From the NCBI RefSeq assembly GCF_041468085.1, contig NZ_CP121017.1, positions 1,033,501 through 1,097,500 on the forward strand: a stretch of DNA of 64,000 bases, read 5' to 3'. A program made the position numbers and the translations under genes. Position 1 is the first letter of the stretch. Each line of letters begins with the position of its first letter. The notes below the pieces were generated by a model, which was given only the letters and a program-made list of their open reading frames with translations, did not search any database and had not been told where the DNA came from. Origin of the DNA: Tistrella mobilis (GTDB lineage: Bacteria > Pseudomonadota > Alphaproteobacteria > Tistrellales > Tistrellaceae). Positions 1-64,000 of the stretch are shown piece by piece.

Positions 1-441
1 TGCCGGCCCGAAACCCGGCTTGCCCGCGACGTGCTGCTGCGCGAGGCGGCGGTGATGCTGGTCGCCCGCCATGGCAGCGGCCGCACGGCGCGGGTTGAGG
101 CCGCCGCCGCTTCACCCGAAATCGCCCGCGCACGGGCGCTGATCGATGCCCGCTTCGCCGAAGACCTGCCGGTGACCGAGATCGCCGCCGCGGCCGGCCT
201 CAGCCCCTGGCATCTGATGCGCCAGTTCCGCCGGCTGGTGGGCCTGCCGATCCATGCCTATCAGATCCAGCTCAGGGTCGAGGCGGCGAAGCGGCTGCTG
301 GCGGCGGGCTGCCCCACGGTTCAGGCGGCGCTGGAGACCGGCTTTGCCGACCAGGCCCATTTCAGCCGCCGTTTCAAGGATCTGGTCGGCGTGTCGCCGG
401 CCGCCTGGGCGCGCGACCGGCGGGGGGCCGCCGGTGCCTGA
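1..441 (+). CDS. AraC family transcriptional regulator, 5' end outside the window
   Basis: The reading frame is open from base 1 and ends at a TGA at 439-441, so only the C-terminal 146 residues are present. The visible part is a typical AraC/XylS double helix-turn-helix: LPVTEIAAAAGLSPWHLMR forms the first HTH and VQAALETGFADQAHFSRRF the second, with the family's closing V-x-P-x-x-W signature. The missing N-terminus is probably a cupin-type ligand domain, as in the AraC-binding class (inference). The divergence of ligand domains means the inducer cannot be guessed. A pirin gene follows 95 bp downstream on the same strand and could be a target. Confidence 0.85.
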   Translation, partial: CRPETRLARDVLLREAAVMLVARHGSGRTARVEAAAASPEIARARALIDARFAEDLPVTEIAAAAGLSPWHLMRQFRRLVGLPIHAYQIQLRVEAAKRLLAAGCPTVQAALETGFADQAHFSRRFKDLVGVSPAAWARDRRGAAGA

Positions 442-536
442 GCGTTGACACTGCGTCACCGCCGCCGGGACTATCCTGGCGGGGAGCTGCGGGCTAGCCT
501 CAAGGCAATAACGGGCTTTGAGCGAGGACGGATCCT

Positions 537-1466
537 ATGAGCAGGTTCGAGGACGGGATGGCCGGCGAGGCCGCCCCCGGCGGGTGCCCGGCGGTGGAGA
601 TGGTGATCCGCGGGCGGGTGCGCGATATCGGCGGGCTGAACGTCGCCCGGCTGCTGCCCTATGCGAAGCGGCGCGCGATCGGGCCCTTCGTGTTCTTCGA
701 CCGGATGGGACCGGTCGGCTTTGCACCCGGCACCGGGCTCGACGTGCCGCCGCATCCCCATATCGGCCTCGCGACGCTCACCTATCTGTTTCAGGGGGCC
801 ATCGTTCATCGCGACAGCCTGGGCACGGTTGCGACCATCCGCCCCGGGGCGGTGAACCTGATGACCGCCGGCCATGGCGTCGCCCATTCGGAACGCACCG
901 CGCCCGAAGACCGGCCGGGAGGATCGGTGCTCGACGGGGTGCAGATCTGGCTGGCGCAGCCGAAGCCCGAAGAGCAGGGGGCGCCCGGCTTCGCCCATCA
1001 TGCCGCGGAAGACCTGCCCGAACTGCGCATCGGCACTGGCATCATCCTGCGTGTGGTGGCGGGGGAGGCCTATGGCGCGCGCTCGCCGGTCGAGGCGCCG
1101 GGCGGCGCGCTCTGCCTGGATCTGGCGCTGGAAGACGGCACGGCATTTGAGGTACCGGATGCCGCACCGGAACGCGGGCTGGTGGTGATCGACGGCGCGG
1201 TTCTGATCGACGGCGAACCCCACGAGGCCGGCATGCTGGCGGTGCTGCGCGCGGGCAGCCGGCCGCGGCTTCAGGCCGCAGGCGGCGCGGCGCGGGTGAT
1301 GCTGATCGGCGGCCCGCCGCTGGATGGGCCGCGGTCGATGTGGTGGAACTTCGTCGCCAGCGATCCGGCGTTGATCGAAGACGCCAAGCGCGACTGGGCC
1401 TCGGGCGATCCCCGCTTCCCGGCGGTGGCAGAGGAAGACAGCCGCCTGCCCCTGCCGCAGTCCTGA
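537..1466 (+). CDS. Pirin family protein (bicupin)
   Basis: A 309-aa cytoplasmic bicupin. The N-terminal half carries the pirin metal-site signature: DVPPHPHIGLATLTYL supplies two histidines, and GAVNLMTAGHGVAHSERT supplies the next histidine and glutamate. Pirins bind Fe or another metal; family members act as quercetin dioxygenases or redox-responsive partners, and the role of this one cannot be read from sequence. The C-terminal half (from about residue 175) matches the Pirin_C cupin by layout. The ATG is preceded by a GAGGA-type ribosome site. It stands alone between the AraC end and a DUF4149 gene. Confidence 0.9.
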   Translation: MSRFEDGMAGEAAPGGCPAVEMVIRGRVRDIGGLNVARLLPYAKRRAIGPFVFFDRMGPVGFAPGTGLDVPPHPHIGLATLTYLFQGAIVHRDSLGTVATIRPGAVNLMTAGHGVAHSERTAPEDRPGGSVLDGVQIWLAQPKPEEQGAPGFAHHAAEDLPELRIGTGIILRVVAGEAYGARSPVEAPGGALCLDLALEDGTAFEVPDAAPERGLVVIDGAVLIDGEPHEAGMLAVLRAGSRPRLQAAGGAARVMLIGGPPLDGPRSMWWNFVASDPALIEDAKRDWASGDPRFPAVAEEDSRLPLPQS

Positions 1467-1584
1467 CCCCGCGACCGACCGATGGTGACACCGGCTTGCT
1501 CCCGGATGCTCGCAGAGGATCCGGGCGGCACGAACCATATCTGAACAGGAGACCCCGCCCCGCCAGAACAGATGAGAGGCCGCC

Positions 1585-2025
1585 ATGATCGATGCCGCAG
1601 GACTGATCGATGCCCCCGGAGTTGTGGCGCTCTACCTGTCGGCCGTGATGCTGGGGGCCATGGTGTTCTTCTCAGGGATCGTGGCGCCGACCGTGTTCAC
1701 CACACTGGAGCCGCAGCCGGCGACGCGGCTGATCCGGCGGATGTTTCCGCGCTATTACCTGCTGATCATCCTGACCGGCTTCGTCACGGCACTTGCCGCG
1801 GCCTTTGCCGCGCGCTGGCTGCCGGCGCTGCTGTTCACCCTGGTGGCGGCGCTCGGGTTGATCGCCCGCCACGGCATTCTGCCCGCGGTGAACCGCGCCC
1901 GGGATGCCGAACTTGGCGGCGATCCTGCCGCCGGCCGCCGCTTCGCCCGGCTGCACCGGGCAAGCGTGACACTGAATGTCGTTCAGCTGGTCATTGCGGC
2001 GGTGGGGTTCGGGCAGCTGGCCTGA
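1585..2025 (+). CDS. DUF4149-type small integral membrane protein
   Basis: A 146-aa protein with about four hydrophobic segments (roughly residues 11-33, 55-75, 76-95 and 125-145) joined by short basic loops. The conserved-looking SGIVAPTVFTTL after helix 1 and the FPRYY turn are typical of the DUF4149/TMEM205-like family. No function is established for bacterial members. Its last 35 bases overlap the end of the DCC protein gene on the opposite strand, so the two genes converge. Confidence 0.75.
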   Translation: MIDAAGLIDAPGVVALYLSAVMLGAMVFFSGIVAPTVFTTLEPQPATRLIRRMFPRYYLLIILTGFVTALAAAFAARWLPALLFTLVAALGLIARHGILPAVNRARDAELGGDPAAGRRFARLHRASVTLNVVQLVIAAVGFGQLA

Positions 2026-2428
2026 GGCTGCGGCCGCCCCGCGCCAGCCATTGCAGCTGCGGCCGGACCACCAGGAAGCCGCGATAGCCGATCTCCAGCA
2101 GCCAGGGCAGGGGTGGGATCCGCAGCAGGCGCGCGGCGACGCGAAACCCCGGCAGCTGCTGCCAGAGGGTGAGCATGGCGCGGGCGCCCGTCTCCACCCG
2201 GCCGTCGGCGGTGATCAGATGCAGCCGCGCCATGGCCCGGCGCCGGTCGATGCCGGCGGGCAAAGGGCGGCCGTCTTCCGCCGAGACATCCAGGAAGCCG
2301 ACGCGGCCGTCTTCGGGGGCAAGGCGCCGGTAGAGCGCCACCTCACGCGCGCAGAGCGGGCAGCTGCCATCATGCAGCAGGGTGCAGGCGGGGACAGGGA
2401 CAGGGACAGGGACAGGGCGTTCGGTCAT
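1991..2428 (-). CDS. DUF393 (DCC family) thiol-disulfide oxidoreductase-like protein
   Basis: A 145-aa protein. Near its N-terminus it has the family signature HDGSCPLCAREV, a CxxC redox-type pair in the DxxCPxC context, followed by the conserved aromatic and arginine-rich region of DUF393. The family is assumed to handle thiols, but no reaction is established. The start ATG overlaps the stop of the photolyase-like gene (ATGA at 2425-2428), so the two are translationally coupled. Residues 5-13 are a proline-valine run encoded by a GGGACA hexanucleotide repeat. Confidence 0.8.
   Translation of the reverse strand: MTERPVPVPVPVPACTLLHDGSCPLCAREVALYRRLAPEDGRVGFLDVSAEDGRPLPAGIDRRRAMARLHLITADGRVETGARAMLTLWQQLPGFRVAARLLRIPPLPWLLEIGYRGFLVVRPQLQWLARGGRSLRPAARTPPPQ
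2391..2417. repeat. GGGACA hexanucleotide microsatellite, 4.5 units
   Basis: Four complete GGGACA units and a half unit lie in the first codons of the DCC-family gene. Read on the minus strand they encode Pro-Val pairs. The unit is six bases, so gain or loss of units keeps the frame and would only change the length of the Pro-Val run. Confidence 0.9.
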
Positions 2429-3711
2429 CGGCGGCTCTCGTCGGTGAGGCAGACCTCTTCCGCCCCGCCCGAGAGGGCGAGATCGACCAGCGGTGGCAGG
2501 CCCTCGCGGAAGCGGAAATAGCCATGGGTGGCACCGGCCCAGGCGGCGGCATCCCAGCGCCGCAGGCGGGTGGCGAGGCGCAGGCCCGCAGCCTGCAGCC
2601 GCGGCGCCAGCTGATCCACCACCATGGCGGCATGACCGGCGGCGGGATGGGGCAGCACGATCTGCCGGGCGCCGGCGGCGTGGGCATCATCGATCAGCGT
2701 CGTGGCAAGCGCCCGGAGTGTGGTGGCACTGACCGGCAGGGCCGGGGGGCCGCCGGCGGCGGCCAGCCGGGCGGCGGCATCGGCCAGCGCCCCCCGGGCG
2801 AAAGCCGCGGCCGGCTCTGCGACCGGGCCGGCGACGGCGCGGAAGGGGGTGAGGTCCAGCGCCACCGCGCCGCGCATATCCAGCCCGTCGAACAGGGTTT
2901 CGGGCCGGCCGTCATCCTCCGTCAGCACCAGCAGGGCGGGCAGGCGCGGATCGGCCGGGTATGGCCGGGGCACCGGGCCGGCGGGTGGCGGTGGCGCCTC
3001 GTCCAGCGGCTGCGGGGATTCGTTCAGCCGGCCCGCAGGGTTGAACCGCCCGTCGGTGAAGGCATGGATGTTGGCGGCGCGGGCGGCATAGGCCTTGCCC
3101 CGGCTGTGCAGCCCGGCAACCTGGCGCCAGGACAGGGTGTTGGAGGCCGGATCGGCATCGATCAGCCGGCGCATGAACAGATCCGCCCCCAGCCGCCAGG
3201 GCAGGTTCAGCGTGAAGATCCAGATGCTGGCGAACCACATCCGGGCATGATTGTGCAGATAGCCGGTCCGAGTCAGTTCCCGGGCCCAGTGATCGAAGCC
3301 GTCGATGCCGGTCCGCCCGGCTTCGGCCGCCTCGACCGCGGCCGCCAGGCGGCGGTCGAGGGCGAGCCGGGCCAGATCCTGCCCCACCCCCTGCCGCCAG
3401 GCCGCCCAGACACCGGGCCGGCGGGCCAGCCACCCCTTCCAGTAGCAGCGCCAGCCCACCTCCTCGACGAACTTCCCCGCCGCCGCCCCGTGCCGCCCGA
3501 CCGCGGCGGCGATCACCTCCGCCTCGCTGACCAGCCGGTGGCGCAGAAAGGGCGAGAGCATCGACACATTGCCCCGCACCACCGCGGCTCCGCGATCATG
3601 ATTGCGATCGCGGGCATAGGCGGTGCCGGCGCGCGGCAGAAACCCGTCCAGCCGCTGCAACCCGGCAGCCCGACTGGCCTCGGGGAAGAGGGGCAACAGG
3701 GGAAGCTCCAT
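2425..3711 (-). CDS. Photolyase/cryptochrome-like FAD-binding protein without the usual N-terminal antenna domain
   Basis: A 428-aa protein that starts directly in the helical FAD-binding part of the photolyase/cryptochrome family. FVEEVGWRCYWKGWL and YLHNHARMWFASIWIF are close to the family's FAD-site motifs, as is the Trp-rich stretch, and the D-x-A-S-N-T-L-S-W-R-Q-V-A-G block (about residues 184-197) is also family-like. Photolyases usually have a Rossmann antenna domain first and the FAD domain last. Here the FAD domain comes first (about 1-235), followed by a proline-rich linker and an alpha/beta-looking domain (about 255-428). Known members repair UV lesions or sense light; which applies here is unclear. 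It is the first gene of a two-gene operon with the DCC protein. Confidence 0.8.
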   Translation of the reverse strand: MELPLLPLFPEASRAAGLQRLDGFLPRAGTAYARDRNHDRGAAVVRGNVSMLSPFLRHRLVSEAEVIAAAVGRHGAAAGKFVEEVGWRCYWKGWLARRPGVWAAWRQGVGQDLARLALDRRLAAAVEAAEAGRTGIDGFDHWARELTRTGYLHNHARMWFASIWIFTLNLPWRLGADLFMRRLIDADPASNTLSWRQVAGLHSRGKAYAARAANIHAFTDGRFNPAGRLNESPQPLDEAPPPPAGPVPRPYPADPRLPALLVLTEDDGRPETLFDGLDMRGAVALDLTPFRAVAGPVAEPAAAFARGALADAAARLAAAGGPPALPVSATTLRALATTLIDDAHAAGARQIVLPHPAAGHAAMVVDQLAPRLQAAGLRLATRLRRWDAAAWAGATHGYFRFREGLPPLVDLALSGGAEEVCLTDESRR

Positions 3712-3802
3712 CCATCCGGCCTCGACATGTGGTCCCGGCGGTTCTACGTGGCCGGCGGCCGGTCGGATGCCCCGCCAGTCCGCTCAACCGGATCGGGGGG
3801 GC

Positions 3803-3836
3803 GTTTTAAGGTTTTAATTAGTTTTATATAGTTTTA
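3803..3836. repeat. AT-rich GTTTTA repeats phased at about one helical turn
   Basis: GTTTTA occurs at 3803, 3811, 3821 and 3831, a spacing of 8, 10 and 10 bases. Such phased A/T tracts next to iterons are typical of the DNA-unwinding or bending element of a replication origin (inference from position). Confidence 0.7.
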
Positions 3837-3891
3837 GGGCTCCATGAGGCTGATTTTCATGTTGATTTTCAATGTATTATCAGAGGGTGGT

Positions 3892-3990
3892 GGTTCCTAA
3901 TAGACGGGTTTTGGTTCCTAAAAGACGGCTTTTGGTTCCCAATAGACGGCGCGCGGGCATTTTCTGATGTTCCCGGTTCCCAAAAGACGG
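3892..3990. repeat. Four iterons, GGTTCCYAAWAGACGG
   Basis: The copies are GGTTCCTAATAGACGG (3892-3907), GGTTCCTAAAAGACGG (3913-3928), GGTTCCCAATAGACGG (3934-3949) and GGTTCCCAAAAGACGG (3975-3990). The start-to-start distance is 21, 21 and 41 bases. Copies therefore sit on the same helix face, with one 21-bp slot vacant before the last. They differ only at the seventh and tenth bases. This is the standard arrangement for binding a plasmid Rep initiator. Confidence 0.8.
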
Positions 3991-3993
3991 ATT

Positions 3994-4002
3994 TTATCCA
4001 CA
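3994..4002 (+). promoter_or_regulatory. DnaA box, perfect consensus TTATCCACA
   Basis: TTATCCACA lies four bases after the last iteron. A consensus DnaA box beside iterons and AT-rich repeats supports reading this stretch as a replication origin rather than as ordinary promoter DNA. Confidence 0.75.
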
Positions 4003-4154
4003 GGAATATACCGCACTGCGGAACTATATCAGACAGTGGGCGGCCTGGTCCTCCCGAGACGGGCGCGCGACCATCCGCCCCACATCTCCGCCTTGCACGT
4101 GTGGTGATCGCATCGTAACCTGCTGGGGCCCCATTCCCCGCATGCGGTCACGAC

Positions 4155-6566
4155 ATGCCGTTTTATGCCCATTCGCTGAAGGACCGGCCCGAGACCGCGT
4201 GGCATCTGCTGGCCGATCACCTGCGGGCGGTGGGCGAGGGCGCGGGGTTTCGGGCGGCGCGGTTCGGGCAGGAGAGCGTTGCCCGGACGGCCGGGCTGCT
4301 GCATGACAGCGGCAAGTATTCCCCGGAATTTCAGGCGCGGCTGCGCGGGGATGTCGCCAAGGTCGATCATGCGACCTGGGGCGCGCGGGTGATGTCCGAC
4401 ATGATCCGCGACCGCGCCGGCGGGCTGGCCGGGGGTCTGCCCGGGGCGCAGGCGGTGCTCTATGCCGTGGCCGGGCATCATGCCGGGCTGGCCGATTTCG
4501 AGGATCAGGGCGATGGTGGCCGCGGCAGCCTGCGGGAGCGGGTGGAGAAGAAGCGGCTCGATGATGCCTCGGCCTGGAAAGACGAGATCCCGCCGCCCGA
4601 ACCGGATGAGAGCTGGCTCCGTCTGCCGCCGCCGCGGCCGGGGGAGGCGCCGGACGACCGCGCCGGGTTCCGCTTCGCGGTGATGACCCGGATGGTGTTC
4701 TCCTGCCTGGTGGATGCCGATTACGCCGACACCGCCGGTTTTCATGCCGCCGCCGAGGGCCGGGAGGATCCGGAGGCGGGTTTCGCACCCGCGCCCATGG
4801 CGGTGCTGCGGGGGCGGGTGGACGGGTTCATCGACGGCCTCGCCGCCGATGCTGCGGCCAGGGCCGCCGGGCAGGCGGGGGCGGAGCGGGTGGTGGCCGC
4901 CCGCGCCGGGGTGTTGGCCGATTGCCGGGCGGCGGCATCGGCAGGGCAGGGGGTGTTCTCGCTTTCGGTGCCGACCGGCGGCGGCAAGACGCTGGCCTCG
5001 CTCGCCTTCGCGCTGACCCATGCCGAGGCGCATGGCCTCGACCGGGTGATCATCGTCATCCCCTATACCTCGATCATCGAGCAGACCGCCGGGGTGATCC
5101 GGGCGGCGCTCGGGCCGGAGCTGGCCGATCAGGTGCTGGAACATCACAGCGCCTTCGATACCGAAGCCGATCTGGACCGCCGCAACATCCCGCCGGAGGC
5201 CCAGGAGCGCTGGCAGGGCCGCGACAAGCTGCGCCGGGCGATGGAGCGCTGGAACCGGCCGATCATCGTCACCACCGCCGTGCAGTTCCTGGAAAGCCTG
5301 TTCTCGGACCGCCCGGCGCGCTGCCGCAAATTGCAGGCGATCCCGCGCTCGGTGGTGATCCTGGACGAGGCCCATATGATGCCCCGCGGCCTGCTGCGCC
5401 CGACGGTCGCGATGCTCGACGAGCTGGCGGCGAATTACCGGGTGACGGTGGTGCTGGCGACGGCGACGCAGCCGGTGCTGGTGGCGCCCGACGACAGCCA
5501 GGAGGTCGTGGACGAATACGCCCAGGTGTTCGGGCTGGAGGGCGGGTTCCGGGCGGTGCGCGAGATCGTCTCCGACGCTTCTGCCCTGCATCAGCGGCTG
5601 GCGCGGGTGCGTGTGCAGGATGCGGGCAGTCTGGACGATGCCGGCGTGATCGCGCGGCTTCTGACCACGCCCCAGGCGCTGGCGGTGGTCGACACCCGCC
5701 TTCATGCCCGGCGGCTTTACGAGGCACTGGCGGCAGCGGCGCCCGAGGGCGCGTTCCACCTGTCGGCGCTGATGACCGCCGCCCATCGCAGCCGGCGGCT
5801 GGACGAGATCCGCGCCCGGCTGGCGGCGGGCGGGGCCTGCCGGATCATTTCCACCACCGTCATCGAATGCGGCGTCGATATCGACCTGCCGATGGTGCTG
5901 CGCGCGGCGGCGGGTTTCGATTCGATCGCCCAGGCCGCGGGGCGCTGCAACCGCGAGGGCCGGCTGGGCCAGGGCGGGATCGTCGAGGTCTTCACCCCCG
6001 CCGACCCGGCGGACCAGCCCAAACGCCTGGCCCAGGCGCTGGCGGCGGCCGCGACGGCGCGGACATTGATGGCCGAGCAGGGCATCGCCGACCCGCTCTC
6101 GCCCGAGGCGATGCGGCTCTATTTCGACGCTCTGTTCTGGCAGATGCTCGACAAGCTGGACGGCGCAAACATCATGGCGCTGCACGACAGCCCGCGGCGC
6201 CTCGCCATCCCCTTCGCCACCATCGCCGCCCTCTACCGGATCATCGAGGACGGCATGCTGCCGCTGATCATCCCGACCACGCCCGAGGCCGAAGCCTGCG
6301 TGGCGGCACTGGATGCCGCCGACCCGGCCGCCCTCGACCGCTTCGGCGGCGCTGGCGGGGCCGCACGGCTGCTGCAACGCCATGTCGTGACCCTGCCGCC
6401 GCGGATCCGGAAGATGCTGGTGGAGGCAAGTGCGGCGCGTGTGGTGGGTGGGGAGCGGTATGGGGAGCAGTTCATGGTTCTGACCAATTCCAGCCTGTAC
6501 CGCGAGGATGTGGGGTTGGTTTGGGACGAGCCGGCGTTTGTGGCGGTGGAAAAACTGCTCTTCTGA
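4155..6566 (+). CDS. cas3: Type I-C CRISPR-associated helicase-nuclease Cas3 (HD plus DExD/H)
   Basis: An 803-aa fused HD nuclease and superfamily 2 helicase, the length usual for type I-C. The N-terminal HD domain shows H6 (YAHS), the HD pair H50-D51 (LLHDSGK) and a later GHHAG motif near residue 115. The helicase has Walker A VPTGGGKT near 272, a DEAH box (LDEAHMM) near 403, motif III TATQP, and late motifs around STTVIECGVDID and QAAGRCNREGR. Cas3 is recruited by Cascade bound to a target and degrades the DNA. All key motifs are intact. It is the first cas gene; cas5c follows after 199 bp that hold a guide-like RNA element. Confidence 0.97.
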   Translation: MPFYAHSLKDRPETAWHLLADHLRAVGEGAGFRAARFGQESVARTAGLLHDSGKYSPEFQARLRGDVAKVDHATWGARVMSDMIRDRAGGLAGGLPGAQAVLYAVAGHHAGLADFEDQGDGGRGSLRERVEKKRLDDASAWKDEIPPPEPDESWLRLPPPRPGEAPDDRAGFRFAVMTRMVFSCLVDADYADTAGFHAAAEGREDPEAGFAPAPMAVLRGRVDGFIDGLAADAAARAAGQAGAERVVAARAGVLADCRAAASAGQGVFSLSVPTGGGKTLASLAFALTHAEAHGLDRVIIVIPYTSIIEQTAGVIRAALGPELADQVLEHHSAFDTEADLDRRNIPPEAQERWQGRDKLRRAMERWNRPIIVTTAVQFLESLFSDRPARCRKLQAIPRSVVILDEAHMMPRGLLRPTVAMLDELAANYRVTVVLATATQPVLVAPDDSQEVVDEYAQVFGLEGGFRAVREIVSDASALHQRLARVRVQDAGSLDDAGVIARLLTTPQALAVVDTRLHARRLYEALAAAAPEGAFHLSALMTAAHRSRRLDEIRARLAAGGACRIISTTVIECGVDIDLPMVLRAAAGFDSIAQAAGRCNREGRLGQGGIVEVFTPADPADQPKRLAQALAAAATARTLMAEQGIADPLSPEAMRLYFDALFWQMLDKLDGANIMALHDSPRRLAIPFATIAALYRIIEDGMLPLIIPTTPEAEACVAALDAADPAALDRFGGAGGAARLLQRHVVTLPPRIRKMLVEASAARVVGGERYGEQFMVLTNSSLYREDVGLVWDEPAFVAVEKLLF

Positions 6567-6569
6567 CGT

Positions 6570-6586
6570 TTTCAAAATCATCAGAA
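6570..6586 (-). promoter_or_regulatory. Self-target site (PAM plus seed) for the guide-like RNA, upstream of the cas5c-8c-7c promoter
   Basis: On the minus strand the bases complementary to 6584-6586 read TTC, the type I-C PAM. Reading on from 6583, the next 14 bases are TGATGATTTTGAAA. The sequence right after the repeat handle at 6678 is TGATGTTTTTGGAA. They agree at 12 of 14 positions and differ only at 6 and 12, the positions type I Cascade flips out and does not read. Beyond position 14 the match stops, as expected of a site that is bound but not cut. The PAM lies seven bases from the -35 element. Confidence 0.75.
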
Positions 6587-6593
6587 ATAGCGC

Positions 6594-6623
6594 TTGACGC
6601 TCATTCTTCCAAAAGGGAATAAT
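6594..6623 (+). promoter_or_regulatory. Sigma70-like promoter for the repeat-like RNA and cas5c-cas8c-cas7c
   Basis: TTGACG (6594-6599) and AATAAT (6618-6623) are separated by 18 bases. Transcription would begin near 6630, about a dozen bases before the repeat-like element at 6642. No equally good promoter is visible between that element and cas5c, so this one probably also drives the three downstream cas genes. Confidence 0.55.
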
Positions 6624-6641
6624 GTGGTTACAAATTACTCT

Positions 6642-6725
6642 GTCGGCTGATATTTCACATCGGCCGTGGGTTGAAACTGATGTTTTTGGAAGACGGTCAT
6701 CCGGGGGCCGGCGGCGTCGGCCCCC
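6642..6725 (+). ncRNA. Solitary type I-C repeat-like element with pseudo-spacer: candidate CreR-type guide RNA
   Basis: A 36-base element (6642-6677) has the layout of a type I-C CRISPR repeat. After GT comes the stem CGGCTGAT/ATCGGCCG (6644-6651 with 6659-6666, one U-G pair), a 7-base loop (6652-6658), then the 11-base handle TGGGTTGAAAC (6667-6677). Family I-C repeats end in TGGATTGAAAC. Cas5c would be expected to cut at 6666/6667. The guide would start at 6678 with TGATGTTTTTGGAAGACGG. A strong hairpin follows (6703-6710 with 6718-6725, GGGGGCCG/CGGCCCCC) and may define or protect the 3' end. No second complete repeat follows, so this is not an array. Known CreR and CreA RNAs have this form; the functional reading is inference. 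Confidence 0.7.
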
Positions 6726-6765
6726 AACGACCCTTCATGTCTTCTCCCTCGGAAAGGTGAGGACG

Positions 6766-7431
6766 ATGGCTTTCGGCGTTCGGCTCCACGTCACCGGTCC
6801 GCGTGCGCTCTACACACGCCCGGAGATGAAAGTGGAGCGCGTGTCATATGATGTTATGACACCTTCTGCGGCGCGCGGGATCATAGAGGCGATCCACTGG
6901 AAACCGGCGATCCGCTGGCGGATCGACCGGATCATCGTGCTCAACCCGATCCGCTTCGAGACCATAAGGCGCAACGAGGTCGGCTCGAAGATCGCGGCCG
7001 GGGTGGTCAAGCGGGCGCGGGCGGCCGGGAGTACCGCGGGCGTCTATACCATCGTCGAGGAAGACCGCCAGCAGCGCGCCTCGGTGGTGCTGCGCGATGT
7101 CGCCTATATCATCGAGGCCCATTTCGAGCTGACCGCGGCGGCGGGGCCGTCGGACAACGAGGGCAAGCATCTCGACATCTTCAACCGGCGGCTGGCGCGC
7201 GGGCAGTGCTATCAGCAGCCTTGCCTGGGCACGCGCGAATTCGCCGCCGATTTCGGGCCGGTGGAGGGTGATCCGGTGCCACATGCGGACCTGGCCGGCA
7301 CGCGGGATCTGGGCTGGATGCTTTATGACATCGACTATGCCCATGGCATGCAGCCGCGTTTCTTCCGGGCACGGATGGTCGATGGCGTGATCACGGTGCC
7401 GCCGCCGCAGTCGGATGAGGTGGTGTCGTGA
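6766..7431 (+). CDS. cas5c: Type I-C Cas5c (Cas5d), crRNA-processing endoribonuclease and Cascade subunit
   Basis: A 221-aa RAMP protein. In type I-C this subunit replaces Cas6: it cuts the repeat RNA at the base of its stem and caps the 5' handle in Cascade. The family block runs from PEMKVERVSYDV to EAIHWKPAIRW (residues 19-51). K134-H135 in the GKH motif fit the catalytic Lys-His pair of the Bacillus halodurans enzyme; the position of its tyrosine appears to be His44 here. I chose the ATG at 6766 because GGAAAGGTGAGGA precedes it. Starting further upstream would put the guide-like RNA inside the coding region. The stop overlaps the GTG start of cas8c. Confidence 0.95.
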   Translation: MAFGVRLHVTGPRALYTRPEMKVERVSYDVMTPSAARGIIEAIHWKPAIRWRIDRIIVLNPIRFETIRRNEVGSKIAAGVVKRARAAGSTAGVYTIVEEDRQQRASVVLRDVAYIIEAHFELTAAAGPSDNEGKHLDIFNRRLARGQCYQQPCLGTREFAADFGPVEGDPVPHADLAGTRDLGWMLYDIDYAHGMQPRFFRARMVDGVITVPPPQSDEVVS

Positions 7432-9338
7432 TCCTGCAGCAGCTGTCCGAGTATTACGACCGCCGGATCGAGGGCGGGGATACCGATCTTCCCGAAGAGG
7501 GGATGTCGGAACAGGCGATCGACGCCGCGGTCGATCTGGAGCGGTTCCAGCCGGGCGGCGTGCCGCCGGTGCTGTTGCTGGGCGACCGCAGCGGCAAGAA
7601 ACCGAAACCGCTGCGCATGACGGTGCCGGCGGCGATCAAGCGCACCTCGGGCGTGGCGGCCAATTTCCTCTGGGACAAATCCGCCTATGTGCTGGGCGTG
7701 AAGCGCGCCGGCAAGACGCCGGATGCCGGTGCGGTGGCGGCCGAGAAGGAGTTCGAGGCCTTCCGGCAGCTGCATACCGAGGCGCTGGCGGGAACCGAGG
7801 ACCGCGCCCTGCTCAAGCTGCTGGAATTCCTGGAGGACTGGACACCCGAACGGGCGGTGGCGGCGGTCGAGGCCGGCGAAATTCCGATCGAAGCCGTGGA
7901 CGGTAATCTCATTTTCCGCTTCGGCCGTGGCACCGTGCGTGATCTGCACCGCTTCCGGGCGGCCCGGGCCGCCTGGGCAGCACGACGCGAAGCGGTGGCG
8001 GGGGCGGCCGGGCGTTGCCTGGTCAGCGGCATCGTGGCCCCGATCGCCAAGCTGCACCCCTCGATTAAGGGCGTGCGTGGTGCGCAGACCGCTGGTGCCT
8101 CTCTCGTCTCGTTCAATCTGAGTGCCTTCACCTCCTTCGGCAAGGAACAGGGGGCGAATGCGCCGATTTCGGAACGGGTCGCCTTCGCCTATGGCGCGGT
8201 GCTGAACAAGCTGCTGGCGCCCGATGGCGCACACCGGGTGCAGATCGGCGATGCAACCACGGTGTTCTGGACCGACGCCCCCAACCCCGCCGACGACACC
8301 GCAAGCCGCGTGCTCGTCAATGCCGTCTCCCCCACTTACGGGCTGATGGACGAGGACGCGGGTGCAGAGGTCGACGAGGCGGGCGAGGACGGCACCGCAA
8401 AAAAGCCCAAAATCGACCTGAAGATGAGCGACGAGGAGGCGAAGCGGGTTCGCACCGCGCTCTCGGCGCTCGCCCGCGGGCGGACGATGGGCGAGGCGAT
8501 CTCGGCGGATCTCCACCCCGATACCCGGCTCTGGGTGCTGGGGCTGGCGCCCAACGCCGCCCGGCTGGCGCTGCGCTTCTGGTACGAAGACCGGCTGGGC
8601 GATGCGGTCGATCATGTCCGCCAGCACTGGCACGACCTCCGCCTCGACCCCGGCATCGATCCGGGGCGGCCGGTGTCGGTTTATGCGCTGCTGAAGGCCC
8701 TGGCGCCGCAGGGCAAGCTCGACAATCTGCCGCCCAAGCTTGGCGGCGACATCATGCGGGCGGTGCTGAGCGGCCGCCCGTACCCCGCCAATATGGCGGC
8801 ACTGGCGCTGATGCGCATCCGTGCCGACGGAGAGATTTCCGCCCTCAGGGTCGCCATGCTCAAGGCCTGGCTGCTCCGGCGGTCGGGAAAGGAACCCCTG
8901 GAGAGGGAGGGCGATCTCGTGAGTCTGGATCCTGCCGAAACCAATACCGGCTACCGGCTGGGGCGGCTGTTTGCGGTGCTGGAGAACCTTCAGCGGGCGG
9001 CACTGCCGGGGCTGAACGCCACCATCCGCGACCGGTTCTACGGCGCGGCCTCGGCAACGCCCGGGTCGATCTTCCCGGTGCTGATGCGGGGGAGCACCCA
9101 TCACGCGGCGAAGCTGCGCAAGGATCGCGGCGGTCTTGCCCACTGGTACGACACGACGATCGCCGAGGTGATCGACGGCCTGCCCTCGAACCTGCCGCGC
9201 CATCTGGGGGTGGAGGATCAGGGCCGGTTCGCGATCGGCTATTTCCATCAGCGTCAGGCGATGATGACCCGCGCCCCGGCCGAGGTGAAGGCCGCGGAGG
9301 CCGGCGAGCCGGCCGCGGTCGGCGACGACGACGCCTGA
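7428..9338 (+). CDS. cas8c: Type I-C Cascade large subunit Cas8c (Csd1)
   Basis: A 636-aa protein of normal Csd1 length. It carries family-typical segments such as SGKKPKPLRMTVPAAIKRTSG, NFLWDKSAYVLG, SLVSFNLSAFTSFGKEQG and GAVLNKLLA. Cas8c recognises the TTC PAM and, in characterised I-C systems, an internal start site in its gene makes a separate small subunit. No cas11c gene is present, so the same arrangement is likely here. The start is GTG at 7428, overlapping the cas5c stop (GTGA), which implies translational coupling. The gene is intact. Confidence 0.95.
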   Translation: MILQQLSEYYDRRIEGGDTDLPEEGMSEQAIDAAVDLERFQPGGVPPVLLLGDRSGKKPKPLRMTVPAAIKRTSGVAANFLWDKSAYVLGVKRAGKTPDAGAVAAEKEFEAFRQLHTEALAGTEDRALLKLLEFLEDWTPERAVAAVEAGEIPIEAVDGNLIFRFGRGTVRDLHRFRAARAAWAARREAVAGAAGRCLVSGIVAPIAKLHPSIKGVRGAQTAGASLVSFNLSAFTSFGKEQGANAPISERVAFAYGAVLNKLLAPDGAHRVQIGDATTVFWTDAPNPADDTASRVLVNAVSPTYGLMDEDAGAEVDEAGEDGTAKKPKIDLKMSDEEAKRVRTALSALARGRTMGEAISADLHPDTRLWVLGLAPNAARLALRFWYEDRLGDAVDHVRQHWHDLRLDPGIDPGRPVSVYALLKALAPQGKLDNLPPKLGGDIMRAVLSGRPYPANMAALALMRIRADGEISALRVAMLKAWLLRRSGKEPLEREGDLVSLDPAETNTGYRLGRLFAVLENLQRAALPGLNATIRDRFYGAASATPGSIFPVLMRGSTHHAAKLRKDRGGLAHWYDTTIAEVIDGLPSNLPRHLGVEDQGRFAIGYFHQRQAMMTRAPAEVKAAEAGEPAAVGDDDA

Positions 9339-9395
9339 CCGCCGCATCGCCCTGTTTCAGGATATGAGCCCCGTCTTTGAAAGCGCCCGTTTCCC

Positions 9396-10268
9396 ATGAC
9401 CGCGATCAGCAACCGCTATGATTTCGTCTATCTCTTCGACGTCACCAACGGCAACCCGAACGGCGACCCGGATGCCGGCAACCTGCCGCGACTCGACCCC
9501 GAGACCAATCAGGGGCTGGTGACCGATGTCAGCCTGAAGCGCAAGGTGCGCAATTTCGTCGACATGGTCGCCGGCAGCACGCCCGGCCATGAGATCTACA
9601 TGCGGGAGCGCTCGTATCTGAACGAGCAGCACGAACGTGCCTACAAGGCGCTCGACATCAAGCCTGAGCCGAAGAAGCTGCCCAAGAAGGAGGAAGAGGC
9701 GCGCGCGGTGACCGCCTGGATGTGCGCCAATTTCTTCGACATCCGCACCTTCGGCGCGGTGATGACCACCGAGATGAACACCGGCCAGGTCCGCGGCCCG
9801 GTGCAGCTGACCTTCGCGACCTCGATCGACCCGATCATGCCGCTCGAAATCTCGATCACCCGCATGGCCGCGACCAAGGAAGAGCCGGGCAAGAACGACA
9901 TCCGCACCATGGGCCGTAAGCATATCGTGCCCTACGGTCTCTATCGTGCCCATGGCTTCATCAGCGCCCATCTGGCGGGGCGGACCGGCTTTTCTGACGA
10001 CGACCTCGCCTTGTTCTGGGCGGCGCTGCAGAACATGTTCGACCACGACCGCTCGGCTGCACGCGGGGAGATGACCGCGCGCGAACTGGTGGTGTTCCGG
10101 CATGACAGCGCCATCGGCAACGCCCCGGCGCACAAGCTGTTCAAGCGCGTAACCGTCACCCGCGCCACCCCCGACGAGGCCCGCCCGCCGCGCAGCTTCG
10201 ACGACTACCGCGTGGAGGTGGACACCGCCGGGCTGCCCGAGGGGATTACGGTCGAGCGGATGATCTGA
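9396..10268 (+). CDS. cas7c: Type I-C Cascade backbone subunit Cas7c (Csd2)
   Basis: A 290-aa RAMP protein whose N-terminus carries the Csd2 signature [18 protein letters not shown], followed by [15 protein letters not shown] and later [11 protein letters not shown] and [18 protein letters not shown]. Several copies form the helical backbone along the crRNA spacer. It starts 57 bp after cas8c. In complete I-C loci cas4, cas1, cas2 and an array follow at this point. Here a drop in GC and an unrelated nuclease-ATPase gene follow instead, so the adaptation genes appear to be absent or lost. Confidence 0.96.
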
Positions 10269-10749
10269 TCCGCAGGGCGCGCTGGTGCGGGGGATGGTGC
10301 CATATCGAAAGCCTTCGCGATGGCGGTCGTCATAGGCACCATCTGGACCGGCATGGCTTCCGCCGAGGTCATTGCCCGCTGCGGCAAGCCTGTCGGCCAG
10401 TCCTGACGCATGCCCGGCACGCCGCTGCCCGGCGGGGAAGAAGGATGGATCGAAGAGGAAGGATATGCTGATCTACCCTCGTATGCGCACTCTTGGCGAC
10501 CGCGTTGTTGGAGCTCTGATGTGAGCTGCTGTCCTTATTTATTTGATTGTCCAGCAGAAAGGTTTTTATATTCGCGCTCATGCCGGCCTTGTATTGAAAA
10601 GGTGCAATGTCAATGCAGGACGACGAGTTCTGCTGCCCGCCTGCATGAAGGGTGCACAACGATCACCTTTAGTATATGATTAATTTCCTAACCGCGCGTA
10701 AATATCGTGGGCTTCAAAACACGGATTTAGTAAACTTGAGAGGTATTTA
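10269..10749. other. 481-bp junction between cas7c and the AT-rich insert; no array, no convincing gene
   Basis: The first 140 bp are high GC, and composition then falls sharply between about 10440 and 10560, marking the edge of foreign DNA. A short frame at 10320-10406 reads like a signal peptide ending MASAEVIARCGKPVGQS and then stops; it could be the start of a periplasmic protein cut by the insertion, but it is too short to call. No CRISPR repeats are visible. The last bases give a good ribosome site (AGAGG at 10739-10743) for the next gene. Confidence 0.6.
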
Positions 10750-13700
10750 ATGTCGGCGGGGTCAAACGCAGGCCGCGGTTTCCGTTATCAGGACCATCTG
10801 GGGGCATTATTTGCCATAAGAATGGTAACTGGGGAAATCAATTTTCATGAACTCGTCCCCGAGGGCTCCGATGACTACGAATTACGCGCGAATGATGGAC
10901 GAATTATGCTGGTGGATGCCAAGTCAACGCGCCCCGGTGCTCGGCCTCGTAGCAACGCTGAAGACATTAAATCGTTCAAGAATTTGTGGCGCAGGTCAGT
11001 AGATTTAGATGCCAATATTGTGCAATATATTCTCGTTTGTGAGCGTTCGAAAAACATCAATAAAGAAAAAATTGTTCCGGCGAGTATATTATTTAAAAAT
11101 TCTCCGCCTGAGGCGCGACAATCTTTCTTGATGATTGAGCCTGATCCTTTGGCATCAGCAATGTCATTACTTATAGATTATAAGAATGTGACGCCGATCT
11201 CAGCTGAATTAACGGCGATCACACTTGCTCGCGAAGTGGGGCATCTAGCGAGTCTGAATGGGGATCGATCAGGTGAAAATAAAAGATATTTAACTGTAAA
11301 CGATATAGACAAGATTATCTCACATGTACTCTTAGCAGTAGATTCATCTCGACTCAAACAACTTCTTGTGTCCGGATTCTGTGCGTTTGTAGATTTAGAT
11401 TCTCAAATATTTGATGATGGGTTCTATTTGGGGGTCGATGTACAGCCGGGTCATTTTGCGGCTGGCCTCGCTATCGATCGGCCTGATGCTACCGCACCTA
11501 TCCTCCATGGGCTCGAAAAAACACGTGCGGTTATTGTCACGGGGCCTTCAGGAGCGGGGAAATCGGGGTTGATGTGGAATGCGGTAATTGCTGCACGCAG
11601 TCATCGCCGTTGGCTCAGGGTCAATGGTGTAGATGCTCCTGACAACGACGCACTGACAGCCTTTCTGGAGGCATATGCAAGTGTACCAATCGGCTTCGTT
11701 GTGGATGATGTTGGCCGAGGGAGACTGGAGGCCTGGAATGCTCTCCATTCTCGTTTGGCTTCGCACCCGAATTTAGTATTGCTCGGATCTGCACGTTCGG
11801 AAGATATAGCGCTTCTGTCAAGTCGACACAATATTCTTGAAATATTTGCAAAGCCAGATGAAAATCTCGCTAAAAATATTTGGGAGAAGATGCAAAAATT
11901 ATTACACACAAAGTGGCCTGGCTGGCGCGAACCCTGGAACAGATCCAACGGTCTTCTACTTGAGTACACCCATATTTTAAATAAAGGTCAGCGTCTTGAT
12001 GCTATAATTTCTGATCAAGTAAGTGTCAGACTCCGGGAAAAAAGAGACGATGAGCTAAATATTCTATCAGCAACAGCTCTCATTGCTGCTCACGGAGGCA
12101 CAGTTCTTTTAGATGATTTGTGTAACTCAATTCAAATAAATCGAGGAGATATGACTCGTGCTCTAGGTAGACTAATTGATGAGCATCTGCTGCGAATCAA
12201 CGAGGACCGTACACGAATCGTGGGTCTGCATTCGTTGCGAGCTATTGCGATCAGTAAGGTACTTTCTGCAGTGGGTTATTGTTCGGAACGTGAGCAGGCT
12301 GTTATTGCGTTGCAATTGGCAGCTCCTGACTCACTTGTTCAATGTGGCCGAGGTATTATAACTAGCGAAATCATAAACGAGACAGAAGCTACCAGAATCA
12401 TCTCCTGCCGCTTTTCGTCAAACTCTGTTCCTTCAGAGGTCAGTAACGCACTTCGTGGTTTGCGAGAAGGTGTACTTATATTATTGGCTCGTCAATGGGT
12501 AGAGGAGCTGGAAGTCCACGGTATACCACCTAAATTTGCAACATTTTCTGTTATAGTAGGGAATTCACCAAGTCAATTTCCAAATACTACAGATTTGCAG
12601 AAAGTAGCAGATCGGGGACGAGCTCTGATGGAGCGGGCGAGGTCGCGATTTCATCCTCCGTATATAACTTCAATAATATTTGAAGCACTTTTGTCGGAGA
12701 AAAAGATAGCTCCAGATGATCTGATCTGGATGCTCCGAATTCTTGTGAGTTCAAATTTGGATCTGCTTCAGAAAAACATCCTAGCTGAAATTTGCATTCC
12801 TTTTGAAAATTATGAGTTAGGGCAGATTATAGAGATAATGGATGCAGCTGAAGCAATAGATATTTTGATATCAAAATCCTATAAATCAAAATATATTAAT
12901 AAAAATAAACAAAATTTAATCGAAATTTTTGTGAAAAACACGCCTTTTTTTCTTCCGATTGTTTTTGATTTCTCTGATGAAAAAAAGATTGCGCGCGCTG
13001 ATATTTTTGAAGCAGTTTTGGATCGTAATGAAAATCCGAGCGAGCGGTTGTTTCGATACGCAAAATGTATTCTGCGACTTGACCCGTCAATTGATATCGC
13101 CTGCGTTAGGCTTGTAGATTTTTCTGGCAGAAAGTCACTTCAATTGGATGCAGAAAAAAGAATTTCTCGAGAAGTGGGATGTCCAGATGCTCTAGTTTAT
13201 TTAAATCATAGCGTGGTGGAAGCGGTCGCACGTGCCGTGGGTACTGATAGCTGGTCTGTGTATCTGTCACGAGGGATAAACCTTCTTACACAAGGATACC
13301 ACGCGCTCAATAAGTTACTGGATAGCGCTATGGTTAATTCGGTAAATGATAATGCTCTCAAGATATTGAACTCAATCGTGGATGAATGCGATAATTTACT
13401 TGCGCCGGCCGATCCCCCGACAATTTCAGATATTTCGTCTATGCCAATTAATATTACTTTGACACCTCTGCAACACTTGGTTTTCAGTTTAAATGGCCGA
13501 ATTGCCTACAATATTTGCAGCCTTCCGGAGGGCGCTCTACCGTTTGCGGTAAATATCTACGAATTGCGGCTTCACGTGGAAAAGGTTCGTGGGGAGCCGT
13601 GGTCGCTCATATATAAATCTGCACCTAAAATACTAGATTTTGTTGAGGAATTACTTATGGACATAGAGATCGTGGCGCTTGAAGCGGCTGCGTCCGGTGA

Positions 13701-14505
13701 GAAAATACAGAAACGCTGGACCATGCGTCACTCATCTTCAAAATCTGCATTTAAGGCTATCGTAACTAGATCAAAGAGTTCTCTTTCAAGAAGAATAATG
13801 GCGCGGGCGTGTATAATTAAGGAGATTGCGATGGAGGAGATTCCTAATATCAAGATATATGCTCCTTCTTTGGAAGATGGATGGCTATGGCCTTCGCGGT
13901 TTGTTGCGTCATTTCAGATTGAAGATTATGACAACTTTAAGAATTGGATAAGCAAGGCTACAGAAATAGGTGAAAGAATATATAATAAACTTTCATATAA
14001 TGAAGACATATGTGTAGCTCCGGTAATTAACAACATGATTCCTATGGACTATGCATATTTGTTGAGCCGTAGAAATCAACACAGCATTTTGAGTGAACAG
14101 GTGGGAGAGCCGATTCTGAGGATGATGTTGGGCGTTTATGATGAGAAAATACTCTCGCGTACAGGCATCACGCTCTTCAGGCGACCTCCTGAGTTCGATG
14201 AATTTTTTATTGCTCTGCGCGACTTTGTTGGTATGACGGCCCTGGGCCTGGGAGTAGAGGGGCGGCCGAAGCCCGAAGTGGAATATTATATGAAAATCCC
14301 GTCTTTTATCCGCAGTAAAGGGGAATATCTCCTCTCTTTTTTTGAAAAAATAACACACCAAGATGTCCAAGGTCTGCGAGAAATTCTAAGAAAGGCGTCA
14401 ATTTTTGAAATGAAAGATCAGCACGAGTTGGGCGATATTTCACTAGAAGAGTGGCGAGATGCTTATGCTCGGCTCGCATGGGAGCTAGCATTTACCAAGT
14501 GCTGA
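10750..14505 (+). CDS. Cap4-like nuclease (DUF4297-type) fused to a STAND-like ATPase; candidate antiphage defence protein
   Basis: A 1251-aa protein, AT-rich and with codon use unlike its neighbours. The N-terminus (about 9-150) resembles dsDNA-nuclease/Cap4 domains: GRGFRYQDHLGALFAI, then E34 and D41-D42, then DAK (56-58), fitting a restriction-type D...(D/E)xK core. An ATPase follows with Walker A GPSGAGKS (265-272) and a Walker B-like FVVDD (316-320). Next comes a winged-helix-like segment (about 430-510), then a long C-terminal part of about 700 residues with no motif I recognise, in the position of a STAND sensor. Nuclease-ATPase-sensor order is that of Avs-type antiphage proteins; this is inference from layout. 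It abuts the cas genes and stands alone on its strand. Confidence 0.7.
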   Translation: MSAGSNAGRGFRYQDHLGALFAIRMVTGEINFHELVPEGSDDYELRANDGRIMLVDAKSTRPGARPRSNAEDIKSFKNLWRRSVDLDANIVQYILVCERSKNINKEKIVPASILFKNSPPEARQSFLMIEPDPLASAMSLLIDYKNVTPISAELTAITLAREVGHLASLNGDRSGENKRYLTVNDIDKIISHVLLAVDSSRLKQLLVSGFCAFVDLDSQIFDDGFYLGVDVQPGHFAAGLAIDRPDATAPILHGLEKTRAVIVTGPSGAGKSGLMWNAVIAARSHRRWLRVNGVDAPDNDALTAFLEAYASVPIGFVVDDVGRGRLEAWNALHSRLASHPNLVLLGSARSEDIALLSSRHNILEIFAKPDENLAKNIWEKMQKLLHTKWPGWREPWNRSNGLLLEYTHILNKGQRLDAIISDQVSVRLREKRDDELNILSATALIAAHGGTVLLDDLCNSIQINRGDMTRALGRLIDEHLLRINEDRTRIVGLHSLRAIAISKVLSAVGYCSEREQAVIALQLAAPDSLVQCGRGIITSEIINETEATRIISCRFSSNSVPSEVSNALRGLREGVLILLARQWVEELEVHGIPPKFATFSVIVGNSPSQFPNTTDLQKVADRGRALMERARSRFHPPYITSIIFEALLSEKKIAPDDLIWMLRILVSSNLDLLQKNILAEICIPFENYELGQIIEIMDAAEAIDILISKSYKSKYINKNKQNLIEIFVKNTPFFLPIVFDFSDEKKIARADIFEAVLDRNENPSERLFRYAKCILRLDPSIDIACVRLVDFSGRKSLQLDAEKRISREVGCPDALVYLNHSVVEAVARAVGTDSWSVYLSRGINLLTQGYHALNKLLDSAMVNSVNDNALKILNSIVDECDNLLAPADPPTISDISSMPINITLTPLQHLVFSLNGRIAYNICSLPEGALPFAVNIYELRLHVEKVRGEPWSLIYKSAPKILDFVEELLMDIEIVALEAAASGEKIQKRWTMRHSSSKSAFKAIVTRSKSSLSRRIMARACIIKEIAMEEIPNIKIYAPSLEDGWLWPSRFVASFQIEDYDNFKNWISKATEIGERIYNKLSYNEDICVAPVINNMIPMDYAYLLSRRNQHSILSEQVGEPILRMMLGVYDEKILSRTGITLFRRPPEFDEFFIALRDFVGMTALGLGVEGRPKPEVEYYMKIPSFIRSKGEYLLSFFEKITHQDVQGLREILRKASIFEMKDQHELGDISLEEWRDAYARLAWELAFTKC

Positions 14506-14631
14506 ATGGATGATCTGTATACTCCAGAAGCGGGACTTAACCACTCTTTTAATCCGGCGATTACTATCAAATTGTAAGGGCCGCATGATAATATAGAACA
14601 GAATGTTTTAGCTCGCTCTGATGTAACTATA

Positions 14632-15108
14632 TCACTCGCCCCGCCCCACCGGCGGCGGCACATCCGTCGCACCCGGGCGGTTCGCCGTCATCATCCGCAG
14701 CGTGGTGAGATAGCGAAGCAGGTTTCGGGCGCCCGTCGCCGCGGCGATCAGGGTGCGGGTGCGCTCGTCGTCCGGCATATCACCGCAGGCGGCGGTGGTG
14801 ATGTCGAGTGCGATCAGATGGGCCTGGAAGGCGGCGCCTGCGGCCGAGGTCGGCGCCAGGGCCAGGGCGCGGGCGGTCAGGGCGTTGCGCCAGGTGTCGA
14901 GGGCCAGGCACAGCCCGCCCTCGGTTTCCGGGTTTGACCAGAGTGCCGTGACGTGATCGTCGAGGATCGCCCAATCCGCAGCGAGCAGGGCGACGGGGCA
15001 GGGGGCAGGCATCTGCCGGTCGCACATGTCGTTGTCCGGCAGGCCCCCGGTCGGGGCACTGTCGCCGATCGTGCTGCCATTCACGGTCGTCTCTTCATTC
15101 CGGGGCAT
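14632..15108 (-). CDS. Hypothetical protein, alanine-rich, divergent from the XRE repressor
   Basis: A 158-aa protein I do not recognise. It is acidic and alanine-rich. From about residue 38 it looks mostly helical (LLAADWAILDDHVTALW, then two further helical stretches). It has no signal peptide or membrane segment. I chose the ATG at 15108 because GAGGA precedes it. A start at 15192 would place the operator-like palindrome at 15171-15183 inside the coding region. Its promoter region is shared with the XRE gene, so it is probably regulated by it. Confidence 0.5.
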   Translation of the reverse strand: MPRNEETTVNGSTIGDSAPTGGLPDNDMCDRQMPAPCPVALLAADWAILDDHVTALWSNPETEGGLCLALDTWRNALTARALALAPTSAAGAAFQAHLIALDITTAACGDMPDDERTRTLIAAATGARNLLRYLTTLRMMTANRPGATDVPPPVGRGE

Positions 15109-15170
15109 GGGCGTTTCCTCGACGATCCGGCCGCGACGGGGCGACAAGTCCGGCCGTTCGTCATTTTGAG

Positions 15171-15224
15171 CACCAAAATGGTGTATTATCAAGAATGATT
15201 CACCGGAATGGTGCTATTCCGGTG
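15171..15224. promoter_or_regulatory. Palindromic operators between the divergent hypothetical and XRE genes
   Basis: CACCAAAATGGTG (15171-15183) has perfect 5-bp arms. CACCGGAAT (15201-15209) and ATTCCGGTG (15216-15224) form a perfect 9-bp inverted repeat around six bases. Both share CACC/GGTG ends. They lie upstream of both start codons and are the likely binding sites of the repressor encoded next to them. Confidence 0.65.
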
Positions 15225-15251
15225 CCGGTGCGATCTGGTGGGATCGCCCCT

Positions 15252-15917
15252 ATGACCACGCGACCCAAGGAGGCCGCCCGGCTGACGATCCTGCGCGAGG
15301 CCGCAGGGGTGTCGCGACGGGAACTGGCCGATCGCCTCAATACCAGCTATCAGCAGATCCACCGTCTGGAGACCGGGGAGCGCAAGCTGTCGCCCGACTG
15401 GATCAGGCGGATCGCCCGGGTGATCGGCGTGCGCGAAGAGGCGTTGCTGTCTGATGGGCCGGTGGTCGACGCTTTCCTGGCCGGAGCACCCTCTGGCGGT
15501 GTGTCGGCTCGCTCCGCAACTGGTGCGACGCTGCTGCCGGTGTTCGGTCGCCGGGAGAGGTCCTGCGAGGGCATGCTTTGGCTCGACGGAGATGCTGTTC
15601 AGTACATTGACCGTCCCCGCTCGCTGGACCGCGCGCCGGCCGCTTATGCCGTGTTCGTGCATGACACGAGCATGGAGCCGCGCTATTCGCCGGGACAAGT
15701 GGTCCTGGTGAACCCGGCCCGGCCGGTGACGCCCGGGTGCTATGTGGTGGCGCGTTTTCCCGGCGCGGACGGTGTCACCCTTGGCGCCGTGCGGCGGCTG
15801 GTCGCGCAGGCGGAGGGTGTCGTGGTGACCGAAACCCTGAACCCGCTGGTACGGCATCGGGATACAGAGGACATCGTGGCTGCGCTGCACCGGGTGGTCG
15901 GGGCGCTTGACGTCTGA
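15252..15917 (+). CDS. XRE-type repressor with S24 (LexA/CI-like) C-terminal domain, catalytic lysine replaced
   Basis: A 221-aa protein. Residues 8-62 form an XRE helix-turn-helix (LTILREAAGVSRRELADRL, SYQQIHRLETGERKLS). Residues about 93-215 match the S24 fold, with the nucleophile in DTSMEP (S140). In LexA/CI-type proteins the partner lysine sits in a V-K-R-L-like motif. Here it reads VRRL (180-183), with arginine at 181, so self-cleavage after DNA damage is doubtful. An Ala-Gly pair at 76-77 lies where cleavage would occur. I chose the ATG at 15252 because the earlier in-frame ATG at 15195 has no ribosome site and lies among the operators. Such genes are common in phage-derived or accessory DNA. 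Confidence 0.8.
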   Translation: MTTRPKEAARLTILREAAGVSRRELADRLNTSYQQIHRLETGERKLSPDWIRRIARVIGVREEALLSDGPVVDAFLAGAPSGGVSARSATGATLLPVFGRRERSCEGMLWLDGDAVQYIDRPRSLDRAPAAYAVFVHDTSMEPRYSPGQVVLVNPARPVTPGCYVVARFPGADGVTLGAVRRLVAQAEGVVVTETLNPLVRHRDTEDIVAALHRVVGALDV

Positions 15918-15956
15918 GACGGCCCGGCGAAGGGCATCACGCGGCACCAAAGGTGG

Positions 15957-15996
15957 ATCCCCGCCTGCGCGGGGATGACGGAATTCTCAGTTTTTT
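15957..15996 (+). terminator. REP-like hairpin with T-run after the XRE gene
   Basis: ATCCCCGC (15957-15964) and GCGGGGAT (69-76 of the same hundred) form a perfect 8-bp stem around CTGC; six T residues follow at 15991-15996. This hairpin resembles the short palindromes often dispersed in alphaproteobacterial genomes and could end transcription of the XRE gene. Confidence 0.55.
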
Positions 15997-16043
15997 AGGG
16001 AATACGGAAAGAAAGATGTCTGGCCCGTGCGGGGAGGGGGCGC

Positions 16044-16301
16044 TTACTGCGGAGGGAGCGGGGGCGTCGGCTGATGATCCCGCTCGACATCAATATCCAC
16101 ACCGCCGGCTTCGCGACCGATCGCGGCAAGCAGGGAGCCGAGCCGCACCGGCTGATCTTCGGCAGCCTGGCGTTCGGGCCGGACGGCTTCTTCCAGAATC
16201 ACCCGCAATTCGGCTTCAGCGCTCCGTCCGTTCATGGCGGCCCTGACGCGCAGCGCATGATCGGTCTCGTGAGAAACATCCCTGACCGTAATCGACGGCA
16301 T
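16044..16301 (-). CDS. FitA-type ribbon-helix-helix antitoxin, orphan
   Basis: An 85-aa protein with the FitA/VapB-type start MPSITVRDVSHETDHALRV and then AAMNGRSAEAELRVILEEAV, the ribbon-helix-helix DNA-binding fold of the FitAB antitoxins. The C-terminal part (SLLAAIGREAGGVDIDVERD) is the usual toxin-binding tail. The PIN-domain toxin gene that normally overlaps or follows is missing: only about 125 bp separate this gene from the end of the convergent XRE gene, and they hold no PIN motif. It is probably a remnant or a solitary regulator. Confidence 0.75.
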   Translation of the reverse strand: MPSITVRDVSHETDHALRVRAAMNGRSAEAELRVILEEAVRPERQAAEDQPVRLGSLLAAIGREAGGVDIDVERDHQPTPPLPPQ

Positions 16302-16407
16302 GCCGGCCTCCTCGGGCTGCGGGCGTTGTAGACCCTATGTGGGGGACGGGGGCGCGCAAGGCTGAGCGCCAGCCACGGCGTCTCGTCCGGTGTGCGGATC
16401 ATGCCGC

Positions 16408-17115
16408 TTATGCCGCCGTGCCCTTCGAGGCGCCGGCATCCGCCGCATCCCGCCGGTCCAGCGCGCCGATGCCCTTGACGATGATCCGGGTGATCTGCTC
16501 GGCCGCGCGGTCGAATTCGGCGCGGGGCAGCCGGTCGCGGTCGAGCACCGCCTGGATCTGGCACGAGAAATCGGCGTAATGCTGGGTGACCGCCCAGATC
16601 ATGAACAGCAGATGATAGGGGTCGACCGGGTCGATGCGGCCCTGGGCGACCCAGCGGTCGATATCCGCGGCGCGTGTGGCGGCCCAGTTGCGCAGCGTCG
16701 TGCGCAAATAGACCATCAGCTGCGGCGCACCGTGGATGATCTCGTTCGCGAAGACCTTCGAGGCGGCGGGGCGGGTGCGCGACAGCTCCATCTTGGCGCG
16801 GACGTAATGGTCGATCGCCTCCACCGGGTCGTCACTGACCCCGAAGCGGTCGGCGGCCTCGAACCACTCGGTGATGATGCTTTCCAGCACGCGGGCGTAG
16901 AGTTGGTTCTTGGTGCGGAAATAGTAGTGCAGATTGGCCTTGGGCACGCCGGCGCGTTCGGCGATCGCCGCCGTGCTGGCGCCGCGAAAGCCCATCTCGG
17001 CGAAAACCTCTTCCGCCGCCGCCAGGATGGCGACGGTGTTCTCCTCGCGGATCTGGGCCTTGCGCGGCAGGGGCTGCCGGGGGGACTCGGGAGCAGGTCC
17101 GGCGGGGTCGGGCAT
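16408..17115 (-). CDS. rutR: TetR family regulator of pyrimidine catabolism, RutR
   Basis: A 235-aa TetR-type repressor. The N-terminal HTH is AAEEVFAEMGFRGASTAAIAE, then AGVPKANLHYYFRTKNQLYARVL, which is typical of the RutR (YcdC) group, as is the C-terminal region with FANEIIHGAP and HLLFMIWAVTQHYADF. RutR binds uracil or thymine and releases DNA when they are present. The assignment is supported by the adjacent reductive pyrimidine pathway genes and by a near-consensus RutR box at 17260-17275. I chose the start at 17115 (AAGGA upstream); longer versions add only a low-complexity proline-rich leader. Confidence 0.88.
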   Translation of the reverse strand: MPDPAGPAPESPRQPLPRKAQIREENTVAILAAAEEVFAEMGFRGASTAAIAERAGVPKANLHYYFRTKNQLYARVLESIITEWFEAADRFGVSDDPVEAIDHYVRAKMELSRTRPAASKVFANEIIHGAPQLMVYLRTTLRNWAATRAADIDRWVAQGRIDPVDPYHLLFMIWAVTQHYADFSCQIQAVLDRDRLPRAEFDRAAEQITRIIVKGIGALDRRDAADAGASKGTAA

Positions 17116-17259
17116 CGATCGGGGGCGTCCTTGGGAAGATGGAAGTGGGGCAGAGCGCAGAGGCACGGGGGCGGACATGGGAGGCGGGGCGGGCATGGGA
17201 GGCAATGGCACAACGGTCGCGCGATGCGGACCGATCTGTCAAAACCCGTTCAGGACATC

Positions 17260-17275
17260 TTGACCGCTTGGTCAG
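17260..17275. promoter_or_regulatory. rutR box: RutR-type operator, TTGACCGCTTGGTCAG
   Basis: The site matches the known RutR consensus TTGACCANNTGGTCAA at all specified positions except the seventh and the last. It lies 145 bp upstream of the rutR start and about 590 bp upstream of mmsA, so it can serve autoregulation and, if the mmsA transcript starts nearby, the catabolic genes. Confidence 0.75.
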
Positions 17276-17747
17276 GATACGTCTAACCTGTTCTTCAGGC
17301 GATGAAGATCGAGAACGATCACGTCGCTCCCGGGACCGGTGAAGCGCCCCCCGCGCACATCGTTCCAGGATCAGGAAGACAGAGGCCGCGTCAAGCGGCC
17401 CGGTGAGGGCGAGCACCGGTGGGAGAGACCCGGCGCCGTCTGACAGTGGAGCAGTATGGCCGAGCCGAGCGGGCGTGTGGACACCCTCCACCCGTTTCGA
17501 CCGATATGCCGGGAGGCCCTTTGAGAATGACCAGCTTCGACTGACCGACCCTCGGTGACCCATGTCGGGTGACCTGCGCGGGACGCTATCCGCCCCCTGA
17601 CCCCCTGGGGCCGGGCTGCGTTGTCGTTTCCGAAGCCCGACATCCGCCGCATGGATATGTGACGACGCCCGCTTTCCGTCTGCGGACTGCCCGCGACGCG
17701 ACGGGAGAGCTGCGTCCGAAGCCGGCTACGCCCAGGCGGCCGCCCCC

Positions 17748-17789
17748 TTCCGACCATTACCCGCTTCCGACCATTACCCGCTCCCGACC
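17748..17789. repeat. Tandem 17-bp repeat upstream of mmsA
   Basis: TTCCGACCATTACCCGC occurs twice head to tail (17748-17764 and 17765-17781), followed by a partial third copy. It lies 77-118 bp before the mmsA start codon and could be a regulator site or a recent duplication. Confidence 0.7.
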
Positions 17790-17865
17790 GGTATTCCCCC
17801 CGCAAACATCCCGCCCGATGGCGTTCAGCCGCCAGGGCGGCCCGCAGAGGACGAAAGACCACCCC

Positions 17866-19365
<1,500 letters not shown>

Positions 19366-19464
19366 GCGGGCACGGCAGATCCGATGCCGCCGCCCATGCG
19401 GCACGGGTGTAGACTCATCTCATCGCATCGTATTCGAGACACAGGATCAGGGGACGATCACACC

Positions 19465-20721
19465 ATGTCGAACATCCGGATCAACGGCGAGCGGCTCTGG
19501 GACAGCCTGATGGAGATGGCGAAAATCGGTGCCACCGAAAAGGGCGGCGTCTGCCGCCTGGCGCTGACCGATCTGGACCGCCAGGGCCGCGATCTGTTCG
19601 TGAAATGGGCGAAGGAGGCGGGCTGCACCATCACGGTGGACAAGATGGGCAACATCTTCGCCCGCCGCGAAGGCCGCAACCCCTCGCTGCCGCCGGTGAT
19701 GACCGGCAGCCATCTGGACAGCCAGCCCACCGGCGGCCGTTTCGACGGCGTCTATGGCGTGCTGGCGGGTCTTGAGGTGCTGCGCACGCTCAACGACCTC
19801 AATTACGAGACCGAGGCGCCGGTCGAGGTGGCGGTCTGGACCAATGAGGAAGGCTCGCGCTTCGCCCCGGCCATGGTCGCGTCGGGCGTGTTCGCGGGGG
19901 TGTTCGACCTGGAATACGGTCTCAGCCGCGCCGATCTGGACGGCAAGACCATGGGCCAGGAGCTGGAGCGGATCGGCTATGCCGGCGACCAGCCGGTGGG
20001 CAAGCCGGTCGGCGCCTATTTCGAGGCCCATATCGAACAGGGCCCGATCCTGGAGGCCGAGGGCAAGACCATCGGCATCGTCACCCACGCCCAGGGCCAG
20101 CGCTGGTACGAGGTGGTGCTGACCGGCCAGGAAGCCCATGCCGGCCCGACCCCGATGCCGATCCGCCGCGACGCCCTGCTGGGGGCGGCGAAGATCGTTC
20201 AGGCGGTCAATAAGATCGGTCTCGACAATGCGCCGGTCGCCTGCGCGACGGTGGGGCTGATGCAGGTTCATCCCAACAGCCGCAACGTCATCCCGGGCCG
20301 GGTGTTCTTCACCATCGACCTGCGCCATCCCTCGGACGAAGTGCTCTCCAAGATGGATCGCGAGCTGCGCGCCGCCATCGACGAGGTGGTGGCCGACGGC
20401 CGGCTGGACGCCAAGGTCGAGCAGATCTTCTACTACGCGCCGGTGCCCTTCGAAGAGGGCTGCGTCAACGCCGTGCGCGCCGCCACTGCGGCCGCGGGCT
20501 TCAGCAACCGCGACATCGTCTCGGGCGCCGGCCACGATGCCTGCTATCTGGCGAAGGTCGCCCCCACGGGCATGATCTTCATCCCCTGCATCGACGGCAT
20601 CAGCCACAACGAGATCGAGGATGCGAAGCCCGAATGGGTTGCGGCCGGGGCGGAAGTGCTGCTGGGCGCGATGCTGGAACGGGCCAATGCCGGATCGGGG
20701 GCCGCTGCCGACGCGGCCTGA
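19465..20721 (+). CDS. M20 family Zn amidohydrolase, probably N-carbamoyl-beta-alanine amidohydrolase (beta-ureidopropionase)
   Basis: A 418-aa metal-dependent hydrolase of the AmaB/HydC/allantoate amidohydrolase group. Metal and active-site motifs are present: TGSHLDSQPTGGRFDGVYGV (His and Asp), WTNEEGSRFAPAM (Glu pair), AHIEQGP, and SGAGHDACYLAKVAPTGMIF with IDGISHNE at the C-terminus. Family members are specific for N-carbamoyl amino acids, N-carbamoyl-beta-alanine or allantoate. With dihydropyrimidinase and PreTA in the same gene run, the third step of reductive pyrimidine degradation is the most likely role, releasing CO2, ammonia and beta-alanine. Confidence 0.88.
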   Translation: MSNIRINGERLWDSLMEMAKIGATEKGGVCRLALTDLDRQGRDLFVKWAKEAGCTITVDKMGNIFARREGRNPSLPPVMTGSHLDSQPTGGRFDGVYGVLAGLEVLRTLNDLNYETEAPVEVAVWTNEEGSRFAPAMVASGVFAGVFDLEYGLSRADLDGKTMGQELERIGYAGDQPVGKPVGAYFEAHIEQGPILEAEGKTIGIVTHAQGQRWYEVVLTGQEAHAGPTPMPIRRDALLGAAKIVQAVNKIGLDNAPVACATVGLMQVHPNSRNVIPGRVFFTIDLRHPSDEVLSKMDRELRAAIDEVVADGRLDAKVEQIFYYAPVPFEEGCVNAVRAATAAAGFSNRDIVSGAGHDACYLAKVAPTGMIFIPCIDGISHNEIEDAKPEWVAAGAEVLLGAMLERANAGSGAAADAA

Positions 20722-20747
20722 TCCGACGCTTTCAGGAACGTGACGAC

Positions 20748-20777
20748 CCCCTGCGGCACCCGAGGGTGCCGCAGGGG
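20748..20777. promoter_or_regulatory. 14-bp perfect hairpin between the amidohydrolase and preT
   Basis: CCCCTGCGGCACCC (20748-20761) and GGGTGCCGCAGGGG (20764-20777) pair perfectly around a two-base loop. No T-run follows, so this is more likely an mRNA-stabilising or attenuating hairpin, or a dispersed palindrome, than a full terminator. Confidence 0.7.
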
Positions 20778-20884
20778 CAACGGATCGGCGGACCCGCGAA
20801 GGGCAGGGGTGGTTCTACCGTCTCTATCCTTGGTTGAGAGAGCCCCGGCCGACAACCAATGACAGACGAAGGACGAGCTTCATC

Positions 20885-22258
20885 ATGGACGAGACGGGTG
20901 ACATCCGGGCCGGCCGTCTGCCGGCGGAAGACCTGGGCCGGAACTTCCTCGATGCCCATCCGCCGCTGAACCGGCGGGCGGCGCTGGTCGAGGCGAGCCG
21001 CTGCCATTTCTGCTGGGACGCGCCCTGCGTGAAGGCGTGCCCCACCTCCATCGACATCCCGAGCTTCATCCGCAAGATCGCGACCGAGAACATGAAGGGG
21101 GCCGCGACCGATATCCTGTCGGCCAACATCATGGGCGGCATGTGCGCCCGGGTCTGCCCGACCGAGATCCTGTGCGAACAGGCCTGCGTGCGCCACGACC
21201 AGGACGACAAGCCGGTCGAGATCGGCCTGCTGCAGCGCCACGCCACCGAATGGGTCTATGGCAGCGACACCACGCCCGCAACCCAGCTGTTCCGGCGGGC
21301 CGCCCCCAGCGGCCGGCGGGTGGCTGTCGTGGGCGGCGGGCCGGCGGGGCTTTCCTGTGCCCATCGCCTGGCCGTGCTGGGCCATGACGTCACGGTGTTC
21401 GAGGCGCGCGAGAAGGCGGGCGGGCTGAACGAATACGGCATCGCCGCCTATAAGACGGTCGATGATTTCGCCGCCCGCGAGGTCGCCTGGATCCTGTCGA
21501 TCGGCGGCATCGAGGTGAAGACCGGCCAGATGCTGGGCCGCGACATCACCCTGGATCAGCTGCGCGCCGAGTATGACGCCGTGTTCCTGGGGCTTGGCCT
21601 GGGTGCGGTCCGCGCGCTGGGCGCCGGGGGCGAGACGCTGGCGGGGGTGGAGCCCGCCGTCGACTTCATCGCCCGGCTGCGCCAGGCCGATGACCTTTCG
21701 ACCCTGCCGGTCGGCCGCCGGGTGGTGGTGATCGGCGGCGGCAACACCGCGGTCGATGCGGCGGTGCAGTCGAAGAAGCTGGGCGCCGAAGACGTCACCA
21801 TGGTCTATCGCCGCGGCACCGGCCAGATGAGCGCCACGCCGGTGGAGCAGGATTTTGCCCGGTCGAACGGCGTGGTGCTGCGCACCTGGATGCGGCCGGT
21901 GAAGGTTCACGGGACCGATGGCCGGGTGACGGGGGTGGAATTCGCCTATACCCGCGCCGGCGAGGACGGGCGCGCGGTGGATACCGGCGAGACCCGGCTG
22001 ATCGCCGCCGATCAGGTGCTGCTGGCGATCGGCCAGGTGCTGCTGCCCGACGGTTTCGGCGGTGCGGCGGTGTTGGAAATGGCCGGCGACCGGATCGCCG
22101 TCGATGCCGGCTTCGCCACCTCGCTTGTCGGCGTCTGGGCCGGCGGCGACTGCGTCGCCGGTGGCATCGACCTGACCGTTCAGGCGGTGGAGCACGGCAA
22201 GCAGGCGGCGCTTTCGATCGATGCCGCCCTTGCCGCCGCCCAGGGCCGCGCGGCCTGA
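20885..22258 (+). CDS. preT: NAD-dependent dihydropyrimidine dehydrogenase, PreT subunit
   Basis: A 457-aa FAD/NAD flavoprotein related to the GltD family. The N-terminus carries the cysteines for iron-sulfur clusters (CHFCWDAPCVKACPTSID and later CARVCPTEILCEQAC). FAD and NAD sites follow in VVGGGPAGLSCAHRLAVLG and VVVIGGGNTAVDAAVQ. With PreA it reduces uracil and thymine to the 5,6-dihydro forms using NADH, or runs in reverse. The ATG at 20885 follows GACGGACGAAGGACGAGC. preA starts 27 bp downstream, so the two subunits are cotranscribed. Confidence 0.93.
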   Translation: MDETGDIRAGRLPAEDLGRNFLDAHPPLNRRAALVEASRCHFCWDAPCVKACPTSIDIPSFIRKIATENMKGAATDILSANIMGGMCARVCPTEILCEQACVRHDQDDKPVEIGLLQRHATEWVYGSDTTPATQLFRRAAPSGRRVAVVGGGPAGLSCAHRLAVLGHDVTVFEAREKAGGLNEYGIAAYKTVDDFAAREVAWILSIGGIEVKTGQMLGRDITLDQLRAEYDAVFLGLGLGAVRALGAGGETLAGVEPAVDFIARLRQADDLSTLPVGRRVVVIGGGNTAVDAAVQSKKLGAEDVTMVYRRGTGQMSATPVEQDFARSNGVVLRTWMRPVKVHGTDGRVTGVEFAYTRAGEDGRAVDTGETRLIAADQVLLAIGQVLLPDGFGGAAVLEMAGDRIAVDAGFATSLVGVWAGGDCVAGGIDLTVQAVEHGKQAALSIDAALAAAQGRAA

Positions 22259-22285
22259 CCCAGAATTTCGGAAGGATATCCCGTC

Positions 22286-23590
22286 ATGGCCGACCTTTCC
22301 TGCGACATCGCCGGCATCCGCTCTCCCAATCCGTTCTGGCTGGCATCCGCCCCGCCGACCGACAAGGAATACAACGTCGTCCGCGCCTTCGAGGCCGGCT
22401 GGGGCGGCGTGGTCTGGAAGACGCTGGGCATCGACCCGCCGGTGGTGAACGTGTCCTCGCGCTATGGCGCGGTGTCGTATAACGGCCAGCGCATCGCCGG
22501 CCTGAACAATATCGAGCTGATCACCGACCGGCCTCTGGCGGTGAACCTGGAAGAGATTGCGCGGGTGAAGCGCAACTGGCCCGACCGGGCGGTCGTGGTC
22601 TCGCTGATGGTGCCCTGCAACGAGGCCGACTGGGCCTGGATCCTGCCCAGGGTCGAAGAGACCGGCTGCGACGGGCTGGAGCTGAATTTCGGCTGCCCCC
22701 ACGGCATGTCGGAACGCGGCATGGGTGCGGCCGTCGGCCAGGTGCCGGAATATGTCGAGATGGTCACCCGCTGGGTGAAGAAGCATTCGCGCCTGCCGAC
22801 CATCGTGAAGCTGACCCCCAACATCACCGATGTCCGCCAGTCGGCGCGGGCGGCGAAGAATGGCGGCGCCGATGCGGTGTCGCTGATCAACACCATCAAC
22901 TCGATCGTCTCGGTCGACCTGGACGTGATGGCGCCGACGCCGACGGTCGACGGCAAGGGGACCCATGGCGGCTATTGCGGCCCGGCGGTAAAGCCGATCG
23001 CGCTCAACATGGTGGCCGAAATCGCCCGCGATGCCGCGACCCGCGGCCTGCCGATCTCGGGCATCGGCGGCGTGCAGTCCTGGCGGGATGCGGCGGAGTT
23101 CATCGCGCTGGGCTGCGGTGGCGTGCAGGTCTGCACCGCCGCGATGCATTACGGCTTCCGCATCGTCCGCGACATGATCGACGGGCTGAACAACTGGATG
23201 GACGAGAAGGGCTATGCCCGGATCGACGACTTCCGCGGCATGGCGGTGCCGAACGTCACCGACTGGCAGTTCCTGAATCTGAAATACGACATCAAGGCGC
23301 GGATCGACCAGGACAAGTGCATCAAATGCGGCCTGTGCCACATCGCCTGCGAGGATACCTCGCATCAGGCGATCACGGCCGAGAAGGACGGCGCGCGCTA
23401 TTTCGACGTGGTCGACAGCGAATGCGTCGGCTGCAATCTGTGCATGCTGGCCTGCCCGGTGGACAACTGCATCACCATGGAACGGGTGGATGCCGGCACC
23501 GAATACCTGAACTGGACCCAGCACCCCAACAACCCGATGGCGCAGCCCGCCGCCGCCGGCACCCCGGAGACGGTCGACGCCGCCGAGTGA
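22286..23590 (+). CDS. preA: NAD-dependent dihydropyrimidine dehydrogenase, PreA subunit
   Basis: A 434-aa protein with an FMN-binding dihydroorotate-dehydrogenase-like barrel (NPFWLASAPPTDKEYN, ELNFGCPHGMSERGMG, KLTPNITDVRQSA, INTINSI, SGIGGVQSWRDAAEFIALG) and a C-terminal pair of 4Fe-4S motifs (CIKCGLCHIAC and CVGCNLCMLACPVDNC). It carries the pyrimidine reduction site and takes electrons from PreT. Gene order preT-preA with a short gap is the normal bacterial arrangement. A SD-like GGAAGGA lies ahead of the ATG. Confidence 0.94.
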   Translation: MADLSCDIAGIRSPNPFWLASAPPTDKEYNVVRAFEAGWGGVVWKTLGIDPPVVNVSSRYGAVSYNGQRIAGLNNIELITDRPLAVNLEEIARVKRNWPDRAVVVSLMVPCNEADWAWILPRVEETGCDGLELNFGCPHGMSERGMGAAVGQVPEYVEMVTRWVKKHSRLPTIVKLTPNITDVRQSARAAKNGGADAVSLINTINSIVSVDLDVMAPTPTVDGKGTHGGYCGPAVKPIALNMVAEIARDAATRGLPISGIGGVQSWRDAAEFIALGCGGVQVCTAAMHYGFRIVRDMIDGLNNWMDEKGYARIDDFRGMAVPNVTDWQFLNLKYDIKARIDQDKCIKCGLCHIACEDTSHQAITAEKDGARYFDVVDSECVGCNLCMLACPVDNCITMERVDAGTEYLNWTQHPNNPMAQPAAAGTPETVDAAE

Positions 23591-23772
23591 TGGCCGACGA
23601 AGGGGGCCGGCTTCCCCGGAACCGGTGCAGAAGATAAGAACAGGCTGGACGATCACGGACCACCGGCATCCATGCCCCCGCATCCCCCGTCACACCCCCG
23701 CGTCCGCGCGCGACGGAGGATGGCCAGGGGCGGGCTGCCGGCGGTCCCATGCCCGGGAGGATGAGAGATCCC

Positions 23773-25302
23773 ATGTCGGATCGCATGGAGTACGGTGCTG
23801 CCGCGCGCGGTGCGGCCCCGAAACCGAGCGCGGCGCACGGCGCCGCATCACGGCATGCCGCCGTGCACGACCCCGCCCTCTGGAACGAGGATCTGGCCCC
23901 GACCACGGCCGATCAGCGCAATTGGGACTGGCCGTCGATCGCCGCCCTCTGGGTCGGCATGGTGGTCTGCGTGCCGACCTATATGATCGCCGCCGGCCTG
24001 GTGTCGGAAGGCATGACCTGGTGGCAGGCGGTTGCGACCGTGCTGGTCGGGAACCTGATCGTGCTGGTGCCGATGATGGCGGTGGGCCATGCCGGCGCCA
24101 AACACGGCATCCCCTTTCCGGTGCTGCTCAGGGCATCCTTCGGCACCCGCGGGGCAAGGCTGCCGGCGCTGATGCGCGGCCTGGTCGCCTGCGGCTGGTT
24201 CGGCATCAACACCTGGGTCGGCGGTCAGGCGATCTATGTGATCCTGAATGCGATCACCGGCGGCGGCGTCACCGGTGCGCCCCTGCCGGGGCTGGGCATT
24301 GATGTCGCCCAGCTGCTGTGCTTCCTGGCCTTCTGGGGCCTGCATCTGTGGTTCGTGGCCAAGGGCACCGAATCCATCCGCTGGCTGGAAAAGGCCGCGG
24401 CCCCGGTGCTGCTGGCCATGGGGCTGGCGCTGCTGGGCTGGGCCTATGTCAATGCGGGCGGCTTCGGCGCCATGTTCTCGCAGCCGTCGGCCTTCGGCCC
24501 CGGCGGTGCCAAAGAAGGGCAGTTCTGGTCGGTGTTCTGGCCCGGGCTGACCGCCATGGTCGGCTTCTGGGCGACGATGGCGCTGAACATCCCCGATTTC
24601 ACCCGCTTCGCCCGCAGCCAGCGTGACCAGTTCCTGGGCCAGGCGATCGGCCTGCCGCTGCCGATGGCGCTGTTCGCCTTCATCGGCGTCGCCGTCACCT
24701 CGGCCACCGTGGTGATCTATGGCGAGGCGGTCTGGGACCCCGTGGCGCTGGCCGGCCGCATGGGCGGCATGGGCGTGGTGCTGGCGCTGTTCGCCCTGCT
24801 GGTGGCGACGCTGACCACCAACATCGCCGCCAATATGGTGGCCCCCGCCAACGGCTTTTCCAACCTGGCGCCGGCAAAGATTTCGTTCAGGATGGGGGGC
24901 TACATCACCGCCGCCATCGGCATCGCGATGTTTCCCTGGAAGCTGATGGAGAGTGCGGGCGATTATCTCTTCGTCTGGCTGGTGGGCTATTCGGCGCTGC
25001 TGGGCCCCATCGCCGGGCTGCTGATCGCGGACTATTTCTTCCTGCGCCGCACGCGGCTGGACATCGACGGGCTGTTCTCGTCCGACGGCCCCTATACCTA
25101 CAAGGGTGGCTGGAACCCGGCCGCCATCATCGCGCTGGTGCTGGGCATCCTGCCCAACCTGCCGGGCTTTCTGTCCAAGGCCGGTATCATCGGCGCGGTC
25201 GCCCCGTTCTGGACCGATCTTTACGGCTATGCCTGGTTCGTCGGGCTCGCCGTCTCGGCCGCGATCTATCTGGTGCTGATGCGCGGCCGCACCGCCGACT
25301 GA
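23773..25302 (+). CDS. NCS1 family nucleobase:cation symporter
   Basis: A 509-aa inner-membrane protein with about 12 hydrophobic segments. NCS1 marks include NWDWPSIAALWVGMVVCVPTY at the start, the conserved stretch GMTWWQAVATVLVGNLIVLVPM, GIPFPVLLRASFGTRGA, and late NMVAPANGFSNLAP and GPIAGLLIADYFFLRR. Family members import uracil, allantoin, hydantoins and related rings; with dihydropyrimidinase and PreTA on either side, uracil or thymine uptake is most likely. Three in-frame starts exist (23749, 23761, 23773). I chose 23773, which follows GGGAGG. Confidence 0.92.
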   Translation: MSDRMEYGAAARGAAPKPSAAHGAASRHAAVHDPALWNEDLAPTTADQRNWDWPSIAALWVGMVVCVPTYMIAAGLVSEGMTWWQAVATVLVGNLIVLVPMMAVGHAGAKHGIPFPVLLRASFGTRGARLPALMRGLVACGWFGINTWVGGQAIYVILNAITGGGVTGAPLPGLGIDVAQLLCFLAFWGLHLWFVAKGTESIRWLEKAAAPVLLAMGLALLGWAYVNAGGFGAMFSQPSAFGPGGAKEGQFWSVFWPGLTAMVGFWATMALNIPDFTRFARSQRDQFLGQAIGLPLPMALFAFIGVAVTSATVVIYGEAVWDPVALAGRMGGMGVVLALFALLVATLTTNIAANMVAPANGFSNLAPAKISFRMGGYITAAIGIAMFPWKLMESAGDYLFVWLVGYSALLGPIAGLLIADYFFLRRTRLDIDGLFSSDGPYTYKGGWNPAAIIALVLGILPNLPGFLSKAGIIGAVAPFWTDLYGYAWFVGLAVSAAIYLVLMRGRTAD

Positions 25303-26823
<1,521 letters not shown>

Positions 26824-26873
26824 CACGACGCGGCGGAGTGATCGCGCCGCTGTAACGGATCCGGACCATTTTC

Positions 26874-26911
26874 GGCCCCGGCTGGGATGCATCCCCCTGC
26901 CGGGGCCTTTT
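26874..26911 (+). terminator. Rho-independent terminator closing the pyrimidine catabolic genes
   Basis: GGCCCCGGC (26874-26882) pairs perfectly with GCCGGGGCC (26899-26907) and is followed by TTTT. It lies 50 bp after the dihydropyrimidinase stop codon. Confidence 0.85.
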
Positions 26912-27012
26912 CGTCCGATGGTCCTGCATGACGCGGGTGACCGGCCGGTGTATCGTTGAACCGAGAGCACGAGAGCGAAGCGCGGCCGGCGGCCGCGAAG
27001 CGGGAGTCTGGG

Positions 27013-29322
27013 ATGGCGATCGATCCGGTCGCGCTGAACCGGAGATTGTTGCGTGCAGCTGCCGATGCCGAAGGGCCGGCGGCGGCTCTGCTGGCATGGA
27101 CCGCCGCTCTCGGGGACGCGACCGGGGCGGTGAGGGCCACGCTCTGGCAGCCCGGCCGGACAATGGCGGCCATCCGTATCCTGGTCGACTGGAAGGCGCC
27201 GGATGTCGATGGGACAGCCGATGGGCCGCGCTGCGAGCAGGTGATCCGCCTGTTGGTGCAGCCGCGCCAGGTGCTCGCGACCCTTGTGATGCCGGGCAGC
27301 GCCGGCGAGGGCCTGGACCCTGAGCTGGTCCGGGATATGGCTGCGCAGCTGAAGATCCTGTTGCACGGCATTGCTGCGGAGGAACGTGCCACGGCACTGG
27401 CGGCCGGAATCGATGCCGGCCGGGACGGGGTGGTGATCGTCGAGGCGCGCCCGGTCGACGGCCCGCCGGGCCGGCTGGTCCATGCCAGCCGCCATTTCGC
27501 GCCCGCGGTTGAACCGGCGGTGCTGCCGCCGCTGCTCGACCGGCCCGGCATGACCAGACCGCTGCGCGAGGCGGCGGCACGGGCCGCGGCCCTGGGGGAG
27601 GCGCAGGCCCTGGAGATGCTGCATCCCGGAGACGGCGCGCCCAGGGTTCTGAACATGACCCTCTCCGCCCTGCCGCCGACGCGGCTGTTCGAGGGCGGCT
27701 GGCTGGGCGTGGTGCGCGACCCCGGGGCGCCCCCCGGCCAGGCCGAGGTGATCGCCAGCCAGCAGAAGATGATCCAGGCGCTCTACGATGCCAATCCGCT
27801 GCCGATGTGGATCTATGACGAGCAGGATTTCCGTCTGCTGTCGGTCAACGAGGCGATGGTGCGGAAATACGGGTACGACCGCGACACGCTGCTGGGCATG
27901 ACCCTGCTGGATCTGCGCCCGGCCGAGGATGTGCCGGCCCTGATGACCCGGCTCACCACCCGGGCCAGCGGCCACGAGGTCAGCGGCCCCTGGCGGCACA
28001 GGGCGGCCGATGGCGGGACCTTCTATGTGGAGATCGCCACCCATCGGCTGGACTGGGAGGGGCGGCCGGCGATCCTGACGGCTGCCATCGACATCACCGG
28101 CCGGGAACTGGCCAATCATGTGCTGCGCAGCCGTCAGAGCGAGACCGACCGGCTGCTGCGCATGCAGACCGCGATCATCGATACCATTCCGGCCCAGGTC
28201 TGGCTTCTGGATGTGGCGGGCAATGTGATGGCGGTGAACCGCGCCTGGAGCCGGTTCGCCGAAGAGATGGGCGAGACTGCGCCGGATGTTCAGGTCGGCC
28301 GCGACTTCCGCGGCGCGGCCGGCGGCTATGGCGGCGCCGAGCCGGCCGGCCCGGCCCGCATGGCGCCGCCGATCCAGGCCGATGCCGTGGCGGCAATCCT
28401 GTCGGTGGTGACCGGCCGGCTGCCCGAAATCACCCATGAATACCGGCTGAAGGTGCGCGACCAGACCCGCTGGTTCCGGATGACCGCGGTGGGCGTCACC
28501 GACGGGTCCGGGCTGCCGAACGGTGCGGTGGTGATGTCGGTGGAGATCACCGACATGAAGCGCGCCCAGTTCGAGATCATGGCGGCTCAGAACCGGGCGA
28601 TCGCCGCCAGCGCCGCCAAATCGCTGTTCCTGGCCCATATGAGCCACGAGCTGCGCACGCCGCTGAACGCGGTCATCGGCTTTGCCGATGTGATCGAAGG
28701 CCAGATGCTGGGTCCCGTGGGGGTTGGTACCTATCGCGATTATGCCGGCCATATCGCCGTGGCCGGTCGGCATCTGCTGCAGATCATCGACGGGCTGCTG
28801 GACCTTGCCAATATCGAAAGCGGCCAGCTGTCGCCGGAACGGCGGGCGGCCGCGCTCGATGGGCTGGTGCGCGAGGCGGCGACGTCCTGCACCGCCGTGC
28901 TGCGCCGTTATGGCGCGACGCTGGATATCGGGGCCCGCGGCAACACCACCGCCGATGTCGATGCCCGCCTGACCCGGCGCATGATCGGCTTCCTGATCGA
29001 CAATGCCATCCGCTACGGCCATAGCGGCGGCCGTGTTCAGATCCGCATCGACGGCAGCGCCGATGATCGTGTGTCGATCGACATCACCGACGACGGGCCG
29101 GGTGTGTCGGCGGAGCGCTTGCAGACCGTGACCGAACCGTTCTCGATGCCGTCGGGGTCGGTGCGGCCCGAACGCGCCGGGGTGGGGTTGGGCCTGCCGC
29201 TCGCCCGCCATTATGCCGAGCTGCATGGCGGGCGGCTGGAGCTGACCGACCGGCGTGCGGCGGGGGAGGCCACAAGCGGGCTTCGGGTCCGGATCACTCT
29301 GCCGCGGCATCCGGACGCCTGA
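27013..29322 (+). CDS. PAS-domain sensor histidine kinase
   Basis: A 769-aa kinase without predicted membrane segments, so probably cytoplasmic. An undefined N-terminal region (1-235) is followed by PAS 1 (about 245-355; ALYDANPLPMWIYDEQDFRLL), PAS 2 (about 380-520; DTIPAQVWLLDVAGNVMAVN), a HisKA dimerisation helix with the phospho-acceptor H545 in MSHELRTPLN, and a HATPase with N box NAIRYGH and G boxes DDGPGVS and GVGLGLPLA. No receiver domain and no adjacent response regulator gene are present, so it is an orphan kinase. The ATG at 27013 has GGGAG upstream. Confidence 0.9.
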   Translation: MAIDPVALNRRLLRAAADAEGPAAALLAWTAALGDATGAVRATLWQPGRTMAAIRILVDWKAPDVDGTADGPRCEQVIRLLVQPRQVLATLVMPGSAGEGLDPELVRDMAAQLKILLHGIAAEERATALAAGIDAGRDGVVIVEARPVDGPPGRLVHASRHFAPAVEPAVLPPLLDRPGMTRPLREAAARAAALGEAQALEMLHPGDGAPRVLNMTLSALPPTRLFEGGWLGVVRDPGAPPGQAEVIASQQKMIQALYDANPLPMWIYDEQDFRLLSVNEAMVRKYGYDRDTLLGMTLLDLRPAEDVPALMTRLTTRASGHEVSGPWRHRAADGGTFYVEIATHRLDWEGRPAILTAAIDITGRELANHVLRSRQSETDRLLRMQTAIIDTIPAQVWLLDVAGNVMAVNRAWSRFAEEMGETAPDVQVGRDFRGAAGGYGGAEPAGPARMAPPIQADAVAAILSVVTGRLPEITHEYRLKVRDQTRWFRMTAVGVTDGSGLPNGAVVMSVEITDMKRAQFEIMAAQNRAIAASAAKSLFLAHMSHELRTPLNAVIGFADVIEGQMLGPVGVGTYRDYAGHIAVAGRHLLQIIDGLLDLANIESGQLSPERRAAALDGLVREAATSCTAVLRRYGATLDIGARGNTTADVDARLTRRMIGFLIDNAIRYGHSGGRVQIRIDGSADDRVSIDITDDGPGVSAERLQTVTEPFSMPSGSVRPERAGVGLGLPLARHYAELHGGRLELTDRRAAGEATSGLRVRITLPRHPDA

Positions 29323-29333
29323 CGCTTACGTCC

Positions 29334-30371
29334 CTATCGCCAGACCCGGGCCAGCGCATCCAGAACCCGTGACGCTGTCTCGGCATGGATCGCGGCCCGG
29401 TCGCGGCCCTCGCCATCCCGGCAGAGCACGCCGTCACCCGGCTGCTCCCGCTCCAGGATCGCCGCCCCCTGAGGTTTGCAGAGGCCGATGAAGCTGAAAT
29501 GGGCGGCATCGGCGATTTCATGGACGCGGGTCTGTGCTGCCGGCAGCAGGGCGGCGAGGCGCCGGGCCTCGGTTTCAGCCGGCAGATGGATCCGGTCGAC
29601 ACCGGCGGCGATCACCAGCACCGGAATCGTGATGCCCTTGAGGCTGGCTTGCGTGAAGCCGCCGATGCCGCCCGGATCCAGGGTGATGACCGCACTCACA
29701 CGCGGATCCGCCAGATCCGCCGTCATGCGCGACCGCCAGTCGGGATCCTGCAGCCGGCCGATCCGCGCCAGGATGGTGCAGGCGATGCTGGCGGTTTCGG
29801 CGCAGTTTCGGATGAAGCCGTTGGCATCGAACCGGCCGCCGGCGATTTCGATGGCGGTCCAGCCGCCCAGCGAATGGCCGATGACGGCGATGCGGCCCGG
29901 ATCGACCATGGCAGAGAGATCCGCATCCCCGGTGAGATGATCGATCACCCGGCTGAGATCGGCCGGGCGCTTCCAGAGTGCGGCCGCCTGATCGGGATCG
30001 CGGTCGAAGGTGGAGGTGCCCGGATGATCGGTCGCGGCAACCACATAGCCCGCGTCTGCAAGTTGTACGGCAAGCCAGGCCTGGTTAAAGCGGTTGCCGC
30101 CGAAGCCGTGGGAGAGCACGACCAGCGGGTGGCGGCCGGAGAGGGGGGTGGCGGCCTCGCGGACCGCGACGCCCTGGAAGACCGGGTTGTCGCCCACCAG
30201 CCGGGGCGTGCCGTCATCGGCCGCCGGGTACCAGATCGCGAGCGTGAGAGGCTGTGGCCGGTCGGGGGTCTCGATCGTGGCGGCCCGGAAACCGGGCGTG
30301 GCCGACGCGCCGGTGATGCCCAGCAGGAACCAGGCGAGGGCGAGCAGGAGGCGGGAGCGCAGACGGGGCAT
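29334..30371 (-). CDS. Secreted alpha/beta hydrolase, PAF-acetylhydrolase/dienelactone hydrolase-like
   Basis: A 345-aa protein with a clear signal peptide (residues 1-25, cleavage after ASA), so probably periplasmic. The alpha/beta-hydrolase fold shows an oxyanion block LVVLSHGFGGNRFNQ and the nucleophile elbow VIGHSLGGWT (Ser of GHSLGG), with likely acid and base in ITLDPGG and DAAHFSF. Proteins of this type cleave ester bonds of lipids or other small molecules; substrate unknown. It converges with the histidine kinase gene, 11 bp apart. Confidence 0.82.
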   Translation of the reverse strand: MPRLRSRLLLALAWFLLGITGASATPGFRAATIETPDRPQPLTLAIWYPAADDGTPRLVGDNPVFQGVAVREAATPLSGRHPLVVLSHGFGGNRFNQAWLAVQLADAGYVVAATDHPGTSTFDRDPDQAAALWKRPADLSRVIDHLTGDADLSAMVDPGRIAVIGHSLGGWTAIEIAGGRFDANGFIRNCAETASIACTILARIGRLQDPDWRSRMTADLADPRVSAVITLDPGGIGGFTQASLKGITIPVLVIAAGVDRIHLPAETEARRLAALLPAAQTRVHEIADAAHFSFIGLCKPQGAAILEREQPGDGVLCRDGEGRDRAAIHAETASRVLDALARVWR

Positions 30372-30470
30372 GCAGAGAGCCTTCAGGTGATGGGAAACAC
30401 CCGGCCGTCATGCCCGATCTGCTGCCGCGCGGCGTCCTTGATCACGATCGAGAACGTCCGGGATCGCGAT

Positions 30471-31298
30471 TCAGGTCAGCCGATCCGCGAAAAAGCGCAG
30501 AATCTCGTCCCGCGCGGCCAGGGTCGGCTGGCCGGCTTCGTCGATCAGATGGGCGGTGACCACGCTGTGGGGGGTGGGGACATGGCGGGCGAAGAAGGGG
30601 GAAAGCCCCTCGCGCCGGGCAGCCGTGTCGGGCAGGGTGCGCGGCAGGAAGCGGTCGCCCAGCGCGCGTTCATAGGCGGCGAAGCGCTCGGCCCGGCAGA
30701 CGGCATCGCCGGCGAAGCGATAGGCCAGCACCGTCAGATCCTCGCGCTCCAGCCGGGCGCGGACCGCGGCCAGTTCCCCGGGCGGGCTCTCGATTGCTGC
30801 GGGCGCATCCAGCGGCAGAGAGGGCTGGCAGAGCACGGGGGCGAGCACGGCCGGCTCCAGCATCATCGACAGCGCGTAATTGCCGGTAAAGCACATGCCG
30901 ATCGCCCCCACGCCCGGCCCGCCGCAGGCCTGGTGCGCGATCCGGGCGAGACCACGCAGCCAGGCGGTGACGGCATCCGCGCCGCCGGTCGCCACGGCCC
31001 GGAAGGTGGCGGAAATACAGGTGCGTCGGAAGATCTCCGCGCCCTCATCCGCCCCCGGCACCGCGCCGTCGCGGCCGAAGAGCGAGGGCATCCAGACGGT
31101 GAAGCCGGCATCGCGCACCCAGCGGGCGAAGCGGGCGACCTCGGGGCTGATGCCCGGCATTTCGGTCATGACGATCACGGCGGGCCCCCCGGCTCCTGCT
31201 CCCTGGCCGCCCACCCAGACCCGGCGGGTGACATCGTCGATTGTGATGTCGCGCGGCTCGAAATCCGCCAGATCGTCGTCCCGATGGGGGCTGTACAT
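30471..31298 (-). CDS. Dienelactone hydrolase family protein
   Basis: A 275-aa cytoplasmic alpha/beta hydrolase. The nucleophile elbow is GAIGMCFTGNYA, with the cysteine that marks true dienelactone hydrolases in place of serine, preceded by AVIVMTEMPGISPEVARFARW. The start at 31298 is chosen for AAGGAT upstream; the open frame beyond it runs into the divergent regulator gene. It is divergent from the GlxA-type regulator, which is the obvious candidate to control it. The substrate is unknown. Confidence 0.85.
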   Translation of the reverse strand: MYSPHRDDDLADFEPRDITIDDVTRRVWVGGQGAGAGGPAVIVMTEMPGISPEVARFARWVRDAGFTVWMPSLFGRDGAVPGADEGAEIFRRTCISATFRAVATGGADAVTAWLRGLARIAHQACGGPGVGAIGMCFTGNYALSMMLEPAVLAPVLCQPSLPLDAPAAIESPPGELAAVRARLEREDLTVLAYRFAGDAVCRAERFAAYERALGDRFLPRTLPDTAARREGLSPFFARHVPTPHSVVTAHLIDEAGQPTLAARDEILRFFADRLT

Positions 31299-31401
31299 GG
31301 GATGCCATCCTTTTCGCCGGTTGGTCTTGCCGGAAGCATGCCGGGCGGTCATGCTGGCTACCAGTGGCCGGATTGACATGTTTCGGGGATTTTTCGCCAG
31401 A

Positions 31402-32343
31402 ATGATCATCGAGCTGATCGCCCTCGACGGCATGATGGCCTCGGGGCTCGCCATCACCGCCGATCTGGTCGAAACCGCCAACCGGCTGCGCAGACAGGCG
31501 GGGCGGACGCGGCTTTTCACCCTGCGCCTCTCCGGCGCCGGCGCCGCGGCGGCCGGGGGATTTCTGAACCTGCCGCTGGCCGGTGACGCGGCACCCGCTG
31601 CCGATCTGCTGGTGGTGCCGGGGCTGGGCTTCGCGACGCCGGAAGCGCTGACGGCGGGGCTGGCCCGTCCGGATGTGCTGGCGGCGGGTGCGCGGCTGGC
31701 GGCGGCGGTCGGCCGCGGGGCCGAGGTGGCGGCGGCCTGCTCCTCGGTCTTCCTGCTGGCGGCGGCGGGCCTGCTCGACGGGCGGCGGGCGACGACCAGC
31801 TGGTGGCTGGCGCCGCTCTTCGCCCGGATGCATCCGGGGGTCCGGCTCGATGCGGATGCGCTGGTGGTGCGCGACGGGCCGGTCACCACCGCCGGTGCGG
31901 CGATGGCGCAGATGGATCTGATGCTTCAGATGGTGGCGCGCCATGGCGGACCGGGCCTGGCGCAGGATTGCGCGCGGCTGCTGCTGCTGGACCAGCGGTC
32001 ATCCCAGGCACGCTATATGGCGCCGGGTTTCATGGCCGCGGCCGATGACCGCATCGCCCGCGCCGAGGCCTGGGCGCGGGCGCGGCTGGATCAGCCCTTC
32101 ACCGCGGGCGACATGGCGGCCGCCGCGGGGCTGTCGCCGCGAACCTTCGCCCGGCGCATGGCCCGCGCCACCGGCCTGTCGCCGGTGGGCTTCATCCGGC
32201 GCCTCCGGCTGGAGCGGGCGACGGAACTGCGCGAGACGACCAGGCTGTCGATGGAAGAGATCGCCGTCCGGGTCGGCTATGCGGATGCGTCCACGCTCCG
32301 CCGGCTGATGCGTCGGGTCGGCACAACCGGCCGGCGGAGGTGA
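31402..32343 (+). CDS. GlxA-type AraC transcriptional regulator with DJ-1/PfpI-like domain
   Basis: A 313-aa regulator. The N-terminal half (about 1-185) is a class I glutamine-amidotransferase/DJ-1-like fold of the GlxA type: start IIELIALDGMMASGLAITAD, elbow AAACSSVFLLAAAGLLDG and a WWLAP motif. The C-terminal AraC double HTH is FTAGDMAAAAGLSPRTFARR and MEEIAVRVGYADASTLRRL. An in-frame ATG at 31378 is a possible alternative start; the ribosome site is weak for both. It is divergent from the dienelactone hydrolase, with a 100-bp shared promoter region. Confidence 0.85.
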   Translation: MIIELIALDGMMASGLAITADLVETANRLRRQAGRTRLFTLRLSGAGAAAAGGFLNLPLAGDAAPAADLLVVPGLGFATPEALTAGLARPDVLAAGARLAAAVGRGAEVAAACSSVFLLAAAGLLDGRRATTSWWLAPLFARMHPGVRLDADALVVRDGPVTTAGAAMAQMDLMLQMVARHGGPGLAQDCARLLLLDQRSSQARYMAPGFMAAADDRIARAEAWARARLDQPFTAGDMAAAAGLSPRTFARRMARATGLSPVGFIRRLRLERATELRETTRLSMEEIAVRVGYADASTLRRLMRRVGTTGRRR

Positions 32344-32353
32344 TGCGGTCGGA

Positions 32354-33079
32354 TCAGGCCGGCTTCTGCCAGGCCATGACCACGAAATAGGGCACGCGGG
32401 CATATCGCGCCGCCTGATCCGCGGGGCCGCCGGTGGGGGAAGGTTCGTCGAACCAGGTGAGGCGGAGGCCGGCTTTCAGGAACAGCTGCATATAAGTCGA
32501 CAGCGGCCGGTGCCAGTTCACGATCCGGATGCCGCGCCAGCCGACCTGCATCGGCCGGGTTTCCAGATAGCGGTCGAGCGCGAAATGGTCGGGCCGGCCG
32601 TCGGCATCATACTGCCAGCCGCGATCGGCCGAGGCGCTGGTGAAGCCGGTCAGATTGGCGACCAGCAGGCAGCCGCCCGGCTTCAGCACCCGCGCCATTT
32701 CGGGGATGGCGGCGTCGATGTCGGGGATGTCGATCAGGGTCAGATAGCTGACCACCAGGTCGAAGCTGGCCTCGGGAAAATCCAGAGCCTCGGCGCGGCC
32801 AGGGCGGTAATCGCCCTCGGGGTCGCGCGCGCGGGCGACTGAGAGCAGGTCCGGCGTGGGGTCGATACCGGTCGCCCGGATGCCTTCGCGGGCGAGGATC
32901 CGGCAGAAGCGGCCTTCGCCGCAACCCACATCGAGTGCGGTGCGGAAGCCCCGGCCGCGAAGCCAGGGGATCAGAACCGGGTCGAGCACATGGGCGCGGC
33001 CGTAATCGCCGTGCTCACCCTGCTCGCGCACCCAGGCCCCGGCAGATGCCTGCCAGCCATGGTCGTTCTCACCGGTCAT
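32354..33079 (-). CDS. Class I SAM-dependent methyltransferase
   Basis: A 241-aa enzyme. Motif I is ALDVGCGEGRFCRILA, followed by the acidic end of strand 2 (GIDPT), then the FDLVVSYLTLIDI motif IV region and VLKPGGCLLVANL. These are standard for the UbiE/Methyltransf_11 type. The acceptor cannot be inferred. It begins 21 bp after the SDR gene on the same strand, so the two form an operon that is divergent from the acyl-CoA synthetase. Confidence 0.88.
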   Translation of the reverse strand: MTGENDHGWQASAGAWVREQGEHGDYGRAHVLDPVLIPWLRGRGFRTALDVGCGEGRFCRILAREGIRATGIDPTPDLLSVARARDPEGDYRPGRAEALDFPEASFDLVVSYLTLIDIPDIDAAIPEMARVLKPGGCLLVANLTGFTSASADRGWQYDADGRPDHFALDRYLETRPMQVGWRGIRIVNWHRPLSTYMQLFLKAGLRLTWFDEPSPTGGPADQAARYARVPYFVVMAWQKPA

Positions 33080-33100
33080 GATCCCGTCTCCCGGAAGCGG

Positions 33101-33859
33101 TCAGCGTCCGCCGGCCACCCTGAGGATGGTGCCCGACACGTAAGAGGAGGCGTCGGATAGCAGGAACAGAATGGTCTCGGCAACCTCTTCCGGGCTGCCG
33201 GCGCGGGCGAGGGGGATGTTGGGGGCCAGGCGCTCGACCCGGTCGGGCATGCCGGCATCGGCATGGATGCCGGTATCGATCAGCCCGGGCGAGACGGCGT
33301 TCACCCGGATGCCGTCGGCCGCCAGTTCGCGCGACAACCCGATGGTCAGGCTGTCGATCGCGCCCTTGGAGGCGGCATACCAGACGAATTCTCCCGGGCT
33401 GCCAAGGGTTGCGGCTGCGGAAGAGACATTGACCATCACGCCGCCCCGGCCGCCGCGGCTGGTGGCCATGGCCTGCGCTGCCGCCCGGGCGACCATGATC
33501 GCGCCGGTGACGTTCAGATCGATCACCCGGGTGATCATGGCCGGATCGGCATCGGCCAGGCGCGCGCCGGTGCCGGTGATGCCGGCATTGTTGACCAGAT
33601 GGGTGAGGCCGCCGAAGCGTTCGACCACGGCTGCCACCAGCGCGTCAGCGGCACCCGGCTCGGCCATGTCGCCCCGAAAGGCCGCCGCATCGGCCCCGGC
33701 AGCCGTGAGTTCGGCGACCAGCGCCGCCGCTGCCGCCTCGTCGCGGGCATAATTGACCGCCACCCGATAGCCGGCCGCCGCCGCCAACCGGCAGGTCGCC
33801 GCCCCGATGCCGCGCCCGCCACCGGTCACCAGCAGGATCTTCTCAGCAGCCTGGGTCAT
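33101..33859 (-). CDS. SDR family oxidoreductase
   Basis: A 252-aa classical short-chain dehydrogenase. The cofactor site is VTGGGRGIGAA, the NAG motif is VNNAGITG, and the catalytic triad is Ser in VNVSSAAATLG with YAASKGA (Tyr and Lys). The C-terminal VSGTILRVAGG is typical. An arginine in the site after strand 2 (NYARDEAAA) hints at NADP use (inference). I chose the ATG at 33859 because GGGAGAGACAGG precedes it. The promoter region, which contains a TTTGATCAAA palindrome, is shared with the divergent CoA ligase. Confidence 0.9.
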   Translation of the reverse strand: MTQAAEKILLVTGGGRGIGAATCRLAAAAGYRVAVNYARDEAAAAALVAELTAAGADAAAFRGDMAEPGAADALVAAVVERFGGLTHLVNNAGITGTGARLADADPAMITRVIDLNVTGAIMVARAAAQAMATSRGGRGGVMVNVSSAAATLGSPGEFVWYAASKGAIDSLTIGLSRELAADGIRVNAVSPGLIDTGIHADAGMPDRVERLAPNIPLARAGSPEEVAETILFLLSDASSYVSGTILRVAGGR

Positions 33860-33944
33860 CCTGTCTCTCCCTTGCCCATGGAAATCACCCCACGACCGCA
33901 CATCCGCGCATTGACCGCAAGGCCTGGACGTGAAGATACTTGAT

Positions 33945-33958
33945 GATCTTTGATCAAA
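33945..33958. promoter_or_regulatory. GATCTTTGATCAAA operator, copy 1, before the acyl-CoA synthetase
   Basis: The 14-mer with its palindromic core TTTGATCAAA (33949-33958) ends 20 bases before the CoA ligase start codon and lies in the region shared with the divergent SDR gene. The identical 14-mer occurs at 42640-42653 and 50226-50239. Confidence 0.7.
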
Positions 33959-33978
33959 CAATGCGGGCCGAGCGAGCG

Positions 33979-35688
33979 ATGTCCACCGACAGCATTCCTG
34001 CCACCGATCCTGCTCCCGTCACCGACCCCTGGCCGGCGGACGAGCCGCGCTCGCTCACCCTCGCCAACCGGACCATGGTCGATGCGCTGGCGGCAACGGC
34101 GGCGCGGCTGCCGGACCGGACCGCGCTGTTCTATTACGGTGCCGTGCTGGATTATGCCGGGCTCGTTTCCCGGGTGGAGCGGCTGGCGGCCGTGCTGGTC
34201 AGCCGCTTCGGGGTCGGGCGGGGCGATCGGGTGCTGATCGCGCTGCAGAACTCGCCCCAATATGTGATCGCCTATCATGCCGTGCTCAGGGCCGATGCGG
34301 TCGGCGTGCCGGTGAACCCCATGTATCGCGGGGCGGAGCTCGGCCATATTCTCGCCGACAGCGGCGCCCGGGTCGCGATCGTGGGCGATGAGCTGGTGGA
34401 GAGTTTCGCGGCGCTGTCGGGCGCGGATGGCCCGTTGAGGACGGTGATCGCCGCGCATTACGACGACATGGCGGGCCGGGATCCGCGCTTTCCGAAACCG
34501 GTGGTCATGACCGCCGGCCGGGCGGTGCTGCCCGAGGGCTGGCACGACTGGCGGCAGGTGATGGCGCAGGAGACGGCACCGCTGCCGCCGGCCGCGGGCG
34601 GGCCGGACGATCTCTGCCTGATGCCCTATACCTCGGGCTCGACCGGGCGGCCCAAGGCCTGCATGCACACCCATCTCGCGGTGTTGTTCACGGCGGAGGC
34701 GCAGCAGCGGCTTTATCGGATGACCGCGGAGGACGTCGTCACCGCCTTCCTGACCCTGTTCCATGTCGCTGGCATGCAGGCCTCGATGAACGCGGCCCTG
34801 GTTGCGGGATGCGAAATCGTGCTGATGACCCGCTGGGACCGCGATCTGGTGCCGGTGCTGCTGGCCGACCGGCGGGTGAGCTTCTGGAACGCGGCACCGG
34901 CGATGGTGGTCGACGTGCTGGGATCGGAGAGTTTCGATCCCGCCTGCCTGGATCGGGTGCGGGTGCTGACCGGCGGCGGCGCTGCGATGCCCGAGGCGGT
35001 GGCCGCCGAGCTGAAGCAGCGCTACGGCCTGACCTTCATCGAGGGCTATGGCATGACCGAGACCATGTCGCCCACCCATATGAACCCCATGCATGCCCCC
35101 CGGCCGCAATGCCTGGGCATTCCGATCCACGACACCGACGCCCGCATCGTCGACCCCGACACCCTGGCCGAACTGCCGGTGGGGGAGACGGGCGAAATCG
35201 TGGTGGCCGGGCCGCAGATCCTGAAGGGCTACTGGCGGCGCCCCGATGCCGATGCCGAAGCCTTTTTCGAGCGCGACGGCAAGCGCTTCCTGCGCACCGG
35301 CGATCTGGGCCGGCGCGATGCCGCCGGCTATTTCTATGCCGTGGACCGGCTGAAGCGGATGATCAATGTCGGCGGTTTCAAGGCCTGGCCGGCGGAGATC
35401 GAGACGACATTGTTCCGCCATCCCGCCATACGCGACGCCTGCATCATCTCGGTGCCGGACGACCGCCGCGGCGAGGCGGTGAAGGCGGTGATCGTGCTGA
35501 AGCCCGAGGCCAGGGGCCGGGTGACGGCAGAGGACATCATCACCTGGGCTCGCGGCGAGCTTGCCGCCTACAAGGTGCCCCGCTTCATCAGCTTCGCCGA
35601 CGACCTGCCGCGCACCGCCACCAACAAGGTCGACTGGCGCGGCCTGCAGGAGGCGGAGCGGGGGCGGCTCAGGCAGACCGGGCCATGA
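33979..35688 (+). CDS. AMP-dependent acyl-CoA synthetase/ligase
   Basis: A 569-aa ANL-family enzyme that joins a carboxylic acid to CoA through an acyl-AMP. Signatures are present: MPYTSGSTGRPKACMHTH (P-loop), EGYGMTETMSPTHMN, the RTGDLGRRDAAGYFYAVDRLKRMINVGG hinge block with its Asp, and the late catalytic lysine in TATNKVDWRGL. Motifs resemble long-chain or crotonobetaine-type ligases; the substrate is unknown. I chose the ATG at 33979 because the operator lies directly upstream; the longer frame from 33940 would read through it. It converges with and overlaps the YgiT-type gene by 20 bp. Confidence 0.9.
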   Translation: MSTDSIPATDPAPVTDPWPADEPRSLTLANRTMVDALAATAARLPDRTALFYYGAVLDYAGLVSRVERLAAVLVSRFGVGRGDRVLIALQNSPQYVIAYHAVLRADAVGVPVNPMYRGAELGHILADSGARVAIVGDELVESFAALSGADGPLRTVIAAHYDDMAGRDPRFPKPVVMTAGRAVLPEGWHDWRQVMAQETAPLPPAAGGPDDLCLMPYTSGSTGRPKACMHTHLAVLFTAEAQQRLYRMTAEDVVTAFLTLFHVAGMQASMNAALVAGCEIVLMTRWDRDLVPVLLADRRVSFWNAAPAMVVDVLGSESFDPACLDRVRVLTGGGAAMPEAVAAELKQRYGLTFIEGYGMTETMSPTHMNPMHAPRPQCLGIPIHDTDARIVDPDTLAELPVGETGEIVVAGPQILKGYWRRPDADAEAFFERDGKRFLRTGDLGRRDAAGYFYAVDRLKRMINVGGFKAWPAEIETTLFRHPAIRDACIISVPDDRRGEAVKAVIVLKPEARGRVTAEDIITWARGELAAYKVPRFISFADDLPRTATNKVDWRGLQEAERGRLRQTGP

Positions 35689-35866
35689 CCTGCCGCATCT
35701 CGTGCATCACCCGGTCGGTTTCCTCTGAGGCGGTCAGGGATTCGCCGCAGGCCGGGCAGTAATCTGCACGTACCTGCCGTATGACCGTCGTGGTGCCGTT
35801 GCAGGTGAACGTCCGATCGTGCGTGTCGGGCACAAGCTCCGCTGCACCACAAACCGGGCATTTCAT
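35669..35866 (-). CDS. YgiT/MqsA-type zinc-finger protein, solitary
   Basis: A 65-aa protein with two CxxC pairs (MKCPVCG and DYCPACGE), the zinc-binding N-terminal domain of MqsA-type antitoxins. The HTH domain that follows in full MqsA (about 130 aa) is absent; short versions are known and usually accompany a DUF4258 or MqsR toxin. No toxin gene is adjacent: the MHS transporter ends 49 bp upstream and the CoA ligase converges downstream. I chose the start at 35866 (GGAGG upstream). It is a probable orphan antitoxin or stand-alone zinc-finger regulator. Confidence 0.75.
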   Translation of the reverse strand: MKCPVCGAAELVPDTHDRTFTCNGTTTVIRQVRADYCPACGESLTASEETDRVMHEMRQVMARSA

Positions 35867-35915
35867 CCGGGGACCTCCTTGAACCAGGGGTGGGCGGGTA
35901 AGAGCGGGCAATTCT

Positions 35916-37208
35916 TCACCCCCGCCGCCCGCCCATCAACCGCACTCCGATCACGGCGGCGGCGGCGCCGAAGCAGAGATACCAGGCCGGGGCATGCGGG
36001 TCGCCGGTGACGCCGATCGCCCAGGTGGCGATGAAGGGGGCGAAGCCGCCGAACAGGGTGACGGCGAAGTTGTAGGCGATGGACATGCCCGTGGCGCGGG
36101 TCTCAGGGGGGAACAGGCCGGCCATGGCGCCGCCGGCCGGGCCGGTGAACGCGGCGATCGGGATGGCCAGCGCCGCCTGGACCAGGATCAATGTCGGCAG
36201 CTGCGGGAAACTGGTGAGGGTGGCGAGTGCCGGCCAGCTGGCGGCGAGCAGCACCAGCGCCGCCGCGGTCATCACCGGCCGCGGGCCCCGGCGGTCGGCC
36301 AGGATGGCGAAGCCCGGCACGAAGAGGACGGCAACCGCCAGCGCCACGGCATTGGAGATCAGCGCCCCGTCGGCGGCGATGCCCAGTTCGCGGATGGCAT
36401 AGGTCGGCATGTAGACCAGGAAGAAATAGGTACAGATCGTCCAGAGGATGGTGATGCAGAACCCGGCCAGCGCCGCGCGGGGATGGGCGCGGATGACGCT
36501 GGCCGGAGAGATCCGTGGCGCATGGGGGTCGCGGGCGGCCCGGCGGGCGGCGAATTCCGGCGGCTCTTCCGTATGACGGCGGATGTACCAGCCGATCGGC
36601 CCGATGATCAGGCCGACCATGAACGGCACCCGCCAGCCCCAGGCCTCGACCTCGGCGGGGGAGAGCAGGCCGGTGACCAGCGCGCCGGTCAGCGAGCCGG
36701 CGAGCAGCGCGGTCAACTGGGTCATCTGCTGAAAGCTCGCCTGGAGCATGCGGCGGCCGGGGCCGGCATATTCCACCAGCCAGGCGGTGGCGACCCCCAT
36801 TTCGCCCCCCGCCGAAAACCCCTGGATCAGGCGGCCGATCACGATCAGCACCGGCGCCCAGAGGCCGATTTCGGCATGGGTGGGGGCGAAGGCGATGAGC
36901 GCGGTGCCGAAGACCATGGTGGTGATCGTCAGGCTGAGCGCCGCCTTGCGGCCGTGCCGGTCGGCCAGCGTGCCCAGCACCAGCGCACCCACCGGCCGCA
37001 TGGCGAAGCCCACCCCGAAGGTTGCGACCGCCAGCAGCAGCGAGGTCCAGTCCGAGCCGGTCGGGAAGAACAGTTTCGCGATCACCACGGCGAAATAGCC
37101 GTAGACCGCGAAATCATACCATTCCAGCAGACAGCCCACCGTCGCCGCGATGATCGGCCTGAGGCGCCGCCGCCGCGTGGTGGCGACCGGAAGCGGTATC
37201 GTGGACAT
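35916..37208 (-). CDS. MFS transporter, metabolite:H+ symporter (MHS) family
   Basis: A 430-aa inner-membrane protein with 12 predicted helices. The family signatures are the start IIAATVGCLLEWYDFAVYGYFA, the loop 2-3 motif LADRHGRKAALSLT and RLIQGFSAGGEMGVATAWLVEYA. Characterised members (ProP, KgtP, ShiA, citrate carriers) bring organic acids or betaines in with protons. Its position next to hyuB, hyuA and the aminotransferase on the same strand suggests it imports a substrate or intermediate of that pathway, although a hairpin region separates them. Confidence 0.9.
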   Translation of the reverse strand: MSTIPLPVATTRRRRLRPIIAATVGCLLEWYDFAVYGYFAVVIAKLFFPTGSDWTSLLLAVATFGVGFAMRPVGALVLGTLADRHGRKAALSLTITTMVFGTALIAFAPTHAEIGLWAPVLIVIGRLIQGFSAGGEMGVATAWLVEYAGPGRRMLQASFQQMTQLTALLAGSLTGALVTGLLSPAEVEAWGWRVPFMVGLIIGPIGWYIRRHTEEPPEFAARRAARDPHAPRISPASVIRAHPRAALAGFCITILWTICTYFFLVYMPTYAIRELGIAADGALISNAVALAVAVLFVPGFAILADRRGPRPVMTAAALVLLAASWPALATLTSFPQLPTLILVQAALAIPIAAFTGPAGGAMAGLFPPETRATGMSIAYNFAVTLFGGFAPFIATWAIGVTGDPHAPAWYLCFGAAAAVIGVRLMGGRRG

Positions 37209-37595
37209 GGGCGCTTCCCCCTTCGCCGGTGCCCGTTATCAACCTATGATTATGCGATGGGGCGGGAGAGGCAAGCCCCTTCGGCGGCGGGCGCGGATCC
37301 GGTCGATCCCGGTCCTGTTCCTGCAGGCGCCGCAGCTGCGCCGGCGGGCGGTGCCCGTCACCAGCCAGAGGCTGATCTTTGCAGCCTTCCCCAAGGCGCG
37401 AAGCCGGCTGGTCGGCGGTCTGTCCGTTGGGGCGGGGATCAGTGCGGCCGGCCTGATCTTCCATCTCGTGACAGGCCGCGGTTCGCCTCAGGCGAAAGAT
37501 GCGCATCCGCGGGAGACGGGAGGGGAGGAGACGCTGCCTCCCGCGGATGCAGGGCGGTGGAGATCGGATCGGGAGCTACCGGGGAGGAGCCGTCC
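37209..37595. other. 387-bp gene-free region between hyuB and the MHS transporter
   Basis: Open frames exist here but have no recognisable domain or ribosome site. The region contains the hairpin pair described separately at its hyuB-proximal end. I see nothing else. Confidence 0.55.
37485..37550 (-). terminator. Double hairpin downstream of hyuB
   Basis: CTCCCGCGGATGC (37538-37550) and GCATCCGCGGGAG (37503-37515) are a perfect 13-bp inverted repeat, read after hyuB on the minus strand. A second small hairpin, TTCGCCT/AGGCGAA, follows near 37486-37502. The T-run is short, so termination may be partial. Confidence 0.6.
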
Positions 37596-39209
37596 TCATT
37601 CCGCCGCCGCGATCCCGGAGGCGGTGCCGTAGCCGCCACCACCGGGGGTCTCGAAGATGACCTTGTCGCCGCGCTTCAGCGCGATATTGGCCTTGCCGGG
37701 CAGGTCGGTGCGGCTGCCGTCGGGGCGCAGCAGGGTCGCGCGCGCCGGGGCGCCGGGCTGGCCGCCCTTCAGCCCATAGGGCGGCACGATCCGGCGTTCG
37801 AACATGGTGGTCAGCGACATGCCGTCGGTCAGCACCTCGTAGATGCGGATCTGGCCTTCGCCGCCCTTGTGCGCACCACCGCCGCCCGAGCCGCGACGAA
37901 GGGTCTGGCGTTCCAGGCGGAGCAGGTATTCCGCCTCGATCACCTCCACCGGCGTGTTCATGACATTGGTCAGGTGCACGCGGACCACGCTCATGCCGTC
38001 GCGGTCGATGCGCGCACCCTCGCCGCCGCCATGGGGTTCGTAGAAGGTTGCCCAGCGGCCATGGGGGCCGGGGCCGCTGAAGATCAGCAGCCCGGCCGAG
38101 GTGTTGCCGCCGGCGGTCATCCGCTCGCCCAGCACCGGCTCGAAGGCCATGAACAGGGCGTCCACCGCGCGCTGCGAGGTCTCGTGATTGCCGCCGACCA
38201 CCGGCTTGTCGGGGCCGGGATCGAGCACCGATCCCGGACGGGTGATGATCTCAAGCGGCCGGTAGCAGCCGCCATTGGGCTGGATGGCCGCCCCCGCCAG
38301 CGATTTCACCACGTAGAAGACCGCGGCACCCGCGATCGAGGGCGTGGTGTTGAGCGGGCCTGCGATCGCATCATCGGTGCCCGACCAGTCGAAGCGCGCC
38401 CGATCACCCGAAATCTCGACCCGCACCCGGATCGCAACCGGCCGGTCGCCCGGGCCGCCGTCGTCCAGATAGTCGACACCCTCATAGACGCCGTCGGGCA
38501 GGGCCTGGATCGCCGCGCGCATCTGCGCTTCCGAGATGTCCTGAAGGGCGGCCATCGCCGCGGCGACGGTGTCGGCGCCGTGGCGTTCGACGATCTCCAG
38601 GATCCGGCGCTCGGCGACGCGGGTTGCCGCCACCTGGGCCAGCAGGTCGCCCTCGCGCTCGGCAGCGCCGCGGACATTGGCCAGAATCAGGCCGATCTTT
38701 TCGTGGTCGGGCTGGTCGCCGGCGAAGATCCGGGTCGGCGGGATCCGCATGCCTTCCATCCAGGCATCGGTGGCGGCGGCGTAATAGCTGCCGGGCGCCG
38801 CCCCGCCGATATCCGCCCAATGGGCGAGCTGGACCGAGAAGGCGAGCAGACGATCGCCGGCGAAGACCGGGCGGATCACCTTGACGTCGGGCAGATGGTT
38901 GCCGCCGACATCGGGCAGGTTGAGGATCCAGACATCGCCGGGGGCCAGACGTTCCGCCGGCACCTTTTCAAGGAAGGCGCGGATGGTGAAGGCCATCACG
39001 CCCAGATGCACCGGCACGTCATGGCCCTGGGCGATCAGCCCGCCGTCATGATCGGTCAGCGCCGAGGACAGGTCGCCCGCCTCGCGCAGCAGCGGCGACC
39101 GGGCCGAGCGCATCACCACCAGCGACATCTCCTCGGCAGCCGAGGTGAGGGCGTTGCGGATGATCTCGACGACGAAGGGATCGACGGTGGTGGGGAGATC
39201 GGTGCTCAT
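37596..39209 (-). CDS. hyuB: Hydantoinase B/oxoprolinase family subunit (HyuB)
   Basis: A 537-aa protein of the N-methylhydantoinase B/acetone-carboxylase alpha-like family. Typical blocks are VDPFVVEIIRNALTSAAEEM, ALTDHDGGLIAQGHDVPVHLG, PGDVWILNLPDVGGNHLPDV, NGGCYRPLEIITRPGSVL and the glycine-rich RRGSGGGGAHKGGEGQIRIY. With HyuA it forms an ATP-dependent ring-opening amidohydrolase acting on hydantoins, N-methylhydantoin or 5-oxoproline. It starts four bases after hyuA. Confidence 0.9.
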   Translation of the reverse strand: MSTDLPTTVDPFVVEIIRNALTSAAEEMSLVVMRSARSPLLREAGDLSSALTDHDGGLIAQGHDVPVHLGVMAFTIRAFLEKVPAERLAPGDVWILNLPDVGGNHLPDVKVIRPVFAGDRLLAFSVQLAHWADIGGAAPGSYYAAATDAWMEGMRIPPTRIFAGDQPDHEKIGLILANVRGAAEREGDLLAQVAATRVAERRILEIVERHGADTVAAAMAALQDISEAQMRAAIQALPDGVYEGVDYLDDGGPGDRPVAIRVRVEISGDRARFDWSGTDDAIAGPLNTTPSIAGAAVFYVVKSLAGAAIQPNGGCYRPLEIITRPGSVLDPGPDKPVVGGNHETSQRAVDALFMAFEPVLGERMTAGGNTSAGLLIFSGPGPHGRWATFYEPHGGGEGARIDRDGMSVVRVHLTNVMNTPVEVIEAEYLLRLERQTLRRGSGGGGAHKGGEGQIRIYEVLTDGMSLTTMFERRIVPPYGLKGGQPGAPARATLLRPDGSRTDLPGKANIALKRGDKVIFETPGGGGYGTASGIAAAE

Positions 39210-39213
39210 GGGC

Positions 39214-41250
39214 TCAGCTCCCGGTCGCGAGGCGGATGTGCAGATGGCCGAACCGGTCGGTCCAGGCGGTGGCGCCCGGCTCGACCACCACGGTCGAGAC
39301 CGCGTCCTCGATGATCGCCGGGCCTTCGACCTTCAGGTCGACGGGCAGGCGGTCACGGTCGATGCGCGGCGTGTCGACCGGGCCGGTGCCGTCGAACCAG
39401 CAGGTGTTGCGGGAATTGACCGGCAGCGCCGCACCGGCCTCTGCGGCGGCCACCGGGGCGGCGGCGATGTCGGTCGCCGGCACCGAGGCGCGCACGCGGA
39501 TCGATTCCACCTCCCAGGGCTCGTCGGTGGCATAGCCGTAGAGCCGGATATGGGCCGCATGGAAGGCGCGGGTGATGTCGTCCGCCGCCCGCATGCCGGC
39601 GACCGGCACCTCGACCGCGTCGGACTGGCCGACATAGCGCAGCAGGGCGGTTTCGGCCGCGGTGATCAGCCCGGCGTCGAAGCCGGCCTCGATCAGCGGC
39701 TCGGCCGCCTGGGCGCGCAGCTCGGCGAGCGCGGCGTCGAAGCGGTCTTCCGACCAGTCGCTGCGCTTCAGGCGCACGGTGCGCTGGAGCGTAAAGGAGG
39801 GCTCGGCCGAAATGCAGCCATAGGCCGAGAAGCCGCCGGAGACGCCCGGCACCAGGATGTGGTCGATGCCGACCTCGCGGGCGAGACCGCAGGCATGCAT
39901 CGGGCCGGCGCCGCCGAAGGCGATCAGCGTGCAGCCGCGGATGTCGACGCCGCGTTCCACCGTCACCCGGCGCAGCGCCCGGGCCATGACCGCATTGGCG
40001 ACCTGCACCACGCCGAGGGCGGTGCCGTGGGTGTCGCGGCCCAGCGCCTCGCCGATCGGCGCCAGCACCTTCGCCGCCGCGTCGAGGTCGAGCCTGATGG
40101 AGCCGCCCAGGATCCGCTCAGGATCGAGATAGCCCAGGATGGCATTGGCGTCGGTGATCGTCGGCCGGGTGCCGCCGCGGGCATAGACCGCAGGTCCCGG
40201 ATCGGCACCGGCGCTGTCGGGGCCGATGGTCAGCCCGCCATGGGCGGCGCGCACGATCGAGCCGCCGCCGGCACCGATCGATTCGATCGCGACCATCGGC
40301 TGGCGCACCGGCCGGCCGGCGAGCCGGCGGTTGCTTGCGATCTCGACCACGCCGTCGACGATCAGCGACACGTCGGTGGTGGTGCCGCCCATGTCGAAGG
40401 CGAGGGCATGGCCGATACCGGCCTCGGCTGCGGCACCGGCGGCCGCGGCCGCCCCCGCTGCGGGACCCGACATCGCGAGCGAGAGCGGCCGTGCCCGCGC
40501 GGCGGCAAGAGAGGTCATGCCGCCCGCAGAGTGGAAGAGATGGACATGGGTGCCCGCCGGCACATGGCCCGCCAGCCGTTCGACATAGGTGGAGGCCAGC
40601 GGCATGACGCCCGCATTCAGCACCGTGGTCAGCGTGCGTTCGTATTCGCGCGCCTCGGGGCTGACCTCGTGCGACAGCGAGACATGGGGCATGGCCTCGC
40701 GCAGCTTCGCACCCAGCTTCGCCTCGTGGGCCGGCTCGGCATAGGCGTGGAGCAGGGCCACGGCCACGGCGCCGGCGCCGCTTGCCCGGACCTTGCCGAC
40801 CAGGCGCTCGATCTCGGCATCCGAGGGCGCGACCAGCACCTGACCCTGGGCGTCGACGCGCTCGTCGAAGCCGAAGCAGCAGTCCTGGGGCACGTCGGGG
40901 GCGAGCCGCGGCGGGGTGGCGAGGTCGTAGAGGGTCTGCCGGCTCTGCCGGGCGATCGCCAGCACGTCTTCGAAGCCGCGGGTGGTGACCAGCGCCACCG
41001 GCGCGGTCTTGCCCTCGACCAGCGCGTTGGTGACCATGGTGGTGCCATGGACGAGTTCCGAGACGTCGGGCCAGCCGAGGCCCACGGCGTCCAGCGCCGC
41101 GACCAGGCCGCTCAACGGGGCGGAGGGGACGGTCGGGACCTTGGCCAGGCGACGCTCGCCGGTGACGGTATCGATGGCGACGACATCGGTGAAGGTGCCG
41201 CCGATATCGATGCCGACCCGCCAGCGGCGCGGGTTTGCGGAGTTGGTCAT
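39214..41250 (-). CDS. hyuA: Hydantoinase A/oxoprolinase family subunit (HyuA)
   Basis: A 678-aa ATP-binding subunit of the N-methylhydantoinase A family, an actin/Hsp70-type ATPase fold. Phosphate-binding motifs are GIDIGGTFTDVVAID at residues 12-26 and FDMGGTTTDVSLIVDG mid-protein; GAGGGSIV and AFGGAGPMHACGLAREVGID follow. It hydrolyses ATP to drive lactam-ring opening together with HyuB. The ATG at 41250 has GGGAACG upstream; an ATG at 41268 overlaps the aminotransferase stop and is an alternative. Long frames beyond that on this strand are antisense noise in other genes. Confidence 0.9.
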   Translation of the reverse strand: MTNSANPRRWRVGIDIGGTFTDVVAIDTVTGERRLAKVPTVPSAPLSGLVAALDAVGLGWPDVSELVHGTTMVTNALVEGKTAPVALVTTRGFEDVLAIARQSRQTLYDLATPPRLAPDVPQDCCFGFDERVDAQGQVLVAPSDAEIERLVGKVRASGAGAVAVALLHAYAEPAHEAKLGAKLREAMPHVSLSHEVSPEAREYERTLTTVLNAGVMPLASTYVERLAGHVPAGTHVHLFHSAGGMTSLAAARARPLSLAMSGPAAGAAAAAGAAAEAGIGHALAFDMGGTTTDVSLIVDGVVEIASNRRLAGRPVRQPMVAIESIGAGGGSIVRAAHGGLTIGPDSAGADPGPAVYARGGTRPTITDANAILGYLDPERILGGSIRLDLDAAAKVLAPIGEALGRDTHGTALGVVQVANAVMARALRRVTVERGVDIRGCTLIAFGGAGPMHACGLAREVGIDHILVPGVSGGFSAYGCISAEPSFTLQRTVRLKRSDWSEDRFDAALAELRAQAAEPLIEAGFDAGLITAAETALLRYVGQSDAVEVPVAGMRAADDITRAFHAAHIRLYGYATDEPWEVESIRVRASVPATDIAAAPVAAAEAGAALPVNSRNTCWFDGTGPVDTPRIDRDRLPVDLKVEGPAIIEDAVSTVVVEPGATAWTDRFGHLHIRLATGS

Positions 41251-41264
41251 GATCGTTCCCGAAG

Positions 41265-42620
41265 TCATGCGGCGCGGGCCTGGGCGAGGACGGTGTCGAG
41301 GGTGCGGGCCAGCTTGTCCACGATCTCGGCCAGTTCCTCGCGGCTGGCGGTGAAGGGCGGTGCCAGCAGCACGTGATCGCCGCGGATGCCGTCGGCGGTG
41401 CCGGGCGAGGGATAGCAGATCAGGCCGTTCTCGAAGGCGGTCTCGGCCACCCGGGCGGCGAGGCCCAGTTCGGGGGCGAAGGGGGTCTTGCTCTCGCGAT
41501 CGGCGACCAGTTCGATGGCGCGGAAGAAGCCGCGGCCGCGGATGTCGCCGACGAAGGGGTTCTGGCCGAAGCTCGCCGTCAGCATGTCGTGAAGCGCCAG
41601 GCCGTCGACCCGGCATTTCTCGGCCAGATTGTCGCGGCGGATCACGGTCTGCACGGCAAGCGAGGCGGCGCAGGCAAGCGTGTGGCCGGAATAGGTATGG
41701 ACGCTGGCGACACGGCCGTCGGCGGCGATGATGTCCTGATAGACCTGTTCGGAATAGATCGCGGCGCCGATCGGCATGTAGCCGCCGCCCAGGCCCTTGG
41801 CGATGGTCATGATGTCGGGCTCGACCCCGTCCACCGCCAGCGCCCGCCAGGCCTCGCAGCGTCCGACGCCGCACATCACCTCGTCCGAAACCATCAGCAC
41901 GCCATAGCGGTCGCAGACCTCGCGCATCCGCCGTGCATAGCCGGCAGGGGCCGGCACGGCGCCGCCGGCGGCCCCGACCACCGGCTCGAAGAAGAAGGCG
42001 GCGACGGTCTCGGGCCCCGCGGCGAGCAGCGCCTGTTCGAATTCGACGGCCAGCGCCTCGGCCAGCGCCTCCGGGCCGGTGCCCGTGGTGGCGATCGGCC
42101 GGTAGTCATTGGCGGCCGAGACGTGGATCACGTCGAGCAGCGCCTTTTCGTAAGGTGCGCGGCGGGCGGGATGGCCTGACAGCGACAGCGTGCCGATGGT
42201 ATAGCCGTGCCAGGACTGGTTGCGGGCGACGAAACGGGTGCGGTTGGCGAAGCCGCGGGCGCGCTGAACCTGCAACGCCAGCTTCATCGCGGTCTCGTTG
42301 GCTTCCGACCCGCCCGAGACATAGGACACGCGGGTGAGATTGCCGCCCGCCTGTTCCACCAGCAGCTCCGACAGCGCGTCGATCGCATCGGTGGTGAAGG
42401 TGGTGGTGTAGCCGAATTCCAGCGCTTCCAGCTGGCCGCGCATCGCTGCCAGAACCTCGGGATGCGAATGGCCCAGGCAGAACAGCGCCGGGCCGCCCGA
42501 ACCGTCGATATAGCGACGGCCGGCGGCATCGTAGAGATACACGCCCTCGCCTTTCAGCGCCTTGGGCAGGATCTGGGTGGGGGCATGCTGGTTGACCCAG
42601 CGATGGGGGCGTCCGGACAT
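41265..42620 (-). CDS. Class III PLP-dependent aminotransferase
   Basis: A 451-aa enzyme of the omega-amino-acid/acetylornithine-like fold type I group. Visible motifs are SGGSEANETAMKLALQ, the His-containing NQSWHGYT (stacking on PLP), VMVSDEV-like LMVSDEVMCGVGR with the PLP-binding Asp, and the Schiff-base lysine in TIAKGLGGGYMPIGA. Class III enzymes transaminate distal amino groups (beta-alanine, GABA, putrescine and the like). It is the first gene of the aminotransferase-hyuA-hyuB operon. Its start codon lies 20 bases from a GATCTTTGATCAAA operator. Confidence 0.9.
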   Translation of the reverse strand: MSGRPHRWVNQHAPTQILPKALKGEGVYLYDAAGRRYIDGSGGPALFCLGHSHPEVLAAMRGQLEALEFGYTTTFTTDAIDALSELLVEQAGGNLTRVSYVSGGSEANETAMKLALQVQRARGFANRTRFVARNQSWHGYTIGTLSLSGHPARRAPYEKALLDVIHVSAANDYRPIATTGTGPEALAEALAVEFEQALLAAGPETVAAFFFEPVVGAAGGAVPAPAGYARRMREVCDRYGVLMVSDEVMCGVGRCEAWRALAVDGVEPDIMTIAKGLGGGYMPIGAAIYSEQVYQDIIAADGRVASVHTYSGHTLACAASLAVQTVIRRDNLAEKCRVDGLALHDMLTASFGQNPFVGDIRGRGFFRAIELVADRESKTPFAPELGLAARVAETAFENGLICYPSPGTADGIRGDHVLLAPPFTASREELAEIVDKLARTLDTVLAQARAA

Positions 42621-42639
42621 CAGGCCACCTCGTATCTTC

Positions 42640-42653
42640 GATCTTTGATCAAA
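42640..42653. promoter_or_regulatory. GATCTTTGATCAAA operator, copy 2, before the aminotransferase operon
   Basis: The 14-mer is identical to copy 1. Its core palindrome TTTGATCAAA spans 42644-42653. It lies directly ahead of the aminotransferase start codon, a position suited to repression. Confidence 0.7.
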
Positions 42654-42772
42654 CTTTACGCGCATGCCGACGCCTGTCAAGCGGCACCGGCCGGAGGGGG
42701 AGCCGGCACCCCGTCAGGGGCGACCGGGAGCCGGACGGTGCCTCAGCACCCGCCCGGCGAGGGGCAAACAAA

Positions 42773-43501
42773 CTACTCCTCGTCGAGGACGTGTACCTCG
42801 GCGGTCGGCTCGACATCGGTGAAGGCTGTGGGATTGACCTCCTGGATGACCTCGGCGGCCTCCATCAGGTCCATGCGGATGGCGTTGGCCGCCGCGACGG
42901 GGTCGTGGGCGCGGAGCGCCGCGATCGCCTCGCCATGATTGACCTCGGTGGCCTTCACGCCGCTCTGGTTGTAGCTCAGCCGGATGAACGGTCCCATCTT
43001 CAGCCACAGCATACGGATGTGCTGCATCAGCACGTCCGAGTTCGAGGCCTTGTAGATGGTGAAGTGGAAATCCTGGTTGAGCGCGAAATAGGTCTCGGCG
43101 TCGTTGCGGGTCAGCGCCTCCGCCATGCCGTCGGACAGCTCCTGCAGGCGGTCGCACTGGGCATCGGTGAAATGGGGCGTGGCCAGTTCGGTCGCATGGC
43201 CTTCCAGCAGCAGGCGGATGCCCAGGATCTGCCGGAAGCGTTCATGGGTCATGACCGGCACCTTGACCATGCGGTTGGGCAGCATTTCCAGCGCACCTTC
43301 CGCAACCAGCTGGCGCAGCGCCTCGCGCACCGGCATCGCGCTGACATTCAGCGCCTCGGCAAGCGCGATGATGCCCAGATGCTGGCCCGGCAGGAACCGC
43401 CCGGCCATGATCGCCTCGCGCAGCCGCGTGTAGATCTGGTCGCGCAGGGTCGTCTTCATGGGCCGGTCGATGCCCGCCAGATCCAGCAGATTTTGCGTCA
43501 C
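42773..43501 (-). CDS. GntR family regulator, FadR subfamily (FCD domain)
   Basis: A 242-aa regulator. The N-terminal winged helix is TLRDQIYTRLREAIMAGRFLPGQHLG, then LAEALNVSAMPVREALRQLVAEGALE, the classic GntR signature. The C-terminal helical FCD domain binds an organic acid; residues in LNQDFHFTIYKAS and HGEAIAALRAHD fit its metal-binding histidines. FadR-type proteins bind palindromes of this size, and the gene sits between the aminotransferase operon and the ABC importer, so it is the best candidate to bind GATCTTTGATCAAA. This link is inference; no copy of the site precedes the gene itself. Confidence 0.92.
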   Translation of the reverse strand: MTQNLLDLAGIDRPMKTTLRDQIYTRLREAIMAGRFLPGQHLGIIALAEALNVSAMPVREALRQLVAEGALEMLPNRMVKVPVMTHERFRQILGIRLLLEGHATELATPHFTDAQCDRLQELSDGMAEALTRNDAETYFALNQDFHFTIYKASNSDVLMQHIRMLWLKMGPFIRLSYNQSGVKATEVNHGEAIAALRAHDPVAAANAIRMDLMEAAEVIQEVNPTAFTDVEPTAEVHVLDEE

Positions 43502-43569
43502 GTGCGTCTCCTTGGCCCCTGGTCCTCAAGTCTTCCGGCCGATGGCCCGATCGCCGGTTGCCACCGGTG

Positions 43570-45291
43570 TCAGGCCGCGTCGGGTTCGAAATGCGGGATC
43601 GCCGCGATCAGCTCGGCGGTGTAGGGATGGGCCGGGCGGTCGAAGACCGCGGCACTTTCCCCCGCTTCCACCACCTGGCCGCGCCGGAGCACGACCACCG
43701 TCTCACACAACATCCGCACCACATTCAGGTCGTGGCTGACGAAGAGATAGGTCAAGCCGGTTTCGCGTCGAAGGCGATCCAGCAAACCCAATACCACCGC
43801 CTGAACCGACACGTCGAGTGCGGCGGTCGGCTCGTCCAGGATCAGCAGGCGCGGCTCTACCGCGATCGCGCGGGCGATGCCGACGCGGGCCTTCTGGCCG
43901 CCCGACAGCTGGTGGGGGAAGCGGTCGAGCAGCTCGCGCGGCAGGCCGACCCGATCGGCCAGTTCCTCCGCCCGTGCCCTCAGCCCGCGGGTGCCCTGAG
44001 GCCCCCCCAGCCGGCGCAGCGGGTCCACGATGCTGTCGAAGGCGGTGAAGCGCGGGTTCAGGCTCTCGGTCGGGTCCTGAAACACGATCTGGATGTCGCG
44101 CCGCAGCCGGTGCCTGTGGAAGACCGCGGCCGGGACCTGAGAGATGTCCTCGCCATCGAACAGGATTTCACCCGCGGTGGCATCGACCAGCCGGCAGACC
44201 ATGCGCGAGATGGTGGTCTTGCCCGATCCGCTCTCCCCCACCAGACCCAGCGCCTGACCGGCTTGGAGACGGAAGGCGACGTCGTCGACGGCATTCACGT
44301 CGCCGAAACGCTTGATCAGGCCGCGCAGTTCCAGAAGCGGCGTCGCCGGACTGGCGGTCGCCGCCGCCCGATGCGCCGTCACCTGGGGCCGGGCGGCGAG
44401 GGCGGCGGCTTCAGGAGCGGCGGCGACCAGATCGTCGAGCGTCGACTCCCGCCGCGGCGTCGCGGCGACCAGACGGCGGGTATAGGCATGCTGCGGCCGG
44501 GAGAACAGCGCAGCCGACGGCGCCGCCTCGACCAGCAGGCCGCGTTCCATCACCGCGATCCGGTCGCAATAGGCGGCGGCGAGGCCCAGATCATGGGTGA
44601 TCAGCATCATCGACATGCCGCGCTCGCGGGTCAGCGTCGCCACCAGATCCATCACCGTCTTCTGGGTGGTGACGTCCAGCCCGGTGGTCGGCTCGTCGGC
44701 GATCAGCAGATCCGGGTGGCAGGCGAGCGCGAGCGCAATCATCACCCGCTGGCACATGCCGCCCGACAGTTCGTGCGGATAGGCTTCCAGCCGCTTCGCC
44801 GGATCGTTGATCCGGACCTGGTCGAGCAGTTCGACCGCCTTGGCCCGGGCGCGCCTGCCGGTCAGCCCCTCATGGGCCATCAGCACATCGGCCAGCTGGT
44901 CGCCGACCCTGCGGATCGGGTTCAGGGCGGCGCGCGGATTCTGGAAGATCATCGAGATCGCACCGCCGCGCAGCCGCTTCATGGTCGACCGCGAGGCGCC
45001 GACCAGATCCCGGCCGCGATAGAGGATGCGGCCGCCATCGATCCGGCCCGCCCGGTCGAGCAGGCCGGTGATCGCATAGGCGGTGACCGACTTGCCCGAG
45101 CCGCTTTCGCCCACCACGCCCAGCGCCTGGCCGGGGGCGATGTCGAAAGAGATGCCGCGGATCGCCTCCACCCGGCCGCGGCGGGTGGAAAAGCCGACCT
45201 TCAGATCCTGGACGGAGAGCAGCGGCTCTGCGGCATCGGCGCCGGTGTTGCGGCCAGGGGTCCGGGTCATCGTTGCGTGATCCACCATCAT
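43570..45291 (-). CDS. Peptide/opine-type ABC transporter ATPase, two nucleotide-binding domains fused
   Basis: A 573-aa protein with two complete ABC domains, equivalent to DppD and DppF in one chain. Domain 1 has Walker A GESGSGKS, signature LSGGMCQR and Walker B LLIADEP; domain 2 has [16 protein letters not shown] and LLILDEP. Each half ends with the oligopeptide-transporter region around HAYTRRLV and HPYTAELI. Fused forms occur in, for example, the glutathione importer GsiA. The start at 45291 overlaps the permease stop (ATGA). It is the last gene of the importer operon. Confidence 0.93.
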
Positions 45292-46136
45292 GTCCGCATC
45301 CTGGGGTCGAGCATGTCGCGCAGGCCATCGCCGAGCAGATTGAAGCACAGCACGGTCGCGACCAGGGCGAGGCCGGGGAAGGCCACGGTCCACCAATAGC
45401 CGGTGGTGATGAAGCGGGCGCCTTCGGCGACCATGATCCCCCATTCCGGGGTCGGCGGCTGGACGCCCAGGCCGATGAAGGAAAGGCCTGCGGCGTTCAG
45501 GATCGACCAGCCCAGATTGAGCGAGATCTGCACCATCATTGCCGGCATCACATTGGGCAGCAGAAAGCGGAACAGAACCGCGGCCTTGCCGTTGCCCGAG
45601 GCGCGCGCGGCCTCTACCCAGCCCAGATCGCGCCGGACATTCACCTCGGCGCGGGCGAAGCGGATGTAGAAGGGCAGGTTGATGATCGCGGTCGCATAGA
45701 CCACGTTCTCGACCCGGTTGCCGAGGGCGGCCACCAGTGCCATGGCCAGCACGAAAAGCGGGAAGGCCATGACCACGTCGACCGCCCGGCCGGTCACCTT
45801 GTCGAAGGTGCCGCCCAGATAGCCGGCCGCGCCGCCGATGGCGGTGCCCAGGGCGAAGGACAGGATGACGGCCGCGACTGCGATGCCCAGGTCGAGCCTG
45901 GTCGCCACCAGCACGCGGCTGAAGATGTCGCGGCCGAGCCGGTCGGTTCCGAACCAGTGCTCCGCCGAGGGGGGCGTCAGGGCGTTGGCCACATTGGAGG
46001 TGAGCGGGTCGTGCGGCGCGATCGACGGCCCCAGGATCGCGATCACCACCAGCAGCAGGGTGACCAGGGCGGCGCCGGCGGTGACGAGGTTGCCCCGCAG
46101 CACCCAGCCCACATGTTTCAGCGTTGCCGTGCTCAT
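45288..46136 (-). CDS. ABC transporter permease, DppC type
   Basis: A 282-aa membrane protein with six predicted helices. It has the DppC/OppC-like N-terminus (PSIAPHDPLTSN, HWFGTDRLGRDIFSR) and the EAA loop at YIRFARAEV...EAARASGNGKAAVLFRF. The ATG at 46136 overlaps the stop of the upstream permease (ATGA), so longer frames are excluded. It pairs with the DppB-type permease to form the channel. Confidence 0.93.
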   Translation of the reverse strand: MSTATLKHVGWVLRGNLVTAGAALVTLLLVVIAILGPSIAPHDPLTSNVANALTPPSAEHWFGTDRLGRDIFSRVLVATRLDLGIAVAAVILSFALGTAIGGAAGYLGGTFDKVTGRAVDVVMAFPLFVLAMALVAALGNRVENVVYATAIINLPFYIRFARAEVNVRRDLGWVEAARASGNGKAAVLFRFLLPNVMPAMMVQISLNLGWSILNAAGLSFIGLGVQPPTPEWGIMVAEGARFITTGYWWTVAFPGLALVATVLCFNLLGDGLRDMLDPRMRT

Positions 46137-47155
46137 TCGATCACCACCCGCGGATCGGCGATCCCATAGGCGAGATCGACCACCAGATTGACCACCACGA
46201 AGATGCCGGCCATCAGCAGCACGAAGCCCTGCACCGGGGCGTAATCCGAGGCGAGCAGCGCATCCAGCGTGTAGGAGCCGACGCCCGGCCACGAGAAGAC
46301 CTTCTCCACCAGCACATTGGCGCCCAGCATGGTGGAGAACATGATGCCGGTGGTGGTCAGCACCGGCAGGATGGCGTTGCGCAGCGCATAGACGTTGACC
46401 ACCTTCCAGCCCGGCAGGCCGAGCGAGCGGGCGGTGCGGACGAAATCGCCGCCCAGCGCCGCCAGCATCGAGGCGCGGGTCATGCGGGCCAGGGGCGCCA
46501 GCACGAACAGGGCCATGGTGATCGCCGGCAGCATCAGCTGGCCGAGGGCGGCCCGGAAGACCTCCATGTCACCGGCGAGCAGCGAGTCGATCAGCAGGAA
46601 GCCGGTCACGGATGGGGGGGCGACCAGGAAGACGTCGATCCGGCCGGTGGGGTCGGGCGCCCATCCCAGCAGATAGTAGAAGATGAAGATCAGCAGCAGG
46701 CCCGAGACGAAGGTCGGCATCGCCACCCCGGCGGTGCAGACAACCCGGACCATGTGGTCCAGCACCGATCCGGGCATCAGCGCCGCCAGGATGCCGAGCG
46801 GCAGGGCGGTCGCGAGCGCCAGGATCAGGGCGACCACGGTGAGTTCGAGCGAGGCGGGCAGGCGTTCGGCCAGATCGTCCAGCACCGGACGGCCGGTGGT
46901 CATCGAGGTGCCGAGATCGCCGGTCGCGACATCGCCCAGATAGAGGATCAGCTGTTCGGGCAGCGAGCGGTCGAGGCCCAGCTTCTCGCGCATCGCCTGG
47001 ATTTCGGCCTCGCCGGAATTCGGGCCAGAGGCGAAGAAGACGGCCGGATCGCCGGGCAGAAGCCGCATCAGCACGAAGGTGAAGACCAGCACGCCCAGCA
47101 GCACCGGCAGGGCGGCGGCCAACCGTCGGGCGGACCGGTATGCGATCGAGCGCAT
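46133..47155 (-). CDS. ABC transporter permease, DppB type
   Basis: A 340-aa membrane protein with the DppB/OppB N-terminus (ALPVLLGVLVFTFVLMRLLPGDPA) and the LGLDRSLPEQ motif, then the EAA-type loop at DFVRTARSLGLPGWKVV. A 77-bp gap with a strong hairpin separates it from the upstream binding-protein gene. The binding protein is usually made in excess over the permeases, which this arrangement fits. Confidence 0.93.
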   Translation of the reverse strand: MRSIAYRSARRLAAALPVLLGVLVFTFVLMRLLPGDPAVFFASGPNSGEAEIQAMREKLGLDRSLPEQLILYLGDVATGDLGTSMTTGRPVLDDLAERLPASLELTVVALILALATALPLGILAALMPGSVLDHMVRVVCTAGVAMPTFVSGLLLIFIFYYLLGWAPDPTGRIDVFLVAPPSVTGFLLIDSLLAGDMEVFRAALGQLMLPAITMALFVLAPLARMTRASMLAALGGDFVRTARSLGLPGWKVVNVYALRNAILPVLTTTGIMFSTMLGANVLVEKVFSWPGVGSYTLDALLASDYAPVQGFVLLMAGIFVVVNLVVDLAYGIADPRVVIE

Positions 47156-47188
47156 GGGGGTCGTCCTTTCCCTGAGGCGGGTGGCTGC

Positions 47189-47220
47189 CCCCTCCGCCAG
47201 GCCGGAACCCGGCGGAGGGG
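47189..47220 (-). promoter_or_regulatory. Hairpin between the binding-protein and permease genes
   Basis: CCCCTCCGCC (47189-47198) and GGCGGAGGGG (47211-47220) pair perfectly over 10 bp. Such hairpins after a binding-protein gene commonly stabilise its mRNA or reduce read-through into the permease genes. Confidence 0.65.
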
Positions 47221-47231
47221 ACAGGGCGGCA

Positions 47232-48857
47232 TCACTTGGTCCGGGTCAGGCTGCGATAGTCGGTCTGACGGTGGAACCAGTAGGTGAAGCCGTCGATGTT
47301 CCTGGCCATCACCGCATCGAGGGCGGGCTGCCAGAGCATCACGACCGGGACCTCGTCGGCGGCGATCTTGACCATGCGCTTCGCGGCCGCCTCATAGGCC
47401 GCAGGGTCGCGCTCGTAGCGCGCCTTGGTGGTCAGCTCGGCCAGTTCCTCGTTCACGAACGAGCCGTAATTCCACCGGGTCTCACCCTGGAAGAACACCC
47501 GGAAGAAATAGTCGGCCGACGGCAGCCAGGCGATCGCGCTCTCGGTGAAGAAGGGCAGCTTCTTTTCCGAGATCAGGGTGCCCATCTGCGCATCCGGCAC
47601 CTTCTCGACGGTGACGTCGATGCCGATCTTGCCGAGCGATTCCTTGATCAGCGCCGCGATCGGCTCGCTGGTTGCAGCCGAGCCGACATTGAACGAGAAG
47701 GTGGTCTTGAAGCCGTTGGGGAAACCGGCTTCGGCCAGCAGGCCCTTGGCCTTGTCGAGATTGGTGGCATAGGGCAGGCGCTGCGGGAACTTGCCGTTGT
47801 CGGGCAGGTCCTTCCAGCTGGCTCCCCAGAGCGGCGCGCCGCGGCGATAGAGCGCGGCGGTGAACATGTCGTCGAAGGGCAGCGCATGGGCAACCGCCTG
47901 GCGGACCTTGACGTTGTCGAACGGCGCCATCCGGGTGTTGAAGGCGATCATCTGGAAGGCGTTGACCTGCGGGATCGACACCACCTTGACGGCGCCGCGA
48001 TCCTTCAGCGCCAGCACGTCGCTGGACTGCAGGTCGATCGAGAGATCGGCGTCACCACGCTCGATCAGGCTGGCGCGGGTCGATGCCTCGGGCACGGTCT
48101 GGACGATGATCCGCTTGAAATAGGGCAGCGGGCCGCTCTTCCAGTCGTCGAAACGGTCCAGCACCACCTGCTGACCGGCCTTGAAGGACGAGACCTTGTA
48201 GGCGCCGCCCGAGGCCTGGTTCTCCTTCAGCCACTCGGTCGCCCAGGGGTCCTCGGCGGTGGCATGCTGCCTGGCGAGCTTCGAATTCAGGATGACCGGG
48301 AAGACCACGGCTAGGTTCGGCACCGCCAGCCGGTCGGGCTTGTCCAGTGTCACCTGAATGGTGCGCGCGTCGATGATCTTGAACTGGTCGGGCGACTTCA
48401 GCGAGCCGGTGGCCATCTGTGCGCCCGGGCCCTTCAGCGACACCGCGCGGTCCAGCGACCACTTCACGTCCTCGGCCGTCACCGGCGAGCCGTCGTGGAA
48501 GGTGGCGTCGGGGCGCAGCTTAAATGTGACGGTCAGGCCGTCATCGCTGATCGTGAAGCTTTCGGCCAGTTCGCCCTTCATCTTGTCGAAGTCGTAGATA
48601 TAGCCGTCGCCGAACTTCTTCCGGTCCCAGCTGACCAGCCGGTCGTAGATGTTCCAGTTCAGGCCGAAGCCGTCGCGGGTGATCCCCTGCATGCCGGCGT
48701 CCAGGGTGTTGACCTGGCCGCCGGTCACCACGCGCAGCGTCTCTTCCCGGCTCTGGGCCTGGGCGGCGCCGGCAATGGCCGTCAGGGTCAGCGCCGCCGA
48801 AGCGGCGGCGGCAATCAGGCGGGCGCGCAGGCGCCCCCTCGGCCGTGTGTGCAGCAT
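47232..48857 (-). CDS. ABC transporter substrate-binding protein, family 5 (peptide/opine/nickel type)
   Basis: A 541-aa periplasmic protein with a signal peptide ending near AGAAQAQS (about residue 35). Family 5 marks are ETLRVVTGGQVNTLDAGM, the KLRPDATFHDGSPVTAEDVKWSLDRA block and late KVRQAVAHALPFDDMF. Members bind di- and oligopeptides, opines, glutathione or other solutes, so the ligand is open. Being first in the importer operon and beside the GntR gene, it probably delivers the substrate for the hydantoinase/BKACE pathway (inference). Confidence 0.93.
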   Translation of the reverse strand: MLHTRPRGRLRARLIAAAASAALTLTAIAGAAQAQSREETLRVVTGGQVNTLDAGMQGITRDGFGLNWNIYDRLVSWDRKKFGDGYIYDFDKMKGELAESFTISDDGLTVTFKLRPDATFHDGSPVTAEDVKWSLDRAVSLKGPGAQMATGSLKSPDQFKIIDARTIQVTLDKPDRLAVPNLAVVFPVILNSKLARQHATAEDPWATEWLKENQASGGAYKVSSFKAGQQVVLDRFDDWKSGPLPYFKRIIVQTVPEASTRASLIERGDADLSIDLQSSDVLALKDRGAVKVVSIPQVNAFQMIAFNTRMAPFDNVKVRQAVAHALPFDDMFTAALYRRGAPLWGASWKDLPDNGKFPQRLPYATNLDKAKGLLAEAGFPNGFKTTFSFNVGSAATSEPIAALIKESLGKIGIDVTVEKVPDAQMGTLISEKKLPFFTESAIAWLPSADYFFRVFFQGETRWNYGSFVNEELAELTTKARYERDPAAYEAAAKRMVKIAADEVPVVMLWQPALDAVMARNIDGFTYWFHRQTDYRSLTRTK

Positions 48858-49044
48858 TCCTGCCTCCTGTCGATGGTCCCGTGTGGTTTTTTTGCCCGTG
48901 CGGTTCTTGTCTGGTCCGTCTCGGTCTGGGTCGTCTCGGGGGCTTCAGACGGGTGGTTTGCCGCTCGCCGCCCGGTGCCTTGCGCTCCCCGCAAGGGGCC
49001 ACCGGACGGGAGGGGGATGGTGCGGAAGGTCTGCGTCCTGGCAA

Positions 49045-50022
49045 TCAGGCGGCGGCGGCCCTCGACGGCACGCCCAGCATGGCGCGCGCCTCTTCGGGGC
49101 TCGCGATCGGGCGGCCCAGTTCCTCGACGATCCGGCGGATCTTGGCGACCTGCTCGGCATTGCTTTCGGCCATCTTGCCGGGGCCGGCATAGAGGCTGTC
49201 CTCAAGCCCGACGCGGACATGGCCGCCCATGGCAGCCGCCATGGTCGCGAAATTGATCTGGTGGCGGCCGGCGGCCAGCACCGACCATTCGAAGGCGTCG
49301 CCGAACAGCCGGTCGGCGATGGTCTTCATGTGCATCAGGTTGTCGGGGTCGGCGCCGATGCCGCCCAGGATGCCGAACACCATCTGCACGAACAGCGGCG
49401 GGGTCGCGAGCTTGCGGTCCAGGAAATGCGCCAGCGTGTAGAGATGGCCGACGTCGTAGCATTCGTATTCGAACCGCGCCCCGCGACGCTCGCCCATCTC
49501 GCGCAGGATGGTTTCGATATCGCCGAAGGTGTTGCGGAAGATGACGTCCTTCGTCGCCTCGACATAGGGCTTCTCCCAGGGGAAGCGCCAGTTCTGGTAG
49601 CGCTGGCCCAGGTCGGAATAGACGAAGTTCATCGATCCCATGTTGAGCGAGCAGATCTCGGGCGAGAGGCCGAGGGGGCCTTCCAGCCGCTGTTCCATGG
49701 TCATGGCGGTGGAGCCGCCGGTGGTGATGTTGATCACCGCATCGCATTGCTGGCGGATGCGCGGGACGAAGCCCTCGTAATGGGCAAGCTTCGGGCTCGG
49801 CCGGCCGTCCTCGGGGTCACGCGCATGCAGATGCAGGATCGCGGCACCGGCTTTCGCCGCATCCACCGCCTGGGTGGCGATGTCGTTGGGCGTGTAGGGC
49901 AGATGCGGGGACATGGTCGGCGTGTGCACGGCACCGGTCACCGCACAGCTGATGATCAGCTTCTTGCCGCGGGTGCGGGTCTTTGCGGGCGCATCGGCCG
50001 CGGTTTCAGGCGCTCCTGCCAT
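49045..50022 (-). CDS. Beta-keto acid cleavage enzyme (BKACE, DUF849; Kce-like)
   Basis: A 325-aa TIM-barrel Zn enzyme. BKACEs transfer the end of a beta-keto acid to acetyl-CoA, giving acetoacetate and a new acyl-CoA; Kce acts on 3-keto-5-aminohexanoate and others act on dehydrocarnitine. The Zn-site motif AILHLHARDPEDGRPS and the block INITTGGS are present, together with SLNMGSMNF and GGHVRVGLEDSLY near the C-terminus. The ATG at 50022 has GAGGA upstream. It is divergent from the Zn-ribbon/thiolase pair, with the third operator between them. Confidence 0.9.
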   Translation of the reverse strand: MAGAPETAADAPAKTRTRGKKLIISCAVTGAVHTPTMSPHLPYTPNDIATQAVDAAKAGAAILHLHARDPEDGRPSPKLAHYEGFVPRIRQQCDAVINITTGGSTAMTMEQRLEGPLGLSPEICSLNMGSMNFVYSDLGQRYQNWRFPWEKPYVEATKDVIFRNTFGDIETILREMGERRGARFEYECYDVGHLYTLAHFLDRKLATPPLFVQMVFGILGGIGADPDNLMHMKTIADRLFGDAFEWSVLAAGRHQINFATMAAAMGGHVRVGLEDSLYAGPGKMAESNAEQVAKIRRIVEELGRPIASPEEARAMLGVPSRAAAA

Positions 50023-50364
50023 CGGGGAGGGTCCTCGTCCTCGGGGGTATGAAATCAGGGGGCATGCCCGTCCGGCCACGGTTGGTTCCATGCCATCGTA
50101 TTCATACGACGGCCAGAGGATACCGGGCCCGCCGGGCGGGGAAGACGCTCGACGGAAAGCCGCCGGGGGAGGCGGCCCACCGGGCAGGCATGCGGGGGGA
50201 AGCTGGTGGTGAGCGATTGATGCTCGATCTTTGATCAAAGATTTGATCATCTGGCCCCCGCTTGTCAAACTCCTTTCTGCCCCGGCCGTCGTCGAAGACG
50301 GCCTTCGGACATGAGCCTCCGGGTATGGACCCGGGGCATGACACACCACAGACGGGGGTAACCG
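50023..50364. other. 342-bp divergent promoter region between BKACE and the Zn-ribbon gene
   Basis: No gene is seen. It contains operator copy 3 and, directly after it, a second half-matching TTTGATCA (50242-50249), giving a possible double site. Both flanking operons could be controlled from here. Confidence 0.6.
50226..50239. promoter_or_regulatory. GATCTTTGATCAAA operator, copy 3, between BKACE and the thiolase operon
   Basis: It is identical to copies 1 and 2 over 14 bases; the core palindrome is 50230-50239. A partial repeat, TTTGATCA, follows at 50242-50249. Confidence 0.7.
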
Positions 50365-50787
50365 ATGCTGAGAGGCAGCCTGCCCGAACCGACGCCGCAG
50401 ACGGCCTGGTTCTGGGATGCGACCCGCAGGGGAGAGCTTTACGTTCAGGAATGCACGGCCTGCGGCGGTCGCCATTTTCCGCCCCGGCCCTTCTGTCCGG
50501 CCTGCGGCGGGCGGGAGGTGACGGCGCTGAAATGTAGCGGCCGGGCGACGCTGTGGAGCTATGTGATCAACCACATGGTGCCCAAGGGCGGTGACGGCCC
50601 CTATGTGGTGGCAGTGGTGCGGCTGGAAGAGGGGCCGCTGATGATGACCAATATCGAGGGCTGCCCCCAGACGCCCGAGGCGCTGCCGCTCGACATGGCG
50701 CTGGAGGTGGTGTTCGAGCCAGTGTCCGAAACCATCACCCTGCCGAAATTCCGCCCGGCGGCCGACAGCAACGGAGCCGGCGCATGA
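50365..50787 (+). CDS. Zn-ribbon/OB-fold (DUF35) protein, partner of the thiolase-like enzyme
   Basis: A 140-aa protein with an N-terminal rubredoxin-like zinc ribbon (CTACGG and CPACGG) and a C-terminal OB fold (GRATLWSYVINHM, PYVVAVVRLEEGPLM). DUF35 proteins form obligate complexes with non-canonical thiolases or lipid-transfer aldolases and help bind the acyl-CoA. The stop overlaps the start of the thiolase gene (ATGA), which agrees with a complex. Confidence 0.9.
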   Translation: MLRGSLPEPTPQTAWFWDATRRGELYVQECTACGGRHFPPRPFCPACGGREVTALKCSGRATLWSYVINHMVPKGGDGPYVVAVVRLEEGPLMMTNIEGCPQTPEALPLDMALEVVFEPVSETITLPKFRPAADSNGAGA

Positions 50788-51932
50788 GCCTGACCCGCCC
50801 CCTGGCCTCGATCGTGGGTGCCGCCGAGACCACCCGGCTCGGCGTGCTGCCCGACATGTCGGAACTGGATCTGCATGCCGATGCGGCGCTGAATGCGCTG
50901 GCCGATTGCGGCCTCACCCCGGCCGATATCGACGGCATCGCGACCGCGGGCGAAAACCCGGCGATGCTGGCCCAGTATCTGGGCATCACCCCCACATGGG
51001 TGGATGCCACCAATATCGGCGGCTGTTCCTTCATGACCCATGTCGCCCATGCCGCGGCGGCGATCCGGGCCGGGCTCTGCCGCACGGTGCTGATCACCCA
51101 TGGCGAAAGCGGCCGCTCGCGGGTCGGCCATGTTCCCTGGACGGTGCCGCCCCATTCGCTGATGGGCCAGTTCGAACTGGGCTACACCCCGACCATGGCG
51201 GCGACGCTGTTCACCCTGCCGGCGCTGCGCTACATGAAGACCTTCGGGGTGACCGAGGAAGATCTCGCCCGGGTGACGGTGGTGCAGCGGCAATGGGCGG
51301 GTTTTCACCCGCGCGCCTTCCGCCGCGATCCGGTGACGATCGACGAGGTGCTGGCCTCACGCATGATCGCCTGGCCGTTCCGCATCCTGATGTGCTGCCT
51401 GGTCACCGATGGCGGCGGCGCGCTGATCCTGACCGCCCCCGACCGCGCCGCCGATTTCCCGACCCGCCCGGTCGACGTGATCGGCACGGGCGAAAGCGTC
51501 GAGCATCTGATGATTACCGAGATGAAGGACTACACCAGCTCCCGCGCCTTCCGGGTGGCCGGTGATCAGGCCTTCGCCGCGGCCGGTATCGACCGGGCCG
51601 ATGTCGACCATCTGATGATCTACGACGCCTTCGCCCATGTACCGCTTTACGGGTTGGAGGCCCTGGGCTTCGTGAAACCAGGCGAGGCGGCCGGCTTCAT
51701 CGCCGACGGCCACACCGCCCCCGGCGGCCGCCTGCCGATGAACACCAATGGCGGCGGCATCAACTACATGCATTCCGGCATGTACGGCATGTACGCGCTT
51801 CAGGAAGCCGTCCGCCAGATGCGCGGCACGGCGCCCCAGGGGGCACAGGTCAGGGACGCCCGCATTTCGGTCGTCCAGGGCGTGGGCGGCATGTTCGGCA
51901 CCGCCGGCACGGTCATCCTGGCCCGCCGCTGA
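50784..51932 (+). CDS. Thiolase-like (SCPx/lipid-transfer type) enzyme
   Basis: A 382-aa member of the thiolase fold. The candidate nucleophile is in NIGGCSFM (Cys about residue 79) and the C-terminal histidine in NTNGGGINYMHSG. The usual second cysteine (CGG-G) is replaced in VQGVGGMFGTAG, as in the Ltp2/SCPx-like group that works with DUF35 partners and can perform retro-aldol or thiolytic cleavage. It could cleave the acyl-CoA made by BKACE or by the CoA ligase (inference). Confidence 0.88.
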   Translation: MSLTRPLASIVGAAETTRLGVLPDMSELDLHADAALNALADCGLTPADIDGIATAGENPAMLAQYLGITPTWVDATNIGGCSFMTHVAHAAAAIRAGLCRTVLITHGESGRSRVGHVPWTVPPHSLMGQFELGYTPTMAATLFTLPALRYMKTFGVTEEDLARVTVVQRQWAGFHPRAFRRDPVTIDEVLASRMIAWPFRILMCCLVTDGGGALILTAPDRAADFPTRPVDVIGTGESVEHLMITEMKDYTSSRAFRVAGDQAFAAAGIDRADVDHLMIYDAFAHVPLYGLEALGFVKPGEAAGFIADGHTAPGGRLPMNTNGGGINYMHSGMYGMYALQEAVRQMRGTAPQGAQVRDARISVVQGVGGMFGTAGTVILARR

Positions 51933-52084
51933 CGGGGGCCGCGGGTGGGCCGGTCGGCCGTTCGAGCAGTTGCAGGCCGTGCCCTTGCGGGGGGGCGACG
52001 ATTGCGCGGATCGTGCAATCCGCCTCACGCGGGTGGAAAGCTCTGCGGATTGGCGGTGGCCGGCCTCGCGGCATCCGGGGCGGG

Positions 52085-52591
52085 TCAGTCGACCGCCATG
52101 TCTTTCAGGTTCTGCCGGAACTGCCCGGCGGCCGCTTTGGCGGCTTTGACCAAGGCGTCAAAGTCGTCTGGCGGGTTGCCTCCGTCGAGCATCGCCTGGA
52201 ACACGGCATAGGCATCCGTCCGGCTGCCATAGGCGCGGAGGGTTTTCTCGTCGTTGACCCAGGTTATGACGATGATCTTTTCCCGGCTGTCGAAGCGGTA
52301 GAACAGTCGGTATTGCTGGAGGAATTTCGCACGGAACCAATGCTTCCTGTGGTCTCCGAGAGTGCCGCCCTGTCGAAACTGAGGCGCGCCCGGATCCGCC
52401 GGGATGATCTCGCTGATCAGCCGCAGGACAGCAGCCAACCGTTTCGCGCTGTTCTTCTTGTGCCAGGTTTGGGGATCACGCTCCCGGCGGGTCTTGACAT
52501 CCGCCAGCAGGTCCGCAGCCTGTTCCAGGAAGAGCGGATGCGCGTAGACGGACCAGCCGTTGGCGATGATCGGTGCCGCAGCCGACCCCAT
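52085..52591 (-). CDS. yhaV: YhaV family toxin (RelE-like ribonuclease)
   Basis: A 168-aa protein of the YhaV group: start NGWSVYAHPLFLEQ, then the conserved KRLAAVLRLISEIIPADP, RQGGTLGDHRKHWFRAKFLQQYRLFYRF and IVITWVNDEKTLRAYGSRTDAYAVF. YhaV cleaves mRNA, often in a ribosome-dependent way, and is neutralised by PrlF. The start overlaps the PrlF stop codon (TAATG), the normal antitoxin-first arrangement. Both genes look intact. Confidence 0.93.
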   Translation of the reverse strand: MGSAAAPIIANGWSVYAHPLFLEQAADLLADVKTRRERDPQTWHKKNSAKRLAAVLRLISEIIPADPGAPQFRQGGTLGDHRKHWFRAKFLQQYRLFYRFDSREKIIVITWVNDEKTLRAYGSRTDAYAVFQAMLDGGNPPDDFDALVKAAKAAAGQFRQNLKDMAVD

Positions 52592-52917
52592 TACTCGTCG
52601 TCGTCGGACAGAGGGGCGTCGAGATCGACATCCACATCCTTGAGCAGCACCTTGAGCTGCTCGACGAAGCTGCTGTCAATGGCCATCAGGCGCTCAGGGT
52701 GTGCGCTGATATCGGCTTCAAGAAGATCGAGGAAGGCACCAAGTGCCGGATCGCCATCATCCGCATGGGCAGCTTCGATATAGACCCGCCCGTTCGGCTC
52801 GGTGAGATAGCGGATATGATCGCCCTTTTCGAGGTTCAGCTGCTTCCGCACGCCGCTTGGCACCGTCGTCTGATAGCGATCGGTCAGCTTCGAGATTTCC
52901 TGAGCGAGTGCAGGCAT
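52591..52917 (-). CDS. prlF: PrlF (SohA) family antitoxin, AbrB-type
   Basis: A 108-aa protein. The N-terminal swapped-hairpin DNA-binding domain is SKLTDRYQTTVPSGVRKQLNLEKGDHIRYL, as in PrlF. The acidic C-terminal half binds the toxin. A strong AGGAGG ribosome site precedes the ATG. A palindrome 46 bases upstream is a likely site for autoregulation. Confidence 0.93.
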   Translation of the reverse strand: MPALAQEISKLTDRYQTTVPSGVRKQLNLEKGDHIRYLTEPNGRVYIEAAHADDGDPALGAFLDLLEADISAHPERLMAIDSSFVEQLKVLLKDVDVDLDAPLSDDDE

Positions 52918-52962
52918 GGCTGCCTCCTGTTCGGCCGGTCTAAATCACTTGAAACAAAAAGT

Positions 52963-52976
52963 AATGCATTTGCATT
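52963..52976. promoter_or_regulatory. Palindrome AATGCATTTGCATT upstream of prlF-yhaV
   Basis: AATGCA and TGCATT are perfect arms around TT, in an AT-rich promoter segment. It is the likely operator bound by the PrlF-YhaV complex. Confidence 0.6.
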
Positions 52977-52987
52977 GTCGCGTCAAG

Positions 52988-54052
52988 CTACACCATTCCC
53001 CGCCCCCGCCGATCCCGCCGCCAGCCGCTGGGGGTGGTGCCGGTGACCCGGCGGAATTCGCGGTTGAAGTTGGATTTGGTCTGGAAGCCGGCATCGAACA
53101 TGATCCGGGTGACCGGCTCGTCGGTGGTGGAGAGCAGGCGGCAGGCCTCGGCCACGCGGTGGTCGTTGACCAGCTGCGAGACATTGCGATCCAGGCGGCG
53201 GTTGACCGCGGCCGAGAGGCGGCGGGCCGGCAGGCCCAGGCGGCGGGCCAGGCGGTCGAGGGTGAGATCGGGGTCGCGATAGGGCGCGCGGTCCCGCATC
53301 AGGGCGTCGAGGCGGTCGATGATCGCCTGATCTTCGGCGAGGTCGTCCTCGTCAGCCGCAGGCTCGTCATCCTGTGCCGTCTTCGCTTGTGGCGGTTCCA
53401 TCGGCGCCGCCGGCCGGGGCGGCGGGGCAAGGCCGGTGGTGGCGATGGCCCAGGCGCCGGCGGGCAGGGCGATCAGATTGGCGGCGGCCACGATCAGCGC
53501 CGCATGCCGGCCGGCCGAGACTGCGACGTCGAGGGCGATGGCGAGGTCGACCAGGGCGAAGCCGGCCAGCACCAGCCCGACCAGCCGCATGGCCCGGATC
53601 GCCGCCGGGGCATCGCCCAGCCGCGCCGCCGCCAGCGCATCGGGGCCGCGGGACGCGAGGCGCAGCAAGGCCGCGGCATAGCCGAGGAAGATCACCGCCA
53701 GCACCGCATCGATCGGCGCCCGCCAGACCGTCCAGATCCCTGAGAGCAGGGCCACCAGGGCGACGGGCAGCAGATGCCACCAGAGGGTGCGGGTCCGCGG
53801 CCGGGTCAGGCCGGCGAAGCACAGCCAGGCGAGCGGTGGCAGGGTGGCGGCGACCACCGGCTGAAGGGCGCGGATGGCCGCGAGATCGGTGCTCCAGCGC
53901 AGCCCGACCACGACGAGATCCAGCGTGCAGGCGGCAACGAACACCACCTGCGGCGTGATCCGCCGGCCGGGCTCTCCGCCCGCGACCAGCCGTGCGCCGA
54001 GGATGGCGAGCAGCAGCGCGCCGACGAAGGGCAGAGGCAGGGACGGCATCAT
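52988..54052 (-). CDS. AraC family regulator with N-terminal membrane domain
   Basis: A 354-aa protein. The first part (about 1-220) contains about seven hydrophobic segments, an integral-membrane sensor; a charged acidic linker (QDDEPAADEDDLAED) follows. The C-terminal AraC double HTH is LTLDRLARRLGLPARRLSAA and EPVTRIMFDAGFQTKSNFNREF. Regulators of this layout sense something at the membrane and bind DNA directly. The start ATG overlaps the stop of the alpha/beta hydrolase (ATGA), so it is the second gene of that operon. Confidence 0.88.
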   Translation of the reverse strand: MMPSLPLPFVGALLLAILGARLVAGGEPGRRITPQVVFVAACTLDLVVVGLRWSTDLAAIRALQPVVAATLPPLAWLCFAGLTRPRTRTLWWHLLPVALVALLSGIWTVWRAPIDAVLAVIFLGYAAALLRLASRGPDALAAARLGDAPAAIRAMRLVGLVLAGFALVDLAIALDVAVSAGRHAALIVAAANLIALPAGAWAIATTGLAPPPRPAAPMEPPQAKTAQDDEPAADEDDLAEDQAIIDRLDALMRDRAPYRDPDLTLDRLARRLGLPARRLSAAVNRRLDRNVSQLVNDHRVAEACRLLSTTDEPVTRIMFDAGFQTKSNFNREFRRVTGTTPSGWRRDRRGRGMV

Positions 54053-54945
54053 GCGTGGCGGGCAAGCTCTGCCACCGCGCGGGCGAAGGCCGCGGGCGCT
54101 TCCTGGGGAATGTTGTGGCCGATGCCCGGCAGCACCTCGTAGGACCGGGGCCCCTGAAACTGCCGGCGGTCGCCGTCGCGGCCCTGGGGCGGATCGACCC
54201 CGTCGCTGCCGCCCTGAAGCACGATCGCGGGCACGGTGATCGGCGGCTGGGCCGCAAGCCGCTGCTCGATCGCCGCATGGGCGGGGTCCCCCGCCACCAG
54301 CGCATAGCGGTGGCGATAGGAATGGATGACGACCTCGACGAAATCGGGGTTGTCGAAGGCTGTGGCGGTTTCGGCGAAGGTCGCGTCGTCGAAATCCCAG
54401 TCCGGCGACCAGAGTTTCCACAGCAGCCGGCAGAGATCGCGGCGGTTCCGTGTGAGACCGGCCCGGCCGCGCTCGCCGTGGAAATAGTACTGATACCACC
54501 AGCGATGCTCGGCTTCGGGCGCCGCCGGTGCAGATGATGCGGCGATGTTCTGGATGTTGTAGCCCGATCCGCCGCTCACCAGCCCGCGCACCCGTTCGGG
54601 CCAGAGGGCCGCCACGATGCAGGCGGCGCGCCCGCCCCAGTCATAGCCGGCCAGCACGGCGGGCGGCAGGTCGAGCGCCTCCAGAAAGGCCAGAAGATCG
54701 GCGCCGAGTGCCGCCTGTTCGCCCGATCGCGGCGTTGCGTCGTCGAGGAAGCGGGTCGGGCCATAGCCGCGCAGCCAGGGGATCAGCACCCGGTGCCCCG
54801 ACGCGGCAAGGATCCGTCCCGCGCCGGTCATGGCATGAACGTCGTAGGGAAAGCCGTGGAGCAGGACCACCGGCGGGCCATCCGCCGGGCCGGCTTCGAG
54901 ATAGGCGGCCTCCAGCTGCCCGGCCCGGATGCGCTTCATGTCCAT
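54049..54945 (-). CDS. Alpha/beta hydrolase, epoxide-hydrolase/haloalkane-dehalogenase-like
   Basis: A 298-aa protein. The oxyanion motif is LLHGFPYD and the nucleophile elbow is AGYDWGGRAA, with aspartate where esterases have serine, as in epoxide hydrolases and dehalogenases. The C-terminal histidine is in GIGHNIPQE. The cap region is Trp- and Tyr-rich (WWYQYYFHGERGR). I chose the ATG at 54945 because AGGGAGA lies nine bases upstream. The substrate is unknown. Confidence 0.87.
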   Translation of the reverse strand: MDMKRIRAGQLEAAYLEAGPADGPPVVLLHGFPYDVHAMTGAGRILAASGHRVLIPWLRGYGPTRFLDDATPRSGEQAALGADLLAFLEALDLPPAVLAGYDWGGRAACIVAALWPERVRGLVSGGSGYNIQNIAASSAPAAPEAEHRWWYQYYFHGERGRAGLTRNRRDLCRLLWKLWSPDWDFDDATFAETATAFDNPDFVEVVIHSYRHRYALVAGDPAHAAIEQRLAAQPPITVPAIVLQGGSDGVDPPQGRDGDRRQFQGPRSYEVLPGIGHNIPQEAPAAFARAVAELARHA

Positions 54946-54980
54946 GCGCCTGGTCTCCCTTCCTGTCACTGATCCACGAC

Positions 54981-56810
54981 TCACCGGCCCGCGGCAATGC
55001 CTTCACGCCTGGGATCGGAGCCGCCGAGCAGGGTGCCGTCGGGGTGGATCCGGATCAGGTTCAACCCGCTGGTCATCTCGGCGGTCGCGGTCTGATCGCC
55101 CAGCAGGCCGAGCCCGGTGATCAGGGCTTCGGCCCCGGTCCCGGCCTCGATCTCGGTCGGGCCGTTGCGGTTCAGCACATGGGGCAGTTCCGCCGCCGCC
55201 TGCGGGTCGAGGTCGAAATCGATCATCGCAGTCAGCGCCTGGGCGACATAGCCGATGATCCGGCTGCCGCCGGGGGAGCCGGCGACGATCGCCGGCCGGT
55301 CGTCCGGGCCGTAGACGATCGTGGGCGCCATGGAACTGCGCGGCCGCTTGCCCGGCTCCACCCGGTTGATCACCGGCCGGCCGTCGATCTCGGGCCGGAA
55401 GGAGAAATCGGTCAACTGGTTGTTGAGCAGGAAGCCGCGCACGAACACGCCCGATCCGAAGGCGCCTTCGACGCTGGTGGTCATGGAGACGACATTGCCG
55501 TCGGCATCGACGACCGACAGATGCGAGGTGCCGTTCTCGTGCCGGCCCGGATCGGCCGCCAGCGCCAGGGTCTGGGCCCCCGGCGGCAGGCCGGCCGGGG
55601 CCGGCGCCGGCAGCGCCTTGCCCGGCTCTATGGTACGCGCGCGGGTATCGAGATAGACCGGGTTGATCAGCCCGGCCACGGGCACCGGCACATGGTCGGG
55701 ATCGGCCACCCAGCGGTCGCGATCGGCGAAGGCGAGCTTCGATGCCTCGGCGAGCAGATGGATATTGGGCAGGCCGAGCGGCCCCTGCGCAGGATCGAGC
55801 CTGTGGCGATCCAGCAGCCCCATGATCTGGCCGATCGCAAGCCCGCCCGACGAGGGCGGACTCATGCCGCAGACGTCGTGGGCATGATAGGGCACGCAGA
55901 CCGGCGGCCGCTCCACCACCTGATAGGCGGCAAGATCGGCCTCGGCGATCCGGCCGGGATTGTCGGCGCGCGCAGCGGCGGCCGCGACCAGATCGGCCCC
56001 GATCGGCCCGGCATAGAAGGCGGCGGCGCCGTCTTTCAGCAGGGCGCGCAGCGTGTCGGCATAGTCGGGATTGGGCAGCAGCGTACCCGGGACGGGCGGC
56101 TGGCCCCCCGGCAGGAAATGCGCCATGGCCTGCGGATCCTTGCGGAGCGAGGCCGAGGCGCGGGGATCGGCGAGCAGGGCGGCGAGACGCGGCGAGACCG
56201 GCACGCCGGCCTCCGCCAGCGCAATGGCCGGCTGGAACAGCCGTGCCAGCGGCAGCCGGCCCCAGCGCTCGTGAAGCGCAAAGAGCAGCGCCGGCACCCC
56301 CGGCACCCCCACCGACCGGCCGCCGGGCACCGCATCGCGGAAGCCCATCGGGCTGCCGTCGGCGGTGAGGAAGAGGTCGGGCCCGGCCGCGGCGGGGGCG
56401 GTCTCACGCGCATCCAGCGTGGTCAGCCGGTCTGTGGCGGCATCATGGTAGAGCACGAAAGCGCCACCGCCGATACCGCTCGACTGCGGCTCCAGCAGGC
56501 CCAGCATCAGCTGCACGGTGATCGCGGCATCGGCGGCGCTGCCGCCATCCGCCAGCACCGCACGCCCGGCATCGACCGCGAGCGGATGGGCTGCGACCAC
56601 CATCATCCGTGTGGCGGCAACCGGGCCGCGCGCCGCGGCCCGACCGGTCGCGGCCTCGGGCGCCGCGCGGCCATCGGTCATCGACGGTCCGGCGGGGGCG
56701 GCGGTCGTCTGGGCCAGAACCGGTGTGATCACCACCGGGCCGGTCAGAACCGAGGCGAGCAGGGCCGCCGCTATCCCGGCGGCGGCGGATCGGCGGAGGC
56801 GGGCAAGCAT
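54981..56810 (-). CDS. ggt: Gamma-glutamyltransferase (periplasmic)
   Basis: A 609-aa precursor with a signal peptide (about 1-34). It matures by self-cleavage before the catalytic threonine T428 in HENGTSHLSVVDADGN; substrate-site motifs SGIGGGAFVLYHD, SMAPTIVYG and GSPGGSRIIGYV are present. It breaks the gamma-glutamyl bond of glutathione and related compounds in the periplasm. All key residues are intact. The peptide importer and the oxoprolinase-like HyuAB in the same window could process its products, but no shared regulation is visible. Confidence 0.94.
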   Translation of the reverse strand: MLARLRRSAAAGIAAALLASVLTGPVVITPVLAQTTAAPAGPSMTDGRAAPEAATGRAAARGPVAATRMMVVAAHPLAVDAGRAVLADGGSAADAAITVQLMLGLLEPQSSGIGGGAFVLYHDAATDRLTTLDARETAPAAAGPDLFLTADGSPMGFRDAVPGGRSVGVPGVPALLFALHERWGRLPLARLFQPAIALAEAGVPVSPRLAALLADPRASASLRKDPQAMAHFLPGGQPPVPGTLLPNPDYADTLRALLKDGAAAFYAGPIGADLVAAAAARADNPGRIAEADLAAYQVVERPPVCVPYHAHDVCGMSPPSSGGLAIGQIMGLLDRHRLDPAQGPLGLPNIHLLAEASKLAFADRDRWVADPDHVPVPVAGLINPVYLDTRARTIEPGKALPAPAPAGLPPGAQTLALAADPGRHENGTSHLSVVDADGNVVSMTTSVEGAFGSGVFVRGFLLNNQLTDFSFRPEIDGRPVINRVEPGKRPRSSMAPTIVYGPDDRPAIVAGSPGGSRIIGYVAQALTAMIDFDLDPQAAAELPHVLNRNGPTEIEAGTGAEALITGLGLLGDQTATAEMTSGLNLIRIHPDGTLLGGSDPRREGIAAGR

Positions 56811-56900
56811 TGGCGGATCCGGCTTTCATGGCCGGCGGCGGTGATCTCCGCCGGCGGAGACGGGGCAGGGCCGTCATCATGCCACCTCGGGCGGAAGGCG

Positions 56901-57836
56901 TCAGCCCCGCTGCGCGTCTGCGGCGATTCCGGGCGGGGCCTCCCACACCGGCACCGGCCGGCCGATGCGGTGCTGAAGCGCGTCGACGAAACGCCGCACC
57001 CGGGCGGGGGTCAGGGTGGCCGAGGGCTGCACCGCCCAGATGCTCCATTCGGGCAGCGGCACGACCCCGTCCAGCAGGGCCACCAGCCGGCCGTCGCGAA
57101 GATCCTCCGCGACGTCCCAGAGCGATTTGACCGCGATACCCTGGCCTGCACGGGCGGCGTCCGAGATTGCCTCGCCATGATTGGTCTCGTAGCGTCCGGT
57201 GACATGCACCGCCACCTCCCGGCCATCGGCCAGGCGGAAGCGCCAGATGCGGCGGCCGGCCTCGATCAGGCAGTCGTGACCGGCCAGATCGGCGACGTCG
57301 GCCGGTGATCCGCGGCGGGCGAGATAGGCGGGGGCCGCCACCACCAGCCGCCGGCCGGGGGCCAGACGGCGGGCGACGAGCCGCGAGTCCGACAGCGCGC
57401 CCACCCGGATCGCCAGATCGAAGCCGCGTTCCACCATGTCCTGGACGCTGTCGGTCAGTTCCAGTTCGATTCTGAGATCGGGATGGGCGGCCAGGAAGTC
57501 GCCGATCCAGGGCGCGATATAGCGCCGGCCGAATGTCGCGGAGGCGGTGACCCTGAGCGTGCCGGCCACCCGTTGCGTGCCGGCCAGGGCGGCCCGCGCC
57601 TCCTCGACATCGGCCATCAGCCGTGTCGCATGCTCCAGGAACAGCGCGCCGTCGGTGGTGAGCGCCAGCCGCCTTGTGCTGCGGGCGAAGAGCCGCGTGC
57701 CCAGATCCTCTTCCAGTGCCCGCAGACGCTGGGTGGCGGCCGTCGCCGACAGGCCCATCTCGCGGCCGGCACGGCCGATGCCGCCGGTGGCGGCGGCACG
57801 CAGGAACAGCTGAACGGACCGCAGGTCGAGGCTCAT
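56901..57836 (-). CDS. LysR family transcriptional regulator
   Basis: A 311-aa regulator with the LysR winged HTH (LRSVQLFLRAAATGGIGRAGREM, LSATAATQRLRALEEDLG) and a C-terminal substrate-binding domain. I chose the ATG at 57836, which begins directly at the conserved MSLDLRSVQLF. It is divergent from the quinone-oxidoreductase-like gene. The 104-bp gap holds an imperfect palindrome, GATCTG-CC-CAGATT (57865-57878), a possible site. Confidence 0.92.
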   Translation of the reverse strand: MSLDLRSVQLFLRAAATGGIGRAGREMGLSATAATQRLRALEEDLGTRLFARSTRRLALTTDGALFLEHATRLMADVEEARAALAGTQRVAGTLRVTASATFGRRYIAPWIGDFLAAHPDLRIELELTDSVQDMVERGFDLAIRVGALSDSRLVARRLAPGRRLVVAAPAYLARRGSPADVADLAGHDCLIEAGRRIWRFRLADGREVAVHVTGRYETNHGEAISDAARAGQGIAVKSLWDVAEDLRDGRLVALLDGVVPLPEWSIWAVQPSATLTPARVRRFVDALQHRIGRPVPVWEAPPGIAADAQRG

Positions 57837-57940
57837 TCTTCTGGAAATCCAAAATGTCTCTGGTGATCTGCCCAGATTATCCGGGCGAGACGGAATGTCT
57901 ATCGTCGGGGCATCACACACCGCCCCATGGAGAGGCAGCC

Positions 57941-58957
57941 ATGAAAGCCGTCGGCTTCTTCCGCTCCCACCCGATCGATCATCCCGAAGCCCTGCTCGAT
58001 CTCGACCTGCCCGAGCCGGTGCCGGGCCCCCATGATCTGCTGGTCAGGGTGGCTGCGGTCTCGGTCAACCCGGCCGATGCCAAGATCCGCAGCCGGTCTG
58101 CCCGTGACGCCCGGCGCGAGACGGCCCGGGTGCCCGGCTATGATGCGGTGGGCGAGGTGGTGGCCATGGGCGAGGCCGTCACCGGCTTTGCGCCCGGCGA
58201 CCGGGTCTGGTATGCCGGCGACGTCACCCGCCAGGGCTCAGACGCCGAGTTGCAGGCGGTGGATGCCCGCATCACCGCCCATGCGCCGAAAAGCCTGGAC
58301 GATGCCGCGGCCGCTGCCCTGCCGTTGACGGCGTTGACCGCCTGGGAAGCCCTGTTCGACCGGCTGGAGATCCCGATGGGCCGGGCGGCGCCGGGGGCGA
58401 CGCTGCTGATCATCGGCGGTGCCGGGGGTGTCGGTTCGATCGCAACCCAGATCGCCCGGCAGTATACCGGCCTGACCGTGATCACCACGGCCTCACGCCC
58501 GGAAAGCCGGGCCTGGAGCCTGGAGATGGGGGCCGATCACGTCGTCGATCATCGCAATCTGGTGGCGGAGGTGCGGGCACTTGGCTTCCGGACGGTCGAT
58601 TACATCTTCAACACCGCCGATACCGCCGGCCATTGGGAGGCGATGGTAGAGCTGATCCGCCCCCAGGGCCGGATCTGCGGCATCGTGGAGCATGATGGCG
58701 GCATCGACCTGTCGCGCCTGCAGGGCAAGTCGGCCGGCTTCGTCTGGGAATGGATGTTCACCCGTCCCGTCTGCCAGACCGCAGACATCGCCCGTCAGGG
58801 CGAGATCCTGGCCACCGTGGCGGCCGCGGTGGATGACGGCCGCCTGAAGACCACGCTCACCCGGCGGATCGCCGGGATGGATGCCGCCGGCATCCGGGCG
58901 GCGCATCGGGCGATCGAAAGCGGCATGACCATCGGCAAGATCGCGATCACGCGCTGA
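57941..58957 (+). CDS. Zinc-binding-alcohol-dehydrogenase-like NADPH:quinone oxidoreductase (MDR superfamily)
   Basis: A 338-aa medium-chain reductase. The N-terminal GroES-like domain is followed by a Rossmann domain with [20 protein letters not shown]. The Cys/His zinc ligands of alcohol dehydrogenases are absent, as in quinone reductases; [16 protein letters not shown] and GDRVWYAG are family marks. GAGAGGCAGCC precedes the ATG. Target of the divergent LysR regulator by position. Its end overlaps arsH on the other strand by 11 bp. Confidence 0.92.
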
Positions 58958-59711
58958 CGCCGGTCGATTTCACCACCAGATCCGACACATGGCCTGCCTT
59001 GTGTCCGGTCTCGCGCCGCTCGGAATAGCGGTCGACCAGCTGGCCCGCATAAGGGCGGAGCAGGATGGTGAAACGGACCAGTTCCTCCATCACGTCGACG
59101 ATCCGGTCGTAATAGGCCGAGGGGCGCATGCGGCCGGCCTCGTCGAATTCCTGCCAGGCCTTGGCCACGCTCGACTGGTTGGGGATGGTGAACATCCGCA
59201 TCCAGCGGCCGAGCAGGCGCAGCGTGTTGACGGCGTTGAAACTCTGCGAGCCGCCCGAGACCTGCATCACCGCCAGCGTCCGGCCCTGGGCGGGGCGCAG
59301 GGCGTTCATCTGCAGGGGCAGGTGGTCGATCTGCGCCTTCATGATGCCGGTGATCTGGCCATGGCGTTCCGGGCTGCACCAGACCTGGCCCTCGGACCAG
59401 AGCGACAGGGCCCGCAGTTCATGCACCGCCGGGTGGTCGTCGCCCGGCACCTGGTCGGGCAGGGGCAGGTCGCGCGGGTCGAAGATCCGGGTTTCGGCCC
59501 CGAAGGCTTCGAGCAGCCGGGCCGCCTCTTCGACCGCGAGGCGCGAGAAGGAGCGGTCGCGCAGCGAGCCGTAGAGCAGCAGGATCCTGGGCTTGTGATC
59601 CGGCCCGCCCGGTGCCAGACCGGCGGCGGGATCGGGGATCACATAGCGCGGGTCCAGCGCCGGCAGGTGATGGGGGTCCGGAAGCGGGCGCAGGCGGGTG
59701 ATGGTGGTCAT
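58947..59711 (-). CDS. arsH: ArsH, NADPH-dependent FMN reductase / organoarsenical oxidase
   Basis: A 254-aa flavoprotein with the ArsH core [25 protein letters not shown], the phosphate loop binding FMN, then [22 protein letters not shown] and [20 protein letters not shown], and [15 protein letters not shown]. ArsH oxidises trivalent methylated or aromatic arsenicals. The start overlaps the acr3 stop (ATGA) in an arsR-acr3-arsH operon. Confidence 0.95.
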
Positions 59712-60769
59712 CGACGGACGGGCCTTGAGGTTGGGGTGGTCCAGAAACGCGCGGCGCGGCGGGCGGCCTGGACCAGCAGGATCAGCACCGGCACCTCGAC
59801 CAGCGGCCCGATCACGGCTGCGAAGGCAGCCGGGGAAGCGAGGCCGAAGGCGGCGATGGCGACGGCGATCGCCAGCTCGAAATTATTGCCGGCGGCCGTG
59901 AAGGCGATGGCGGTGGTGCGCGGATGATCGGCGCCGATCCGGCGGCCCATGGCGAAGGAGATCGCGAACATCAGAACGAAATAGATCACCAGCGGCAGGG
60001 CGATGCGCAGCGCATCGAGCGGCAGACGAACCACGTCGCCACCTTTCAGCGCGAACATCGCGACGATGGTGAAAAGCAGGGCCGCCAGCGTCACCGGGCC
60101 GATCCGGGGCAGGAAGCGGGTTTCGTACCAGTCGGGGCCGCGGGCGGCGATCAGAGCCCGACGGGTGAGGAAGCCCGCGAGGAAGGGGAGGCCCAGATAG
60201 ATCGCGACCGCCTGGGCCACCGTGCCGAAGCCGACCTCGATCACCACGCCGTTGAGCCCGACGAGCGGCGGCAGCACGGTCAGGAAGAACCACGCATAGA
60301 GGCCGAAGAACAGCAGCTGGAAGATGGCGTTGAAGGCGACCAGCCCGGCCACGTACTGGCCGTCACCGCCGGCCAGCCGGTTCCAGACCAGGACCATGGC
60401 GATGCAGCGGGCCAGGCCGATCAGGATCACCCCGGTCATGTAGCCCGGCTGGTCGTGCAGGAAGATCACGGCCAGCGCGAACATCAGCACCGGGCCGATC
60501 AGCCAGTTCTGGACCAGCGACAGCAGCAGCACGCGACGGTCGGCGAAGACCTTGGGCAGGTCTTCATAGCGCACACGGGCGAGCGGCGGATACATCATCA
60601 GCACCAGCCCGATCGCGATCGGCAGGTTGGTGGTGCCGATGGTCAGCCGGTCCAGCGCGGCCGGCAGGCCGGGCAGCAGATGGCCGAGCGCGATGCCCGT
60701 GGCCATGGCCGCAAAGATCCAGAGGGTGAGCCAGCGGTCGAGGAAGGAGAGGCGGCCGGTATCAGGCAT
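59708..60769 (-). CDS. acr3: ACR3 family arsenite efflux transporter
   Basis: A 353-aa inner-membrane protein with 10 predicted helices. ACR3 marks are [32 protein letters not shown] (with the conserved cysteine) and [21 protein letters not shown]. It exports As(III), and in some members Sb(III), using the proton gradient. No arsC reductase gene lies between arsR and acr3, so arsenate reduction would have to be done from elsewhere. Confidence 0.95.
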
Positions 60770-60777
60770 GGGTCGGC

Positions 60778-61116
60778 TCAGTCATGGCAGGTATCCGGGG
60801 ATCCGAGGGGCGGCAGACCGCAGCCGGCCGGATTGCCGCCGCAGCAGTTTTCGGTGAGGAAGCCGACCAGCCCGGTCATCCGGTCGAAGGCGGCGGAGTA
60901 GATCAGCGAGCGGCTTTCGCGCCGGCAGAGAACCAGCCCCGCCTGTTTCAGCTGGGCCAGATGAAACGAGGCGGTGGGGGCGGCAAGACCGATCGTCTGG
61001 GCGATCTGCCCCGCGGGCAGACCCTCCGGCCCCGCCTGGACCAGCAGGCGGAAGATGTCGAGCCGGGCCTCGTGGGCGAGCGCCGCCAGGGCGGTGATGA
61101 CCTCTGTTTTTTCCAT
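60778..61116 (-). CDS. arsR: ArsR family arsenic-responsive repressor
   Basis: A 112-aa winged-helix repressor: [19 protein letters not shown], then the recognition helix region [18 protein letters not shown] cysteine cluster at the C-terminus ([11 protein letters not shown]) is the likely As(III)-binding site, as in the C-terminal-site group of ArsR proteins. The start codon is next to the TTCTAGAA palindrome, and no ribosome site is visible, so the mRNA may be nearly leaderless. Confidence 0.93.
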
Positions 61117-61138
61117 ATTTCTAGAATAATAAAAATAT
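61115..61138. promoter_or_regulatory. ars promoter/operator with TTCTAGAA palindrome
   Basis: TTCTAGAA (61119-61126) sits inside an AT-rich stretch with ATATTT and AAATAT-like ends, directly upstream of the arsR start codon. Position and AT-rich dyad fit an ArsR operator overlapping the promoter. Confidence 0.6.
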
Positions 61139-61160
61139 AAGAGCCGTCAAGCCGTCAAAC

Positions 61161-61216
61161 CGTCTCGCGGGAGGGGGAGGGGGAAAGGGGGGGCATGGGC
61201 CCCCCCCCGCGAGACG
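61161..61216 (-). terminator. Long hairpin downstream of the lactate permease
   Basis: CGTCTCGCGGG (61161-61171) and CCCGCGAGACG (61206-61216) are perfect 11-bp arms around a G-rich/C-rich core. It lies right after the permease stop codon on the minus strand and before the ars promoter. The following T-run is weak, so it may insulate rather than fully terminate. Confidence 0.6.
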
Positions 61217-61219
61217 CGA

Positions 61220-62932
61220 TCAGGCCGGGATGAGCGGGTCGCCGAGGCCGAGCAGGTGGAAGCCGGCCAGCAGCAATGCGCCGGCGAGCAGCACGTAATA
61301 GATCGTCGGCAGGATGGTGATGCGGAGCGTCGAGCCCTCGCGGCCGAGCAGGCCGACCGTGGCCGAGGCGGCGACGACATTGTGGATGGCGATCATGTTG
61401 CCGGCGGCGGCGCCCACCGACTGGCCCGCGACCATCAGCGCCCCCGACAGGCCGAGCAGTTCGGCGACGCTGAACTGGAACTGGCTGAGCATCAGGTTCG
61501 AGACGGTATTCGATCCGGCGAGGAAGGCGCCGAGCGCGCCCACCGTGGGGGCGAAGAGGGGGTAGATGTCACCGACACCATCGGCGACGGCGCGGGCCAT
61601 CATCACCGGCATGCTGGCAAGCCCTTCGGCATTCACGCCGGAATTGATCATCACCCGCACCATCGGCACGGTGAAGATCAGCACGAAACCAGCGCCGAGC
61701 AGGGTGCCGGCGCTTTCGCCGACCGCCCGGCCGAAGGCGGCGGGCTTCATGCCGTGGAGCACCAGCGTCACCAGGCAGACGATCACCAGAATGCCGCCCG
61801 GCAGATAGAGCAGGGCGAAATCGCCGCCGATCCCGGTCTCGCCCAGAATGTCGGTGGCCCGGAAGGTGGCGGATTTGAGCGCGTCGCCCACGGCAGGCAC
61901 CGTGCGGCTGACCACCAGAATGACGGCGAGCAGCACATAGGGCGCCCAGGCGAGCGCCACCGGGATGCGGCGGGCCGTCAACTGGTCGAGCCGGATCTCC
62001 ACCCGGCCCATCCAGCCGGCCGGCCATTCCGAGGGCGGGGCGAAATCCCAGCGGTCGCGGGGCACCAGGAAACCGGCCCGGGCGGCGGCGGTGACGACGC
62101 CGAGCCCGATCAACCCGCCCAGCAGCGACGGGAATTCGGCCCCCAGGAACATGCCTGCCGCGACATAGGGAATGGTGAATGCGAAGGCTGCGAAGATTGC
62201 GAAGGGCAGGATTGACAGACCTTCGCTCCAGGACCGGTTGCGACCGAAGAAGCGGGTCATCACCATGATCAGGAACAGCGGCATCAGCGTGCCGCAGATC
62301 GCATGGATGATGGCCACTTCCGAGGTGATCAGGCCGAAAAACGCATCCCAGGACGAGCCCCGGGCGGTGAGCGTCGCCGAGAGCGCCGCCCGGTCGAGCC
62401 CGGTCTGCACGCCCACGATCAGCGGTGTGCCCACCGCGCCGAACGAAACCGGCGTCGACTGGATCATCATTCCGAAGACCACGGCCGCTGCGGCCGGGAA
62501 ACCCACCGCCACCATCAGCGGGGCTGCGACCGCAGCCGGGGTGCCGAAGCCCGAGGCGCCTTCGATGAACGAGCCGAACAGCCAGGCGATCAGGATCACC
62601 TGCACCCGGCGGTCGGGGCTGATCGCGGTGAAGCCCGAGCGGATCGCGGCGATGCCGCCCGAATGCTTCAGCGTGTTGAGCAGCAGGATGGCGCCGAAGA
62701 TGATCCACAGCAGGCCGGCGGTCTGGATCAGGCCCTGAAGGGTGGAGGCGAGCACGCGGTTTCCGCTCATCCCCCAGGCGCCGAGGGCGATGGCGACGGT
62801 CAGCAGATACACGATCGGCATGGCACGCGCCGCCGGCCAGCGCAGGCCGATCAACATGATACCGGCCACGAGGATCGGCAGGAAAGCCAGCAGGGCCATA
62901 AGCCCGGAGGTCTCGGTGGGCACGGGAGTCAT
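61220..62932 (-). CDS. lctP: L-lactate permease (LctP family)
   Basis: A 570-aa inner-membrane protein with about 12-14 hydrophobic segments. LctP marks are [21 protein letters not shown], the strongly conserved [39 protein letters not shown] and late [19 protein letters not shown]. It imports L-lactate or related hydroxy acids with protons. No lactate dehydrogenase gene lies nearby. The MocR-type regulator gene upstream is in the same direction and could be cotranscribed or regulatory. Confidence 0.94.
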
Positions 62933-63066
62933 ACCTCCTGGAACGGGCGCCCGGCCCGGTCGGCGGCGGGCGGCGGTTGCTTCCGGCGGGTACTCTTCAA
63001 GAAGTATGACTAATCAATGACGGGATTCATAGGATGGATCTGCAACCCGTGATTTTGTGATCCGCT

Positions 63067-64000
63067 TTACGCGATCGGGCGGAGCGGAGCCGGTGCCGGG
63101 TGCGGATCCAGCAGCCGGGCCAGGCGGTCGAGCGCCTTCAGGAACACGGCGTCGTCAGGGGCGGCGGCCAGCGACAGGCGGGCAGCGGCGGGAACGGGAA
63201 CCGGTGGCACGGTGAAGGCGCGGGCCGGGGCGATGCGCACGCCGGCGGCTTCGGCAGCTTCGGCGAAGCGGTCGGGATCCCAGATATGGGCGGGGTTGCG
63301 GCCGGGGCCGAGGCCGATCCAGGCATGGGCGCAGGTTGGGGCGAGGGTCAGATCCAGCCCGGGCAGGCGCTGGTCGAGCAGGGCGCGGCGGCGCAGATTG
63401 GCCGCACGGGCCGCGGTGGCGAGGGTTTCGGCCGTGCCGTCGGCAATCCAGCGGGTGACGATTTCGGCACCAAGCGGCGGCGCCATCCAGGCCGAGGCCC
63501 AGAGGGCGGCGGCGATGCGGTCGTCGAGGGCGGCCGGCGCCGCCAGCCAGCCGACCCGGAGCCCAGGCCCCAGCACCTTGGACGGGCTGCCGACCAGCAG
63601 CACCTGATCGGGGCAGAGCGCCGCGACCGGGGCCGGCAGGGCGGCCGGGGGGGCAAGGGGGGCGTGAACATCGTCCTCGATCAGGAACAGGCCGCGGCGG
63701 GTGATCACCCGGGCCAGATCCGCCCGGCGGGCCGGCCCCATGCTGGCACCGGTGGGGTTGTGCAGGGACGGCGAGAGAATGGCGCCGCGAAGCCGGCCAT
63801 CCTCGGCGGCCAGCCGGTCCAGCGCGCCCGGGTCGGCGCCTTCCGCATCGATCGGCAGGGGTTTGAGGCGGATGCCGCGGAAGCGGGCGGCGGCCAGGAT
63901 GGAGGGATTGGCAAGACCTTCGACCGCCACCGCCTCGCCCGGGGCGGCGATGGCGGCCAGCGCCACCACCAGCGCATGCTGGGCACCGGCCGTGACCGTC
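63067..64000 (-). CDS. MocR-type PLP-dependent regulator or aminotransferase, 5' end outside the window
   Basis: The frame is open to the end of the window, so only the C-terminal part (about 310 aa) is present. It is a fold type I aminotransferase domain: LSPSLHNPTGASMGPARRADLA, LIEDDVHAPLAP (Asp binding PLP), and the Schiff-base lysine in LVGSPSKVLGPGLRVGWLAAP. This pattern, with the NPTG and D...SxSK...LRVG motifs, fits MocR/GntR-type regulators, whose N-terminal winged helix would be beyond 64000. A stand-alone aminotransferase cannot be excluded. Confidence 0.82.
   Translation of the reverse strand, partial: TVTAGAQHALVVALAAIAAPGEAVAVEGLANPSILAAARFRGIRLKPLPIDAEGADPGALDRLAAEDGRLRGAILSPSLHNPTGASMGPARRADLARVITRRGLFLIEDDVHAPLAPPAALPAPVAALCPDQVLLVGSPSKVLGPGLRVGWLAAPAALDDRIAAALWASAWMAPPLGAEIVTRWIADGTAETLATAARAANLRRRALLDQRLPGLDLTLAPTCAHAWIGLGPGRNPAHIWDPDRFAEAAEAAGVRIAPARAFTVPPVPVPAAARLSLAAAPDDAVFLKALDRLARLLDPHPAPAPLRPIA

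Follow-up and report, generated by a model that had tools for sequence, protein, structure and literature searches.

The leader of the cas5c-cas8c-cas7c operon of Tistrella mobilis very probably encodes a type I-C CreR, that is a guide that would direct Cascade to the promoter of its own operon and repress it. The guide and a site next to this promoter agree at 12 of 14 positions, and guides of other sequences, each matching its own leader region, recur upstream of cas5c in relatives. Self-repression now has evolutionary support in subtype I-C, with conserved matching rules. We found no type I-C case of the CreR kind in the literature searched; the primary CreR paper, reportedly that of Liu et al. 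2023, and a survey of standalone repeats, said to be by Shmakov et al. 2023, may list some. The idea of autorepression is not new and is already cited for other subtypes, i.e. I-B, I-E and V-A (PMC13131331, as far as the excerpted text goes).

The cas5c leader of Tistrella mobilis

The stretch of DNA analysed (64,000 nucleotides, hereafter the window) carries a type I-C set of genes, all on the plus strand and assigned with profile models: cas3 (4155..6566; Cas3 HD and helicase models), cas5c (6766..7431; TIGR01876, 2.9e-54; closest solved chain 3vzi_A, 2e-98), cas8c (7428..9338; TIGR01863, 5.4e-149) and cas7c (9396..10268; TIGR02589, 1.1e-121). In the whole Tistrella genome (6,300,058 bases, 4 contigs) no Cas1c, i.e. 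no adaptation gene proper to type I-C, scored over the cut-off. Genes for cas1 of other systems are present, and I-C-type arrays are many and dispersed on contigs C1, C2 and C4 despite the lack of a Cas1c over the cut-off; 76 adjacent I-C repeat-pair matches were counted on these three contigs, with repeats ending in GTGGATTGAAAC.

Between cas3 and cas5c lie, in this order, a target, a PAM, a promoter-like site, a repeat-like unit, a guide and a G+C-rich hairpin. The target, in the promoter region of cas5c, is on the minus strand (6570..6583), just downstream of the cas3 stop codon (6564-6566), and the TTC PAM occupies 6584..6586 on the same strand. The promoter-like site is of the sigma-70 type, TTGACG-18-AATAAT (6594..6623, plus strand; TTGACG at 6594-6599, AATAAT at 6618-6623). 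One such site was found in 6450-6800, against 0.1 expected in shuffles. The gap between the PAM and the -35 box is 7 nt, the very spacing proposed in the initial annotation.

The repeat-like unit (psi-R, 36 nt, 6642..6677, plus strand) starts about 12 nt after the expected transcription start and is made of an 8-bp hairpin and an I-C-like 5' handle, GTGGGTTGAAAC. This handle has one exact copy in the window (6666-6677), ends 88 nt before cas5c and agrees with the end of the array repeats at 11 of 12 positions. The unit sits outside any array, beside the cas genes. The spacer-like part that follows it, the guide of the putative CreR RNA, extends over 6678..6702 on the plus strand. The last element is the G+C-rich hairpin (6703..6725, plus strand), with a 10-bp stem but neither a T run nor a handle; it is predicted in all three Tistrella loci and is possibly a degenerate second repeat or the 3' end.

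The guide at 6678-6691 (TGATGTTTTTGGAA) is identical to the minus strand at 6583-6570 (TGATGATTTTGAAA) at 12 of 14 positions, the mismatches falling only at positions 6 and 12, and the minus strand reads TTC at 6586-6584, directly before the match. Both statements had been made in the initial annotation and proved exact on re-reading of the sequence. The same source held a chance agreement to be very unlikely, and we likewise reject it on the uniqueness of the seed in the genome, on resampling nulls and on shuffled guides in the relatives. TTC followed by the ten seed letters (TTCTGATGNTTTTG) has a single occurrence in the 6,300,058 bases, at this target, i.e. the whole genome holds no other target with the exact seed after TTC. 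At the 12 readable positions (1–14 without 6 and 12) the observed match is 12/12; among 20,000 Markov-resampled copies of 6401-6677 the best match at a TTC site was 10/12 (18 times) and none reached 12/12, and among 4,284 AT-rich 14-mers drawn from the window downstream of 8001 the maximum was also 10/12 (5 times). A second target for the same guide, on the plus strand at 6561-6577, has three mismatches in TTC plus the readable positions and was discarded as unsupported.

Two further features of the neighbourhood were recorded. Between cas3 and an upstream ORF of 435 aa, itself without family matches, three to four iteron-like 21-nt repeats (TGGTTCCTAATAGACGGCTTT) occupy 3891-3990 and are possibly a remnant of plasmid replication. 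After the cas genes, 10750-14505 encodes a 1251-aa protein with weak matches to a Cap4 nuclease and a STAND NTPase, below the Pfam cut-offs, and with no match in PADLOC; PADLOC and PHROGs searches of the neighbouring ORFs gave nothing bearing on the guide element.

Guide-target pairs in relatives

Co-variation of seed and target had been suggested as a check, and we looked for it in two other Tistrella loci. In locus L041 (Tistrella G002, a second species) the guide is TGGCAATCTTGGAA and the target TGGCAATCTTGAAA, with a sole mismatch at position 12. Compared with the window, letters 3, 4, 5 and 8 have changed alike in guide and target, and letter 6 in the guide only. The probability of this agreement is about 6e-5 if the four target changes and the five guide changes are placed independently over 14 positions; the co-variation could also have come about if the region was exchanged as a whole and not through stepwise selection. 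In locus L042 (T. mobilis KA081020-065, G001, where plasmid pTM3 carries the locus) the guide is that of the window and the target has a mismatch at seed position 3 in addition to those at 6 and 12. The mismatch at position 3 counts against a strict version of the autorepression reading. Both loci have TTGACG at the identical distance from the target, and the hairpin of their repeat-like unit still folds despite altered letters; target and guide are 95-97 nt apart in the Tistrella leaders. These sister loci, with swapped guide and target letters in one and a natural seed mismatch in the other, provide ready test pairs.

The wider survey comprised 161 non-redundant cas5c loci, each with at least 400 nt upstream, and is not exhaustive. 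Its sources were genome contigs (those of 80 out of 138 relatives being retained), 6 out of 43 plasmid records, and searches of five overlapping sets of 3, 385, 398, 397 and 399 genomes; one of these searches gave loci for 30 of its 35 match rows. Repeats of one place were left out (L049 and L123, both the same place as L042, then L163, L187, L192, L036 and L038-L040), as were L037, a second Cas5-family gene of the genome that contains the window, and 8 further loci (5 with a short upstream region, 3 with identical cas5c starts). The viral relatives gave one locus, cut inside cas5c and of no use. A handle had to score at least 10/12 and lie no more than 300 nt from cas5c, and a seed had to score at least 8/10; these thresholds were set after the first cases had been seen.

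An I-C-like handle is present upstream of cas5c in 27 of the 161 loci (29 handles, 25 loci with one) and absent from 134. For 19 of these 27 loci a TTC-flanked target with a seed of at least 8/10 is found 95-272 nt upstream of the guide; the seed scores 10/10 in 10 loci, 9/10 in 7 and 8/10 in 2. The named members of the 19 include Alpha-, Beta- and Gammaproteobacteria. The initial annotation had made its reading depend on conservation of the pairing in relatives: in 19/161 loci, with guides of different sequence, the pairing recurs together with TTC and with positions 6 and 12 skipped, which supports the autorepression reading. By contrast with the real guides, which have a seed of at least 9/10 in 17 of 29 cases, shuffled guides (200 each) reach at least 9/10 in 5 of 5,800 cases and 10/10 in 0 of 5,800. 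Mapped onto a quick cas5c tree of 159 rows, the trait requires 14 changes, against a shuffle mean of 18.2, and 0 of 500 shuffles are as low; handle and target are thus distributed in a patchy but clustered way.

Disparities appear between these loci. No TTC target at the threshold was found in eight of the 27 handle-bearing loci (L078, L090, L105, L131, L172, L193, L200 and L205), of which L105 has a TTT-flanked site mismatched at 6, 12 and 14. These eight, and the 134 loci lacking a handle, count against the autorepression reading. L045 and L101 have their target on the opposite strand. One or two seed mismatches occur in 9 of the 19 loci, which counts against the autorepression reading given that, for the I-B CreA, every single seed mutation tested abolished function according to the excerpted report (PMC8501985). 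Locus L043 carries a second repeat-like unit (hairpin and a 10/12 handle) about 30 nt after the guide, i.e. a two-repeat mini-array.

The pairs were also searched for with fewer presuppositions. A handle-free test demanded TTC and at least 11/12 readable positions, minus-strand sites closer than 25 nt and two-letter guides being left out. It gave 30 pairs. A handle scoring at least 10/12 precedes 14 of them, and among the others the best handle scores 6/12; at 12/12 readable positions 10 of the 11 pairs follow a handle of at least 10/12 and the other is in the AT-rich L109. Other triplets taken as the PAM were rejected: six control triplets, tried on 87 loci, yielded 441 pairs of at least 9/10 with one behind a handle of at least 10/12, versus 90 pairs with 11 behind such a handle for TTC. 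When the handle was required and the PAM left free, 17 of the 20 sites with a seed of at least 9/10 followed TTC, a triplet that precedes 475 of the 27,840 sites (1.7%) in this test. Imposing neither PAM nor position pattern, we obtained 20 sites with at most three mismatches in 14, of which 16 follow TTC; their 45 mismatches include position 6 in 12 sites and position 12 in 17. That every sixth position is skipped, as the initial annotation had stated for type I guides, is seen across different guides as a clustering of mismatches at 6 and 12.

Position by position, the matches over the 19 loci are 19, 19, 17, 19 and 19 at positions 1–5, 7 at position 6, 16, 19, 16, 18 and 17 at positions 7–11, and 1 at position 12, the latter slightly rarer than chance (0.02). 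Positions 13 and 14 played no part in the selection and match in 17 of the 19 loci each. The proposal that homology stops after position 14 stands for the window, where guide positions 15-21 do not match the target flank; over the whole set of 19, positions 15 and 16 match in 12/19 loci each. From position 18 on the counts are near chance except at 26 (12/19) and 28 (9/19), uncorrected for the number of positions. Because different guides each follow their own promoter, these counts lend independent support from evolution to the Cascade seed rule, i.e. 1–5, 7–11 and 13–14 are read, and 6 and 12 skipped. A contribution of position 6 for some crRNAs in E. coli I-E, mentioned in the excerpted text of PMC5904413, counts against a strict form of the rule. 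Of the 17 minus-strand loci, 8 have a -35-like hexamer beside the PAM, i.e. one that agrees with TTGACA at 5/6 positions or more and is located between -2 and +12 relative to the start of the target; in background windows the count is 61 of 1,224. In the other 9 loci the hexamer is weaker, which counts against the autorepression reading.

Predicted autorepression and the putative peptides of longer leaders

A transcript starting at about 6630 would carry the repeat-like hairpin and the guide, followed by cas5c, cas8c and cas7c. As I-C repeats are cut by Cas5 (PMC10651486, excerpted text), Cas5c would probably cut below the hairpin and leave the 5' handle with the guide, an RNA expected to join Cas5c, Cas8c and Cas7c in a Cascade. 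This guide-loaded Cascade would recognise TTC and the partial match of 14 nt just before the -35 box, and would block the promoter. Guide and operon would be repressed while free Cascade is plentiful; the promoter would be released when ordinary crRNAs compete for Cascade or when anti-CRISPRs remove it, and would in effect sense the supply of Cascade. The match should be too short for cutting by Cas3. Binding without cutting is expected of 14 nt because interference needs a longer match: in Xanthomonas I-C, whose PAM is TTC, killing needs at least 27 bp (PMC8406640), and in E. coli I-E 5 bp can suffice for the binding of Cascade whereas interference takes at least about 18-25 (PMC5904413), as stated in the excerpts of these papers. 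The Cascade autorepression loop put forward in the initial annotation is supported, at the level of sequence, by the conserved pairing, the TTC, the skipped positions and the co-change in L041.

Like the CreRs described for I-B, I-E and V-A (PMC13131331, excerpt), the Tistrella element is a lone repeat-like unit near cas genes, without a toxin gene, and its guide is partly complementary to a cas promoter, here with a PAM. It differs from them by its subtype, Cas5 and not Cas6 being the enzyme that cuts the I-C repeat (excerpt of PMC10651486), and by the location of the guide, which is part of the leader of its own target operon. Its matching rules are those of CreTA/CreA of I-B haloarchaea: a TTC PAM, a seed at 1–5 and 7–11, positions 6 and 12 free and a promoter as target. 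In the available part of that study (PMC8501985) mutations at 1–5 or 7–11 of CreA destroyed function and mutations at 6 or 12 did not, and CreA represses the guide's own promoter, as predicted here for Tistrella. The I-E CreT/CreA of Citrobacter rodentium (PMC12055562, excerpted text) also lies in the intergenic region after cas3, with a partial promoter match and a small ORF in the region, but has another subtype and PAM, a translated toxin, and a guide placed upstream of the ORF on the opposite strand.

The likeness to CreTA raises the alternative of an addiction module, in which the promoter would also make a toxin and the guide act as antitoxin. The CreT of C. rodentium is a 96-bp ORF (excerpt of PMC12055562). 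In the leaders we considered ATG ORFs that have a hydrophobic segment and a stretch resembling a ribosome site; these criteria were chosen once cases were known. Between promoter and guide, 12 of the 16 longer leaders among the relatives (134-272 nt) contain such a hydrophobic ORF, of 29-62 codons (L043, L045, L050, L055, L059, L061, L076, L142, L144, L177, L186 and L195), against 0.21 expected from resampled leaders, and four do not (L067, L085, L101 and L130). Contrary to these, the three Tistrella leaders, with their some 12 nt before the repeat, are too short and hold no ORF of this description. For Tistrella an addiction module is thus very unlikely, an RNA toxin elsewhere in the leader being possible.

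In pairs, the predicted peptides of L059, L061, L144 and L186 have 10-15 of 32-33 residues in common, and those of L142 and L195 share 31 of 54. Synonymous versus nonsynonymous values are 1.01 vs 0.37 for L061/L144 and 0.37 vs 0.22 for L142/L195; this synonymous excess is weak evidence because unrelated leader-peptide pairs aligned likewise give similar values (0.87 vs 0.52 and 0.90 vs 0.48). Pfam returned one match for ten leader peptides (E 0.099). In L059, L061, L144 and L186 a stem of 9-15 bp encloses repeat and guide (pairing score 18-25 vs 10-17 in the other 15 loci); in L059, L061 and L144 this stem stops 2-5 nt short of the cas5c start, and might mask the cas5c ribosome site until the leader is cut.

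We regard the leader ORFs as candidates for Cascade-repressed peptides. The layout of the ORF-bearing relatives would be that of CreTA (a targeted promoter, a toxin and a guide) with a cas operon added downstream, and we infer that one promoter serves the peptide, the guide and the cas genes. It is possible, if on balance doubtful, that several proteobacterial I-C lineages express from one promoter a hydrophobic peptide, a Cascade guide against this promoter and cas5c-cas8c-cas7c, and so combine CreR with a CreTA-like control. If so, a single Cascade-guide pair would set the level of Cascade and restrain a membrane-active peptide, and both the peptide and fresh Cascade would be released at once when anti-CRISPRs attack or Cascade is lost. 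As the peptide-less form, Tistrella would then link CreR and CreTA. The leader peptides of the relatives suggest a hidden Cascade-repressed module in some I-C systems.

RNA pairing, a protein operator and a decoy repeat as improbable alternatives

The match might also act between RNAs, the guide RNA pairing with the tail of the cas3 mRNA, or within a long-range stem of a read-through transcript, without Cascade. The guide RNA is indeed complementary to the plus strand at 6570-6583, and the target starts three bases past the cas3 stop, on the transcript strand. Against this, TTC precedes 17 of the 20 strong matches obtained with the PAM left free, and the mismatches of the near-matches fall at 6 and 12 (12 and 17 of 45), which fits Cascade and not an RNA stem; moreover, L045 and L101 carry the target on the other strand. 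We consider this pairing highly improbable.

Just as improbable is a protein operator, in which a repressor would bind the imperfect dyad at 6561-6586 (TTCTGACG...CATCAGAA) and the likeness to the guide would be secondary. The target does form half of this dyad, with a half-site symmetry of 10/13 in the window. Against an operator, the symmetry falls to 8/13 in L041, which keeps the full guide match at the readable positions, and to 9/13 in L042, where dyad and match are both weakened.

The least probable alternative is a mere decoy, i.e. a lone repeat that titrates Cas5c and Cas7c like the solitary repeat of a phage (Racr), with an irrelevant guide: solitary repeats do inhibit I-C and I-F systems (PMC10651486, excerpted text), an effect compatible with autorepression, but a decoy needs no PAM-flanked match to its own promoter, yet such a match recurs, and the unit is linked to cas genes. 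Racr resembles the Tistrella unit as a lone I-C-like repeat and differs from it in being viral, in inhibiting assembly and, as it is described in the excerpt of the same paper, in having no match to its own promoter. Racr elements belong to viruses or mobile elements without cas genes; the Tistrella unit is found directly before cas5c.
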